Source: Symbiotaphrina buchneri
Taxonomy: Eukaryota > Ascomycota > Symbiotaphrinales > Symbiotaphrinaceae
NCBI GenBank assembly: GCA_001599915.1
Contig: BCIG01000025.1
Span: 371,676-435,675, forward strand
Length of the DNA: 64,000 nucleotides
Reading direction: 5' to 3'
Program-made: the position numbers and the translations under genes
Notes under the pieces: model-generated
What the model was told of the DNA's origin: nothing
The model's database searches: none
The model's input: only the letters and a program-made list of their open reading frames with translations
Shown here: positions 1-64,000 of the stretch, in pieces
Position numbering within the stretch: position 1 is the first letter of the stretch
Layout: each line of letters begins with the position of its first letter

Positions 1-871
1 CCATAGGGAGAACTGGATCAGGTGCGAATAGCGTAGGTACCGACACTGCTGCGACCCTTCTCCGTCTTTCCGGGCTAGGGGCGCCTTGTTCTCTGGAGGC
101 CGGTATCCTTGTCCTGTTACTCACATGGCTTCGAAATTGCGACGGGGGGCCAAGACCATTGGAAAGCCTGCGGCGGAGAGACCGGCCATGGGCTTCCCGC
201 ATCTCGCCGTTTGATGCCGAACCAAACTCTGCATACCTAGGCATTCCAGCGGATATGGAATCGGCAAACATAGATGATCTTAGCCTTTCCGCTTGCATAC
301 CGGTCAGCGAAGGATCCGGGAGATCCGTCATGTCAACATCTCTACTCATCAGAGCCGCCCCCTCAGCATATGTGGTAACTGGCCTAGCCATCTCTGTGGA
401 GGAGCTATGGCGATCGAATCCTAACCTGATCCTGTTGCCACGAGAACCTGATGTGTAACGACTATTGTCCGAATGCTGGTCTACAGGACGAACATCTTGT
501 CCTGGAAGGCTCGAGGGGGCGGGAGCGGCTGTACCCGATTGCAGGAGGGAGCGAACAGTTCCCACTGAGCCTCGCCTCCCCGTAACTAGTCGAGCCAAAT
601 GGGTTTGATCGGTACGAGAAGACTCGTCCCGAGGTGATGAGACTCGCTGGCCCATAGCTGCGGGTGCAAATGTTGAGTCGGACTGTTGTGGCGGTTCGAC
701 GACGTTGTATTCAGTAGGCAGGCTCGTCAAAGCAAAGTCATGCTGGAGTTGTTGGTCCACGGCTGCCGAGTTCAGCCCTGGGGCATCCAGATCTGTGGCG
801 ATCGAGATATTCCTGCCCGACGATTGTAGGAGAGAGCTCTGAGCGAGAACAGGCTGCAGGCAGGATACGGA
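1..871 (-). CDS. unrecognised Ser/Arg-rich protein, partial
   Basis: An open frame reads leftward off the window edge from a likely 3' splice site at 872 (branch-like TTCTGAC, then GCACGCAG). The roughly 290 residues visible are low in complexity and rich in Ser, Arg, Pro and Gln, with basic stretches such as GRRGS and RRRLS, and no catalytic motif or membrane segment. The first in-frame Met (base 655) lies inside the frame, so the true start is probably in an upstream exon; a donor-like GTAAG at 1069 is a candidate, but no clear ATG exon was found. The C-terminus is outside the window. No family is recognised; it could be a regulatory or scaffolding protein. It stands divergent from the Rrn11-like gene. 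Confidence 0.55.
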
Positions 872-1768
872 CTGCGTGCAGTGGAAAGTCAGAACTCGTT
901 GAGTAGAGGGTGCGAGAAAGGGAATGTGAGACTGCAAACGAGTTCACAAGTGATGCAAGGCGAGCGCGGCGGAAGTTGGGTATGATGTGAATGTTTCGAG
1001 TGGGAAGGTCGTGAGTCAAATCAAAGCTCCAGCAATTGCGAGCTTTGGCGGGGTCGGGCAAGGGCTTACCAACGCAAGAAATAGGGTTAACAGACAGAAG
1101 ATGATTCTGATAAAAGAGTCTATACCAGCGAAATATCAAAGTGACAGTCGGAGATGTTGATGGAAGATGGCGGGCGGCTGGTGTTAGATGAAGCACAGAG
1201 GCGGCGTTGTCCTCCAGCGAGTGATTATTAAGATTGGCCGTTGGGGCTGCGTGCTAGCGGTGAAACAGGCGTCATCGACTATTTCGTACTGGGGAGATAC
1301 TCTGGTGAAGTTGTCTGGATCTGGAGGATACCTAGATCACAAGTGAACAGAAGGTGTAAGAGCTACCTTCTATCTCCTGTGCGGTCCAGTGCGCGTCGCT
1401 TGAGACAGGGGCAGGATGATGGTTTTACACTGATGAGGTTCGTACACAAATGTGGTTGGTGAGATGGGCGGCTTTATGAATTCGGCTCTTCAGCGCCTCG
1501 ACGGAGTCGGCTAGGACACCTCTCACTTGTGATATGATACAGACACAGCCAATAGCCCTTCTGCAACCAAGTCAACAATGATCCATTCCACTGTTAACGT
1601 GTAGTGCGATGTAAAACCGGCGCCGGCGCATTGATGGGGTGGCTGGTCGTTCCTACTTCCATGTATTTCTGGTGCCGAACGGTCGACAGCGAGACATAAT
1701 ACCTCACGTCCCCATTTCGTATTCTCCAGACAGCGTCTTCCCTAGCCTGCGTCTTTCGTCTGTCCGCG
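872..1768. other. intergenic, divergent promoter region
   Basis: This stretch separates two divergently transcribed genes. It may hold an upstream exon of the left-edge gene (donor-like GTAAG near 1069, acceptor at 872). No other gene is supported; open frames here lack ATG starts or coding character. Confidence 0.5.
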
Positions 1769-3121
1769 ATGTCTTCCTCGTGCTACTTTTCGCTGCCATT
1801 ATTTGGAGGCCATCAAAGGATATTGACAAGGGCGTCGCAGTATAGAATCAGAAAGCGGAAGCGAGCGGGAGCTGACGGAAAGGAAGAGAGTGGTGACGAC
1901 GAGGATAGCGACTCCAGCCTGGGTGAGGCGCCTCCCAGCCCGGCTGCACTGCTTGACCATGACGAAGATCATGGGCAGATCAGTTCTGAGACCAAGCCTG
2001 GCGGAGATTTTCCGCATGCATCACTCGAGAGCTCCATCAATGTGGTCCAAGCCAGGGGCAATGTCGTGGCTTTGCATGTGGAACAGGAGCTGGCCAAGTT
2101 GAATCTTCCGCTATATGCTCCGTACTCGGCTTCAGCCTTGCATACCGGTGAAGGAGGTGGCCTCCGTGGACGGCATCTGACCGTACTTACTGCTATGCTG
2201 CACAAGAGCTTGTTGGCTGGAGACTTTGCTCGCGCAAGCCGGGCATGGGGCTTGATCTTACGCAGTGGCACGACCGTCGACCTACGATCCCAGGGCAGAT
2301 GGGGCATAGGAGCCGAGGTCATGTTGCGACGAGGAGCCATGACACAACGCCCTGGACGTGGACCTGACTCGCCCAGAGGACCACATTCTGATGACGAAGC
2401 CGATGAGCAGGGCGTTGCATCCACAGAATCATTTCTTGGGGAAGTGAAGGACTACTATGAGCGGCTCATTCTACAATACCCGCCAGTACGGAGACATCAA
2501 CATGCAATTAGCGCTTTGGACTTCTATCCTGCTTTGTTCAGTATGTGGATATATTCAGTCCAGCAACAAGACAAAGAGGCGAAACACAAGCGCCATACAT
2601 TTGAAATCAAGCCCGCAGAGATCGGTTCGGAAGACGAAACAGAAGACGAAGCGAACGCCACGAGCCCTCTGAGACATGCACGAGACGCCAAAACGCGGAA
2701 GGAAGCCATTCGCGCAAACACTGTGCAAGCAGCGGAGGCCATCGAAGGTGTGCTTGTGGAGCTCCTTCTCTCTCCGCCGTATTCAGATTGCCTGCAGCTA
2801 TGGAATATTCGAGGCATGCTAGCCCTCTGGATCGCAGATCTGTGCCTTGGTCCGGCACGTGAAGAAGCAGAGGTTCCAGTCCAGTCCCCCGGAATCCATG
2901 AATGGGACTTACCTACTCCTAGCGGATTTGCAAGCCCAGTAGCGTCGAATATGGATTTTATTGAGATCAGCAAGGCACCAACGGAAGCTTATGCGAGCCG
3001 TGAGAGGCACATTGCAGCTGCCAAAGCTGCCTTTGAGCGAGTAAAGCAAGGAGGAGGAGTACTTTGGAGAGGAGCCACAGATATCCTGATCTCCAGAAAA
3101 TCCCACTCGGGTTCAGATTGA
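1769..3121 (+). CDS. RRN11: RNA polymerase I initiation factor, Rrn11-like
   Basis: This intronless gene predicts 450 aa. Residues 1-35 (MSSSCYFSLPLFGG...) lead into a basic RKRKR patch, then an acidic linker. From about residue 125 comes a helical region with the pattern HLTVLTAMLHKSLLAGDFAR and ASRAWGLILRSG, which I associate with the fungal Rrn11 family (RNA polymerase I core factor, TPR-like repeats). In that role it acts in the nucleolus, helping load Pol I on rDNA promoters. A further helical part with an ILQYPPVRR stretch and an acidic loop follow. The start is the first ATG giving the hydrophobic N-terminal motif. Family assignment rests on pattern memory and is moderate. Confidence 0.65.
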   Translation: MSSSCYFSLPLFGGHQRILTRASQYRIRKRKRAGADGKEESGDDEDSDSSLGEAPPSPAALLDHDEDHGQISSETKPGGDFPHASLESSINVVQARGNVVALHVEQELAKLNLPLYAPYSASALHTGEGGGLRGRHLTVLTAMLHKSLLAGDFARASRAWGLILRSGTTVDLRSQGRWGIGAEVMLRRGAMTQRPGRGPDSPRGPHSDDEADEQGVASTESFLGEVKDYYERLILQYPPVRRHQHAISALDFYPALFSMWIYSVQQQDKEAKHKRHTFEIKPAEIGSEDETEDEANATSPLRHARDAKTRKEAIRANTVQAAEAIEGVLVELLLSPPYSDCLQLWNIRGMLALWIADLCLGPAREEAEVPVQSPGIHEWDLPTPSGFASPVASNMDFIEISKAPTEAYASRERHIAAAKAAFERVKQGGGVLWRGATDILISRKSHSGSD

Positions 3122-3374
3122 GGTATCCCATAGATTTGCAACGTCAGTTATACCAAGGTGTTTCACTCCGTTCGTACGTCAAGCGAGAATATGCTTCACT
3201 CGGCCGAAGACATAAGCTTTGAGCACTGAGATATTCCACGGAGAAAAATCGCTGCGGATATCGGAGAACAACAAAGCAGAGCGGCCAGCGTGGCGTCTGG
3301 AACGAGCACTACTCTCTTCTGCAAACTGGACGGGCCAAGATGGCCTAATAAGATTCCCCTTGGTAGATTGCATT

Positions 3375-5156
3375 CTAATATTCTGGATGACCTCCGGAAG
3401 GTGTGTTGCTACTGCCTGGCCCTGAAGTTGGTATCGGCTGCCGTTGATTGGAGACATTTCCCAACACAGGCTGTTCATTGAAGGGAGAGTCATTTGCATG
3501 CGAATTCCGCGGCGGTGGTAGCCGTAGTTCTCCAAAAGCCGAGGGGCCGCCCGACCCAGTATAGCTTGAAGAAGCAGCCGAGTCCGCGTGGTTGGAGTCA
3601 GGATCCCATATAGGAAGCCCATCAGGCGGCTGAGATTCTCCAGTTGGGTGACCGCGAGCGTAAGAGGCCAGAGAACCATTAATACCGGTCAAGGCCCATG
3701 CGAAGCAGGCCACATCACGAATGACATTCATGAAGTCCTCCACAGGAGGACCGGATGGTGGGGGAATATTATTCCTTGCCGCAGCCAGATTTGGGAGATA
3801 TGCGCCGTTGAAAGACCATAGTTGGTAATTGGGAAGGATCTGTTCTGGTTCTGGCATGACTGGTTCTGTTGCCCAAGGTGCGGCGAACAAGCCACTCGTG
3901 TAAGCCGCAGGAGTCGGCTGTTGTGGGAAAGCAAGCACCGGCCTGGCTTTGCGGAGCACGACAACCAGCCCATCTGACGTGCAGGAGACTACTGCTTCGA
4001 CCTCAAGGCGCCCACCTCGTGCCTCCGATCTCTCGATCCGCGGCTGCCTCCCCAGTTCCGGCGAAGGCAGGGGCAAGGATGAGCTGGATGACTCTGCAGC
4101 TGTCGGTTCGTCAAATATGCCCTCATTCCTGCTCGTATCATGGTCGGTACTGTTGCCAGACGTATTGGAAGTTGACACCGACCCTGAGGTTGTCGATGAC
4201 TGGTGTTCGTATGTTCTGGTCTGTTGTCGCTGGTCAGACTGACCCACTAGGTGGACGCCCCCCTCATCCTCATCCTCTTCGCTACTGCGTGCGTCTTCCA
4301 TTGGCTCGTCTTCGCCATTCGTCTCACCTCTCTCGGTTTGGCGTGGATCCCGGAACCAAAAGCGAAGATAGGCAATGGAGTCATTGGCCTTGGCGCTTTC
4401 CAGACATCTGATGGCTTCCGCTAGACAGTCTTCCTGGATGCAGTAATAGAAGCTCTTGTCCTTCATTTCTTCTGCAGAGATACCTACAATGTCGGACACG
4501 GAATTTGTGGCATACATTACAGGGAGAGTACGGCTGAACCTGTTGATGAACAATGCGGCCCTAGGCTCATGGGGCTGTCCCCGAGAGAATTTAGAGGAGA
4601 GTTCGGTCAACATATGGTACCGCGGATCCCGTGGAGAGGAAGAGAATAGCCGTCGTATGATTGGTGCCTCGACCGCCCGTTCTGTGGACACGTTGGTCAT
4701 TGCCTTCATCTAGAGGTGCAGCGCATCAGGACCAGCATACTCACTTTGACTTTTATAATCTCGCCGGTAAATGCTCGTGCAGGCCACCAAGACGTCATGG
4801 ACGACCGTGAAGCAACATTCGCACCCCACCCATTCATTGTGCTTGCTCTTGATCCTACAATATGATAGCACGGCAGCCTTATCAAGGTAGACCCCGCGGC
4901 CGTGCTTGGCTTGCGCGAATGGTAATTCTTCCGGATGGAAATAGTCCCAACACGATCGGCCAACGACCTCCTGTGGCATCCATCCCAGGATATCTACAAT
5001 CGAGTTGGATGCGTAGAGGATTCTGGCATCAACAGTGAGGTCTATGACTGGTCAACATACAGATCCCAGACCTAGTCACAAGTAGGGTCCCTTCCGGAGA
5101 CCTCCCGAGAACAAAAGGGTAAGCGTACCATGAATCGAGATGAATGTGGTCTCCAT
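3375..5156 (-). CDS. PAS-domain protein, two PAS folds
   Basis: Three exons (5156-5129, 5041-4745, 4681-3375) give 543 aa. The first exon encodes only METTFISIH; joining it to DLTVDARILYASNS completes the start of a PAS fold (about residues 5-105). A second PAS-like segment (about 128-205, AALFINRFSRTLPVMYATNS...) follows. The C-terminal half is acidic, then Ser/Gly/Pro-rich, and seems disordered. No zinc finger or kinase domain follows, so it is not a white-collar or histidine-kinase protein; sensing or protein interaction is the inference. The second junction was fixed by frame: donor GTGAGT at 4744 and acceptor CACAG at 4682 restore S-Q-K-R-A-V-E-A-P. No Cys for flavin attachment was recognised, so light sensing is not claimed. 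Confidence 0.8.
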
Positions 5157-7002
5157 GGCTCCGGAAACCGCTGGCTGCGTCAGAACGGCTTTCTAACACA
5201 TCCACGAACAGCAAGTTTGCCCACAATAACTAGGACGCAGCACGATATGGGGTGTGGATTGTCTATCGGCCTTCTAGACTCCGTTCATCAAGGATATAAT
5301 TGGGACAAGTTCGGCAGGGTCATGTGCGTGTAGAATAAATGCACAAGTTATGCAGCAGACACAGGACGACGTCAATTGCGCGCACTATCGGGTATGTGGT
5401 GTCTGAACCCGGCGAGAGGAGAGCCGCAGAGTGGTGAAACACGGAAGAGCAGGACGTGTTGACCCAAGGATATTCGGTAGCAGGAACGTGGTTGGACCGC
5501 TCAAGTCATGCAACTGGGGGGAGCTCGATCGATCAGTCACTCAGAACAAGGGTATCCGGTCCGGAGACGCGGGTCCGAGTAAGGGATGAGCAAGGTATCG
5601 AGTAGTGGTGGTGGGGAAGCACTTGAGAAGACACGACGATTGTCTTTTACTCGTCTTTTGAGGAAGTTGCGAAGATCGGAAATAACAGGGAAAATGACGG
5701 AGTTGGGCGCGGTACGGAGTGCCCATACGAGAACCTGGAGTAGTACGAAGCTACGGCGTCGGTGCGCTGCAATGGCTTTCATCGGACAAACAAGACAGTT
5801 TGCTTCCATCCAATCATCATCAAGCGTGCAGGTATCGTTACCTTACCTTATCTTATCATCTCGGTCATATTGTAAAGGTATCTTAAGTACCTTACCTTAC
5901 CGACCTTGCGTGTTCCTTCGTACCGTACAGATACGATACCTCAAAAGAAGAGACTGTGAGACTCGTGGGCTCTTGGACTCTTTTGGCGGTGACAGCAAAC
6001 CTTAAAAGGGCCCGTAAGGGCAAGGTACCTCGAGTAACACATCACTTACGGTAAGGTACCTTAGGTATCTTAAAGTATCTTTTACCTTACCTACTCTACC
6101 TAGGTAAGTATTTATGGCTTCCTGCACGTCATTAAGGTATGGCCAGTGAAGAGATGCGGAGCAGAGGATGTAGCAGTTGTACACCTACCTTACCTAGGTA
6201 GTCGGCGGTGTCCAACGAGGCTCCTTCCTGTTCATGCTATGATTGATGCTTTACACTGTCTTAAGTGTTCTTAATGCACTCTTTGAAGTGCAGCCGGTCG
6301 ACTCATGTTGCTTCGTAGACCTGCGCTCTACAGCGTTGACGGTGGTATTCGTCGTAGCAGTGAAGTACCCTACCTAAGGTAACCTAAGGTAGGTAGCTTG
6401 CCTGCAGTCCTCGACCTGCTGCAGTCTTCAGTCGGTTGACTTGAAGCCTTTTATATGATTTAAGATACCTAGCAAGATGTTTGAGTAAAGACATATTTTT
6501 TAAATACCTACCTTACCTTCCAAGTTCCTTGCCTACCTCACCATAAGATGCCGTCCTTATGAGCTGCGGCGAGCAGCTGTTATGAGAGGCAACCGTACTG
6601 CCCAACGCAGCCCCTCTGCTTCTGCTGCTGTTGGCACCAAGAGCCGGACTTTTTCGCCCCTTCCAGTATAGCAGCGTGATGCCACCAATTGGCCGAGGCG
6701 CTGCACAGCTTGACCACACAACGCCCCGTAAGGAACACAGAAGTCATGCATTGTCGCCCTCTGTCATCCTGTTTCCGGCATCATAGCCCCGTTCTTACTT
6801 TCGAGAACATCTCCTCTGGTAGGCACCGGTTGCTTAGCAAGCTATTAATATTCTCCGAGTCCCAACGTTCAGTTATCATGCAGACACATCAAGTCTGACT
6901 TCCACTCTTTTTTTTGATGTTCTTTCCTGAGTATATTATACCAAGCTGCATTGTCTTGTGATAATCCGTTTCCTGTTATCTTTCCGGGGACATTGGGCGA
7001 AC
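5157..7002. repeat. gene-free block with GGTACC/CCTTACC repeats
   Basis: About 1.85 kb without a supported gene. From about 5820 to 6550 it is dominated by degenerate TACC/GGTA units: CCTTACC, GGTACC, CCTAGGTA and TAAGGTA in both orientations, many overlapping and palindromic. The stretch near 6040-6120 is almost entirely made of them. The same motif recurs in most promoter-side gaps of this window. The left part is the 5' region of the PAS gene. Confidence 0.75.
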
Positions 7003-8199
7003 ATGCCTTCCCTCACCACCACCCTACCGGCTTCTTGGTTTCAGAGTCTTGCTTTGTACCAGCTTGAGCGCAGAGCCATCTTTCTCAAGGTAAGGACGAC
7101 TACGCTCTGCAGTGGGCCTACCGGCGCTCATCGTCCGGCCAGTCATGGCATCTCTTGGGCCCCATCACGCGTTTCCAGGAGCGGAATGTTAGGGTGGAGT
7201 ACGAGATCGCCCAGGTTGGCTTCTACGCCATCAACACATCGGATGAGAACAACAGCATCAGCCCAGAGGGGATTGCCGTATATGATCTGAACGTGGGTGT
7301 GTTCCTTCCCGACAAGGCACTTGTCTGAGGCCTTCTAGGAGCGACCGCTTCGTACGCATTTCACTTCTAGTGGACTGGTCTTTGTCACGCTATCCGAAGA
7401 AACGTTGTCGTTCGATCAGTTCTTTCCGGGCCTCGAGGAACTTTTAGCTCGGGTGGACTTCACGAAGCTACCTCACAGGCGCAGTCTGCGATACAGCGGC
7501 CACTTCAATTGGAAGACCATGTAAGTCACTTTTCGGCTGTGTGCTTCTAGGCAAAATCGTAATGACGGGATGGAAGGATGGACGGCTATCAGGAGTGTCT
7601 GCATTGCCAGTACACCCATCCTTCATTCTCTAAGTTCTATCCTCCAACTTTCTACGCCGTTGAAAATCACACGAATTTCTGTCGGCACATTGCCGACCCA
7701 AAGAAACCAGACGATGGTCTTTTTTTGTACTTCTTCCCAATGTGCACACTGAACGTCTACGGGGGAGGGATGTCGTCATTCCGGACATGTCCCACCGACG
7801 ATCCCTGCGTCAGTCGCATGGAGTTTGATTATTACAACCTCAAGGACGGCGAGGCTTTCGAGGAGTACTTCCGATTCGTACGGCAGGTGGCCTTGGAAGA
7901 CTTCGAGCTCTGTGAAAAGGCACAGAGCAACCTGGAGCGAGGCATCTACAATGAAGGGATCCTCAATCCGAACAAGGAGAACGGTGTTGCTTGTAGGTCT
8001 TCACTTGTTTGCGTTCGTTGTCAAGCCCCGCCCTGATCAAGTGCAAGATTACCAGCAGCGAGTTCGGGAGCTCGTTTTCGAGCAGCATGCTGTCGAGGAG
8101 GAGGTGCGGAAAGGGGCGGTTAGTGGGAAGCCAGAAGCTGCCCCCGGGCTTTCCCAGCCACGTGGAGGCGCGCCATTAAGCGTGGAGATTGGAGCTTGA
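7003..8199 (+). CDS. Rieske-oxygenase alpha-subunit relative lacking the Rieske cluster
   Basis: Five exons (7003-7089, 7143-7292, 7339-7520, 7577-7992, 8048-8199) give 328 aa, closing in frame. The catalytic half is clear: NWK at 136-138, then DGYQECLHC with His149 and, four residues later, His154, the usual ligand pair for mononuclear iron in choline-monooxygenase-type ring-hydroxylating oxygenases. The N-terminal half keeps the flanks of the Rieske domain (LERRAIFLK, WHLLGPITRF, VEYEIAQ, SGLVFVTLSEE), but the segment that should carry Cys-x-His and Cys-x2-His is only a short linker. All introns are GT-AG, so this looks like a real protein with an internal deletion, not a broken gene. If active it needs an outside electron donor. 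The next gene downstream carries a Rieske cluster. Confidence 0.82.
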
Positions 8200-8997
8200 T
8201 GTGCGTGCTGAGCTTCGAGGAGCAATCGTGAAGGATCCGGGGTGGTCATCCCTCTGGACAAGTGCTATATGCCGGCCACCATGCATGCCCCTAGACAGAT
8301 TAACGTGGACACGAAGGCATGCCACTTCGGCATGCCTTCGTGTCAGCCATTCATTGCTCCGACACCGATTCAGGGCTTGACCAGTGCACAAACTGAGCAC
8401 ACGACACGGAGCATGCAGTCTACCACAGATGCCATGCCACCAGCTATTATTAATGATTAAATGGCTCCTTTGTTGTGGAAGTCGTAGGTACAAACAGGTC
8501 CTGGACACATACACGCCGGGTTAAGGTTTCGGCGGGGAAGAAATTTCCCGAATTGGTAGAATTAATATCAGATGCGAGATGCCTGTTCTTTGTCGTTTCA
8601 CGTCAGGTTTAAGGCTTCCCGGCAGGCCGCCAACATGCACCATGGAAGCATATTCCAAGTTGGGTTAGCCCAGAAACCTATCACCGAGCCCTACTGATCT
8701 GCAAGGCGCGCTGTAGCTCTACGGGGCAAGGTAAGCAACCATCGATAAGGATCTGGTGAATCATGTCGAATAATGGACACCGTCTTAAACCGTGTGCGAA
8801 AGCCATGCCCCAAGGCCGACGTGCACCTTTCCGCGCGCCTTGCTCACGATTACACGTCGTGCATGGCATGCAGGAACAGGGTCGGAGTCGGGGATAATTG
8901 AAGAAAGGAAACAATAAAGAAGCCATTGCCCCTGATTTGCCCATTTATCCAATCTAGTTGTTGTCTGTCAACCAACCACCTGCCGGTCCTCGGAACA
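8200..8997. other. intergenic between the two Rieske relatives
   Basis: No gene is supported. It contains the perfect hairpin at 8308-8344 and, upstream of the next ATG, a plain promoter-like stretch. Open frames on either strand are short and without recognisable content. Confidence 0.6.
8308..8344. repeat. perfect 16-bp inverted repeat with 5-nt loop
   Basis: The left arm 8308-8323 (GACACGAAGGCATGCC) is exactly complementary to the right arm 8329-8344, with loop ACTTC. It lies 108 bases after the stop codon of the first oxygenase gene, in its likely 3' untranslated region. Confidence 0.9.
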
Positions 8998-10533
8998 ATG
9001 ATCTCCCTCTCCAACATCCTCTGGCTTCTTATCGGACTCCTGATCCCAAGGTTTCTGCCCGACCTTCGATTTCTAGATATTCTGCCGCGACGGCGCTGGC
9101 CGGGCCAACAGCAGACAGTATCGCCTGAAGATGTCAAGGGGGAGGTGACGGATGGCGTCACCAAGGAGTCAGAGTTCCCGCCGGACTGGTGGACAGGGAA
9201 GAAGATTTTTGAACTTGAAAAGAGAGCTCTCTTCAGCAAGGTAGGTCGTCAGCTTCCACGAAACACAACGCTGGGCGAGAATACACTGGGAATATGCCAA
9301 CTGCCATAGAGTTGGCTCTATGTCACCCACCGAAATCGCTTTTCGAAGCCAGGGGACTACCGCAGTTTTGAAACTGCCGGCTTCCCATTTTTCCTTATCC
9401 TTGGCCGCGACGGTCAGCTGCGCGCCTTTCACAATGTGTGCCGACACCGAGCGTATAGCGTAACACGGAAAGAAAGCGGTTGCTCCACAGTATTGGGTTG
9501 TCGTTATCACGGGTGGTCCTATGATACGCTGGGACGTCTCACAAAGGCTCCGGAGTTTGATAAGGTGCCTGGCTTCAACAGGGCTGACAATGGACTATGG
9601 CCGATCCATACGCATGTAACACGCAATGGCCTAGTCTTCGTGAATTTTGCTCGCGAGATTTCCGACGCAGATAAGCCTGAATGGGATGTGGATATCATGT
9701 CCCCAGCAGGATCTCAGTGGCTGTCAAGCTGGGAAATCCAGGGTAATTTCAACTGGAAGCTGACTGGTGAGTGACCTGAACACTCTCTGAGGATGCGACG
9801 AGGGAAAGTATAAGAGACTGAGACGAATGTACATCTAGAGAGTTCTCCTCGTCAGGAGGCGGCGTCGACTTCTGGTCTGTTAGACGCACTCCGGTTTTGG
9901 AATGCCGTGCCAAAGGAGGACATTCGTGGTTTCCCTTGCGCAGCGTTCTATTTCGATCATGCTGCAAGAGTTTGGTTATCTGTGTCCTTCATGCCAGCCT
10001 CCGCCCACCAGACAACAGCGAGAGTTGATGCCTATCAGACCGGAAAGGCTGCCAACTATGGGAGCGGCTGGCAGAATTTGAAAGATCGGGCGGTAGCCAT
10101 GATAACAGAACTTGAGAAGAAGCAGATCGCACTGAATGAACGAGCCCAGTGAGTAATCTGTTTCTGCAAACAGAACACACTGACAAAATCGTCTGTAGAG
10201 ATGTATCGCAAGAGGTGGACTGGGGTAAGTCAACCCTAGAATTCGTCCGGAAGAAGCATCTGACACAGCATAGAAGCGCAAAGTAAGCTGTTGGATATCC
10301 TCAAGACACATCTGAAGCAGGAACGAGTGCTTGGAGAAGAGATTCATCCAGCACGTGTCCAAAGCAATCTAACGCCACAGTTTGCTGAGGCAGATCAGTG
10401 TAAGAGAAGTATGCTCTTGGAAACCGTGCATAAGTACTAACGTGGTCTCACAGTCTGCAGAGCATTGGACAAGCTGGGCGATATGGAAGCTGATCTGGAA
10501 CCTGCAGGAAGAAACGATCCTATGGCCTGGTAA
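8998..10533 (+). CDS. membrane-anchored Rieske [2Fe-2S] protein without oxygenase catalytic domain
   Basis: Six exons (8998-9240, 9310-9766, 9839-10148, 10199-10224, 10274-10399, 10454-10533) give 413 aa. Residues about 3-22 form a hydrophobic N-terminal anchor. The Rieske domain spans about 83-200: Cys125-x-His127 (VCRHRAY) and Cys145-x2-His148 (CRYHGWSY), so the cluster ligands are present. The usual NWKL follows, but instead of the D-N-Y-x-E-C-Y-H iron site the protein goes to a different module (about 235-345, WLSVSFMPASAHQTT and a helical EKKQIALNERAQ) and a polar tail. I recall similar Rieske proteins in fungi, so this may be an established family. Probable role: electron transfer at a membrane. 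Confidence 0.82.
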
Positions 10534-11013
10534 CTGCAAGAGCTTCGATTGTGCAAGCTGAATCGAGAGACCGAGGAAATAAGGAAGGTAGAAGTGTAGG
10601 ACGCGAAACAATAGATTAGAAAGAGACTGCAATGAAATGTAGCCCCTGAGGACAGAAAAGCGGCTTTGCCTAGAGATGGGAACAATTGCAGTAACACCAA
10701 GAGCTTTGAGTCCATCAACCATGAATATAACCCTAAAGAGGTGGGAGCGAAGAGCATAAGAAAAGAGCATCCCCAGACCTTTTGCGATCGTCGGGGAAGA
10801 AGGGAAAAAGAAGAAGCCGAGGACGTCAAGATGAAGTGTGGAGCCTGTCAGAGTGGTACCGATACCTTCAAATATAAAACAAGGCACGGGCCACCTAATA
10901 GGTCCAGAGCTCTCAAGCCATCTACCGAGGTGTAGGCACACCGCTGTCAATGTTAGTGAGCCCATTGCGGAGATGGAACGCAATAATCTCGACATCCAAA
11001 ACCTTATGCCGAG
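10534..11013. other. intergenic between Rieske protein and ARV1
   Basis: About 480 bases that must hold the terminator of the Rieske gene and the promoter of ARV1. No coding region, RNA gene or repeat could be supported. Confidence 0.55.
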
Positions 11014-11995
11014 ATGCCAATTTGCATCGAATGTCGCTATCCGGTCCAGCAGCTATATACTGTCTACAGCAAAGCCGATGACCGCGCCTTAGGCAAGGGC
11101 GTACGTCTCACACAATGCCCTCGCTGTAAGCGCTTTGCGGACAAGTATGTCGAGCATGACTTTGTCGTGTTGTTCATAGACCTGGTCTTGATCAAACCGC
11201 AGGTATATGCATTCTGGCATTTGGCAAATGGCTGGGCTAAATCATCGCAGGTGTACCGGCATCTTCTGTTCAACCGCCTAGGAAGGGAAGATGACAGATT
11301 CGATGTGAGCATCCAACTCTAGTGCGATTGCCCCGTCTTCTGACAGCAACCAGCCAACCATCATCCGGCTTGGAGTGCTTCTGTTACTATTTGATGTCTA
11401 CCTAACATGGGCACGCGTGGAAAAACAAGAACCATTCGATGAATCGGCATCTCTGACGCCCAGCTTGCTGGCCCAAAAGCCTATATTCATTCAGTACTTA
11501 TTCTTCTGTACGTCCTTCGCCCACAGTACGGCGATCTGCCACTAATGACAATCCTTGAACTCAATAGTATTCCTATGTCTCACGGAGTCTCTGACATTCC
11601 ACCTGACGATTCGTGTCCTTGCCCGCTTCCTCCTTCATTATCCACGCCCGAATTCGGTCAGCACTGCGTTGCTTGTCTCCTCTTGTACGAAACTGTTCCC
11701 GATCCTCATGGTCATCTGGGACTATGACATCCCAGCGGCGGCTAAGAGTGTCGGCTGGGCGGTTGTGTTGAACAACGTCGAGGCTCTGAATATCTTGCTT
11801 GGATGTGGATACCTGAAGGCGGGACTGCTGGCAGGCCTGGGTGCAGTGGCACGTATAGCTACTGGGAACGCGGTCATGAGCGCGATGGGTCTGGAAGGGG
11901 GCACAAGCGGTGCTCAAATTGCAGATTTATGGACATTATGGGAATGGGTCAAGAGCTGGATAGATTTACTGCTTCTGCATATGCCTTTGGGCTAA
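11014..11995 (+). CDS. ARV1: ARV1 lipid-homeostasis protein
   Basis: Four exons (11014-11202, 11251-11304, 11354-11507, 11568-11995) give 274 aa. The N-terminus is the Arv1 zinc ribbon: Cys4-x2-Cys7 and Cys35-x2-Cys38 (MPICIEC, QCPRC), followed by YVEHDFVVLFIDLVLIKPQVYRHLLFNR, the family signature. Several membrane segments follow up to a C-terminal hydrophobic end. Arv1 is an ER/Golgi membrane protein needed for sterol distribution and early GPI-anchor steps. The start is the ATG just before the first cysteine pair. All introns are GT-AG. It converges on the V-ATPase subunit e gene. Confidence 0.93.
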
Positions 11996-12274
11996 CACCA
12001 ACGCATCGAGTACAGCTCTCTGACGCGAATATTTGTCAAATGCACGAGCCACTCTGGACCAACAGACTGTACTGTACCATTCCATGCTCCTATGCTCCAG
12101 TATGTATGAGCTAGAGCACCATAAGTGACACCGGGCGCCTTAGTAGGGACACACCACACGCCAGCACTTCAAGCGGGAACTGAACCTCGTGTGTCGATGC
12201 CGAACCTTCCACAAGTGCTCTTTCTGCTAGCCATGTGTATTGTAGACTTCTTTCCTCCACTGGTCCGAACGAAT

Positions 12275-12737
12275 CTATAGGGAAACCTTCTCCGGCCGCA
12301 GGTCGTTCCGCCTTGGTACGATAAGTGGATGCCACTGCGCGAGAAAAGTGATGCCTGCATCAATGGATCGCATTAGACATTGAGCATATGGACAGAGAAG
12401 GTGGATGATGTGCTCTCTGCTTATAGTAAGATCGAAGGGGCAGCTCATAGACATACACCACATAAGATAGCAGCTAGCAAACGATAGGATGAGGGTGCTC
12501 CGCCAGACTCTGCGGCTCCGTCAGCGGTTATGGACATCTGGAAGGGATGCCGCAGCTTTAGAGATGTGCACTTACGTCTGGTTTTCTCCTTTAGGCGCAA
12601 AGAACCAGGCGGCGAGTGAAGCCGCAACGACTATGACTAGGCCAATGATGATGCTCCAGCTGGTTCCAAGAAGTCATTGTCGGTTAGCACGGGAGCCATC
12701 GAACACAACACAAGATATGGGCTTACCCGTTCGCCAT
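12275..12737 (-). CDS. VMA9: V-type proton ATPase subunit e
   Basis: Four small exons (12737-12727, 12659-12576, 12509-12457, 12354-12275) give 75 aa. The product starts MANGWSIIIGL, has a first membrane segment ending AAWFFAPKGENQT, then VWRSTLILSFASCYLMW and a second hydrophobic part, and ends HPLIVPRRNDLRPEKVSL. This matches the two-helix subunit e of the membrane Vo sector, which acidifies the vacuole. The first exon has only 11 coding bases and no exon is long enough to be found by length alone. Every junction is GT-AG with a recognisable branch (CGCTGACGG in the second intron). Confidence 0.93.
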
Positions 12738-13428
12738 CTTCCAGCACAGGATCTGGGCCTTGTCCTCAGCGGTGATGTCTGCTCACTGCTTCTGTTGCCT
12801 GAGTTCGCATTGACGTACTACGGCAAGGCGTTTTAGGTTCCAGGTTCGTATGAGTACATTTGTACCTACCTTACCTTACCTAAGTTAAGTACTCCGTACA
12901 ATGAGTTGCTCGGTCGGTTAAAGTTGCCGACCGCCTCCCTCGTAAGGAGTAGGTGTCTTCGGTACGGTACAAGTACGACATAAGGCCATCGCACATCGCA
13001 ACATTTATTGAACGCTGCTTAGGTCTCGGTCAGACAAATTGATTCTCTATTACGGACCCGTTCAACGAATGCTGCTGAGTTCTCGTCCCTAGAACCTATT
13101 GTTTCGGCCCCTGGCTCGGAACAAGTTGCCTCTCAACAGTTGCCGACCCCGGATTGCCGTTAAAGGTAGGTTACTAGAAAGAAAAATACATGCCTGCAGG
13201 CTTCAAGCCACACCGACCAGACTGGACATGTCAGGTGGAGCAGCGGAACACTCATACAGCTTTCCAATAGGCGGCACCTCCCAAGCTGCTCCGCCGTCAT
13301 CTCGGTACCACGGTCTTTGGACCTCCTAAATGAGCACCACCAAGCGTAGAGATGAGCGTTGTTGCTGCGGCCTGTGGCCGAAAGGGAGCCAATTGCCGTC
13401 TGCAAAAGCAGACTAAGAAGGAAGCCAT
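12738..13428. repeat. intergenic, promoter side of VMA9
   Basis: The part next to VMA9 (about 12850-12980) carries the TACCTTACC/GGTAC motif in several copies. The rest, up to the 3' end of the Ran-binding gene, shows no supported gene; the open frames have no recognisable content. Confidence 0.6.
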
Positions 13429-15544
13429 CTACAATTCCGCTTGAGCTTCGATGATCCTATCGTACAACTCCCTGACCAGATCGTTATGCCTAGTCTGGAG
13501 CACCTTGTGGTCAGCCAGTGCAAGACTCACCAAGTACGGCATAAGGGCCGAGTGAAGTAGCGACAAAGTGATATGCCACTTACCCGTAGTAAAAGAGGCA
13601 CTGGCTTTCCCTCCTCCATTCCTGCCAGACTGATCGACGTTCCTGTAGGCGCTTCCCCCTTTGCATCGCCAAATTTCATTCCCTTCAACACTGGTGAGTT
13701 GAGTACAAGCCTATGCGACCCATCAGCCCGCATAATCAAGCGGGCCGTCTTCTTTGACTCGGACCCCGCGTCCTCCCCCGATTCGGACATATTGAGCTTG
13801 AGGATACCGATCCCACGCTCTTTCCATGCCTTCTCCGCCGTGTTGAAATAGAAAAGCTTCCCACGACACGAGAAGAGTGTCGTCTCAGCTTCCTCACCAG
13901 TCTCCACTAGAACCATAATCAGTGCCAGGTCAGACTAAGGACGCCATTGAAAGCGATAGCTACCTTCTTGAATGTGGAAACGTTTGTCATCCTTTGACTT
14001 GTTCTCTTCCTCCGCGCCTTCCAATTGCTGTGAAGCATCCTCCCTATCTTCTTCACTGCCTTCATCATCCTCTTCATCGTCATCAGGTGCACCGAACGCT
14101 TTGCTCGGACCGCCACCCAGAGCAATAGTGCCACCAGTACTAGCCCAGCTGGGAAGCCCACCATCCTTCGAAGCACCAAAACCTGAACCAAGCGCTCCCC
14201 CAAAGCCGGAACCGAGGGAACCAAAAGCAGGAGTGCCGGAACCGAAAGGAGACACTCCAGCTGTTGCAGCCGATGCAAACCCTGAAGATGCTCCATTTGG
14301 GGAGCTCCCGAACCCGTGCTTGTTTGCAGTCCCACCCGCCAAGCTAGACAAGGGAGGAATTGAAGTACCCAAAGTACCGAATGGACTAGCCGCCGAAGTC
14401 GTCGCTGATGCACCCAGCGCCCCGAATGGCGAAGTCGTCGATCCTGCAAGCTTGCTAAAGCCAGACGCAGCGAACGCGGCATCAGATGTCTGGGACTTTG
14501 TAGTTGTAGTTTTGCCTGTCCCAGCAGAAGGTGGTCCAACTGAAGGCGACTTGCTACCGGCCAAAGCGGCAAAAGGTGATACGGTGGATGTGTTTGCGAA
14601 ACCACTTGTTGCAGGGATCTGAAGGCCCTTATCAGTAGAAGTCAAGCATGAATTTTGGGCTGTAATACCTCAGTTGCGACCTTTTTGTCACGGTGCTCAG
14701 TTGTGGGGGAAGAGTCTCGCGACTTCTTCCTGTCGGGCTTGTGGACATTTTCTGGCAGCTGGGCAGTGACTGTTGACTCCTTATCAGACTCGACTCTGCC
14801 GTCACCGCCATCGTCATTCGGCTGAATTGCTCCTTCCGGCTCCGAGTCCTTGTCCACTTGGTCTCTGCTTCTCTTTCTGCGAATAGCTTTCCCTTCGGTT
14901 GTTTCTTGCGTCTCGCCAACGAGAGTCTCTGCTTCTTCGGGTTTGCCTTCTTGACTCTGCTCCGGAGAATCGAGGTGCGATTCGGGTTTGGAAATGTCCA
15001 GCCCAGCCTCTGATTTTTCATGTTCAGGTATATTTGCGATCGAATGCTCCTCTTCCTCTGGGACACTCCGATCGGCGGAAGCAATGCCGGTGTTACCCCG
15101 TGTATTTGGTTGCCCAGTGGTAATATCTCTGCTCCTTTTCCGGCGATGCTGGCTTCTCTCTCCACTCGCTTGGGCCGGATCTTCGGTTGTGAGACTTTCT
15201 GATTCATTCTGCAAGTCATCGAAGCTTCTCTTCCGTTGCGGCCTGCCCCTGGCGACGCCTGGCAGATCGCCCGCGTCTTCTTTCTCATCCGCAGCAGAAG
15301 TGGGAGCTGAGACTTCCCCTCCTACTGCCGCTGTATCTTCCTCGACGACGCCATATTTAGGCAAGCCGGCGATGCTCGTTTTCTTGAGTTTCTCGCGTAG
15401 AGGACGTTCCCCTTCTCCACTATCGGCACCATTCAAGGTCTCCGTTTTATTGCCACTAACTTTATCTGAGGCATTGTCGTGAGTACGCTCGACAGCAGCA
15501 GGTGCCGGTTCAGCAATGGTCGTATTCTCTGCAGGTCCTTCCAT
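13429..15544 (-). CDS. YRB2: Ran-binding protein, Yrb2/Hba1/RanBP3 type
   Basis: Four exons (15544-14669, 14618-13964, 13906-13584, 13494-13429) give 639 aa. Near residue 50 is REKLKKTSI, typical of Yrb2/Hba1. The middle is charged with several KKRSRD/RKRSRD basic patches (likely nuclear localisation). Then comes a nucleoporin-like stretch with many SPFG, GFG and FGS repeats. The C-terminus is a RanBP1 fold (about 510-635: ETTLFSCRGKLFYFN, WKERGIGILKLN, RLIMRADGSHRLVLN). Known role of the family: cofactor of Crm1-dependent nuclear export, binding Ran-GTP. The last exon (THRNDLVRELYDRI...) was found by frame and branch site. Start chosen at the Met in front of EGPAEN; a longer in-frame start exists at 15685. 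Confidence 0.88.
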
Positions 15545-16318
15545 GATGTAGATAGGCAGCCGTGAGGTTCTTTGCCCTTGAAACCCTGTCAAACTCGACG
15601 AGGGGAGCGCAGTAGATAGCAAGGTGTAGGGGCACCTTAGATATTGTAGTCCTAGAGGGGAAAGCCAACGCTGGAGAAGCCGCACGCAGAACGCTTAGGA
15701 AATTGCCTAGGTCGATCTAAGCAGCGTCGGATGGATGATGACTATTGCGGATTGTCCACCGTCAGCTGAACTGCTTGCTTTCGACATCCAACATGGCATG
15801 TAAAGTCGATGATTCAAAATGACTGAGACTTACAGTCAAAGTGATATGACTGTCGCGGTGGGCAATTGCAACGATGACGTTCTCACATGGGGGGTGGATT
15901 CACAATCCGAAAGAACATGATACTGGATGCAGCTGCGGCAGATCACAGGAATGGCCAATGTTCATAGAAGGCCAGTGGAAAAAAGCGCAACGAGATACGG
16001 AGCAAGGCTATGTTGGGCCCTCGCGAGTTGTTGTTGTCACATTGGAGAGCGGGCCAGTTTGGGTGGCATGGATAGCGCCGTTCACGGCATCGCTTGTGCC
16101 TCGCGAATGAAATTCATTGGATTCACCAGTCAATGTCATCCAGATCCACTTCAAAGATCCTTGGTATGCACTCCACACAAGCGTCCGGAATTCACAGCTC
16201 GACTACGATGTAATGATGATCGATTATTATCTGCCACAGCATTTATTCCCTTGCTTCACTCTGATGCATCGCGAGTAAACACCAACGAATGCTTCACCAG
16301 GCTCACCACGATCCTTGT
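15545..16318. other. intergenic
   Basis: About 770 bases between the Ran-binding gene's 5' end and the Yip gene's 3' end. No coding region, RNA or repeat is supported. Confidence 0.55.
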
Positions 16319-17381
16319 TCAGCTGATAAAACATAAGCAGCCCAGCGAAACGTAGAATATCAGCAGTGGATATACTGCGATGCCTACTCTGTTCCGAACC
16401 ACTCCAGAGCCTCCCAGAATGCTAACGCCGGCAGCCAATGACCATGCGACTAACACTATATAAACCGGTATGCGCGGTATTGCTGGTAGATGTACTGCGC
16501 TCAACAAGGCTGCAATGACCAAAGGGAAGAGCGTGTAGCCAATTATGCAAACGGACTGGAAGAATGAACTGTAGAGATATCCCTGTCAGCAAGGCCTACA
16601 AAACAGCAAAGCGAGACGTCAAACTTACATATTGCCCCCCAGTAATTTGATCTGGAAAGTCACGACAGCTTCGCCGATCCATACCATGGCGAAAACACCA
16701 GAAAATACAAGTGATTTCTGATCAGATGACGCCGTCGTACTTAAAAGCAAGCTCAAAAGCAGGCTGAAGACCAGTGGACCCCTAAGAGCTAGCATTAGCA
16801 AGGAAGCAGCCCACAATCCCAGCAGCGACAGGCTCACCAAAGATCCCAGTCCCTGAGGCCTTCACTCATGCCACCTTGGAGGACAACGTCTGCGTCCGGC
16901 CACCTGCCAATACCCAATAAGCTGTTTGCTCCCGGTCGACCACCTTCACCCCGCTCCGCTGCTCCTATGCCGCCTCCACCCTGGAGCATGCCACCCAGCA
17001 GATATTTAGGCCAAAGCACTTGTCGCATCTTCTCCCATACTGCAAGGATATCACGTTTCAAAGTATCCCAGACACTCTCGTCAATTGTGTTGCTCGGGGC
17101 ACGTCGATCCTCGCCCGGTATTCTTGAGGTAAGATATGACTCTGGGATGGGATTCGACTCAGGCTGCCGTTGGATATTGCCGGTCAAGGGCGCGGTGTCT
17201 GTCGTTGCCGGTTCGCCCAATGGATCATCGAGGTCATTGATATCAGCTAAGGTGCTCAGCTCATTGCTCTGAATCTAGACGGTGACAGGACAGAGTTACC
17301 GTCATCTGGATCTATAAGATCTTGCTCGATGGCAGCCGGGTCGTCATAGCGCTCGTATGGGCGCGACGATGAACTCGCCAT
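16319..17381 (-). CDS. YIP4: YIP1-family Golgi protein, Yip4/YIPF6-like
   Basis: Exons 2-4 are secure: about 17266-16838, 16781-16629, 16568-16319. The peptide has the Yip signature DLWGPLVFSLLLSLLLS, FSGVFAMVWIGEAVVTFQIKLLGGN, ISFFQSVCIIGYTLFPLVIAALLSAV and a C-terminal GGSGVVRNRVGIAVYPLLIFY, with five membrane helices. Family members work in ER-Golgi vesicle traffic with Rab GTPases. The N-terminal exon from 17381 (MASSSSRPYERYDDPAAIEQDL...) looks coding, but its only good donor (GTAACT, about 17305) leaves it one base out of frame with SNELSTLADINDLDDPLGEP. Either a non-canonical splice, a sequence error or a small indel is involved. About 300 aa in all. Confidence 0.82.
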
Positions 17382-17834
17382 GGCGCGAACTATCTATAGG
17401 TCGGTAGAGCGGAGATCAATTACCAGAGATCAAATAAGTGGAAGATGCAATCTGTAGCCCGTCCGATCGCTCATTGAGTGTTGTAAGCTGAAGGTGCACG
17501 AACTAAGGTAGCCAATGTTCTGGGACTAAACGCGTGTTCTCACGCACGGACCACATAGATCGTAAAATGGGGGGCTCGGAGGATAAGCACCTATGAATCT
17601 TCCACCGCAAGCACCTCTAGGGGAATTGCGGCATGGGTTATCACTGGCGTTGTGAGGTCTCTAGTACATCCGGCATTGTGAGAGCTATTTCGACATTTCA
17701 AATCAAACAAAGATGAACAAGATTTGATTAACAACCTCAGTCAAAGCAGAGGACAATTGATCAGTTCCCAGATCCTCCCTATACGCATGTATAGAGGAGC
17801 TCAAGGGCACGGGTGTATCAGATCGTTTGACAAA
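17382..17834. other. intergenic, Yip gene promoter side
   Basis: About 450 bases between the Yip gene start and the cutinase stop. Nothing beyond ordinary non-coding sequence is seen. Confidence 0.5.
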
Positions 17835-18589
17835 CTAGATCTGAACCTTTTCTTTGACAAAAGCTGCTGCCGCAGGGGCGTCAATGGCATAAGATAAGTG
17901 CTCGGTGTCAACAACAGGCAGAGAGTCACAAATCAAGTCAAACGTAAAGCAGAATGTATCCACAACGTCTGCCAGAATGTTCACCATCGGCTGTCCTTTA
18001 TTTGGATCACCAAAGAGTACCTAGATCCCATCAGGGTTGCTCAATTCATCTCCGCAGATATTGAAATCATACCACAGCTTTCACTAAAGAAGCAACTTCT
18101 GCACTGATTTGCTTGATGCCGAGATGCACCACCTGGGCTCCTTGACTAGACAACATGTTGGTAAGCTCCCATTGCAGCAGAAAGAACTCACCTGTATCCG
18201 GAAAGTATGATCTGCGTATCAGGGCATTCCTCTGCCGCCAAACTCGTAAGCTCTGCCAATGTTGCTGCGCCTTCTGGATCTCCCCCTTCGAGGTAACCCA
18301 AGATGGTTGCGCCATAATCCACTCCTTGCACGGCAATGTTGCTTGCTCCAACGGAGTCATCTAGCGCATGGAAAAAGGGTGGCCCGGCGAGCATACCAAC
18401 ATTCCCTAGCTCTATAGTCCCGCGGGCGAAGATGACGGTGACAGGCTTGCAAGGACCGTCTAAGAGCTCGTTGCGTGTCGTTGCAAGATCTGTTTGTCGT
18501 TCGAGTAGCTTGCTGGGAGCTGCAGAAACGGATGGGAACTCAAGGAGAGCAATGAGAATGAGTAAGAACTTGGACATTATAAAATACAT
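17835..18589 (-). CDS. cutinase, secreted serine esterase
   Basis: Three exons (18589-18192, 18145-18073, 18020-17835) give 218 aa. Residues about 5-23 (MSKFLLILIALLEF...) are a signal peptide; the second Met at 18577 may be the true start. The alpha/beta-hydrolase core is clear: CKPVTVIFARGTIELGNVG, then the nucleophile elbow GYSQG with Ser133 (its codon is split by the first intron), then FGDPNKGQP. The acid and histidine are plausible in FDLICDSLPVVDTEHLSYAID. Cysteines are placed as in other cutinases for two disulfides. Such enzymes cleave cutin and other polyesters outside the cell. It is a plant-surface or saprotroph enzyme in an otherwise housekeeping setting. Confidence 0.92.
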
Positions 18590-19616
18590 GATGAATCAAC
18601 GGACACATGCGTGGACAGAAAGTAATGAGGAGGCCATATCCAGACGCTCCTTCGGCGGCTTTGCAGATTTTTAATCCAGGTCTGCACTTGGGTGTAGACC
18701 ACTTGACTCCTCTAACAAATCCACATTGCCCAGATTGGCAGAGCTGTCTCTGCTAATCAAGCCACAACAGACAGGGACTATTATGCGGAACGGCTCCGCG
18801 ACAGCAGGAATCAGGGGATACCTCAGGCATCATCTTAAAGTGGAACGCTTATGAGACCAATGAAAAAGAAAGATGGAGATGCCAATGTGAAGAACGCACA
18901 AAAGAAGGTTTGTTACGACGTTAAAGGGGGGCCTCTGACCGCGGCCTGGAGCCCATGGGCCGACCCCGCACCCACATGGCCGTACGGCAACTTGTAATGC
19001 GGTCCTGACTGATCATTTCTGTCCATCCCACCACTCCTCAAGTCATCGAGCGAATCGAGTTGGAACTTGAGCTCCGCATCGTAGCTCTGGCGAATAGGGT
19101 TCATGAGCGAGAGGACTGATGTGACGAAAGGAGAGGACGTGAAAGCACGGAGAATAGTAAGCGAGCTGCTGATTCGTCGGTGCTAAAACCATGAGCTCTG
19201 GTGCAGACAACAACAGTTCACGAGGTCGAGAGTCGCGCGGTTACAGGGAGGCAGCGGAGCAATTATAGTAATATCAGTCTTCGGAAATATTGTAACAACC
19301 GCCTGAGTCTATCCCAACATGACAAGTGCCCATGCATTTCCCCTCAATCTTATGCGCCGTTGCCCTGGCCCAAGGAAACATCTCTTAGGACCTTCTAGAG
19401 CCCAACCCGATCATACACTGCGAGCGTACAAACAGCCCGCTCATGGATGATTCTAACAGATATTGACTCATCGGCGCGCACTTGCCCGGCACGAACAAAT
19501 CCTAGGAGGGGCACTGCACGGACACTGCGATACCAGATAGCGCATTTATCATACGCCCCCTTGACGACGTGCATGAACAATCGTCCACCTTCCAAGTAAC
19601 GTAGAGAGGGGCGTTT
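18590..19616. other. intergenic, cutinase promoter side
   Basis: About 1 kb. Apart from the doubtful small frame at 18913-19104, no gene or repeat is supported. Confidence 0.45.
18913..19104 (-). CDS. possible small protein, 63 aa, unrecognised
   Basis: An uninterrupted ATG frame begins MNPIRQSYDAELKFQLDSLD and is fairly polar, with good GC preference at third positions over its first half. The C-terminal third is Gly/Ala/Pro-rich and less convincing. No family is recognised, and no introns were identified. It lies alone between the cutinase promoter and the MRP21 3' end. It may be a genuine short gene or chance. Confidence 0.3.
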   Translation of the reverse strand: MNPIRQSYDAELKFQLDSLDDLRSGGMDRNDQSGPHYKLPYGHVGAGSAHGLQAAVRGPPLTS

Positions 19617-20384
19617 CTACCACCCTTGGGCCTTCATCTTTTGAACTTTGCTGACAATAGCTTGAAACCCACCCCTGAATCGCTTCCTCCACCTCTGAGT
19701 CTTCAATCTTTTCTTCTTCAGTCCAGGCCTCTCATGGAAGCGTTGCCGGTTGAAGTCGTACTTGACTCGATTTACAGCCAAGGCAATAGCTAATTTTCGA
19801 AAGCCACGGGCAAGATCCACACCATGAGACTGATTAAGTTCAACACTCCGCCCTAAATTTGGTCCAAGTCGCATACTCGGCACTGGAGGCGGTTTGACCT
19901 GTTGCGCTGCAGCCTTGTTGCGGTCAGCCGGTTTCAGGGGACTCGGGTCGAGCATCCTCTCGACGGGAACATGGCTTCTGCCCGATGTCGCCCGCTGAAG
20001 TGCCGACCGGAGATCGGACGCGGACGTGTGAGGTGATGTGGCCCTGTTTTCGAGCTGAGCGTCGCGAGATGAGAACCGGGATGTCTTCCGCGAAGCGGCC
20101 TGGTTCCTCTTTAAAAGGGAGCTGATGTCGAAATTCGATCCCTGAGTCGGATTTGCAGTGCTGCTACCAGCCGACGTAGCGGCCCGGTCATCAGCTGTAC
20201 TGGAATCTCTTGATTCCTGTGCTCTTCCGTGGCTGTATGTAAAGGCTCGCGGAGTAGAACCATACTGCCATTGCCGTCCTGGTGTGCAGGGAGCACTTGC
20301 AAAGGCTATGACCGGCGTGAGGAGAGGTGTACCAGGGAGTGACCGTAACCGTAGCATGCTATGAGCAGCATGGCGAATGTGCAT
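19617..20384 (-). CDS. MRP21: mitochondrial ribosomal protein bS21m
   Basis: A single exon gives 255 aa from the Met at 20384 (MHIRHAAHSMLRLRSLPG), an Arg-rich, acid-free N-terminus fitting a mitochondrial presequence. The long middle is Ser/Arg-rich and poorly conserved in this family. The last 60 residues carry the S21 signature: NRQRFHERPGLKKKRL, then RWRKRFRGGFQAIVSKV and a terminal KAQGW. The family is a small-subunit protein of the mitochondrial ribosome. An in-frame Met at 20456 gives a longer form but a poorer targeting sequence. The gene is divergent from the RBM25-like gene across a 440-base promoter. Confidence 0.88.
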   Translation of the reverse strand: MHIRHAAHSMLRLRSLPGTPLLTPVIAFASAPCTPGRQWQYGSTPRAFTYSHGRAQESRDSSTADDRAATSAGSSTANPTQGSNFDISSLLKRNQAASRKTSRFSSRDAQLENRATSPHTSASDLRSALQRATSGRSHVPVERMLDPSPLKPADRNKAAAQQVKPPPVPSMRLGPNLGRSVELNQSHGVDLARGFRKLAIALAVNRVKYDFNRQRFHERPGLKKKRLKTQRWRKRFRGGFQAIVSKVQKMKAQGW

Positions 20385-20825
20385 GGCGAAAACTTGACAT
20401 GGAGACCGCGTGATCGCTGCAGTTTTCCTTCCTTGCAGCCTTTGTGCTGTTTGCAAGTGGTCGAGTTGAAGACTTTATGTACCTTAAGTTGTAACTTTCC
20501 CATGTACGGAGTACCTTAGATAGACTTAGTTCGCACAGCCTAGGTAAGGTACCGGGAATCAGGGACGAAAGATTTCGGCATGCCGCTTTTGTGGAACTCA
20601 AGCTGCCTTGGTACCTCAAATCGTACAGAGCGTGCATCGTACTTCTAGTTCGCATGCGCAAATATGCAAATGAAGAGCTCAAATTACCAACAGCTCCTTT
20701 AATGCCAATGAGATAATCGCGCGTCGCTGCAATATTCGATATTCCACTGCCGACGGGTGTACCTGGCACACTAGGAATACAGTTCCTCCCATTCCGGTTT
20801 CATCTCTCGCGTGGGCCTTGTGAAG
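20385..20825. repeat. shared divergent promoter with GGTACC motifs
   Basis: The region between MRP21 and the RBM25-like gene. Around 20480-20610 it holds repeated GTACCTTA/TAGGTAAGGTACC motifs like the other promoter-side gaps. No gene is supported. Confidence 0.6.
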
Positions 20826-23409
20826 ATGTACAATCCGTATCAAGGTGCGGCCTGCTTCCCTTGCCTTGGAATGATCCCTGGTTATGCCCGTATAATCATG
20901 GTCATAGAAGGAGATGCTGACTCGATACCAGCCCAAGGCTCATATGGCAGAGCCCCAGCTTACGGTGGCTTTCCTGGACAACCTGGTGGGCCACCCGGCA
21001 TGGGGCTGCCCCCAGGATTGGCGGGTATGAGAAACTTCCGGACATCTACTTGATGGGATCTTGCTGACAGATATCCAAGGAGCGCCAGGTGTATCTGCTC
21101 CTCCTGGAGTTGCCCCTCCGCCGGGAATGCAGCAGTCGCAGAGCACTCAGCCAGGGCGACCTGGCGGCTTACCACCGAATTTTCAGCCCCCTGCCAATAT
21201 GCCCAACATCAATTTCTCCGCACCTGTCATCCGGTTGGGGACATCTGGGCCTTCCAAGCCATCAACACCTTTGACGACAGGACCGGGTGGCCGCAAAGAC
21301 AGTAATGCAGAACCCATATCGGCGGGTGGTCGGCCGGGGTTGGGCGCTGGGCACGGCGGAGATCACCAGAGACAAGGGATTCGTGAAAGCATGATGGCTT
21401 TGGTGCCTCCTAGCAAGGAGGAGGTCTTGCGGACAGTTTTCGTCGGGGGCATCACAGCAGGGGTAAGCGACGAGGATATAGAGAGGATACTGCGGTCAGT
21501 TGGCAATCTAAGACGTTGGACTCGAGCAACAGACGCGGACGACAAGCCTTGTACATTTGGTTTTGCTGAGTTCGAGGATGCAGAGAGCTTAGCCATGGCC
21601 GTGGAGCTGCTACGGGATGTGGAAATACCGAAGAAAACGTTGGCTAACGGCACAAGTAAAGAGGATGGGGATGACAGTGGAGAAGTGAGAAAATTCTTGG
21701 TGAGGCTCGTTCCTGCAAGGCTCTGACTATCCGCTGATGCTGTAAGTTCGTCGTGGATGATGCATCGCTTGACTATCTCAAGCAATACAGAGCTTCACAT
21801 AACGAAGATCCGATGGCGGAGCAGGCACGACTAGATTCGGCAAGGAGTAGGCTGAATGCAGTGCTTGCGGATATTGCTAATCCCTCCAAGCCAAATGGAG
21901 CAGACCATGAGGGTGACAGTGTCATGCAAGATGGTGACGTCAGAACGGACAACCAGCAAGCCGAGATTGTCACTATCCCTCTTTCTGCGGAGGACGAGCT
22001 CTCGGATATCCCTGCAGAAATGCGGGAGACGGTAGCTAAGGAAATAGCGGCTTTCCGCGAGCGAAGTAACCGGCGTGATCTGGAACGTCTCAGAAGAGAA
22101 GAAGACATGGAAGCACTGGAGAGACAACGGAGTGGGAATGCAAGGACGAACAGGATAGCATCGCCGCCTTTATCCGCACCAAGTGGCCCTGCTGGGGGTG
22201 CCAATGGGATCCCCGTTGGGCCAAGGGACCGGGGCATACAAGGTGCGCCTGCGGGCCCAAGGGGCTTCCAAGGGCAGCAAATACCGCGTGATTACCAAAA
22301 GGGTGTTGCTTTCGTCAACGGCTCCAGCAGCAACGGAGCGACAGCCATAGACTGGACAAACCGCGATGGCGAGGATAGTGACGCCAGCGATGAGGAGTTA
22401 GAGCGCAGACGAAGGGAGAAAAAAGATGCGGAACAGGAAAAGCTCTTCTTGGACCAAGAACGCAGATGGCTAAACAGAGAAAGAAGTAGGACAGCTGCTT
22501 TGGAGCGAGAGAAAGCTAGAGATATGGAAGAGGAAGCACAACGGAAGATCGAACGAGACGCTATGGCCAAGAGACTCAAGGAATGGGATGACAACCTCGA
22601 AGCTAGTAGAAAAGTGGAGCAATACTATGCTGACCGCAGCTTATGGATTCGAAATCGAGCAACCTTCCGAAGCAGAGAAATGGAGATGGACGAACGTGAC
22701 CGTTCTGCCGAGGAGAGGGAGAAACTGCGCGAAAGAGAGAGGGCCGAGCAAGCTAAGGGCATGGCGGATCAATTCCTTGCGCAGCAAGCAGAAGAGCTTG
22801 AGCAGAAATCCAAAGAACCTCAACGCTTCAAATTGTCATTGGGAGCAGCAGCGCAGAGAGCTCACGCCGCTGCCGCGCCCAGACGAACAGCTGCTGAAGT
22901 TGAAGGTCTGCTCGAGGACGAGGAAGAGACCGAGCAGACGACAAAACGCACGCTCGTTCCTATCAAATTCGATACCGCAGCGGAAGCACAAGGCCTCACC
23001 GAACAGGAACGTGCGCAAGCTGTTCGTCAGCTCGCAGCGGACATACCTTCTGATAAGGATGGACTATGGTCGTGGCCGGTGAAGTGGGAGTTTGTAGACG
23101 AAACAATACTCAGTGAGCAATTGAAGCCTTTCGTGGAAAAGAAGATCGTGGAATACTTGGGGGTTCAGGAGCAGATGCTGGTAGAGGTCGTGGAGGATCA
23201 TATCAGGAAGAGGGGCCCACCCCAGCAGTTGGTCCAAGAACTAGAAGGGGTAAGTGCAGAGCATATCCATTGTCCGAAGACTTGTCCCTATGTCACATTA
23301 CTGACTGCTTTCTCAGGCACTTGACGAAGAAGCAGAGGTCCTGGTGAAGAAGCTTTGGCGGATGGTCATATTTTTCTCCGAAAGCGAGAAGCGAGGACTC
23401 TCCGCATAA
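20826..23409 (+). CDS. RNA-binding splicing factor with RRM and PWI domain, RBM25-like
   Basis: Five exons (20826-20844, 20932-21024, 21080-21699, 21747-23249, 23317-23409) give 775 aa. The N-terminus is Gly/Pro-rich (GGFPGQPGGPPGMG). An RRM follows around 165-250 with RNP2-like TVFVGGI and RNP1-like FGFAEFED. The middle is a long charged RE/RD/ER-rich coil. The C-terminus is a PWI domain (WPVKWEFVDETIL, KKIVEYLGVQEQMLVEVVEDHI, EAEVLVKKLWRMVIF). Human RBM25 and yeast Snu71 of U1 snRNP share this plan, so a role in U1-linked splice-site choice is the inference. The first exon has 19 coding bases. An alternative in-frame acceptor at 21070 would add three residues. Confidence 0.9.
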
Positions 23410-23703
23410 TAGATTGGGTAGACGGAAGTGACATGCAAGGTTCTGCTTGCTTGCATTCCTGGGTTTCTCAATTGCCCACCTAGGCCTCCTTACCATCGTA
23501 CCGGCGCTGGGCTAAGAGGTAATACTCATTGCTATTTGAAGATAGTGGTCTCTCGCATCATGTGGTCGCCCGGCTCCGCTGGTTCGCCATCAAGACATTT
23601 AGAGTGGCTCGGCAATTGACCCTGTTAACCCCTCGCTGGATCAGAGTCTCGTATGTGCAGTTTCCCTCGTATATTCTCGGTGTAGCTCCTGAGAAGACAA
23701 CAT

Positions 23704-24815
23704 CTAGTCTCTCTTCCCAGTGGCCGATCCGTTGCCTCCCCCATACATAGGAAGTCCATATCCTCCTCCGTATCCCCTTCCAGGCCCCTCTGTGAACCCC
23801 AGCCGGTCTGCTCGGTGGAATTTCAAGCGGCGAGGTAGTTCGACGCCTCTGAAGTATGCTACACAGACCGCAGCACTCGCTCCCGCGCTCAACAAACAGT
23901 ATACCAGAGTGCTCAAATACAAATGCCCGCCGACACCAGTCCATCCACTTGGTAGCTGTGTATTAGGGTACCATCGCACGCTCAGCCGCAATGGAAGCGC
24001 ATCGCCGATGACAATCCTGGTGTTGCGCGTGTTGTGGCTTACCGAGTAGGCTATCGCAGCATCGATCACGCCAGGAGCGACCGACTTAGGCGCCGCATGC
24101 AGGAGGACATTCAAATTATTGGAAACGTGCAAATGTGATTTCTGCAGTGTCCCAGTCAAAGCGATGATCATGGGTATATAATCATCATTTGCGCTGGTGG
24201 ACCCGGTTATTTCGTGTTCGCTGCCGTAGGAGTCGAGCAACGGCCGCTGCGGGATCCGACAGGTCATTGGTACATCGTTGTGAACGTAGAACTCGAGAAG
24301 GTGGAAGAAAGTGTCATCTATGAAAGGTATCGTGCAATTTACATCTATATGCCATTAGTATGCCTGTCAGGGAAGACGAAGCATGCAAGGGTCGTGTGAT
24401 CCTTCGGACTTACCCTGTTCAACACCAAAATAGAGCTCAAGAGGTCTACCTGTCTCATTACATGCCGGAAACGGCACGTACTGTAGCACGCCTTGAGCAT
24501 CCTGTATCTGAAGCATATCGTATCAGCTTGCTGCAGGCGTTGAAGAAGGTTCAGGCAGAGAGAACAAACATGTTCACCTGTGTCACTGCGTTGTCCCGTC
24601 GCACCATCAGCATTGCACTCTTAGATGATTTTGACAGAAGAAGACACGTACATTGTCCTATTCAAGCAGGACATTGAAATTGCCTGGGCAGGCGCATATG
24701 AAGCTCTTCTGATCGGCTGCAAAGGCTTCTCACTGCTGACTGCGCCTGCCAAACTGGCACAGAATATTATTGCCGCATGGCACAGTAGCCGTACCGACTT
24801 GAACTCCAGAAACAT
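23704..24815 (-). CDS. fungal membrane glycoprotein of unknown function
   Basis: Four exons (24815-24652, 24585-24570, 24507-24414, 24344-23704) give 304 aa; the second exon is only 16 bases. Residues 1-26 are a signal peptide (MFLEFKSVRLLCHAAIIF). The lumenal part has Asn-x-Thr/Ser sites (NRT, NET, NCT) and several Cys, including CRIPQRP, then VGGHLYLSTLVYCLLSAGASAAVCVAYF as a single C-terminal membrane helix, followed by a cytosolic Gly-rich basic tail. I recall similar single-pass proteins across Pezizomycotina but no function. A longer in-frame start at 24866 would hide the signal peptide. It converges on the RBM25-like gene. Confidence 0.8.
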
Positions 24816-25298
24816 AGTGCTGTATGCACGGCCGTGGAACGTCAGCGTGGGGTCATGCCATACCAAAATATTACCACATCTCGGACTATAGAATGGTGTT
24901 GATGATGGGGATCGATCAACACGTTACAGTCACAACGGAAGCGCAGTACTCGCGAATAACGCCGCTAAGGCCCAACCCGATTAAAATGATAGGTAGGTAT
25001 CTAGCGATAACTTCACTTTATACAACAGCAATCTTATACTGGGCATCGTCAAAGCTGTAGGCGCGTTGTTCATAATCAATGACGGGATGATGCTAATTCC
25101 ACAAATCCTTCCGAAACGCCCCGTCACACCACATGGAAGACGGCAGAGAATCTGCGAATTGGCCCTCAAAAGCAGACCATCGAACGCCGTAAAGTCTCAA
25201 ACCCCTTTCCCCGGCCACTGGGGCGGAGGCAACGGTTATATCTATCTCAGCACCAGCGGGCTCTTGCGTGATGTCTCGACTACCCTCAAGTAGACAGC
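24816..25298. other. intergenic
   Basis: About 480 bases between the membrane glycoprotein promoter and the Csm1 stop. A short TAGGTAGGTATC element lies near 24990-25005. No gene is supported. Confidence 0.5.
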
Positions 25299-27009
25299 TT
25301 ATTCTTCTACGGCCCTTCTCTTGGTCAAAGCATCCACAACTCTGCGGTAGAAAGCTTCGGCCTGGTGTCGCGGGAAGTTGATCTCTTCCGTCAGGTAATC
25401 CGGTAGGAGATCCAAGAGCTCTCTATCCCGATGCTCGTCTAGAAGTGGCATATAGCAGAACTCCGCGTCATTATAGTCGGCGCTTCTGCTGTCTGCTTCA
25501 GTCGCAACCGCAAGCTTAAAGTGCAGGGCTACGATTGTCAGCAATGCATCCAATAAGAAATACTGTGCGCAAACAATCTTACTTCCGTTGCGACCAGTCT
25601 GAATACAGTCATAGATATCCGCTTCTGTAGTCTTCTTTACATCCCTGAAGATGAGGTTCGTGAGGTCACTGTACAATTCTTCCTTCAGTTGCGCGTTTTG
25701 GGCTGCTTGGGCTGCTTCGGCACCTCCAAGCATGATTGTTCTCGTGGCTGTGTTGGCTTTCACCGCGCTTCCAGGGGTCTTCATGCTCCCGCTTTGTACA
25801 GATGCTGAAGCGTTGCGGGTAGCTGCGATTTTCGCTTGGAGACCTTTGTTCTCATTCTGCGCAGCCGCTAAATCTGCTGATAATTGAGAGATTTGCGACT
25901 GAAGCTTCGAGATCTCCGCATCACGATCTTCCAGTTGCACGCGCAGGGCCTTGCCCTGTTGTGCCAGCGCATTCTGAGATGCAAGATCCTTCTTCAGTGA
26001 CGCGATGAGATTATTTGCAGCTTCGAGCGGCTAAGTCAGCTATGGCATCGCACTTCCGGGGATTATGTATACCTTTGCTCTTCTCCTCAGCGTGGGTCTT
26101 GAGTTTCTCGAAATTGATCTCTGCTTCCTTGATGCCCACTTCGCGCAGATTCCTATACTTTAGGTCGAGATTCTCAAATTTCCTCGTCATTTCGCCCAAC
26201 TTGCGTCGTACCGCTGGATCTGCTCCGCCTCGTTCTGTGTCTGACGCGCTTCCTGCTCGTCTACGGGTAACAGAAAGCTGACGGCTGTTGGAAACGGACC
26301 TTGCTCGGCTGGTGTGGCGCTCATATGGACGGGGTGTCGGCTGCCCTTCACCTTCTTCGTCGATTAGCGATTGATCAACGTCCATTGGTTCTGTCTGCGT
26401 TTCAGGAATCGCTCGTCCTCTTCGTTCGGGGTCTACGGATGCATGTCGTTGGCGACTCTGTGGCTTCTTGCTGGCAGAAGCGGGCTTTGAAGCACCGCGA
26501 GAGGGTTTTGTAGTGCCAGAAAAGTTGCCACGACCTGCAGCCTGTGTTGCAACTGGCTTGCCCTGCTGAGCGGTCGTTTTGGTTTGCCTTGTTTTCCTAG
26601 CAGTATTCCTCGCCGGAGCCATTGGCTCGTCCAATTCATCCCCAGACAGGGCGGAGACTCCCTCCTCTTCTTGCGCCGCAAAATCTTCGACCTCCTCGAC
26701 CTCCTCGACCTCCTCGTTATCAGTCAGGTCTCGCTGATTCTTTTGCTCTTTCAAAGCAGGCCTCTTCTTGTTCCCGGTCTTGTTTGGAGCACGAGACTTC
26801 TTCGCCGCCGTGACTGACGCGCCGCTTGTGCGTCGTGACGGAACTTTGGCCTTGGTAATCTTATTTGCTGGGACCTTGGGACGCCCTCGACCTTTTTTGT
26901 TCGGTGCGATATTCTCGATAGCGGAGTCCGGCGTCAGCATCGCGTCCCCGTCGTCCATTTGATCCTCTGCCTCCGATGCCGTGTCTATCAGTCGGGAAAG
27001 AGTAGACAT
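25299..27009 (-). CDS. pcs1: monopolin subunit Csm1/Pcs1
   Basis: Three exons (27009-26073, 26020-25583, 25528-25299) give 534 aa. The N-terminal 260 residues are basic, with runs of Lys/Arg and Ser typical of chromatin-bound proteins, including KKGRGRPK (AT-hook-like) and an EVEEVEEVED acidic repeat. From about 280 a coiled coil begins (ENLDLKYRNLREVGIK through LEDRDAEISKLQSQISQLSADLAAAQNE). The C-terminal globular domain (about 405-534: ELYSDLTNLIFRDVKK, LHFKLAVATE, DYLTEEINFPR, AFYRRVVDAL) is the Csm1/Pcs1 fold. Known role: V-shaped clamp at kinetochores and rDNA, preventing merotelic attachment. Start chosen at the only early Met. Confidence 0.9.
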
Positions 27010-27413
27010 GGCACTCTGTGATATTAGTTCAGGGCTCTTTTAAATCCGTTCGAGTTCCTCGTGAATGCACGTGCCGGGGCCGAAGCGGGATGACAGGGCG
27101 AGCAGGTCCGTCAGAGTATGAAAGAGTGAAGGGATGGTGGGATTGCGCCAGACTGTACCTGAAAGGTAAACAAATGCACAAACAAGGATGCGGAGCGACG
27201 CGTTTAGCGCTGTAGCGTAATCGGCTAGACTGTGCCACTAATAGTTAGTGCGAAGACCTCGGTTAGCTGCCAATCACCGCAATCTGATCTGGTCCGACCG
27301 GTTTCGCGTGGGTTTGCTTGTGACGGAGATGGTTGACTTCCCCGGTTACTCTCTCCGCCACTGTTCTGACTGAACTTTGACTACCTTCCGTCGGCAAGTC
27401 TATATAACCGACG
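27010..27413. other. divergent promoter of Csm1 and Msp1
   Basis: About 400 bases shared by two divergent genes. No repeat of the GGTACC type is prominent here and no RNA gene is supported. Confidence 0.5.
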
Positions 27414-28711
27414 ATGTCGAGCGAGGGTGGAAGGAGGCTTCGCCTCTTCCAGGATCTAGTCCTAATAGCGGCCGCCGTATGTTGCCCCTTCGGCTTGTCG
27501 CCCCTGCCCAACTGATGTTGTTCCGAATGTAGCAGATATCTACATACTATTTGGTCCGCTATGTCTTATCCAGGCTTGATCCTGAAACAGAAAGACAAGA
27601 AGAGTCACGGCGAAAATCTGCCGCTGTATTACGCAAGGCACTGGGCGAAGACAATGACGTGGACGAGAGGAGCGGGAAGCAGAAGTCACGAAGACCCAGA
27701 AAAGAGGACCTTGTCCTCAACCAGTATGAGCAGGCAATAGCCATGGAGGTCGTTGCGCCGGAGGACATCCCGGTGACATTCGCAGACATTGGTGGCCTCG
27801 ATGATATTATCGACGAACTAAAAGAGTCCGTAATATATCCGCTCACGCTGCCTCACCTGTATTCGCAATCATCTGCCCTCCTGTCAGCTCCATCAGGGGT
27901 GCTGTTATACGGTCCTCCTGGCTGTGGCAAGACCATGCTGGCCAAAGCTCTCGCACATGAGAGCGGTGCATGCTTCATCAATCTTCACATCTCCACCTTA
28001 ACAGAGAAGTGGTACGGAGACTCAAACAAGCTTGTTCATGCTGTCTTTTCTCTTGCGAGAAAGCTACAACCTACTATCGTCTTTATCGATGAAATCGATG
28101 CTGTTCTAGGCCAGAGGAGGAGCGGAGAGCACGAAGCCAGTGGTATGGTCAAGGCAGAGTATGTGCTTACCGTCCTTCATCTTTGCCTGTCGGCCATGTC
28201 CGCTGACAGCGTTTGCAGGTTTATGACCCACTGGGATGGGCTGACGTCAGCAAATACAGCCGGAGAACCACAGAGGATTCTCATACTGGGTGCAACGAAT
28301 CGCATACAGGATATTGATGAAGCTATCTTGCGGCGAATGCCCAAGAAGTTCCCCGTATCTCTCCCGGCGTCGGACCAGCGCCGAAGAATTCTTGACCTTG
28401 TTCTACGGGGCACGAAGATCGACTACGACAATTTCGATGTCGATTACTTGGTCCGAATCATGGCCGGAATGTCAGGAAGTGATATCAAAGAAGCCTGCCG
28501 TGATGCAGCCATGGTTCCCGTCCGAGAATTCATTCGGAGTAAGAGGGAGACCGGCGAACCCATCGAAGGTGTCGATCCGAGCGACGTACGCGGTCTGCGG
28601 ACGGACGATTTCTTCGGAAGGAAAGGGGGCGTGCCGACCATCGAACGGAATCATCATGCCTTCCAGCAAGGTCAAGCTACGGATATCGAAACGGATGACT
28701 CCCAAGATTGA
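27414..28711 (+). CDS. MSP1: AAA ATPase Msp1 (ATAD1), outer-membrane protein extractor
   Basis: Three exons (27414-27476, 27536-28158, 28219-28711) give 392 aa. The first exon encodes MSSEGGRRLRLFQDLVLIAAA; together with ISTYYLVRYVL it makes the N-terminal membrane anchor, split by an intron. The AAA module follows: linker EDIPVTFADIGGLDDIIDELKE, Walker A GPPGCGKT (about 147-154), pore loop EKWYGDSNK, Walker B IVFIDEIDA (about 200), arginine finger region DEAILRRMPKKF. Msp1 pulls mislocalised tail-anchored proteins from mitochondrial and peroxisomal membranes. All key ATPase motifs are intact. A CAG duplicate at the second acceptor allows an extra Gln. Confidence 0.93.
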
Positions 28712-29974
28712 GTGCCCTGGGAGCATAGGCCAGTCATGTTCTTCACGCCTCGCGCCTCGCGCCTCGCAGATTATAGATGCATTGCAGGGAGTTGGTCCTG
28801 GTTTCCATGTACATCTACACTCGATCGCCATGAGACCTTTTAGATACGATGGTTTAATGTGGTCTCCTCTGATAGGAAAATGCGGAGAAGTCCATCAATA
28901 GGGATTGCCGGGAAGCCTCCGCTAGCTTCCGGCGAAACGATCTCCATTTCTTGATTCTGACGGCGCAGAAGCACATGCCTGCATGGAGGGCACTCCCATA
29001 TCTGCTTGGGTGGTCGTACCGTCCCGATAGACCTGCAATTATAGCCTTGGCAATGATAAAACGTGTACGGCCCGCCATCGTGGGATCCGTGTACCTTAGG
29101 GTGGAGGTGGTGGGCAGTATCAGTCCTCGATGCCGGCTTCCCCATCGCCTGATCCAGGTGCAGTGCTAAGAGTCTTTTCGCGGATTATCTGTGAATGCTC
29201 GGGAATCAGAACAACCAAGCGCACGTGCTTCCTTGATGGGATTGTTAAAAAAATAAAACAATAATCTTCCAAGCTTTGCCTAGCTCGTGCACAAAATGAA
29301 TCGACACGCTTTCCATTCGGTTTGCGAATTCCCTGCACTCGGGGATTGAGGGTTTGCCGATCCCACCAGGTGTTGATAACATGGGCTGCCCTGATTATCA
29401 TAATTGGTTGTATAAAGCAGTCATACTAAATAGCATCTAACTTAGGACAATGCGGTAAAATGTTTGTTGTCTACGAAGAATCACATGGCTGCCTCGTTTC
29501 TCACTGCTTCACAGGTGGCAAGCACCTCCAACGATCGTATTATAGACGAAGTTGAAACAACAGTTGATTATCAAACTGGCCGAGAATATCAATATCAAGC
29601 TTGCGGTGTGACCATGATGCTGGCGTTTGTTTCATGAATAACCGCGGCCAAGCAAGCACGTCATTTTAAGGTATACCTTAGTCAGCGCCCGGCAGAAACC
29701 CTTGAGCCACATCCCGCAACCCCGAACGCTGACCGCCTTCTGCGGCTGCGCAGCGGCCGGTGATTTGCCGCACCAGACTCCAGGGTCTAAACCTCCGCCG
29801 AATCTCGAGTGTGACTCCTCTCCGCAAACCTCAATATACCATCGGGTCTCGTTGTTTACAATTTGAATACCTCGGTTTTCGCCGGTCACCGTTCCCAGCC
29901 TCCCCTTCACTGTTCTCATACCCATTCCATAGACCTTCCTTTAACTGTCACGATCCGTCAAGTGGGCCGCCGGC
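28712..29974. other. intergenic, about 1.26 kb
   Basis: Between Msp1 and the cystathionine lyase. Near 28744-28767 there is a small GCCTCGC tandem repeat (three copies). A minus-strand frame at 28840-29145 encodes 101 aa with four spaced cysteines (YHCQGYNC, CPPC); it has an ATG, but no family is recognised and it is treated as doubtful. One GGTATACCTTA motif lies near 29670. Confidence 0.45.
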
Positions 29975-31487
29975 ATGTCCTCCGACTCATCGTCAACAGC
30001 CACCGGCGCCGAAAGCTCCAGGACCTCAACGGGGCCAACGAGCATCCTCGGCAAGGCCTTTTCGCACATCGACTTAGCTGGAAATGACCTACCACCTTCT
30101 CCTGCGCCTTCAAGCCCGCGCAATGGCAGGAAATACGCTCTCGCCACGGAGTTGGTCTATACTGAGGGGACCGATCAGTACAACGCCAGCAGTGTCCCCA
30201 TCTACCAGGTAAGGCCGATGTCTGGCCCTTGAGGGCTTACAAGTGTCTGTATCTTTGCCTAACTTTTCATCTTCTCCTGCAGTCGGCTACCTTTAAGCAA
30301 AACTCTGGGTCCGGAGGAGGAGAGTATGATTACACAAGGTCCGGTAATCCGACAAGGAGCCACCTGGAGCGACACTTAGCCAAGATAATGTCTGCATCTC
30401 GAGCGTTGGTCGTGTCATCAGGCATGGGCGCTCTCGACGTCATTACAAGGCTTCTGCGTCCAGGGGATGAAGTCGTCACCGGTGATGATCTTTACGGCGG
30501 TACCAACCGTCTCCTGAAATACCTGGCAACGAACGGCGGCATAATCGTACATCATGTAGACACTACTAATCCTTCCCGTGTCCAAGACGTGGTTTCCGAG
30601 AAGACTTCTATGGTTTTGCTGGAGTCGCCGACGAACCCCCTCATCAAGATTGCCGACATTCCCACAATCGCCTCAATTGCACATGCGGCGAACCCCAAAT
30701 GTATCGTGGCCGTCGATAACTCTATGTTGTCTCCGATCTTACTCAACCCTCTAGACCTGGGTGCAGACATTGTTTACGAAAGCGGGACAAAGTATCTGTC
30801 GGGTCATCACGATGTTATGGCAGGTGTGCTAGCTGTGAATGACTCGCAACTGGGTGATAGACTCTACTTCACCATCAATGCCTCGGGTTGCGGTCTTTCA
30901 CCCTTCGATTCATGGCTATTGCTCCGCGGCATTAAGACCCTTGGCGTGCGTATGGAAAAGCAGCAGGCGAACGCTCAACGAATTGCCGAATTTTTGGAAT
31001 CGCACGGCTTCCGCGTTCGGTATCCTGGATTGAGATCGCACCCTCAGTACGATCTGCATTGGTCTATGGCTCGAGGTGCAGGCGCTGTGCTCTCCTTCGA
31101 GACTGGCGACGTGAACGTCAGCGAGCGAATTGTCGAAGCCGCTCGGTTATGGGCAATCAGCGTCAGCTTTGGTTGTGTGAACAGTCTAATCAGCATGCCC
31201 TGCAGGATGAGCCATGCTAGTATCGATGCAAAGACGAGGAAGGAGAGAGCAATGCCTGAGGATCTGATCCGGCTCTGCGTTGGGATTGAGGATGTGGATG
31301 ATCTGATTGACGACTTGAGCCGCGCGGTAGGTACTTCCTCTGTGTATTATCATTATCATCGCTGATACATCCGCAGCTCGTGCAAGCCGGTGCAGTAACC
31401 ATCACACAAAATGGCTTTTATGCAGTCCAGCAGCCAGGTGAATCTTCCGAATTCAGGGAGGTGGATAGAGCGGCTCTGGAAGGTTAG
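29975..31487 (+). CDS. STR3: cystathionine beta-lyase
   Basis: Three exons (29975-30208, 30283-31326, 31377-31487) give 462 aa. The family core begins KYALATELVYTEGTDQYNASSVPIYQ, then SATFKQ, EYDYTRSGNPTR, SSGMGALD, GDDLYGGTNRLL and VLLESPTNPLIKI. The pyridoxal-phosphate Lys is in SGTKYLSGHHDVMAG (about Lys248). This is the fungal beta-lyase/gamma-synthase-like branch of Cys/Met-metabolism enzymes, cleaving cystathionine to homocysteine, pyruvate and ammonia in methionine synthesis. The N-terminal 50 residues are Ser/Pro-rich. The C-terminal exon (LVQAGAVTITQNGFY) was found by frame. Confidence 0.92.
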
Positions 31488-32361
31488 ATCTGGTGTGCTT
31501 CGAGAAACATGTCGGAAATTGATTTTATGGAGTCTGGGGGGAGGCGTTGGACATGCAAAAGTATCGGCGTTTGTTCTTGGCGGGCGGTCAGGAGGTCGAC
31601 CAATTCCCACCGCATCCAAGCATTTCAAAGTCTGCGTTCTAAGTGAAGAAAATTTTGCGGCCTCATTTCATTCATCATGGATGTCCAGATCTCTCTGTCA
31701 AATAATAACTATGAAGGGATAAGGCACGTCGGACCGTTGCGACTCCATTGGCCAATCACAGAATCTAAAATGTAGTCATGGCCGGTATCCTCAGAATTGC
31801 CGCGGCTTGGTCCCAAAACAACGGCTAGTAGACATCTACCATTGTTTAAGCAACAATCCGGCTGCTAGCCGCGGAGGATGAGAATCCATCATCATACCCT
31901 AGATGAGTTCACGTCCAGGGGTTGTCAGACCCCGGGTCAAGGACAACACACCGCGCCTGTACGGTCCAGTCACAGGAGTGCGCGACGAGCGAAGAGTGTC
32001 ATATAACCAGCCAATCGGGAACCTGCCACCGACATTGCACGAGCAGATCCAAACATGCCCTCTGAACTGCTAATAGACAAGCCCACCGAGCTAAGGTTGT
32101 ATGCCACTTGGACTTCTTCAGGAGACCCTGCGTAACCGGGTAGTACCTCAATTGTGTGCGTGTGATGCTCATCGTCTTTTAGCATGCCTCACCCAGCCAG
32201 CACTGGCCTAGCCCCCAGAGCCGGTCTCTGTACAACTCCTGTTATGTCCTGGCCGGCTACCAATCTTTGTAAACCGACGGTTGAACACCGAGATCCGAAC
32301 GGGGAAATAGTGACTGATGAGACGCAGGGGCGGTTCCAGCTGCTCCTGGAAGATATATATC
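31488..32361. other. intergenic
   Basis: About 870 bases between two convergent genes. No coding region, repeat or RNA gene can be supported; a 71-codon minus frame at 31970-32185 has no recognisable content. Confidence 0.5.
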
Positions 32362-34836
32362 TCAGGGCTTGTACGGAGAATTGTGCCTGATAATGTACAC
32401 TTCGCCCACGAGCACCGTACAGCCGACGGCCATGGCGATGGCAATTATAGGAAGATTCACGCGTGCAAAGTCTAGACGCCGGACAATGATGTGTTTTCTC
32501 GCAAGGATGTCTCTCCAGAGTAGTCCGGCCAGCGACGCACTGAAGGTCGTACTAAATGCACCATAGTTCACGCCAATTGCCATCGAGTACACTGTTGCCC
32601 AGAAAGTCCGATCGGATATCGGGATCCCATTGTTGACATGGATCTCTTGCCATGCTTGTATCACGCGGGAAAGAAGAATGGTGGTGCCAATATTCGTCCC
32701 TGAAAACTAGTCGAGGGTGTAAAAGGTTAGCAGATCATGTTCAAATACAGTCATATGGTTGAACCCGAGAGGGAGGTTCACGTTGCATAAGATCACCGAG
32801 AGGAAGCCCATGCCGCCAATGCTACCCACAGTCCCGGTCTTGTTCACCCAATGGTCCCATCCGTAAGCGAACACCGAGACCCAGCCCTTGGTGACCAATG
32901 CCTGTACGAGGACGAACATAGAGAAGCTGAAAGGTACGAGCATGAATGGAAGATGTGCCAAGACCGCCGTGACGGTAGGAAATGTCTCCTGCGACCACCG
33001 GTAAGCATCGCCGACAAGGGAAACAAGCGTCGCCCGTTGCCTCTCTCGTGGGAGTGTATCCTCGCTGGAGATCCTCTCAGGGAGCTCTCGTTCTTTTTCA
33101 CCCCTCTCTCCACTTGATGTCACGCCCGAGAAGGTGGCCAATGTGTTGGAGTTTGGGCGGACAGTCAATTCTAGACTCATGTCCGGCGTGCTTAAGGAGC
33201 TGGTACAGCGCTGATCTTCAAGAAACTGATTATCTCTCGGTATGAGCGTCGAGACTGATGATTGAATTGGAGAACTTGACACAAGTGTTGAATCATCGCC
33301 CTGCTTGGCTGCAGTAACCATAGGAGGAGAGGGATGCGGTAAGCAGCCGCGACATGGTGGGGTTGTGCCGGTGCTATCAGGCACTTGCATGATCTCGTCT
33401 GGATTCGTATCGCTGTCCTGGCCAGAGGCGGTGGCCTGATCCTGTAATTGAGATACATGCGCTTGCATATGTTCCCCGACAGGGTTCCGCGTTTGTACGG
33501 GATCTTGTTCACACTGTTCCAGGCATGCTCTTTTGCTTTCCCCTCCACTGGCAGCTTTCTTCTCCCGAGCTTCTTCAATTTCTTTTCGGCCCTCGCGAGC
33601 GATTTTACGTGTCTCCTCCCGATGGTACCATCCGAACGAGACATCCCAACAAAACATAACGAATGCGGCTGGCAATGTCACCCAGAAGACAGGGTGTTCG
33701 TGGCTGCTCTGGCTAGCTGCATTAATGGCTAGGAGTGTGATGAGCGTTGCAGCCATGATGATCGCTCCAAACGCTGCGCCTCCTTTGTCCAGGAAAGGAT
33801 TTAAGATTTCTTCGAGCGAGAGACGGGTATTCTGTTCATCGTTGGTGGACTCGTTTTCATTTTCATCGAGCATTCCTCTGGAGTGAGGGATGTTGGGATT
33901 AACAGGTGGCTTAGTTCTCGCTGCCTCGGGAAGTTCGTGCATCTGGATAGAGAAGGGAATAAGGTCCTCGTCCGCAAAGACGATGTACAACAGAAAGGGG
34001 AATAGTATGATGGCCGTAACAACAACAGGAACTATCATGTTCGCCGTGTACTCAACGAACTTGATCTTAAAAGCACCCGCGAGCACGAGGTTGGTAGGAT
34101 TGGAGGAGACCAGGATTGCTGAGGCAATGTTTGCGACAGCGAACTGGCTATGAATCCATGCTGTTGGGAATCGGATGTTCCGCGACACGCGGGTCATGTA
34201 GGCGAGGAAAGCCGTACCGGAGAGATGATGGGGTCATTCCCAATAAAGCTGCCGAGACCAAAGAAGAAGACGTAAAGATAAAAGAACAATTTGTGCCCGA
34301 CCCTGCCTGCCTTCTCAAGTACCTTGAACGCCAAATATCTGAGCAAGCCAGAAGCATCGATTGAGATGGCGATGTACGCTAGGGTGAGGAAAAAGGTCAT
34401 GATATCGATCGGGGAGATGTTGTTCGCTCCGATTGTTCCGTCGCGTACTTCTTGTCGACCAATAACTAAGATGGCGAGTAGGAAGAGATCCGCTATTAAG
34501 GGCGCCGTCGCAAAGTTCATATGGAAGTTCAGCCGCACGAAACGTTTGGATTTGCCATCCTCGTCACCCATGTAGTCATGCTGAGAGTCATCCTGCCTCG
34601 GCGATATCACTCGCAAGGCACTCATGGAATCCAAGATGGCGTTCGACAGTAGTCGAGGGATGTAGATTGGGACATGAAAGGGAAAGACCACAACGATGTC
34701 TATTGATGAAGAAAAGTAAGTTGTACAGACACGAGCAGGCCAGGCGTATCTGTCACTTACTGGTGAGGATGAAGACGATGAGGGTGACAATTGATCGCCA
34801 GTTCCGGACTTGAGTGCTATCAAGGTCGTCTGCCAT
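32362..34836 (-). pseudogene. ArsB/NhaD-type anion transporter with one-base frameshift
   Basis: Exons 34836-34761, 34699-32749 and 32706-32362 encode a multi-pass transporter of about 790 aa: MADDLDSTQ, NIVVVFPFHVPIYIP, APLIADLFLLAILVIG, ISIDASGLLRYLAFK, FGLGSFIGNDPII, SNPTNLVLAGAFKI, a long acidic/Ser-rich cytosolic loop, then GTNIGTTILLSR and a C-terminal helix pair. The pattern fits the ArsB/NhaD (arsenite, citrate-like) permease superfamily; substrate unknown. At about 34222-34226 the frame breaks: SFIGNDPII runs in one frame, SGTAFLAYMTRV in the next, contiguous and without room for an intron. Exon 2 is 1951 bases where 1952 plus one would keep the frame, so one base seems missing. A sequencing error is the simple alternative; the rest is intact. 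Confidence 0.8.
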
Positions 34837-35958
34837 GTTGCCAGGCTTTTGTTTCGAAATTGCACGATTGCAGCCAATTTCCAGACCTTGAGGTGATCAA
34901 CCATGGCTAGGTTGGCGAAGGACTGAGTCTCCCTGCGCACCGCCCACGGTGCACCGGATTGTCACACACGGGACTCGTGAAAGCTATGCTTGCCATGGAT
35001 CACAGAGGGTTTGCGGACCGTGGGCGCCGAGCCTGTTGCCTTGCGGTGAGGCAGAAAGAAGCTACCTTGCATTGCCTTACCTTAGGGTATGATCAAGGAG
35101 GGGAAGCAGGTGTGCCTCCGCATATTTCGTATCCTTTTCATCCATTTCGGGTTAGCTGCATAAGGTACATAAGCTGGTAAAGGTGAGGTGGTGTCCACTG
35201 TTCACCGCTCCCTCTTACGGCGCACAGCGATGCAGTGTCGAGTACTGCCTCGTATCTTACTCTACCACGCGAAGCACATACGACGCCTTATGTTCCCAGG
35301 ATACGGTGTAATATAGCACGCCGGAAAGACCTGGTCCTACGGACACCTACGGAGCCGCATATGTACCTTCAATTGAAGTCGATCCAAAGCCGTTCGATGC
35401 TTACTTTTACCTTTCGCTCGTTCGGGTGTCGCAGAGTAATACGAATACCTTACGCATTGGACCCTATCAGCATCTTCCGCTCTATCATGCATGTGAATGC
35501 GCCTACCTTTAGCTCGCCTGCACTGAGTTGGCTAGCGGGATCGGTGACGGGGCTCCTGCTCGATAGGCCCCAAAATTCCCAGCAGCATGTTTGAAGCAGC
35601 AGCCCGTGTTGGCCCTTGGGGGCGGAAAAGGACAGCCTTACTCCGTACTCCGTACCGTACCCCGGATTGCTGGTGGCACGCGACCCCAGAGCAGAGAGAA
35701 TGATATGCAGATGCCTGAGGAGGTGTGACTATGACTCCCCCAACCTCAGCCTTGGAGCGTGGGGCTCTCTCTGAGGCTCCGATGATTTCCTATCTATATG
35801 TCTTCCTTAGACCGATGAAGGAATACAAGATGAGCGTAATCGAATGACAATCTTGTCAAAGGCCTCTTTCTTCTCAAAGGCACCTGCCAACATTGGCGAA
35901 ATCTCTATACCATCTATCACAGCCGGGAGCCGTCTTGTCTGAAGACGGAGGAGAGGTC
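34837..35958. other. intergenic, about 1.1 kb
   Basis: Promoter side of the transporter and of the truncated gene that follows. TACCTTAGGGTA-like motifs occur near 35060-35095. An 119-codon plus frame at 35235-35594 has no recognisable content and is not called. Confidence 0.5.
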
Positions 35959-36425
35959 ATGCCCCCCCTCACGCCCACCCCGTCGCTGCATGCTCTTGTT
36001 GATCGAAACACTGTACCCGCGAATGCTACTGATAATGTTCTACAAGTCGTATGCGCCTGGCCACTGTCAGGGCAGTACGGCTTTGGAACTAGGATCGTGT
36101 AAGTTCACTAACCCTCAATTTCTTCCAGACTGTTGTATGACCCTACAATACTTATCTCCATCATAGATACTATGTCCTCGTGGCCGCTTCCGTTTTTGCT
36201 CGAAGATATGAATGGCTCAGGAACCCTTGCGTAGCAGCTGCTTTGCTTTTCCCGGCCGTGGCCGCACTTCATGGAATTGTGCTCACAGCACTACATACCA
36301 GTCGTAAGTCCTCCCAGCCCAGTAGGTGGATGTCCATTTGACGGGGCAACACCTCAGATGCCGTCGATATGGATGGGGATGGGCAGCTCCGCTCGATTTA
36401 TGAGGGAGGGAATGCCGGATGGTGA
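35959..36425 (+). pseudogene. truncated fungal multi-pass membrane protein
   Basis: Three exons (35959-36098, 36167-36303, 36358-36425) give only 114 aa. The first two encode MPPLTPTPSLHAL..., then the family block CAWPLSGQYGFGTRIVYYVLVAASVFARRYEWLRN and ALLFPAVAALHGIVLTALH, which I recognise from a large family of Pezizomycotina membrane proteins that normally run several hundred residues and continue with AVDMDVYGAFQLCSI. Here the third exon reads AVDMDGDGQLRSIYEGG and stops at 36423. The following kilobase shows no continuation. Splice sites are intact, so decay seems recent. A short functional product is possible but unlikely. Confidence 0.7.
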
Positions 36426-37527
36426 ATGGACGGCGGGTTGTAACGATGGAACCGGGGGGGGGGGATGATCAGCTTCACAAGGTAAGGTACCTGAGCCTCT
36501 GGCCTTTGGTATGTGCAGATCAAGGTACGCCGTGTGGACTGTGGAGTGGACTGGAGGGTGTGTGGTGGATCGGTCGAGCGGTTGGTGCTGCATTACGTAG
36601 CGAGCAGCATGAGCAAACAATGAGAGCTGACGATGGAGCTTATTGGTCGGTAAGCATTGCCAAGCGGCGAGCTAACGATAGAGACGGACGGGGCCGTGGT
36701 TGGGGCCTTTGTACCTTACTCAGAAGGTACCTAACTTGCACAGCAATATACAAGTGATGTAAGGTAGACACACCTCTATAATACTTTAAGAGTAGCAGCA
36801 GCTCCTGGCGCTCCTTGGCCCCAATGAGGATCGACCATTCCAGACTCCAGATCTGGACAATCTGGCCAATCTGGCCAATCTGGACTCCTGAGTGGAACCG
36901 ACGCGCCCATTCGGTCCTTTCGCAACCTTCCCCGCCTTTTCACCCCCACAAAGTCAGATGCGCAAGAGGCCACTAGTGCCCCCGCCTAACGTGAACGCCG
37001 GTTCGAACGAGAATGAAGGCTGCAACGATCCAAAGCCGCGAAAAGTTCATACCTTACCTTACCGAGTTAACTGTACTCTGATTGTACCAAGTAGGAGCAT
37101 ACCTAGAGCACAAGCAGGAAAGTACCCAGTAGATCAGTAGATCAGTAGCAGGTCGACCACTTTACTTCGTACATCCGTTCCTTCATTCCATGTGCGCCTA
37201 CCTACCTACAAAAGTACCGCATACACTCGCATGGTTGGGTACATAGGCTTACGTTAAGAAGTTGAGAGTCCCTTAAGGTGGGTATGCAGCGGCTGCTCAG
37301 TCAGTCAGATATCGGGTGAGATGATGGCCGTGTAACTGCGCCTCGCAAAGCAAAATAACCATTTCTATCCGGCGCCGAGTCTGCTCCGGATGCCAGATGC
37401 TATAGTCTATCTGTATCTCCGCTACTCTCCTGGCCCGCGCGCCGTCTCCCTAAAGGTTGCAGATCGTAATCGTCAGTCCGTCGCTTGTTACCCCCAACCG
37501 ACCATGTAGCTTGCGCACATCCCTCGG
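36426..37527. repeat. intergenic with GGTACC motifs and a short tandem repeat
   Basis: The region after the truncated gene. GGTAAGGTACC-type motifs occur near 36480, 36715-36765 and 37050-37260. At about 36850-36890 a CAATCTGGC unit repeats in tandem. A run of ten G lies at about 36455. No gene is supported. Confidence 0.6.
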
Positions 37528-40494
37528 TCATTTCGCCGTGAGCTTGTGGAGCGTTGACAGAACACCTGTTCGGTGACGGTTAGCCGAGACGTGACCAGTT
37601 GGCCAAGCCGTTCCCAGTGCACTTACCAGTCACCCCTTGAGGCAAAGTCGCCATGGCCTCTGTATTCCTAGATCCTACGCTCACCGTCGTCACGTGCCGA
37701 ATGGCTCCTTCTTTGGCCAAGTTGTTGGCCCATCGGAAGATGACCTCGTCCTCCCTGTCGTCGCCAGCAACCAGCAAGAATTCCGGCAACGACAATCCTT
37801 TTTGATCCACGTTCTTTGCCTTCAACTGCTCAAAGATATGAGTGGCAGCCGTGCCTTTGCTCCAGTCGTATGGCTCGATTAGTACAGCTCCGTCGACGGG
37901 GACGGCGTGGATCCGCTGATTCTGGCAGGCGTCATTGATATGATTCGCGCAGTCACCCGCCTGCCGTGCAGCAGCTTGGACGTCTTCCGCCTTGGAATAA
38001 TTGAAAAGCAGCGAGCAATGCCTCTCCTCGACGAAGCTTCCCTCGATCCTTTCACGGTAATACTCGATGATGTTCCGAACCCCGTCCTTCCAAGCCGACA
38101 TCTCTTCCATATCCGCCATCTCGGTCCAAGTCTCAGAACCGAATTCTTTGAGGAAGCACCCGTTCTCGGCGATGAGGCCAATACTAGGAAGTGCGCGAAA
38201 GACGCGGTCGAGTTCTTCGGGTGTCCTACCGCTCATTACATACACAATGTTACGTTCGTCCGCCATCAGGTCGTTAAGAACCTCCAACGTCCGCGGAGGA
38301 CAGCTCAGGAAGATGGATATTGGCGACCCGTGGGACGCTAATGTGCCTTCATAATCAAGTATGAAGATGCGCCGCCCCTGCGCCGAGTTGTATTTTTCCT
38401 GCAGACTGTTGATCGAAAGACGAGGCACAGAAATGGTGTCCCGAGCCGCCTGTTCTTTCCAGTCATTTTGCAGACTGTCCAAGAAGGACTGCAGCCAGTA
38501 ATCTGCAGTGAGATGTGTGACCTTCTCATAGAGAGCGCGCCATCTTCTCTCCCGCTCCTCTTCTGGCATCTCCAATGCCGTCCGAATTGCTTCAGCGCAT
38601 TGCCTATAGTTCCATGGGTTGACAGAGAGTTCCCATCCACCAAATACCGATGCACTTCCTGTGAATTCGCTGAGGATAAGCGACCCATATTTGTTCCTGT
38701 TGAATTTCCCGTCTTGCAGAAACACGAAATCATGGCTGGTCAAGTCCATCCCCTCCCGGAGACTGGTAACCATCAGGGCTTCAGCAACAGTTAATAGAGC
38801 TAGGTATTGTTCGAAGCTAATATCTTGCTTCAGAAAGACCAAAGGCTGATGTTCCAAGGTTGAATGGGTCGAGTTCACTCTTGTCACAATGTCGGACACA
38901 GTGGCATCCAACTCTGCCTGTTCGGTAGTAGAAGTAGCCACCTGGATCAGAACGACCTATGAAGGATTCCTTAGCAATGATCCCAGTAACTCGAGCGCCA
39001 TATCACACGAACCTTGTCACGCCATTGCGGATATTTGTTCAAGAAGAGCTCGTAAGCGAGTAGCTTCTGTCTGACTCCGCGGATATGATCAAGCGGATCT
39101 CGTGCAACAATCAAGCGTTTGCCTTTGTACCTTTCGGATATGATCCTTATCCATTCCGATACTGCTGGCGATTCTCGTGTGCTGTTCAGGAAGGCCGGAT
39201 CTATACCGATTGGGAAGTTGTCGACGTTTACAAAGCGGTCTTCGAGTTCCACGCGGTTGTTCGTTGCTTCCACGCAGAGTATACGACTATGTGGAAAGTT
39301 AGTCTTAATCGAGCGGGGAGAACATGCTGGAGGATTGTGACATACCTGCAAGTTTGCAGGAAATGCCGACAGTATTCTTCGGTTTGTAAACCCACTAGGT
39401 TCGCACCCAGGATACCCTCTAGCAACTGATTTCGGACTGCAAGGCACCTGAAGACTTCCGAGGAAGGGAAAGCTGCATGCAAGAAGAAGCCGATTTGGGC
39501 GTCAGGTAGACGTTTCCGTACCATTAGTGGTACAAGCAGGAGATGGTAGTCATGGATCCAGATAATGTCACCCCGTTTATAACTCTTCACAATGCGGTCT
39601 GCAAAAGCTTGATTGACCTTGACATAGTATACCCACGAATGATCCTCATACGCCTTGCTCTTGGGGTTATCCGGTATCTGATAGTGGAAAACCGGCCAAA
39701 GAATGGTCTTACAGTAATGAGAGTAATGACCGTCGAAGTCGCTGTCATTCACAATCACTGCCAGTGAATCAAAATCTGTCTCCAGACGTTCCTGGATCTC
39801 CGTTTTCTGCCTTTTATCCAACACGTCTGTCGGCATGCCTAGCGTGCCAACCCATGTTTTGTCTTGCAGATACCCTCCGTTTTCTGCGGCTTTCACGGCA
39901 TTCTTCAACCCATCGTTGCCCTGGTCGGCAGGTTCCACAGTCCATTCGGCGCTAGCAAAGAAGCTGTCATCGGTCTCCAGGCCGGACCTATCTTTAACAT
40001 TACTTCTTCCCAATGGTATGGTAGTATCTGATGGTTTTGCCTGATCGACTAGCGAGGCTCGGGGCAACGAGCTCGCCTGTGAACGTGGCTGGTTGAGTAC
40101 TCTTGTCTGGGCACCGAGCGGTTGCACGCCAGGGGCAGACTGATCCTGCGCAAAAAATATGGAATGATCCGCCGACACGCCAGGCGTTGCTGGGGGAGTT
40201 GGTTGCGGCTGATTGAACAAACTCAATGTGGTGCTGGTGTCCTGGGAGACCGCATTGACAGGAGGCGGACGCCGTGGACTATCCGCTCGGGCAGAGGAGG
40301 GAAGCTTGAAGTTGATGGTGTAGGGAAGAAATCTACTATGATTAGCAGAGAGCCGCCAAGTAACACAACAAACGAGTTTGTAGGACGCAAATTCTCCAAC
40401 AACTGACGCTCAAGGCGGAGGAGCCTGAGGCTTAAGAAAAGCAAAGCGCTCGAGAGGGGACAACGACTTACAGCGACACCACGAAGACAGTCAT
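37528..40494 (-). CDS. TPS3: trehalose synthase complex regulatory subunit, Tps3/Tsl1-like
   Basis: Five exons (40494-40472, 40332-39346, 39286-39013, 38956-37627, 37565-37528) give 883 aa. The start MTVFVVSLFLPYTINFKLP is the N-terminal motif of this subunit and is split by the first intron. A glycosyltransferase-20 domain spans about 170-570 (DSLAVIVNDSDFDGHYSHYCK, IIWIHDYHLLLVPLM, GFFLHAAFPSSEVFR, GIDPAF, VTSLREGMDL). The phosphatase-like domain begins about 622 with ILDYEGTLASHG: the second nucleophile-loop Asp is Glu631, which speaks for a non-catalytic subunit. Known role: stabilising and regulating the trehalose-6-phosphate synthase/phosphatase complex. The last exon is 38 bases. Confidence 0.9.
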
Positions 40495-41380
40495 GACTGC
40501 AATTCAAATACTCTGTAATGCAGCGTTGACACTTCTCTGAAGCAGGGCAGGCAGCCGAGCCAGAAGTTTCGAGATCAGTATGCAGTGTGCCCTGCCACTT
40601 TCTCGGACTGCGGTGGTCGACAACTGTCTCTAGCCGACGTGGTCGGTGTAGGGGATGAGTGATATAAGGTGTGATTGGAAAAGTGATCACAGATTGGTGG
40701 CCGAGAGGGCGAAAGGACGAGGTGTAGCAGCAGTGGAATCGGATGGAGTGATTTAGCGAAGCTTCACAGGAAGGTTTGGACTGTCAAACCTGTGGCTCAG
40801 AAAAAAGTGTCATGGCACGACGTCACTTTTCCGTATTCTGCACCAGAAAGTTTGAAGTTCACGTTAGGCGAATGAGACAGTAACGTAATATTACGGGTGT
40901 ACCTCGTCATAACCAAATCAGGTAATTTTCGATTGTGGTAAGGTACCGTATTCTCTCAATTAAGGCACCTAAAGTAGGTATCTAAGGTAGGTAGATAAAG
41001 GTACCTTATCTAAGCAAATGGTACGGTAAGGTACTTTGTTAAAGCCCTCCTTCTGCTGATGATCACCGTAATTATCGCAGATTGCCTTGCACTTTACTCC
41101 CAATGCGATGCAGTAAACTATGAAGAAAGTAAAAATTTCGGCTGGGTTGGTCAAGGTTTGTATGCCGAGACGACATATGGATAGCCAAGCTATCAGCTCC
41201 CTTGCCAGGACATGGAATGTCGCATCCTGGTATTCAACGTCACGTCAAAGACGTCTTGCACCCAGGCTCAGTTCAGGGCGATTAAAGAAACCAGAATGGA
41301 ACGGCGAGTCATCAATCGTAGCGAAGTCGCAGTAAAGGCGGAAGTGTCATAGCGGAGCTATAATCAGTGCCAAAAGGATT
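40495..41380. repeat. intergenic with GGTACC repeats
   Basis: The promoter side of the trehalose gene and 3' side of PXR1. At about 40935-41040 the sequence is again made of TACCTTA/TAAGGTAGGTA units in both orientations. No gene is supported. Confidence 0.6.
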
Positions 41381-42558
41381 CTATATCTTGACCATGAGAA
41401 TCTGACAAGATTGGTTAGCCAGGGTTTGCGGTTTTCTGGACAAAGGCGGCACGCGTCTACCTCGTTCAAAGCTTTCGAATCCATCATCGCCATTCTCTTT
41501 TGCTGAATGTATCTGTGCCTAACACCATGCCGTCCGAGTTGCGGCCCAGTGGAAAGTCCAACGCTTTCCAGGTTCATGGTGCTTGGTGTGCCACCATCCA
41601 TCGGCTGGGAGACAGGAGTGGTACCAACGTCCTGTGCGGAGTGCTCTGCTTTCTTCGCGCGTTTTGCCTCCTTCCTAGCTCGTCGCTCCTGTTTCTTTCG
41701 TTTTCGTTCCTCGCTCTTCTGATCGTCTACGTCGGTGTTGGACATGTCGAGTCTGTGTTTTGTATATCCATCCGCATCATTAGTAGCACCACTTCGATTG
41801 GCCTTCAGTTCCACGGGGTTGGCTGCTTCAGTGGTTGATTGGGGAATGTCTCCTTTCTTCTTCCTCTTTTTCTTCTTTTCTTTTTTCGAGACATTCGTAG
41901 ACATGTTTGATGTACAGTCCGGGGAGGCAGAACCATCATCATGATTCGTACTCGAATTCTCATGACTCTGCGCCGCAATGCCAGCTTTCACCTGCTCGGA
42001 AGCCTCCAGTGTGGATGTAGTGCTGCGCGAAAGGTTTCTATCCGAGGCGCCCGAGTCATCCAGACTTTTATTGTTTTCGATTCGATCTCCAACCAGCAGA
42101 CCGCCTCGGACGAAAGTAACCCGACCCCAGCGGCGCTCGGTATAGAGACGACGCTCCAGATCTTGCCGTGATCTCTGTTCCTTCTCCAACTCTCCATCGC
42201 TCTTTCCATTGAGCCTTCCTAGAAGACCTTGAAAGGCGTCTAGCCCGGTTGCTTTGCTTTCACTACCCCTCTTCGCTCCCAGGCCCAGATTGTCGTCCTT
42301 CAAAACGACGCGGATATGTGAAGCATTGGCAGGAGTATGGAACTGAGCATGGGCAGCGTCCACTGGGCCAAGAATCGACCCTGGATTCCACCCCTGCGCG
42401 GTGAGGATTCTGTGGCCAAAACTGGTCGTCGAGCGGCTCCAATGCGTATTATTGGGGTCGTGCGAGATCTTCGTTCGCCTGTCACACTTCTGGTTAAGAT
42501 TGACTGGGTTTGAGAATTACAAAGGTGCAACTGACTTGCGAGGGCCTGACAGTCCCAT
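41381..42558 (-). CDS. PXR1: G-patch RNA-processing protein PinX1/Gno1
   Basis: Three exons (42558-42536, 42478-41461, 41401-41381) give 353 aa. MGLSGPRKRTKISHDPNNTHWSR starts the protein, as in yeast Pxr1, followed by the G-patch (about 20-75: SFGHRILTAQGWNPGS, LGLGAKRG). Then a variable region, a KKEKKKKRKKKG run and a RKRKKQERRARKEAKR basic stretch, and a C-terminal RHGVRHRYIQQKRMAMMDSKALNEILMVKI. Members stimulate the helicase Prp43 in rRNA and snoRNA maturation and can bind telomerase in the nucleolus. The final exon has only 21 bases. The first has 23. Confidence 0.93.
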
Positions 42559-43208
42559 TATGGTACCAAATGAGCCTGTTGAGGCCTGAGATGTCTGATA
42601 TCTATCCCACAACTGCTGGTGTTATTATTTCAAGCTCTGGGTGATGGAAAAAATTTCGAAGGTACGGTGGTAAAGAAACCCGGTACAGAGTACTGAAAAG
42701 GCCTCAGGATAAGGTACCGGTAAGGTGAGGTACCCGTATGGTGGGTGGGTATGGTACTCGAGTACACCGGCAGACTAAGGTACTTAGGGTACCTAAGGTA
42801 CTCTCCTAGTTTGTGAACCTGGGTAGGTATATACTCCCTGGTGCTAGTGTGCTCCGTAAGGTAGGTACCTAAGGTACCTTACTGATAACATAAAGTACCT
42901 TGAGATAGGGCAACTCAAGGTAAGGTAGGCAGTGACAATGCCATACTTGACCAGTACCTTATGGAACCGAGTGTCAAAGCGTTGTGTATCCGTATTATTT
43001 GTGGAATCACGGTACCTTACGTTTTACAGCGCCTTATCGGTGGCCCCGTCTCAACCACTTTTAAGTGTGTCTGTCGGAGCCGATCCAGACGAACAAGGCG
43101 AAAGGAGAAAGGCTGAGGCACACTATATTCGCATCTACGACAAACACCACTCTCATATTCTGATAACTTGCACCGCCGGGTATCAGCTCAGCAAAGCGGA
43201 ACCCCGAG
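42559..43208. repeat. divergent promoter with dense GGTACC repeats
   Basis: Between PXR1 and the coiled-coil gene. From about 42660 to 43015 it carries many GGTACC, AAGGTACC and CCTTACC units, among the densest patches in the window. No gene is supported. Confidence 0.65.
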
Positions 43209-43770
43209 ATGGACAGTCGCCGCATTGCTGCACCACGACTGACCGGCAATGCAGCCCCCGACTCGCAAGCCGCCGAGGAAGTGGATGTTGCTCGGATGGT
43301 CCAAGCCATGATGAAATCGGTATGTAAGCGTTGCAATAAGTTGCAACAGATGACTGATCATACTCACACTCGATTCAGACTCGAAAACGCCGCGAAGCCA
43401 GAAAGGAAGCGATTGTCTCGGAATACTCAGCGCGCGTTGCTAAAATGAAACACGAGCTGGCTGCGATACATCATGAACGTCGCAAACAACTGTAAGTGGC
43501 CTGAACGGAGAGGAAGCCCACCGACCAAGGTCCGCGAACAATCTATGCTGACGATTGCAAAGCATTGAAGCGAGAAGAGCACATCTCCAAATTCTCCACG
43601 ACCTCGTGGCTAAACGGATTTCTATCGAGGAAAAGATCGCGGCACATGTGCAAGCGCTTGAAGTTGCTTATGTGGACATGTCGCAGGCGCTCTGTGCTAG
43701 TTGCATGGGAGGATGGAAGATCTGGAGCGTTAACGATTCCAAAAGTGATTTGCGGGGCGGGGAAGACTAG
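43209..43770 (+). CDS. small coiled-coil protein, unrecognised
   Basis: Three exons (43209-43319, 43379-43491, 43563-43770) give 143 aa. After a short polar start (MDSRRIAAPRLTGN), residues about 25-115 form a charged helix (ARMVQAMMKSTRKRREARKEAIVSEY, AKMKHELAAIHHERRKQLIEARRAHLQILHDLVAKRISIEEKI). The splice sites are GT-AG and the three pieces join in one continuous heptad-like helix, which supports the model. The tail has Cys-Ala-Ser-Cys but no zinc site. No family is recognised; the plan resembles small kinetochore or spindle adaptor proteins, which is only a guess. Confidence 0.65.
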
Positions 43771-44559
43771 GCACGGTCCGCCGCCCGAGTCCCGACGTCA
43801 AACGGTCTCGACTAGCCGGTTCGCCGGGTAAGGGATTGACTGCCTCGTCTGATTTACCTCAGCGGCGACATCGAATCATGATTCATGAGGGCCACGTATC
43901 ACTAAGCACCAGGGAGGAAATACCAGTACGGGCTTGGCTCCACACCGTATAATAACATGTGGTCGATTGCTGACGAGCCCAGTCAACCTCAGTCCTCCAA
44001 TACGCTTTGCAAATTCTTGCACTTCGGTATATCAGTGCTCATAATCATCAGCTAGTTCAAAAAGCCTCTAGAGACCCAGCTCAAGACAGATGGAGTATGT
44101 ATTATAAGTAGAGTGGCTGCTCCCCTGGCAATATAGGTAGCTAGGTAGCTATACTCGTACAAAAGCACGTTACTTCCCTCATGAGTTGTTTGCCAGAAGA
44201 AATACGAAGTATCAGAATATTGCTCTACACCTGCTTCCTGCTTCTGGGTGTGCTACCTTATGCTGTAAGCGTCTGGTAAATTTGCGCCCAGAGGTACCGT
44301 ACCTGATGGCGGAGTGACAGTGTCACCCTACCATACGACTAAGTAAGGTATGTACCTTACCGTATCCGCAAGGTACTTGTAATTCAGCACTTTAGCAGCG
44401 TCAAGGAGCTTGGACCACATCGGATGGTACGTACTTCGTACCTTAGGGCGTGCTTCGGTGAGCAGCATCCACGAGACTCTTTCGAAACATGAGACAGCAA
44501 GTTTCAACGGCCCAGACAGAACATGGCAGCATGGCGGTCTCTACTACACCATAACAAAT
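43771..44559. repeat. intergenic, promoter side of the phosphatase gene
   Basis: Includes TAGGTAGCTAGGTAGC near 44135 and TAAGGTATGTACCTTACC near 44343. An in-frame upstream ATG at 44410 would extend the phosphatase by 50 residues without family support. No other gene is seen. Confidence 0.55.
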
Positions 44560-47500
44560 ATGTCCATTCGGGTGCTCCTGCGAGAGCAGCCCAGTCGAGC
44601 GATCGCTCTCGTCACGCCAACCCATGCACTGATATTCCGGCATGCGCTACCTGCCTCAGCCTCCTCGGCCGGTGCACAGTCCAATGCATCGGCGGCGCCT
44701 CCAAGTCAGGAGCCTCGTTGTATAGTCGAATTTCTGCACTTGGACTCTGTCGACCTCCGTGATTTCAAGTCCATCACCCCGCTGCCTGTACACGGCACTC
44801 TCGGCTTGATCACGATTAACAACGACATATTCATCTGTCTCATTACGGGTTCAGCCCGCGTAGCCACGCTGAGACCAGGCGAGAGCGTCCAGAGGATACA
44901 TTCGGTTGACTTCCGTAAGATGAGCCCTGGGGCATGGATCAATCCGTGAGTGCTAACGGTACAAGACTGTCTCAGCAGTGCAGAGTACGATCAGGTGCTC
45001 GACAGCGAGGTAAATCCTTACCCGACTGACACTCTTGCGGAGGACGGACGCGAATATGGGCACCAGCAAGGGCGGAGGGAGCCAGTCCTGGAGCATCCTT
45101 GTCTTGCTGTCAAGAAGCTCCTTAGTAGTGGGACTTTCTATTATAGTGTGGACTTTGACCTCACGCATCGTTTGCAAGACAGGTGATACTACTGCCAAGC
45201 AATCTCAATTAAGTCTAATCTGTTCCAAGGTCCAATGGTGTCACTGTCTTCGACATGGACAGTCCCGATGAAGGGTTTATGTGGAATTCTTACATGATTG
45301 AAGCTTTGGTGCAATTTCGAAGTCGTCTGAATGTGCAAGACCGGCGCCAGTTGGACGACTCGCGGATTCTGACCTCTGCAATCCGAGGTTTTGCGGAGAC
45401 ACTCACAATCCCTGCAAGCATATCGCCTATACAGTTCACCAAGCCAGGTTTGCCCGCCTCCTTGACTTTACTATCCCGACTCTCCTCCAGAAGAGCCGGG
45501 ACCCGTTTCAATGCTCGTGGAGTCGACGATGATGGCAACGTCGCTAACTTCGTGGAGACCGAGTTGATCTTCTGGGTTCCAGGCGGAGTTACATTTTCCT
45601 ATGTTCAGGTCAGGGGTTCGGTACCAATTTTCTGGGAACAGGCTTCTGGACTGCTACCAGGCCAACAAAAAGTGCAAATCACTCGCTCAGCTGAGGCAAC
45701 TCAACCTGCCTTTGATAAGCACATTGAGGCACTAGAAGTGGATTATGGCGCGGTTCACATTGTAAATCTATTGAGTGAAGCTAGGCCTGCAGAAGCGGAG
45801 ATAGCGGATAGATATCGGTGGCACATTCGGCACTCACGGCTCTCGAATACAGATGGCAAAGGCACATCATCTGATCAGGAGCTCTTGAAAGAGACCTCTT
45901 ATGATTTCAATGCTGAAACTAAAGGGCCCAGCGGCTATGAAGCTGCGAGTGCTATCCAATGGCTGATAAGGCCGTCAGCAGACGCCTTTGCATATTATCT
46001 CTCCGAGGAGGTCGAGGATCCTCCCCATGGATCCCAGGCATCGTTCAAATCTGGCACTTACAAGAGGTCAATCACTGTCTTGCAACAAGAGGGGGTGTTC
46101 CGGACGAATTGCCTTGATTGCCTCGACAGGACAAATCTGGTTCAGACGATTATCAGTCAAATGGCACTCGAGGTTTTCTTCAGTCACCGCAATGCGCGGT
46201 CTAGCACGGATTTTTGGATTCGACATTCAGCTTTATGGGCTGATAATGGTGATGTGAGTCATGCAAAGCTCCATTGTTCGGAAAATGTCTGATCTTATTC
46301 TGTAGTCTTTGTCAAAAATCTATGCTGGCACAGGGGCTTTGAAGTCGTCGTTCACCAGACACGGTAAAATGTCTCTCGCTGGAGCAATTGCAGATGCACG
46401 TAAAAGCGCCACCCGCCTGTATATCAATAATTTCGCGGATAAGGGTCGTCAGAACACGATGGACTTGCTGTTGGTAAGTCAACCACAGAACATATATTCT
46501 TGATTTACTGCTTGCTGAAACACCTTCTAGGGGCGCCTTATGGGCCAGAGTCCAGTCCGTTTGTATGACCCCGTGCATGATTACGTTGTGATGGAACTAA
46601 GCAGAAGGTCAGTGATCAGTGTCTCTTTTGCGTTGCAACTGGCTGATATATGACAGGGCGGCAGAATATACTTCGACTCAGGTAATACATATATGGGTCG
46701 GGACCTTCAATCTGAATGGCAAGGCATCTGGTCTCAACGAGGATCTCTCGCCTTGGCTCTGTCCCCCAGTGGGTGAAGCGCAGCAATATCCCGAGATAGT
46801 AGTTGTTGGTTTTCAGGAGATAGTTGAGCTTAGCCCTCAACAAATCATGTCTACAGATCCAGCCATCCGACAGACATGGGAGGCGGCTGCCAAAAAGACC
46901 TTGAACAAGCATGCGAAAAAGGCTGGAAAGGAGGAGTACATACTTCTGAGGAGCGGGCAACTCGTCGGCGCTGCGCTGTCGGTATTCGTCAAGGTCAGTG
47001 TGTTGTCAGATGTGAAGAATGTGGAAGGAAGCGTGAAGAAGGTATGATACCCTGCAAATCCTCTCTTTCAAGCTTTGACCCTTCATAGACGGGCTTATCC
47101 GGAATGGCTGGAAACAAAGGAGCCGTGGCTATTCGTATGGACTATGCGAATACGAGGCTATGTTTTGTCACAGCCCATCTAGCAGCTGGCTTTGCAAATT
47201 ACGAAGAGAGGAATCGGGACTACAGAACGATAAACCACGGCTTGAGGTTCCAAAGGAACCGAACCGTTGAGGACCATGATGCCATAATCTGGTTAGGTGA
47301 CTTCAATTATCGCATAGGCCTAAGCGATGAGAAGGTGCGACAACTCATCCAGAAAGGCGACCTAGACCAGCTATACGCAAATGACCAGGTAAGTTTCCCA
47401 TCGTGCCAGTATTATGGAGTCTTATATAGGTATTAGCTTAACCTGCAAATGGTGGCTGGTCTTTCATTCCCTTACTATTCCGAGGCCAAAATCACGTTCG

Positions 47501-48538
47501 CGCCCACGTACAAATATGACAATGGCACCGATCGTTATGATACATCGTACGTTCGCCTCCCCATTCTGCAGCTTACCTAGAGCTCACTCGAGTCTAGAGA
47601 GAAGGGACGAATACCAGCTTGGTGCGATAGGATCCTGTGCAAAGGTACAATCCTGCGTCAGATCGATTATGATACTGCTCCGCTTCGATTTTCGGATCAT
47701 CGGCCGGTATACGCGACGTTTGACTGTTTGGTTCAAGTCGTAGATGAAGCGAAGAAGGACCAGATCAACCGGGAAATATATGCTCGAAGACAAGAAGCGC
47801 ATACTACTTCAATTGACAATCTGCTGGATGACTTAGAAGAAGAGGATGCCATCGGCTACGATTCAATAGCACCTGATCTACCGCCGGCTAGCTCGGCCCG
47901 CCGCAAATGGTGGCTGGACAATGGTATATCTCTAATCTTTGTATTTTATGCGTACTTACCACTCGGCAGGCCTGCCAGCCCGTTCCAATTTGAGGGCTCC
48001 TGACGTGGATATGGTTCCGAATCCCAATCGCACTCCGAATCCGTTTTTATCGGCAACATCAGGTAAACCTGACTGGATCCAGAAGTCTAATCTCACAACT
48101 TCTTCCCAGCCACCACGCGACAGAGCGCCGTCGCAATCACCAACCCACGGACTGCACAAAGACTTATCAACATCTCACGAGACTCTCGGCGGAGTAAATG
48201 CCAAGTCTCCTCCGCCGATTCCGCGGAAACCTCACGTACTAAGCTCAAAAATGGCCAGTGAGTCAACTCCTCTATCACCCAGCTCGACGGGTCATGCTCC
48301 ACACACAAGGCAGACAGAATCAATGTCGCACCGATCCAAATTTCCATCTGGATGGCGAACGCCTGAGTTAAATTCTGTTGCGAGAGTCACGTATGGTACA
48401 GAAGATGAGCCTGCGAGGCGTCCATCGCTGCCGCCAAGGAATCAGGAGGCAACTGCGCGGGAACGACCGTCCTTGATTGATGATGCAGGAGATATTGCAG
48501 AGAGGCTGGCTACATGGAAACCGCTTCACCCAACATGA
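44560..48538 (+). CDS. INP53: synaptojanin-type phosphoinositide phosphatase (SAC plus 5-phosphatase)
   Basis: Ten exons (44560-44914, 44966-45182, 45230-46253, 46306-46473, 46531-46607, 46657-47041, 47089-47388, 47437-47546, 47598-47923, 47970-48538) give 1176 aa, all in frame. The SAC domain (about 1-560) has an intact CX5R loop, NCLDCLDRTN near 485. The 5-phosphatase (about 600-930) has WVGTFNLNG, WLGDFNYRI and PAWCDRIL. The tail is Pro/Ser-rich with PPPIPRKP and NPF, typical of endocytic partners. Yeast Inp51/52/53 hydrolyse PI(4,5)P2 and monophosphates at the plasma membrane and endosomes. Which of the three this matches is not settled; both active sites being intact favours Inp52/53. 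Confidence 0.93.
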
Positions 48539-49610
48539 TCCATTGGGTAGTTGCATCTCACTACGCGGGACTGGCCCATCTATTTTCTCGATAATCGGTT
48601 GGTGCAAGGGAAAGAACTGTCGAACACGGGTTAGCGAGACGCGACACTGACAGGGCCGCCATTTTCCCGCCTGGTGTGGCCTTATAACCCGACTTTTGAA
48701 AGGCTCGGAATTTGAAGACATGGCGAAATGTGCCTTGATATGTGCGCTTTGACCATAACGCGCAATGAGTGGCGACGTAAGTGCTCTGCTCCCAAGACAC
48801 CACACTCCATTGCAGCAACGGGAACGAGAACGGATATATCTATGGATGGTTCCTTTTAAAGGGCCGAGCGGGGTCCATGAGTCCATTTGACAAGGCTGCA
48901 TGCAATATTTCTCCACCATCTGTTAGCTTAAACGGGGAGAATGACGGGCAGCACTTTCGGCGTTTCTTTGGAGATAGTATGAGATCATCGATTCCCCGCC
49001 CGCGGCGAGCCATGCTCAATTGCTGCCGTGCAGTAGTTCTGATAAGATACAAACAGGTGAAGCTGACCACAAGGGTTGCTCACACTGAACAATATCAGGT
49101 CACAAAAACAACTGAGCAAGCAAGTCATGTCGTCGTATCACGTCAATTCATCATCCATCCGTCTTCCCCAGAATCCCGGCTCAACGCTCAAAAACCAACG
49201 TAAAATAAGTCATAGACAAGACAGAACATGAACACGATATAAGACGACCTCCATCCTTGGCTGTTCTCAAAACGTGCTTTTTGCTCCTGTTCGAACTCCG
49301 CAACTGAAGACAATGGCCCATCCTAGGAGTATAACAATAACGTCTCTGAATTGTGCGAGGAATAGAAAGGAACAATAAAAGACGGATTGAGGGCGCTGAG
49401 AGGGGAACCATGCTCCCGGGAGCAACGGATGCGTTAAGATGAGGGTAAAAAAATCAATGTCGTGCAAGACTCCAGCACATCGGTGCATGGAGCCCTCACC
49501 CAAGCGCAAAGTGAGGTAATGATATCACGAGGTATAAGTCACGCAGCTGGCTACTTCGATCATTCTGCTCATGAAGGCAGACGCTCCGCAAACCGTGAGC
49601 CGCAAGCCAT
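48539..49610. other. intergenic between convergent genes
   Basis: About 1.07 kb. No coding region, RNA gene or repeat is supported; open frames on both strands are short and lack family content. Confidence 0.5.
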
Positions 49611-51718
49611 TCATACCAGGCGTCCCACAACTGCATGTTGAGCTTCAGGTCTTTCGCGGGCTTTTTTCGCCGGCCTGGGCCTACCAGCAGTCCACATTAG
49701 AAGTGGAGAGACCTTGCTTGCCTGTGGTTTCTTGCCACTTGGTACATTCAGAGGGCCGCCAGCGTCTCCCAAAAGATCAAGCACAAGTATCTCGGGGCCT
49801 CCATCACTAGACCAGGACCTCCATTGGGAAGGGGTGGCGGAGGCGGAGGCAGGATACCTGCTGGATGCGGTGGGGGCCCCGCCATGAAATTGGGAGGCGA
49901 ACGGTGTTGCTTCCCGCCATGATGGTGAGACGCCCGTTCCCCGCCTTTACCTCGCTTTGGGGGGTCGACAACAATGACTTGCGGCAGCACTTCCGGGACG
50001 GGTGGGGGCGGAGGGGGTGCCGGTTCAGCTGGAGGGGGCGGAGGCGGAGGAGGCTCCGGCATGGGCCACATATGCATTGTGATGTTCCAGTCTGGCTCCA
50101 CCATGGTCTCCCACACCTGTGGTAAGATAATTTCGTTGTTTGGCCCGATCAAGTCGTAGTGACCCTCGGCCACATGTTGGCCAATGACGTCGACATGGAG
50201 AAATGCTTGCCTAATAAGGCCTTCAATGCCCTAAAAGACAGAAGACTTGTGTTAGTACATGTGTGTTCGAGTGCGCTCTGACAGGAAGTTTCCAAGATCT
50301 CACCTGCCAGGTCTTACAAAGGTGGAACGGGAAGCTAAACTTCCTCCCGACCGCATCCTTGAACTTGATAGGTTTGAGTTTCTCTTCCGGAGGCGGTTTT
50401 GCCACGGCCGCAGCAGCAGCCGCAGCTTCCTCGGCAGCTTTCTTTGCCGCTTCTTCTGCAGCCTTCTTTGCAGCTGCAGCTTCTTCAGCGGCCTTCTTTT
50501 CAGCTTCTTCCTTTGCAGCGGCAGCTGCTTTCGCTGCTGCTTCGTCTGCGGCTTTCTGGACGGCTGCCGCCTCCTCAGCTGCCTTCTTATCCGCAGCAGC
50601 TTTGGCCTCCTGTTCTTCGGCAGCTTTTTGCGCTGCAGCTTCCTTGGCGTCTCGCTGCGCTTTCTCCTCCAGCAGTAACCTCTCAAGCCGTGCAAACTGC
50701 TCGTCCGTTTTGGAGCTATCGGGCCGAGGTGGTGGAGTAGGCGCTACGGGCGGAGAGTGTACCATATTATAAGGGTAGTACATTGGAGGGACCATCCCCT
50801 GGGCTACAGCATAAGGGTGACCAGCGCCTGGGAAGTAGTGTCCACCCTGCCCGTAAGGGATCATGTCCGGCGCAGCGTACGGCGGCACCGACCGGGACGG
50901 GATCCCAGTGGCCCCCAGTTGCTCACCGGCATGGGAGTAATATCCCGGAGAATGGCTGCTTGGCGGAATTGGATAAGGTTGGCTCTGATAGCTGTACCCA
51001 GCTTGGCTGGGAACAGGTATCAATTGGTTACCGGGGGGCCCAGATCCTGGCCCAGGATATGCACCGTATGAATACCCGGAAGCGAAGCTTTGGGGATAGG
51101 TCGGAGAAGGTCCTCTCATCGCGTACGACCATGAATCATGACCACGACTACGCAGAGGAAGCTGCTCTCGGGCATAGCCCGGCCATTCGTCCGCCGAGTC
51201 CACGCTTTCGGTTGGTATCGGCTGAGCCTGCCGATGCGACCTTGGAAGAGACCGATGTAGAGAACGCTCCCGTGAGTTGCGCTCGGAAGGCCGGCGGGTG
51301 GGGCGCGGGTGTTCTTCACGGATAGGACGGTGTTGATTTGAAGTTCGAGGTCGGGAGGCTGAATCCGAAGGGCCAAGTTCTTCAGGATAGGGTAGCACCC
51401 AGTCGTCTAACGACTCAGGGTAATCTTGACTGCCTAAGGCAGACGCTGGAGATAGATGCACACCAGTGCCAGAAGAGTCGTCGGCGTCGGAATAGGATGA
51501 GTGATCTGACCCGTGGGCGCTTGCGGGGTGACCGATGGTGATATTTAGCCTGGGCCTATCACCAAGGTCAGACTGTTACCTGTCCCAACAGATGATAAAC
51601 AATGGGAAGTTCGCGGACAGAGCTAGGTATGGTGGGCTGAAGCCGAGTCGACAGCTCGCAGGTACCCAAACAAAACCCGCAAGCGCGGTCCGACAATGTT
51701 ATTGACGACTTACGGCAT
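49611..51718 (-). CDS. ubiquitin-like-domain protein with Ala-rich coil
   Basis: Four exons (51718-51714, 51555-50304, 50230-49858, 49798-49611) give 605 aa; the first has five bases. The N-terminal half is Ser/Pro/Tyr-rich (GYSYGAYPGPGSG). A long coil of KKAAEEAAA-type units (about 290-385) follows. Then a fungal ubiquitin-like fold: KPIKFKDAVGRKFS, FPFHLCKTWQGIEGLIRQAFL, EGHYDLIGPNNEIILPQVW. A Pro-rich tail follows. The last junction uses an unusual acceptor (GATGGAG), chosen since it alone restores the frame to VLDLLGD and SPLLMWTAGRPRPAKKAR; without it the protein ends with an unlike tail at about 49740. Function unknown; such folds are seen in signalling adaptors. Confidence 0.8.
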
Positions 51719-54023
51719 GAGAAGCGCCCGTTACTTCGGTCGACAGAAATAATGACTGTTTGCCAGAATGTCGTATCAGCAAGGTCCTCGTGCTGCGCTC
51801 GTGCTTTCCCTTCACAGCAAGCGATGTGGACGAGTGGTGCCTGATGGATGCACTTTACTCCGTTGTTGTGGTCCCTATTGTTGTTGTGGTGTCCGCTTGT
51901 ACGTACGTAGTTATCAGGTTGTTGTTTACCTCAGGATGGGTGCAAGCGAAGTGAAGCGGTCTGAGAGCACGCGTGAAGCGGGAGGCTGATATCCAATTGT
52001 TGTCGGCCCGCAAACTCGGCGAGCAAGGCAGATAGCAGTGTCAGGGAGGTCCAGCGTGAGAGAGCTGCTCAAATTTGGTCACTGGGCGAGAGGTATCCAA
52101 GGTTATGCGTCAAAAAGGCGAATGGCGTTGGACGCGGCGGTGAAGATGAAGAAGCAAGGGGAAGGGGGGGGAAGTCGCTTTTAATCCCTGGACTCTTTGA
52201 GGCAACCGCCGCGCGAAAAAATGCAGTGATGGAGTCATGGCACCTAACACATAAGGTAGGGCTGCCTGCAACTCCTGGCTACCTTACAATTGTAATAATA
52301 ATAACAATACTACGGTGTTACGGGAGAAATGCGTTACACCTTGCTTACGGTACACACCTACACGTTACTCTTGACCGTGCCTGATGATGAGAGAGACTGA
52401 TTCCCGTGTTTCTTGATTGATATTGCTGGGCCTCTTGATACGAGCCAATTGTTGCCCGACCAGGAATCCTTCTCGCGCTCTTGTCGTCCTCCAACCTCCC
52501 TGTTGATGGGCGTCGCCACTGGTCAAAGAATTGCCCCCACCTCTGCAGAATACGTCGTACGCTTACGGAGTACACCAATGGTCTACACGGAGTACAGGCG
52601 CCTTGCCCGACAGGGGGAATCCCTGCGCTGGCCAATGTCTGCTCGCTTCCGTCAAGCTTGGGACAATCACAGCGTGGCAGATCTTCCATGATGAGTGATG
52701 AGGGAGCACTCACTCTTTGGTTCGCTCTGCCGGCCCGGGTTTCGAATCAATCTTGTGAGTGGGAGTCCTTCCTGGTGCAAGGGCCGGCGGATCACTTGCC
52801 AAAATATGGGCTTCGTACAGACCAACCAGTGAACAGACATGTTTGATGACCAAAAGACGGAAGAGACATCTGGGTAAGATCGCTCTCCACAGCGCACATG
52901 TGCATTGTGCATCGCCGACGCAACCGGAATCCTTCTTATCGAAGTTTCCAGGTCCACCAATGCGCAGCCAGCGAAGAGCGTCAAGCAGGGAGCTGTCTAC
53001 CTTAGAATTCCACAGTCTACCTTAGCATGCCCCTGATGGGCCCCTGATGACTCAGGGAGCTTGTCTACCCCTACGCATCCAATCTGCTCACCGCCTGGAA
53101 GCTCGCCAGGCCGACATGAAATGCATCCACAGGCGGCCAGGCGTACACACTACTACTGACAAATGGCGCGCTTTATCTTACTTTCTCGCTCTACACCGAA
53201 CCTAATGTCGTAGACTGTGGCCATACAGCTAGGTAAGGTGGGTAAGGTAGGGACTGCATGCTCGCTCATGCACCTGAACCTGACCACAGCCCGAGCCCGA
53301 GCCACAACCGGCCGCAATAACAGTCTAAGGATCTAAGCCGTAGAGACAGAACACGCCTCGGTCTGTGATGAACTCAGCCGCATGCGGAGCCCAAATGCAA
53401 TACCTCCCTCCAAGCCTGCGGCTTTCCCTCCTTGGTCGTCTTGAGCTACTATTGGAGCTCACCAAGGCTACTGCTTCAAGAGGGTTTCAATGGAGCTCGC
53501 AGGGTCTCGTGTCTCACAGAGATCAGGCACCTCCAACCTAGGATGCTTATGCAAGACCTGATGCCTCAGCGTCCTGAAATCCGGTACATTATCGACATGT
53601 GCTGGATGAGGAATAGACTAACATCGCACTATTAACTGCTACAGTTGCCACGTCACGCCGCTTGATGCAGATTGGTGCGCATCAACTCGAAGGGGTTCCC
53701 GGCTTTGCAGCAAGACTTTTGACTCCCAATTTCCCTAGCTCAGTCCTGATGGTGGAATAAGACATTCGAAGCGGGACCGGCCACCACGAGCGTGGCTTCG
53801 ACTGATCTTCACCGTGAGACGTGAGGAGTTCAGGTTTCACACGTAATCTGAAGTAATCTGGCATACGGGCCGCGCCGGGCCGCCACTGAGCTTCGGTAAC
53901 CCAGATGGATGCTTGTTGAATATGCGGGTCTGGGGATGACCTATCGTCGTGGGAGACCGCGCTTATATCTCCCTTGCAAGTCCCCCGTGAATCATTGCTT
54001 CTGAGCTGTTTGCGTTCCATCCT
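51719..54023. other. intergenic, about 2.3 kb
   Basis: The longest gene-free region. It contains a run of nine G near 52165 and AATAATAATAACAATA near 52290, a GGTAAGGTGGGTAAGGTAGGG motif near 53235, and a short CCCGAG tandem near 53290. Frames up to 122 codons (such as minus 52713-52345) show no domain, and splice-linked alternatives were not convincing. Confidence 0.5.
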
Positions 54024-55147
54024 CTAATAATCTCTGTGCTGCATGTAACTCCACTGGGTCATATCCATCCCAGCCTTCTCGCGCGCTGTACTACGTCGGA
54101 CAATCTCTGCTAACTTTTCCGTGGCCTTCTGCTTAAGATTCTCCAGTATTTCCAGAGGGGGCGAAGCCGGATCATGGACTTCCGACTTTGCAGGCGCAGG
54201 TGATTTGATCGAGCAGAGCCTGATTGTAGTCTACATCTCCCATGTGAGTGTAAGGCGACGGATATCGGGGAGGAGCAAGACAGACCAGTAATAGACCGCA
54301 GTACCCTCGGATATAGTCATCGCAGAGCTCAACACTCCTACAAAACCGCTGCATTGACTCCACCAGTATTCTTTCGCAATCTCCCTCGTCGGCAGCCTGT
54401 CGAGCTACCGCCCATTGGTATAGAGCCTCAGCCATCGCAGCATGTACCTAGTCAAGTCAGGTTGATCGCCCGGTGTGCTTCAAAGCCAGAGTCTCTTAAA
54501 GAGAAGAATGTAAGGTAGATACTCACATTCCATGCATTGGGAACAGTCAAAAGGACTTCCTCGAGGCTATAAACAGCTTGGGCATACTGGCCCTGAAGTA
54601 GATACACTTCAGACAGCTCAGCCCAGGCCTCTATATCGGTAGGGGAAGCGTCCAGGAGTCGCACTAGAGCGGTGACAGCATCAGCGTGCCTAGATAATGA
54701 TCGGAGAAGCGCAATGTGTCGCTTCGCAATGGGCTAAGAACAATCAGCGACTTCTTTCTTGTAAAGGAACCCACCACCTACCGTGTTCGTGGGGTCTTCC
54801 CGGAGGATAGCCTCATACTCCTTGAGAACCCGTCCCAGTGCGGCATCGTCTTCCGCTATTGCTTCCTTGTAAAGACCATGCAACCCCATCACACGCTCAT
54901 TCTGCGCACCGAATCGAGCAGTGAGCTTATCAAGACACTGCTGTGCTGATTCATCGTCCCCACTCTGCAGGCACGACAACATGAGGTGCTCATATAGCGT
55001 CCATATCTCCGGCGTCTCGCCAGCACCGACAACTGGGATCGAGAACAAGGTTGAGTCGCGATTCAGCAAGAGCGGCGCCTTCTGCGAGAACCCGAGGGCA
55101 GTGGCAGGGTCCAAGCTGGTAGGTGCTTGTATGAATGGAGAGGACAT
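54024..55147 (-). CDS. EMC2: ER membrane protein complex subunit 2
   Basis: Four exons (55147-54782, 54733-54527, 54447-54286, 54185-54024) give 298 aa. TPR-type helices run through it: EIWTLYEHLMLSCLQSGDDESAQQCL, RVLKEYEAILREDPTNTPIAKRHIALLRSL, AWAELSEVYLLQGQYAQAVYSLEEVLL, then VHAAMAEALYQWAVAR and VELCDDYIRGYCGLLL. The pattern PTNTPIAKRHIALLRS is characteristic of EMC2. The soluble subunit scaffolds the complex that inserts tail-anchored and multi-pass proteins in the ER. The last intron has a weaker donor (GTCTGT), so the final 54 residues are less certain. Divergent from AP-3 delta. Confidence 0.88.
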
Positions 55148-55843
55148 CGTTAGGTCAGGTAGTTGGCGGAACAGCAGCCACTGGCTCCGATGGTGATTAT
55201 TTTGGGAAGCAGGATACTGTGGATTTTCCGGATATGTTTCTCCAATGTTGAAGAACGATGTTGCTTCACAGAGCGTACATCTGATAACTGCAAATAAGGT
55301 ACATGTCCGTACCAGTACGGTAAGTCACATGCGTTCGAGTTATTATTAGGGTAGGTACCTTAGGTTGTTAAGATCCAGTAAAGGTACCAAGGTACCTTCA
55401 GGTTACCGGTGAAAGTCTTGAAACTATTTCAGGAAACGTACGGTAAGCCTTACCTTACAGCTTGGGGACCTAAACACCTGGACGCCTCGCCGTCATCCTT
55501 GCTCCCTCTGCCCGGCCCCTCTACCTAAGGTACCGTACCTTACCTATCTACCTTACTTTAAGGTACCGATATTGAAGCAATCACGAATACCAATTGGGCG
55601 TGCCACTATATCATTGCTAGGGCACAATCTGTTTCTGTTAACAGCGCAAAGTGTCCTGCTTTATCTCCTTTCCAGGCGGTCTCGTGCTCTTCGCATCGCG
55701 GTCTTAAAGCATCATGCGCACATTGCGGTCCCTATCCATATGAGACTGCAAGCCGGTCAATGGCGATGATTAGAGCAGCACAGCTATCATCTGTTTATGC
55801 AAGGCTTCCTGTGTGGTTTGCGCGATAAGCAAGCGAGAACAAG
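55148..55843. repeat. divergent promoter with dense GGTACC repeats
   Basis: Between EMC2 and AP-3 delta. From about 55290 to 55570 it carries many TAGGTACC, AAGGTACC and CCTTACC units in both orientations. No gene is supported. Confidence 0.65.
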
Positions 55844-58800
55844 ATGTGAGCGCCCTTTGATGTGGGTTATATGCTGGGAAGCACAGCTAAAAATCCCTAA
55901 TTCAGGTTCGAGAAATCGCTGTATGACCTCATCCGAGGCTTGCGGAATCACAAGGGCAATGAACGAGAGTATATTCAACATAGCTTGAAAGAATGCCGGG
56001 CCGAAATCAGGAGTCCAGACATGGGTGGGTGATCCCGGCCAGGTGGTGGTGGTGGCAGTGTTGTGATAACAGACATGCCTCCGCAGATCTTAAGACCACC
56101 GCATTATTGAAACTGATATACCTTGAGATGTTCGGGCACGACATGTCTTGGGCTTCGTTTCACGTCCTGGAGGTTATGTCCTCCGCCAAATACCTTCAGA
56201 AACGGGTTGGTTACCTCGGCGCTGTCCAAAGCTTTCGACCGGACACGGAAGTTTTGATGCTAGCAACCAATCTCCTCAAGAAGGTGTGTTCGGTCCTTTT
56301 CCAGCATGGTCCGAAGTCGCAAGTCTGATCGCATCCACAAGGATCTGATGTCACCTCAACCTGCGACGATCTCCCTTCCTCTAGTTACTCTGCCACATAT
56401 CATCACTCCTTCACTGGCATTATCCCTACTCTCGGATATCCTACCACGCCTCAGCCACTCGCAAGCAGCAATCCGGAAGAAAGCTATCGTCACACTTTAC
56501 AGGTTAGCGCTAGTCTATCCTGAAACTTTGAGACCAGCGTGGCCGAGAATCAAGGAGCGTTTAATGGACGAACAAGAAGATTCGAGTGTCACCGCTGCTA
56601 TAGTCAACGTTGTCTGTGAACTTGGTTGGCGTAGGCCTCAGGACTTCCTTCCTCTGGCGCCTCGATTGTTTGACCTTCTCGTCGACGGTGGAAATAATTG
56701 GATGGCAATCAAGATCATAAAGCTTGTTCGTAGATGATCTCCGTGTACGCTACTTTACTTGTGATGGACGTTGACATCTCTCAGTTTGCAACCCTTACGC
56801 CTCTGGAACCTCGACTCGTGAGAAAGCTCTTACCGCCACTGACAACAATCATTCACACTACACCGGCCATGTCACTACTCTACGAATGTATCAATGGTAT
56901 CATTCAAGGCGGGATCCTATCAGGCGCCGAAGGTACAAGTGAGGGTGAAGAGATTGCCACTCTGTGTGTTGGTAAACTACGAGGCATGATTGCGATCGAA
57001 GGTGATCCAAATCGTAAGTCTGTTATCAGCGACTCGGCCCTTCGACAGAGGTTTACTTTTGGACTAGTCAAATACGTTGCGCTTCTGGCCTTCGAGAAGA
57101 TCGTAGCTTCACATCCGCATCTTGTGGCGCTACATCAAGATGTGGTCCTTGATTGTATCGAGGATGCAGATATATCAATTCGTCTGCGAGCGCTTGAACT
57201 TGTGGTGGGTATGGTCGATGGGGATAACCTTCAATCCGTTGTTGGACGTTTGATGGGGCAGCTCCGCGACTCACCTACCATTCCTGACAGGGCAAGATTG
57301 AACAATGAAAGGAATGTTTATAGCGGGGTTGAACCGAGTGCTGACTCTGAAGATGAGGATCCAGAAGAGAGCCTGAGACCCACGGAACAGAAGTCACGCC
57401 TTCCCCCACCACTCCCTCACGACTATCGTGTGAACGTCATCAACCGCGTGTTAGACATGTGCGCGAAGGACAACTACTCTAGGGTAAGGGATTTTGTCTG
57501 GTATATAAACGTATTACTGCAACTTATCAGACTTTCGCCCTCTTCTTCTACTTCGCGGACCAACAAGGAAACTGTCCACCTGGGAAATGAATCAGATCTC
57601 GGAGAAGAGGTATCGACCAAGATTGGTTTGGAATTGAGGAATGTTGCTGTTAGGGTCAGGAGCGTCCGAATGGACGCTACAAGGGCGGCTGAATCGCTTG
57701 TTCAAGCTACGCAAAGATCGGATGTACCTACAGCGTCTTCCGATGGTAGCGTGGGTTTCCTTGGCCCCGCTGCTTGGGTGGTTGGGGAATATGCCGATTT
57801 TCTTCTTACTCCTGATGATACACTCTCGGCGATGCTACATGCAAGTGTGCGGCTGCTGAGATCCGATATCTTGGCAATATACTTGCAGGCAATCCCCAAG
57901 GTCTTTGCTCGGATTACGGTAACAAATCGTGTGGAACGGGGCGCAGAGCAACGAAGTCTGGCCTCACTGCTCATAGCTCGGATTATCCACTTCCTTGAAT
58001 CTGTCGTGGACCACCCCTCTCTAGAAGTTCAAGAAAGGGCTGTGGAGATCCTCGAGCTCATGAGGCTGACCACCGAGGCAATCACGTCTCAGGAGATTCA
58101 AGATATAGATGGCGACCGTACTTCTGCTCCGTTACTGCTGACTGACGTCATCCCCTCTTTATTTACCGGTATGGAACTGAATCCGGTTGCACCAGGTGCC
58201 CAAAAAAAGGTTCCATTACCAGATGCTCTTGATCTGAACAAGGTTATAAACCCCAACCTCACTAGTCTAATACGGGACTCGGAGCAAAACATCTTGGACG
58301 ATTCTGATCAACAAGAGCAAAAGCGCCTGTACCATGAACGACCGGCCCAACAATCAAGTTCGATTGGACCTGCCGCTGATCGTCTTGATGAAGCAATGGA
58401 CATCGGCTCATATCAGCAGAGCCCTCAGACGGACGAGTCTAGGGAACCGGAAATGCTAGCAAAACAGCGTGCCCAGCGCCGGGAACGCCAGAGAGATGAT
58501 CCATTTTATATTCCATTCGAAGACACTACGTCAAATACGACCCCTTTGCATAACATCATTAGATCAAGTAATGGGGATCAACTTGATATTGACTCGATAC
58601 CTATTATGGATCTTGATTTGGATCAGAAGGTCAAAGACCTGCCTCATGCGAATAACATAAAGGGGATGGCCAAGATACAGTCACACGAAAGGCAACCAGT
58701 CGACGTTATGGCGGATGAGACGCTTCCAGAAGCTGGAAGCACACGGTCGGCGACGGGAACAGACCACGCCGGTTTCTCAAGTGGCCGCGGTCGTGTAGCT

Positions 58801-59157
58801 CTTCATAATAAGCCTAAACAGTCACTACTCCAAGTGGATTCGAGCACTCTAGACAACTTTTCGCTTGAGGCGGGAGAGGGAGGCCGGGATACCCCAGTTT
58901 CGGGGGTCAATAATACGCAAGAAGACGATGAGGAAATGGCAGCGGCGATGAAAGAGGTCGAACGGCTGAGGTTGGAAATGCAGCGCGCATCAGAACGTAT
59001 CGAAGCTGCCAATGGAATACCCCCTGAGGGTACCCTGGTAAAGAAGAAGAAGAAAAAGAAGAAGACCGAGGGTGGAACGTCAAGCCACAAGCATGGGAAG
59101 CGTAAAGATCATGCTTCGGAACAGACAGTGGCCAAATCGGACAAGCCTTCAAGTTGA
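55844..59157 (+). CDS. APL5: AP-3 complex subunit delta
   Basis: Six exons (55844-55845, 55906-56024, 56087-56283, 56342-56725, 56785-57013, 57068-59157) give 1006 aa. The start codon is split by the first intron: AT ends exon 1, G begins exon 2, reading MFEKSLYDLIRGLRNHKGNE, the known N-terminus; an in-frame TAA lies just upstream. The adaptin trunk follows (DLKTTALLKLIYLEMFGHDMSWASFHVLEVMSS, KYLQKRVGYLGAVQSF, IRKKAIVTLYRLALVYPE, LKYVALLAFEKI, EDADISIRLRALELV). The C-terminal part is charged, ending in a KKKKKKK run. AP-3 sorts cargo from Golgi/endosome to vacuole. Confidence 0.93.
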
Positions 59158-59739
59158 GTGGTGGGTCCCTGTAGAGGCGCACCGTTGGCGCATCGTTCGC
59201 ATCTGAACTGGAATGGCAGGATAGACAGGTAGATGAAGTATGTTCAACTGTAACTTCGTCATATCGCCCATGTGCCGTGAATATCACCTGAGCCTTCTCC
59301 AATTCTCCACTAAGCTCATCTCCGAGCTACTAGTACCCCGAAGGAATGTCTGGGGCAAAGTATTCTTGGGAGATATAATGGTATATGTTGATGGTTATCT
59401 CCTTTTACATCCGCATGTTGGAACTCTCGTCCCAGATAGGACATAAACGGACGGGAGCCTTGTCTAGTAAGGTACCTTACCTTACCTTACCTACCTATAC
59501 TGACAGGAGTGGCCGGACTTGGTACGTGACAGTATCGTAAGGAACCTTAATGAAAAGTCCAGAAATCTTATCTGTGCGCGGAAAATCAATTTTCCATGAG
59601 CCCGCACTAGCGCGGGCGCAATCCCAAAAATTAATACGAGCAAAACTCCGAGACCATCTTTGTCCAGTTGTGCTTCCGTCTCACGCCCAGCAGTCTGATT
59701 TAAGTACATCTTTGCATCATTCTTCACGGGAGAAACGCC
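59158..59739. repeat. intergenic with GGTACC motifs
   Basis: Between AP-3 delta and the next gene. At about 59465-59500 lies a run of AAGGTACCTTACCTTACC units. No gene is supported. Confidence 0.55.
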
Positions 59740-61678
59740 ATGGCCGTGGCTGTCCCGTCGCCTGGTGAAGCCTTGACCAGCTTTGATGGCGGGAAAGGTA
59801 CAGTAGCCGTTCGCCCTTTCGGGTGGTCACCTTCACCGCTGATGTTTGACTTCAGATGCAGAATGGGAAAGAAAACAACGTCTCAGAGAATACAGGGTGG
59901 CAGCACGGAGAGAGAAGAGGTTAAGAAAGGCCGATGAAAAGAAACAGCGCAAATTAAATGCAACTCTCCTCCGTCGCATGGTTCGTATACCTTTCCCTTG
60001 AGGCAAGCTTGCATCCTCGCTCACAACCCTCTCACAGACCAAAAACCCTGCAAAGTACACGAAGAACGCAGAGCGGAATCGGGTCAGAGCGATCGAGCTC
60101 GAACGACGACGGATCTGGAGTGAGGCGGTCAGACAGGCCCAGCGGCTTGCGGCCATACATGATCCTTCGGGGGAAATGTTCAATGTCTCTCCGGTCACAA
60201 CCCTCGAAGATGGAACGGTTCTGACACTGGAAGCCCTTGAACGGCGAAGGGAAAGAGAAGCGGCTAAGAATGGCCAGGCGGTAGGGACGTCAAAGTCTGG
60301 CTATCACGATCGAACGGATTTACCCGCAGACTCTCTCGCCAGCACATCGCCTGAGACCTTCATGGATCCTGAACGGGCTAGGATGCTCAACGGAGGTAGC
60401 TATGGCCAGACCGCGCCAAAGAAGTTGAGCAAGTCCCAGGCGAAAAAGCTCGAGGCTATGAAGCCTCAACCGCCGCCCCCGAAGCCGAATATACCGGAAG
60501 GTATCGCCCTTCCACCTGGTGAAGAAAATTGGTTATCACTCTGGGATATCACAGATGCCGAGATAGAACGGAGGGTTTTGAGAGAGAAGAGGCGAAAAGC
60601 AGAAGCTAGGAAATCCTTGAGACAGAGACAACAGGCAGGGAAGCAAGAACGCAGAGCTGCTCGTGACGAGAAGAGAAAGGTATATCGGGAATTGAAGACT
60701 GCCTGGAAAGTCATCATCGGTAAGGAAAGCCTCTGCGCCAATTGAGGGTCGGGCTAACCTTGGCACTCAGACGAAGGCAGACAGCTGAAGCGCAAATTAC
60801 AGAGTCTTGAAGAGCAAGAGGCTAAAAGGCTGGCGGTCGAAGTATTCACCGCGGAACGCAAGGCAGCCTTGGAATGTTGTGCGGAACTAGGATTTACCTT
60901 CGACAACACTCCTGGAATAGATGAGATACAACCAAAGGTACAGGGTCTGAAGGGTGTGCAGATAGAGCTCGACGCTGTTGAACCTGGGTCGCGGAGTACC
61001 GACATCAAACCGAGAAAGGGCAATAGGGTGGATCTAGGAGCTGTACCGGACGATTCTCAAGCACAGCTGGTCAGAGCGGGCGATGAACACACAAGTGAAG
61101 CTCCTGGCGAGTTCATGTCTCTCGGTACCAATGACGACCAAGAGTACAGACCAGTCACGTACAACCACAAGCTGAGGCGTAAAATACAGCGCGCAGTTGA
61201 GGCTGCCCAAATACAAAAGGAATTACTTGTTAGACAGCGGGCGATCGAACACTGCGAAGCCAATGGTATCCCGGTGCCTGCCATTCTGAAGGCACCCCAC
61301 AAGCCGGTGGTTGAGAAAGGACATCGAGTGCTAGATGGCGGCAAAGTCGAAACCGACAAGCAAGAACGAGTAAGGTCCCGAATGGAGCTTGCAGAATTCA
61401 ATGAAGCTGCGAAAGTTCTGCGAAGGCAAGCGAAACAGACAGCGATCGAAGCGGGACTTCGGAAGTATGCTGAGATCACTGGCCGGTTACCAAAACGATC
61501 ATCGCCAGAGCCGGATGAAGCGTCCGCGGAAGGATCAATACCGCGCATAGGGACGGAGCCGACGGAGGATACGATGCCGGGTGACGGGCCGAAGGAATTT
61601 GCGTTGAAGAGAGCAAGAGTCACGGAAGGCGACCATCCTGCAGGTAATGAAAGGGAGTCCAAGAAATCCAAGAAATAA
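59740..61678 (+). CDS. charged coiled-coil protein, unrecognised
   Basis: Four exons (59740-59797, 59856-59980, 60038-60719, 60771-61678) give 590 aa. The first 90 residues are strongly basic and helical (DAEWERKQRLREYRVAARREKRLRKADEKKQRK, RNRVRAIELERRRIWSEAVRQAQRLAAIHDPSG). Then MFNVSPVTTLEDGTVLTLEALERRRERE, a Pro-rich linker, LWDITDAEIERRVLREKRRKAEARKSLRQRQQ and a C-terminal coil ending in KKSKK. No membrane segment or known domain. The single-file basic helices and Lys tail suggest a nuclear or nucleolar RNA-linked protein, but that is inference. All junctions close in frame; the first Met precedes AVAVPSPGEALTSFDGG. Confidence 0.8.
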
Positions 61679-62095
61679 ACTCGATCAAGACGGCAATGTG
61701 GACCTGCGTACACAGAAAAAGTGTTCAGGGCCTATTCCATGTCACTCTGAGGCAAGCTATATCTGAAGGTCTTCCGGAAAACTTGGACGTCTTCCTTATG
61801 AAGATGAATCTATAGTGAGAGCGGGCGTCCTGACCAGCACTGGTCGGCTTGAAGTCCCCACTGGATCGCATGGCTCCTGAGTTTCTGCGGGAGAAACCGT
61901 ACAATTTTACTGGTACGGATGGTCTGGAGCGTCAAATATTGCAATTCGTGGATCTTCATGGGAATCTCCCTATGGCTTTGAGTGGCTCAGATCGGCTCCA
62001 GTCACTCCCCATGTTCCCGCCATCGTCTGCGAGATGCTATGTATTGACTGGAGTAGGATCTTGAAGATAGCACCACCCAGCTAAGCATGCTCCAA
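61679..62095. other. intergenic between convergent genes
   Basis: About 420 bases. No coding region, repeat or RNA gene is supported. Confidence 0.5.
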
Positions 62096-62399
62096 CTAGA
62101 AGAAAAGTCGTAGGAGTTCGAAAATCAATCCGCCGCATACCACAAAGGCCAATAGAGCTGCTCCATCTGTCAGAGTCATATAGATCGGTTTTGGGCTGGT
62201 TGGCCTCACCTATCCATGCTGGCGAGATTGGCGACTTGAACTTTTGTTTTTGCTTTATAGTCCCCTCGGATTTACCCCGTCTTGCCGCCTCCGCCTTTGC
62301 GTATCGCTCGTTGGCTTTTCGCTGCTGTGGAGTTTGGGCCTATTTGTTCTTAGCAAGACAGGAAAGAATGGCAGTGAGAAGACGCGGCACGCAGACCAT
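62096..62399 (-). CDS. YSY6: stress-associated ER protein Ysy6/RAMP4
   Basis: Exons 62399-62397, 62339-62210 and 62166-62096 give 67 aa. Exon 2 encodes AQTPQQRKANERYAKAEAARRG and KSEGTIKQKQKFKSPISPAWI; exon 3 completes a single C-terminal membrane helix (LLAFVVCGGLIFELLRLFF). This is the RAMP4/SERP1/Ysy6 family, a tail-anchored protein at the Sec61 translocon that protects new membrane proteins under stress. The first exon is just the ATG if the donor GTCTGC at 62396 is used, giving MAQTPQQR; that donor is weak, so the start may lie elsewhere. Confidence 0.88.
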
Positions 62400-63128
62400 G
62401 GTAGCTGTGATGCCACTCGTGGGCCCTGGAGAGAGGGAGGGGGTTGTTGCGGAGGGTGTTCCCGACGACGGACACTGGTTTATGTGCTCTTGTGGATTGC
62501 GGAAGTCTCGAATATCCCTGGTCTCGGTCTGGACATATCCAAGGGCACAAAGAGAAGGTATATAGCAGTGAAGTTGTGCGCGAGACAAGTCGACGGAAAG
62601 ATTGAACTTCCCCCAGTCGTACGGCAGTGAAAAGACACGTCGCGAAAGATGAAGTAATAGAATTGACTGATACGAAAGTAGTCCTAGTAGTACTTTGGGT
62701 GGATTGACTTTACCTTACCAAAGGGGGAGCCAAAGCGTGTATGGGGAATTCCGGTCTTAACGGTCAGGTACGGTTGTCAAGGTACGGTAAGGCAAAAGGT
62801 AGGTACGGTACGGTATCCCATGCTTCTCTCTGCGAGGTCTGCTACGACCAGGTCGCTACAGTCCTCCGAAAGGTACCTTAGTGCTACTACTTCGGACTTC
62901 TCGCATCTCACTCCGCCTGCATCATGGCAATGGCATCCTCCACCAGGCAGTGCTGCTGGCTCAGCCTGCGTCCTCTCTCGCCCGCACCTGCGCGAGTCCA
63001 CCCTACGATGGCACGGAGCCTGCACAATATTGCTCGTTCTCAGCTGCCCACCAGCACTTCACCGGGCCCAAAGCCCGTGTCTCCCCATGTCAGTCTCCTC
63101 GACCCTGTAACAGCGCCGTCTGACCCTC
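62400..63128. repeat. divergent promoter with GGTACC motifs
   Basis: Between Ysy6 and the 61-aa protein gene. GGTACGGTAAGG, GGTAGGTACGGTACGGTA and AAGGTACCTTAG units lie at about 62710-62880. The frames here have no recognisable content. Confidence 0.55.
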
Positions 63129-63363
63129 ATGAAGATTGGATTTTACAAAGATTTCGGCCGACCAATTGCAAAAGTTTTTCTAGGCTCGGTGCTCGTGTAC
63201 CAGGCAGTTTATTGGTCGTGGTTGAAGCTAGAAAAAGATGAGATGCGCTCGCAAAAGCAAGGCAAGCTACCTACTCTGTTTAGGCCAACTGTGGCTCATC
63301 TGACTCAAAGCGGAAATTGAGTCGTTGGAGAAACAACTGCGGATTATCCAAGAGGCGAAGTAA
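63129..63363 (+). CDS. small conserved membrane protein, 61 aa
   Basis: Two exons (63129-63261, 63311-63363) encode MKIGFYKDFGRPIAKVFLGS, then VLVYQAVYWSWLKLEKDEM as a membrane helix, then a short coil AEIESLEKQLRIIQEAK. The intron begins with GC (AG/GCAAGC) and ends in TGACTCAAAG with a CTGAC branch; no GT donor keeps the frame. I recall short proteins starting GFYxDFGxPIA in many Pezizomycotina, likely mitochondrial inner-membrane, but no named function is assigned. Confidence 0.75.
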
Positions 63364-64000
63364 ATACAGTCTCTGCCCAAATATGATAGAGCTGTGGTCG
63401 ACACGCTCTGATCGGGAGATAACACCGCTACATGATGGCTTCTGCTCCCATAACGGCCAACTAATAATACAACCGAATGACATGCGGCCTGGACAGTGGG
63501 GTGAGGTCTAATGGGCTCTGTTATGGAGCGAAGCCCTTTCTTGGGTGCAGTAGTTGCTTGTCTTTTCAAGTGGGTGTCAATGAGACTGAATTGGTCCGAA
63601 TGAGAAAATACCCGCTGTTCTCAGGAAAAGTATGTAATGCATGTCCATATTTGCTGTATAAATGAGATGCTTGAACACTCATTGAAGCATACATAGCTGT
63701 ATGAGGTATAAGCTTATGAAATTTAAATTGGATCAGGCTTGCAAGTGGTGTGGTACATACTACTGAATATTAAATATACCATACCAGCGTTAAATACGGT
63801 CTGGTACCGAGCTTTGTAGTTGGTATCTGGCTTGCTGTTGCTATGGTGTTGCAGGCTTGCCAGCGGTATGGTATCTACTACTAGTTATGAGTATATCATT
63901 AGGCTTGCTGTTGGTGTAGTTTGGTTTGGGTTTTTAAAAAAGTTTACAAAAAAGTTAAAACTACTGATTTTTAGTTAGGCTTTTAACAATAACAAAATGA
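63364..64000. repeat. AT-rich right end with diverged direct repeats
   Basis: From about 63650 the sequence becomes AT-rich with no coding character. A 31-base unit beginning CAGGCTTGC occurs at 63734-63764 and again at 63852-63882 with six or so substitutions, mostly C/T or G/A. Further AGGCTTGCTG pieces lie near 63827 and 63900. It seems the edge of a repeat relic. Confidence 0.6.

Follow-up and report, generated by a model that had tools for sequence, protein, structure and literature searches.

Two adjacent genes of the fungus Symbiotaphrina buchneri were found to carry complementary halves of a Rieske non-heme iron oxygenase: the first (gene 1) keeps the mononuclear iron site and lacks the Rieske cluster, and the second (gene 2) keeps the cluster and lacks the iron site. 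The likeliest reading, to which we give slightly better than even weight, is that together they may encode one oxygenase split over two chains. Both genes lie on the forward strand, with 798 bases between them, in a stretch of 64,000 nucleotides (the window) from an assembly of 23.4 Mb in 82 contigs. The features on which the comparison relies are as follows.

7003..8199, forward strand: gene 1, encoding a Rieske-less oxygenase catalytic protein of 323 aa in five exons (splice model and translation)
7003-7089, 7143-7277, 7339-7520, 7577-7992 and 8048-8199, forward strand: exons of gene 1 (splice model)
7245..7344, forward strand: scar in gene 1, comprising the end of exon 2, intron 2 and the start of exon 3 (alignment to 80 bacterial relatives and CntA)
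7593..7619, forward strand: iron and electron-entry motif ECLHCQYTH of gene 1, with bridging Glu141, Cys142/Cys145, His144 and His149 (motif scan)
7896..7901, forward strand: Glu242-Asp243 of gene 1, of which Asp243 is the third iron ligand and the counterpart of CntA D323 (alignment)
8998..10533, forward strand: gene 2, encoding a Rieske protein with a degenerate catalytic domain, 413 aa in six exons (splice model and translation)
8998-9240, 9310-9766, 9839-10148, 10199-10224, 10274-10399 and 10454-10533, forward strand: exons of gene 2 (splice model)
8998..9057, forward strand: N-terminal hydrophobic stretch of gene 2, residues ~1-20 (Kyte-Doolittle)
9439..9510, forward strand: Rieske ligands Cys125, His127, Cys145 and His148 of gene 2 (motif scan)
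9767..9838, forward strand: intron 2 of gene 2 (72 nt), between NWKLT and E, where relatives continue into an E-x2-H-x4-H motif that is missing here

Pfam searches (E up to 0.1) assigned reciprocal domains to the two proteins: gene 1 matched Ring_hydroxyl_A (PF00848; 76.9 bits) and no Rieske domain, and gene 2 matched Rieske (PF00355; 57.0 bits) and no PF00848. Both domains were scored in a full-length paralogue encoded on contig C8 of the same genome, in two relatives from bacteria and in a full-length one from archaea. Within the pair, the C-x-H plus C-x2-H cluster ligands were present in gene 2 only, and the facial triad of the mononuclear iron (His144, His149 and Asp243) was complete in gene 1 only; the column of the third iron ligand is occupied by Gln in gene 2, which has lost all three. 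Motif scan and alignment thus agree with an earlier note on this DNA as to the four ligands of gene 2 and its want of an iron site. Its account of gene 1 holds for the presence of the iron motif and the absence of a Rieske motif, but its numbering of the histidines, His149/His154, is replaced here by His144/His149; the earlier note possibly spliced intron 2 of gene 1 differently. The Kyte-Doolittle 19-mer maximum was 1.84 from residue 2 in gene 2 and 1.07 from residue 182 in gene 1, and on this hydropathy the N-terminal stretch of gene 2 is likely a membrane anchor.

The top-scoring solved relative of both proteins was CntA (6y8j; E 9.8e-11 with gene 1), a carnitine monooxygenase of the carnitine/choline type (group V, the quaternary ammonium oxygenases). 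Gene 1 has a counterpart for each of the CntA residues Tyr203, Glu205, Cys206, His208, Cys209, His213 and Asp323, the ECLHCQYTH motif matching E205, C206, H208, C209 and H213 column by column and Tyr139 aligning with Tyr203. In CntA, the bridging Glu205 carries electrons from the Rieske cluster of the neighbouring subunit to the iron, none of the Glu205 mutants made in that study was active, and the distance between the metal sites, 44 angstroms in a single chain, falls to 12.2 angstroms across the interface between subunits (PMC7948474, in the part of the paper available). Each CntA chain bears both metal sites, whereas gene 1 is without the cluster and gene 2 without the iron site. Since electrons cross between subunits in CntA, an oligomer of two kinds of chain could lose cluster and iron reciprocally with the route intact. 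When a single exon of gene 1 (138 aa) was modelled, confidence was low (pLDDT 69.4, pTM 0.49) and no PDB match reached E <=0.001; the best matches were CntA chains at E 0.0023, which lends weak support.

A scan of prokaryotic genomes (bacteria and archaea) with a four-sequence alignment recovered at least 444 relatives, the best 80 of which, all titled bacterial, were kept. Because the scan patterns were placed close to the N-terminus and immediately ahead of the iron motif, the set favours proteins with an iron site, and it is within this set, the best 80 of at least 444, that both motifs were found in the reading frame of 80/80 relatives and that each of the four cluster ligands and three iron ligands was present in 80/80 aligned sequences. 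The reciprocal absence seen in the fungal pair is by this measure more than chance. In the alignment of the kept 80, 51 columns were at least 90% conserved. Gene 1 retains 0 and gene 2 retains 14 of the 14 columns in the cluster part, against 12 in the C8 paralogue and 11 in CntA; the 31 columns of the catalytic part are kept at 20 positions in gene 1, 8 in gene 2, 19 in the paralogue and 23 in CntA, and the six N-terminal or base columns at 2, 5, 4 and 3, respectively. Together with the reciprocal Pfam domains, the opposed counts (0/14 vs 14/14; 20/31 vs 8/31) bear out the description of adjacent same-strand genes with complementary oxygenase halves. The reciprocal domains, and the retention of both motifs in the relatives and in the C8 paralogue, suggest a split enzyme.

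The loss in gene 1 is confined to the scar, where ~13 residues (ENNSISPEGIAER) replace the ~50-residue cluster-binding part of the relatives, and in-frame similarity to the Rieske domains of gene 2 and of the C8 paralogue is limited to the flanks of the scar. To place the loss on a structure, L084, which had the lowest E-value of the full-length bacterial relatives in the prokaryotic scan, was modelled with AlphaFold from a 23-row alignment (pLDDT 89.6; top PDB matches CntA chains, E 6.8e-30). By hand count on the alignment, the piece absent from gene 1 corresponds to L084 residues ~64 to 111, which removes strands 66-70, 85-87, 92-94, 101-103 and 108-110 plus both ligand loops; strands 32-36, 45-51, 54-60, 129-135 and 138-142 have aligned counterparts. 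The cluster-binding part of gene 1 is therefore gone and the supporting segments are kept, in a loss that looks like one internal deletion.

In gene 2, the remaining catalytic region aligns weakly with the relatives, and the C-terminal region poorly. A micro-exon carrying the iron motif was considered for intron 2 because the ECYHC motif of the C8 paralogue sits on an exon of ~23 nt; this candidate was rejected, as three-frame translation of the intron showed no H-x4-H, one frame reading DECTS.

The earlier note had proposed a two-protein oxygenase in which an anchored Rieske protein supplies electrons. Its complementary anatomy was found to be sharper than claimed, with the bridging Glu in gene 1 and all cluster positions in gene 2; the supply of electrons by gene 2 stays a prediction from sequence. 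Under the split-enzyme reading, the cluster of gene 2 would dock against gene 1, electrons would pass from that cluster through Glu141 to the mononuclear iron at His144/His149/Asp243, and O2 would be activated at the gene 1 iron; binding, stoichiometry and electron transfer of the proposed pair are what we infer. A more specific version, in which reciprocal decay has produced an obligate two-chain enzyme, a mixed ring with electron transfer solely from one chain type to the other, is put forward tentatively and falls somewhat short of even probability. Gene 1 would in that case have lost its electron supply, and gene 2 its iron while keeping the membrane anchor, a sequence of losses that we hold with the same reserve. 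If true, the pair would show how a homo-oligomer of the CntA type can divide labour between chains; the inter-subunit electron route would be the only possible one, making the pair a clean system for testing that route, and split oxygenases would be extended to fungi.

The principle of a split oxygenase is already known, and the fungal pair would be a variant of it. The caffeine N7-demethylase of Pseudomonas putida CBB5 (NdmC/NdmD/NdmE) resembles the pair in having a Rieske-less catalytic chain, a feature shared by gene 1, with the cluster on another protein: NdmC has no cluster and forms a complex with NdmE and with NdmD, the latter bearing an additional Rieske domain (PMC4408171 and PMC10380055, in the parts available). 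Compared by published description rather than by sequence, the Ndm system differs in that its cluster is fused to a reductase and a third, GST-like protein participates, whereas in the fungal pair the cluster is borne by an oxygenase paralogue that is degenerate and has a hydrophobic stretch at its N-terminus. No reductase domain was detected in gene 2 (Pfam, NCBIfam). The chlorophyllide a oxygenase of Micromonas pusilla has two chains, each of which, in work by Kunugi from 2013, reportedly carries one of the two metal sites. By sequence, the two fungal chains together hold both metal sites, and they may act together. The two-chain Micromonas enzyme is active in vitro; a heterodimer had been suggested earlier, and the authors think a trimer of dimers likely (PMC9615114, in the part available). 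It belongs to another family and acts on another substrate.

A further Rieske-less SRPBCC protein with an ECDHC motif was observed on haloarchaeal plasmids (e.g. WP_012945747.1), with six plasmid records at 81-100% identity over the full length. In the five of six sequences that were read, the iron motif is kept (5/5), the first cluster Cys is replaced by Ser and the C-x2-H pair is absent (5/5); one of the five, the Natrinema copy, keeps the first cluster His. This protein resembles gene 1 in its group V-like catalytic domain and in the loss of the cluster site in the same region, although it gave a partial Pfam Rieske match just at the cut-off (20.3 bits) and gene 1 gave none, and it was placed elsewhere in the catalytic-part tree. 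Loss of the cluster part has therefore probably occurred more than once. The neighbourhoods also differ: 4/6 haloarchaeal plasmid regions have a full-length oxygenase gene upstream in the same orientation (none is nearby in the annotation tables of the two Haloterrigena regions), whereas the neighbour of gene 1 is the Rieske-only gene 2, and the catalytic domains of the haloarchaeal neighbours are nearly identical by eye, those of the fungal pair not.

These plasmid regions bear on the question of whether gene 1 might take its electrons from the full-length C8 paralogue instead. Such a mixed complex, with the C8 oxygenase as the source of the cluster and gene 2 as an unrelated anchored electron-transfer protein, would draw on a paralogue in which both metal sites are present and would mirror the four haloarchaeal regions, where the Rieske-less copy stands beside a full-length rather than a Rieske-only one. 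We nevertheless consider it unlikely, given that the C8 gene is located on another contig and gene 2 is next door, and that the losses in gene 1 and gene 2 are reciprocal. The C8 protein was the only other oxygenase-type protein shown by genome searches. Among seven Rieske matches in the genome, only gene 2 and the paralogue were of the oxygenase type by eye. Alternative electron donors were rejected on the same reading by eye of sequence features, the matches on C5, C14, C10 and C12 being taken by us to be a nitrite reductase, an AIF-type reductase, an FAD oxidoreductase and the mitochondrial Rieske protein, respectively; the match on C13 was weak and contained two stops.

The relationship among the three proteins was compared by BLASTP and by trees including 28 of the 80 kept bacterial rows. 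Gene 2 shares 51% identity with the C8 paralogue over 151 residues, gene 1 shares 25% with it over 360, and gene 1 and gene 2 share ~29% over segments of 58 and 64 residues. In the tree of the Rieske part, gene 2 and the paralogue grouped together (100/99) with L084 adjoining (94/87); in that of the catalytic part, gene 1 and the paralogue grouped weakly (83/69), and the branch of the paralogue was very long. By these comparisons, the two neighbours do not resemble products of a recent tandem duplication; they may stem from an old one, or gene 1 may have evolved faster, and their adjacency could be a relic of old tandem duplication. The divergence of the shared segments, as well as the poor alignment of the C-terminal region of gene 2, would suit old tandem paralogues with separate roles, gene 1 being a binding or other SRPBCC protein and gene 2 a membrane Rieske carrier serving another enzyme. 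We regard this as improbable, because gene 1 retains the full iron triad and also the bridging Glu, through which iron and cluster are linked in CntA (PMC7948474, in the part available).

Both gene models are clean, as the earlier note had stated: all nine introns have GT-AG borders, with lengths of 53-61 nt in gene 1 and 49-72 nt in gene 2, and neither reading frame is interrupted before its stop. Introns of this short kind, taken with the neighbouring genes named below, would suggest a filamentous fungus. A single fused gene was considered and rejected, the Rieske half lying downstream and each gene having its own start and stop. Using codon frequencies trained on seven large ORFs of the window, mean in-frame scores were +0.118 (gene 1) and +0.130 (gene 2), compared with -0.14 to -0.32 in the wrong forward frames; across three intergenic control stretches, 9/9 forward-frame values were negative and 1/9 reverse-frame values reached +0.07. 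The last exon of gene 1 scored -0.025 in frame, yet this was the highest among its frames, and for the final exon of gene 2 the frame of the model was outscored by a different one (0.036 vs 0.168). GC3 of gene 1 (0.65) exceeded that of the training ORFs (0.54). The weak grouping of gene 1 with the paralogue, its high GC3 and its last exon slightly below zero count against the split enzyme. Decay of one or both genes, with gene 1 a young pseudogene after chance deletion of its cluster part, could account for that negative exon score and for a loss resembling a single internal deletion; it is very unlikely, as every frame and splice site is intact, each gene has an overall in-frame codon score above zero, and gene 1 is no poorer in conserved catalytic positions than the full-length paralogue (20/31 vs 19/31).

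A missed Rieske exon in gene 1, which the earlier note had named as evidence that would speak against its proposal, was looked for in three ways and not found. Unfiltered tblastn (E up to 100) across positions 6000-8990 returned the two flanks of the scar (best E 0.003); the remaining matches were scattered over other frames, and the strongest among them (E 0.024; 52 residues, in another frame of the fourth exon of gene 1) contained C-x-H without C-x2-H. No Rieske motif was present in the gene 1 introns (three translated in three frames, the fourth also examined), and a Pfam Rieske search of the whole genome matched the window's contig at gene 2 only. An assembly or gene-model artefact, for which a single assembly and splice models made without transcripts might speak, is barely credible, with no Rieske motif near gene 1 outside gene 2 and with frames that stay open despite both losses.

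As for function, an aromatic residue at position 203 marks clade Va, and Tyr203 binds the quaternary ammonium group in CntA (PMC7948474, in the part available); a Cys206/Cys209 pair has been described for some group V enzymes (PMC10952381, in the part available). Both group V features, the aromatic residue at CntA 203 and the bridging Glu, are present in gene 1 as Tyr139 and Glu141, although Tyr or Phe occupies the former column in 80/80 kept relatives (the best 80 of at least 444) and thus discriminates little; Cys is found at each of the two Cys142/Cys145 columns in four of these best 80. Tyr139 and Cys142/Cys145 of gene 1 would give a hint of a quaternary ammonium substrate. Against the NCBIfam model GbcA (glycine betaine monooxygenase), gene 1 scored 36.3 bits and gene 2 scored 84.2 bits, where the curated cut-off is 670. 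What the proposed pair oxidises, which reductase serves it and whether it sits at a membrane are likewise matters that we infer; no reductase was recognised in the window among 19/22 ORFs of at least 230 aa plus a few shorter ones.

Fungal CMO-like proteins with a choline monooxygenase-type catalytic domain (cd08883) have been noted earlier and differ by description in having both domains (PMC6157903, in the part available), and salicylate 5-hydroxylase activity has been reported for a full-length fungal oxygenase (PMC12130555, in the part available). In the available parts of the open-access literature, including PMC12130555 and PMC8087790, no report was found of such a fungal split pair, and the review PMC12445004 makes no mention of NdmC, split, fungal or fungi. 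IMG/VR scans, run with each of the two genes, returned no relative. Searches of plasmids by tblastn gave 29 records for gene 1, all below 60% identity, and 908 records for gene 2, none of which covered 80% of it. The neighbours of the two genes in the window include Rrn11, Arv1-like and trehalose phosphate synthase genes.

The lowest E-value to gene 1 (the Rieske-less oxygenase catalytic protein) among the full-length bacterial relatives listed in the prokaryotic genome scan (best 80 of at least 444) was that of L084, and phylogenetic analysis showed that its Rieske part clusters with both fungal Rieske parts, i.e. those of gene 2 and of the full-length C8 paralogue from the same genome (support 94/87). 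In the C8 paralogue, the iron motif ECYHC is carried by a separate exon of ~23 nt, flanked by two short introns, which could easily be overlooked by annotation pipelines.

L084 4001-5074, full-length bacterial oxygenase relative (Candidatus Obscuribacterales MAG)
L014 4242-4264, ECYHC iron-motif exon of the C8 full-length paralogue

A group V-like oxygenase of 336 aa lacking the Rieske cluster site, annotated as an SRPBCC family protein, was also observed on haloarchaeal plasmids.

L015 2944-3954, haloarchaeal Rieske-less oxygenase gene
L018-L021 4944-5954, the same gene in each region
L103 6001-7011, the same gene

A full-length oxygenase is encoded upstream of this gene in four of the six plasmid regions fetched, and the catalytic domains of the two proteins appeared nearly identical by eye. 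Aldehyde and formaldehyde dehydrogenase genes are located close to the Haloterrigena copies, as is a BCCT transporter gene in H. turkmenica.

Within the window, gene 2 is followed by an Arv1-like ORF.

window 11549-11992, Arv1-like ORF

The region upstream of gene 1 (window 6000-6560) seems, by eye, to be rich in TACCTAAGGTA-type repeats.
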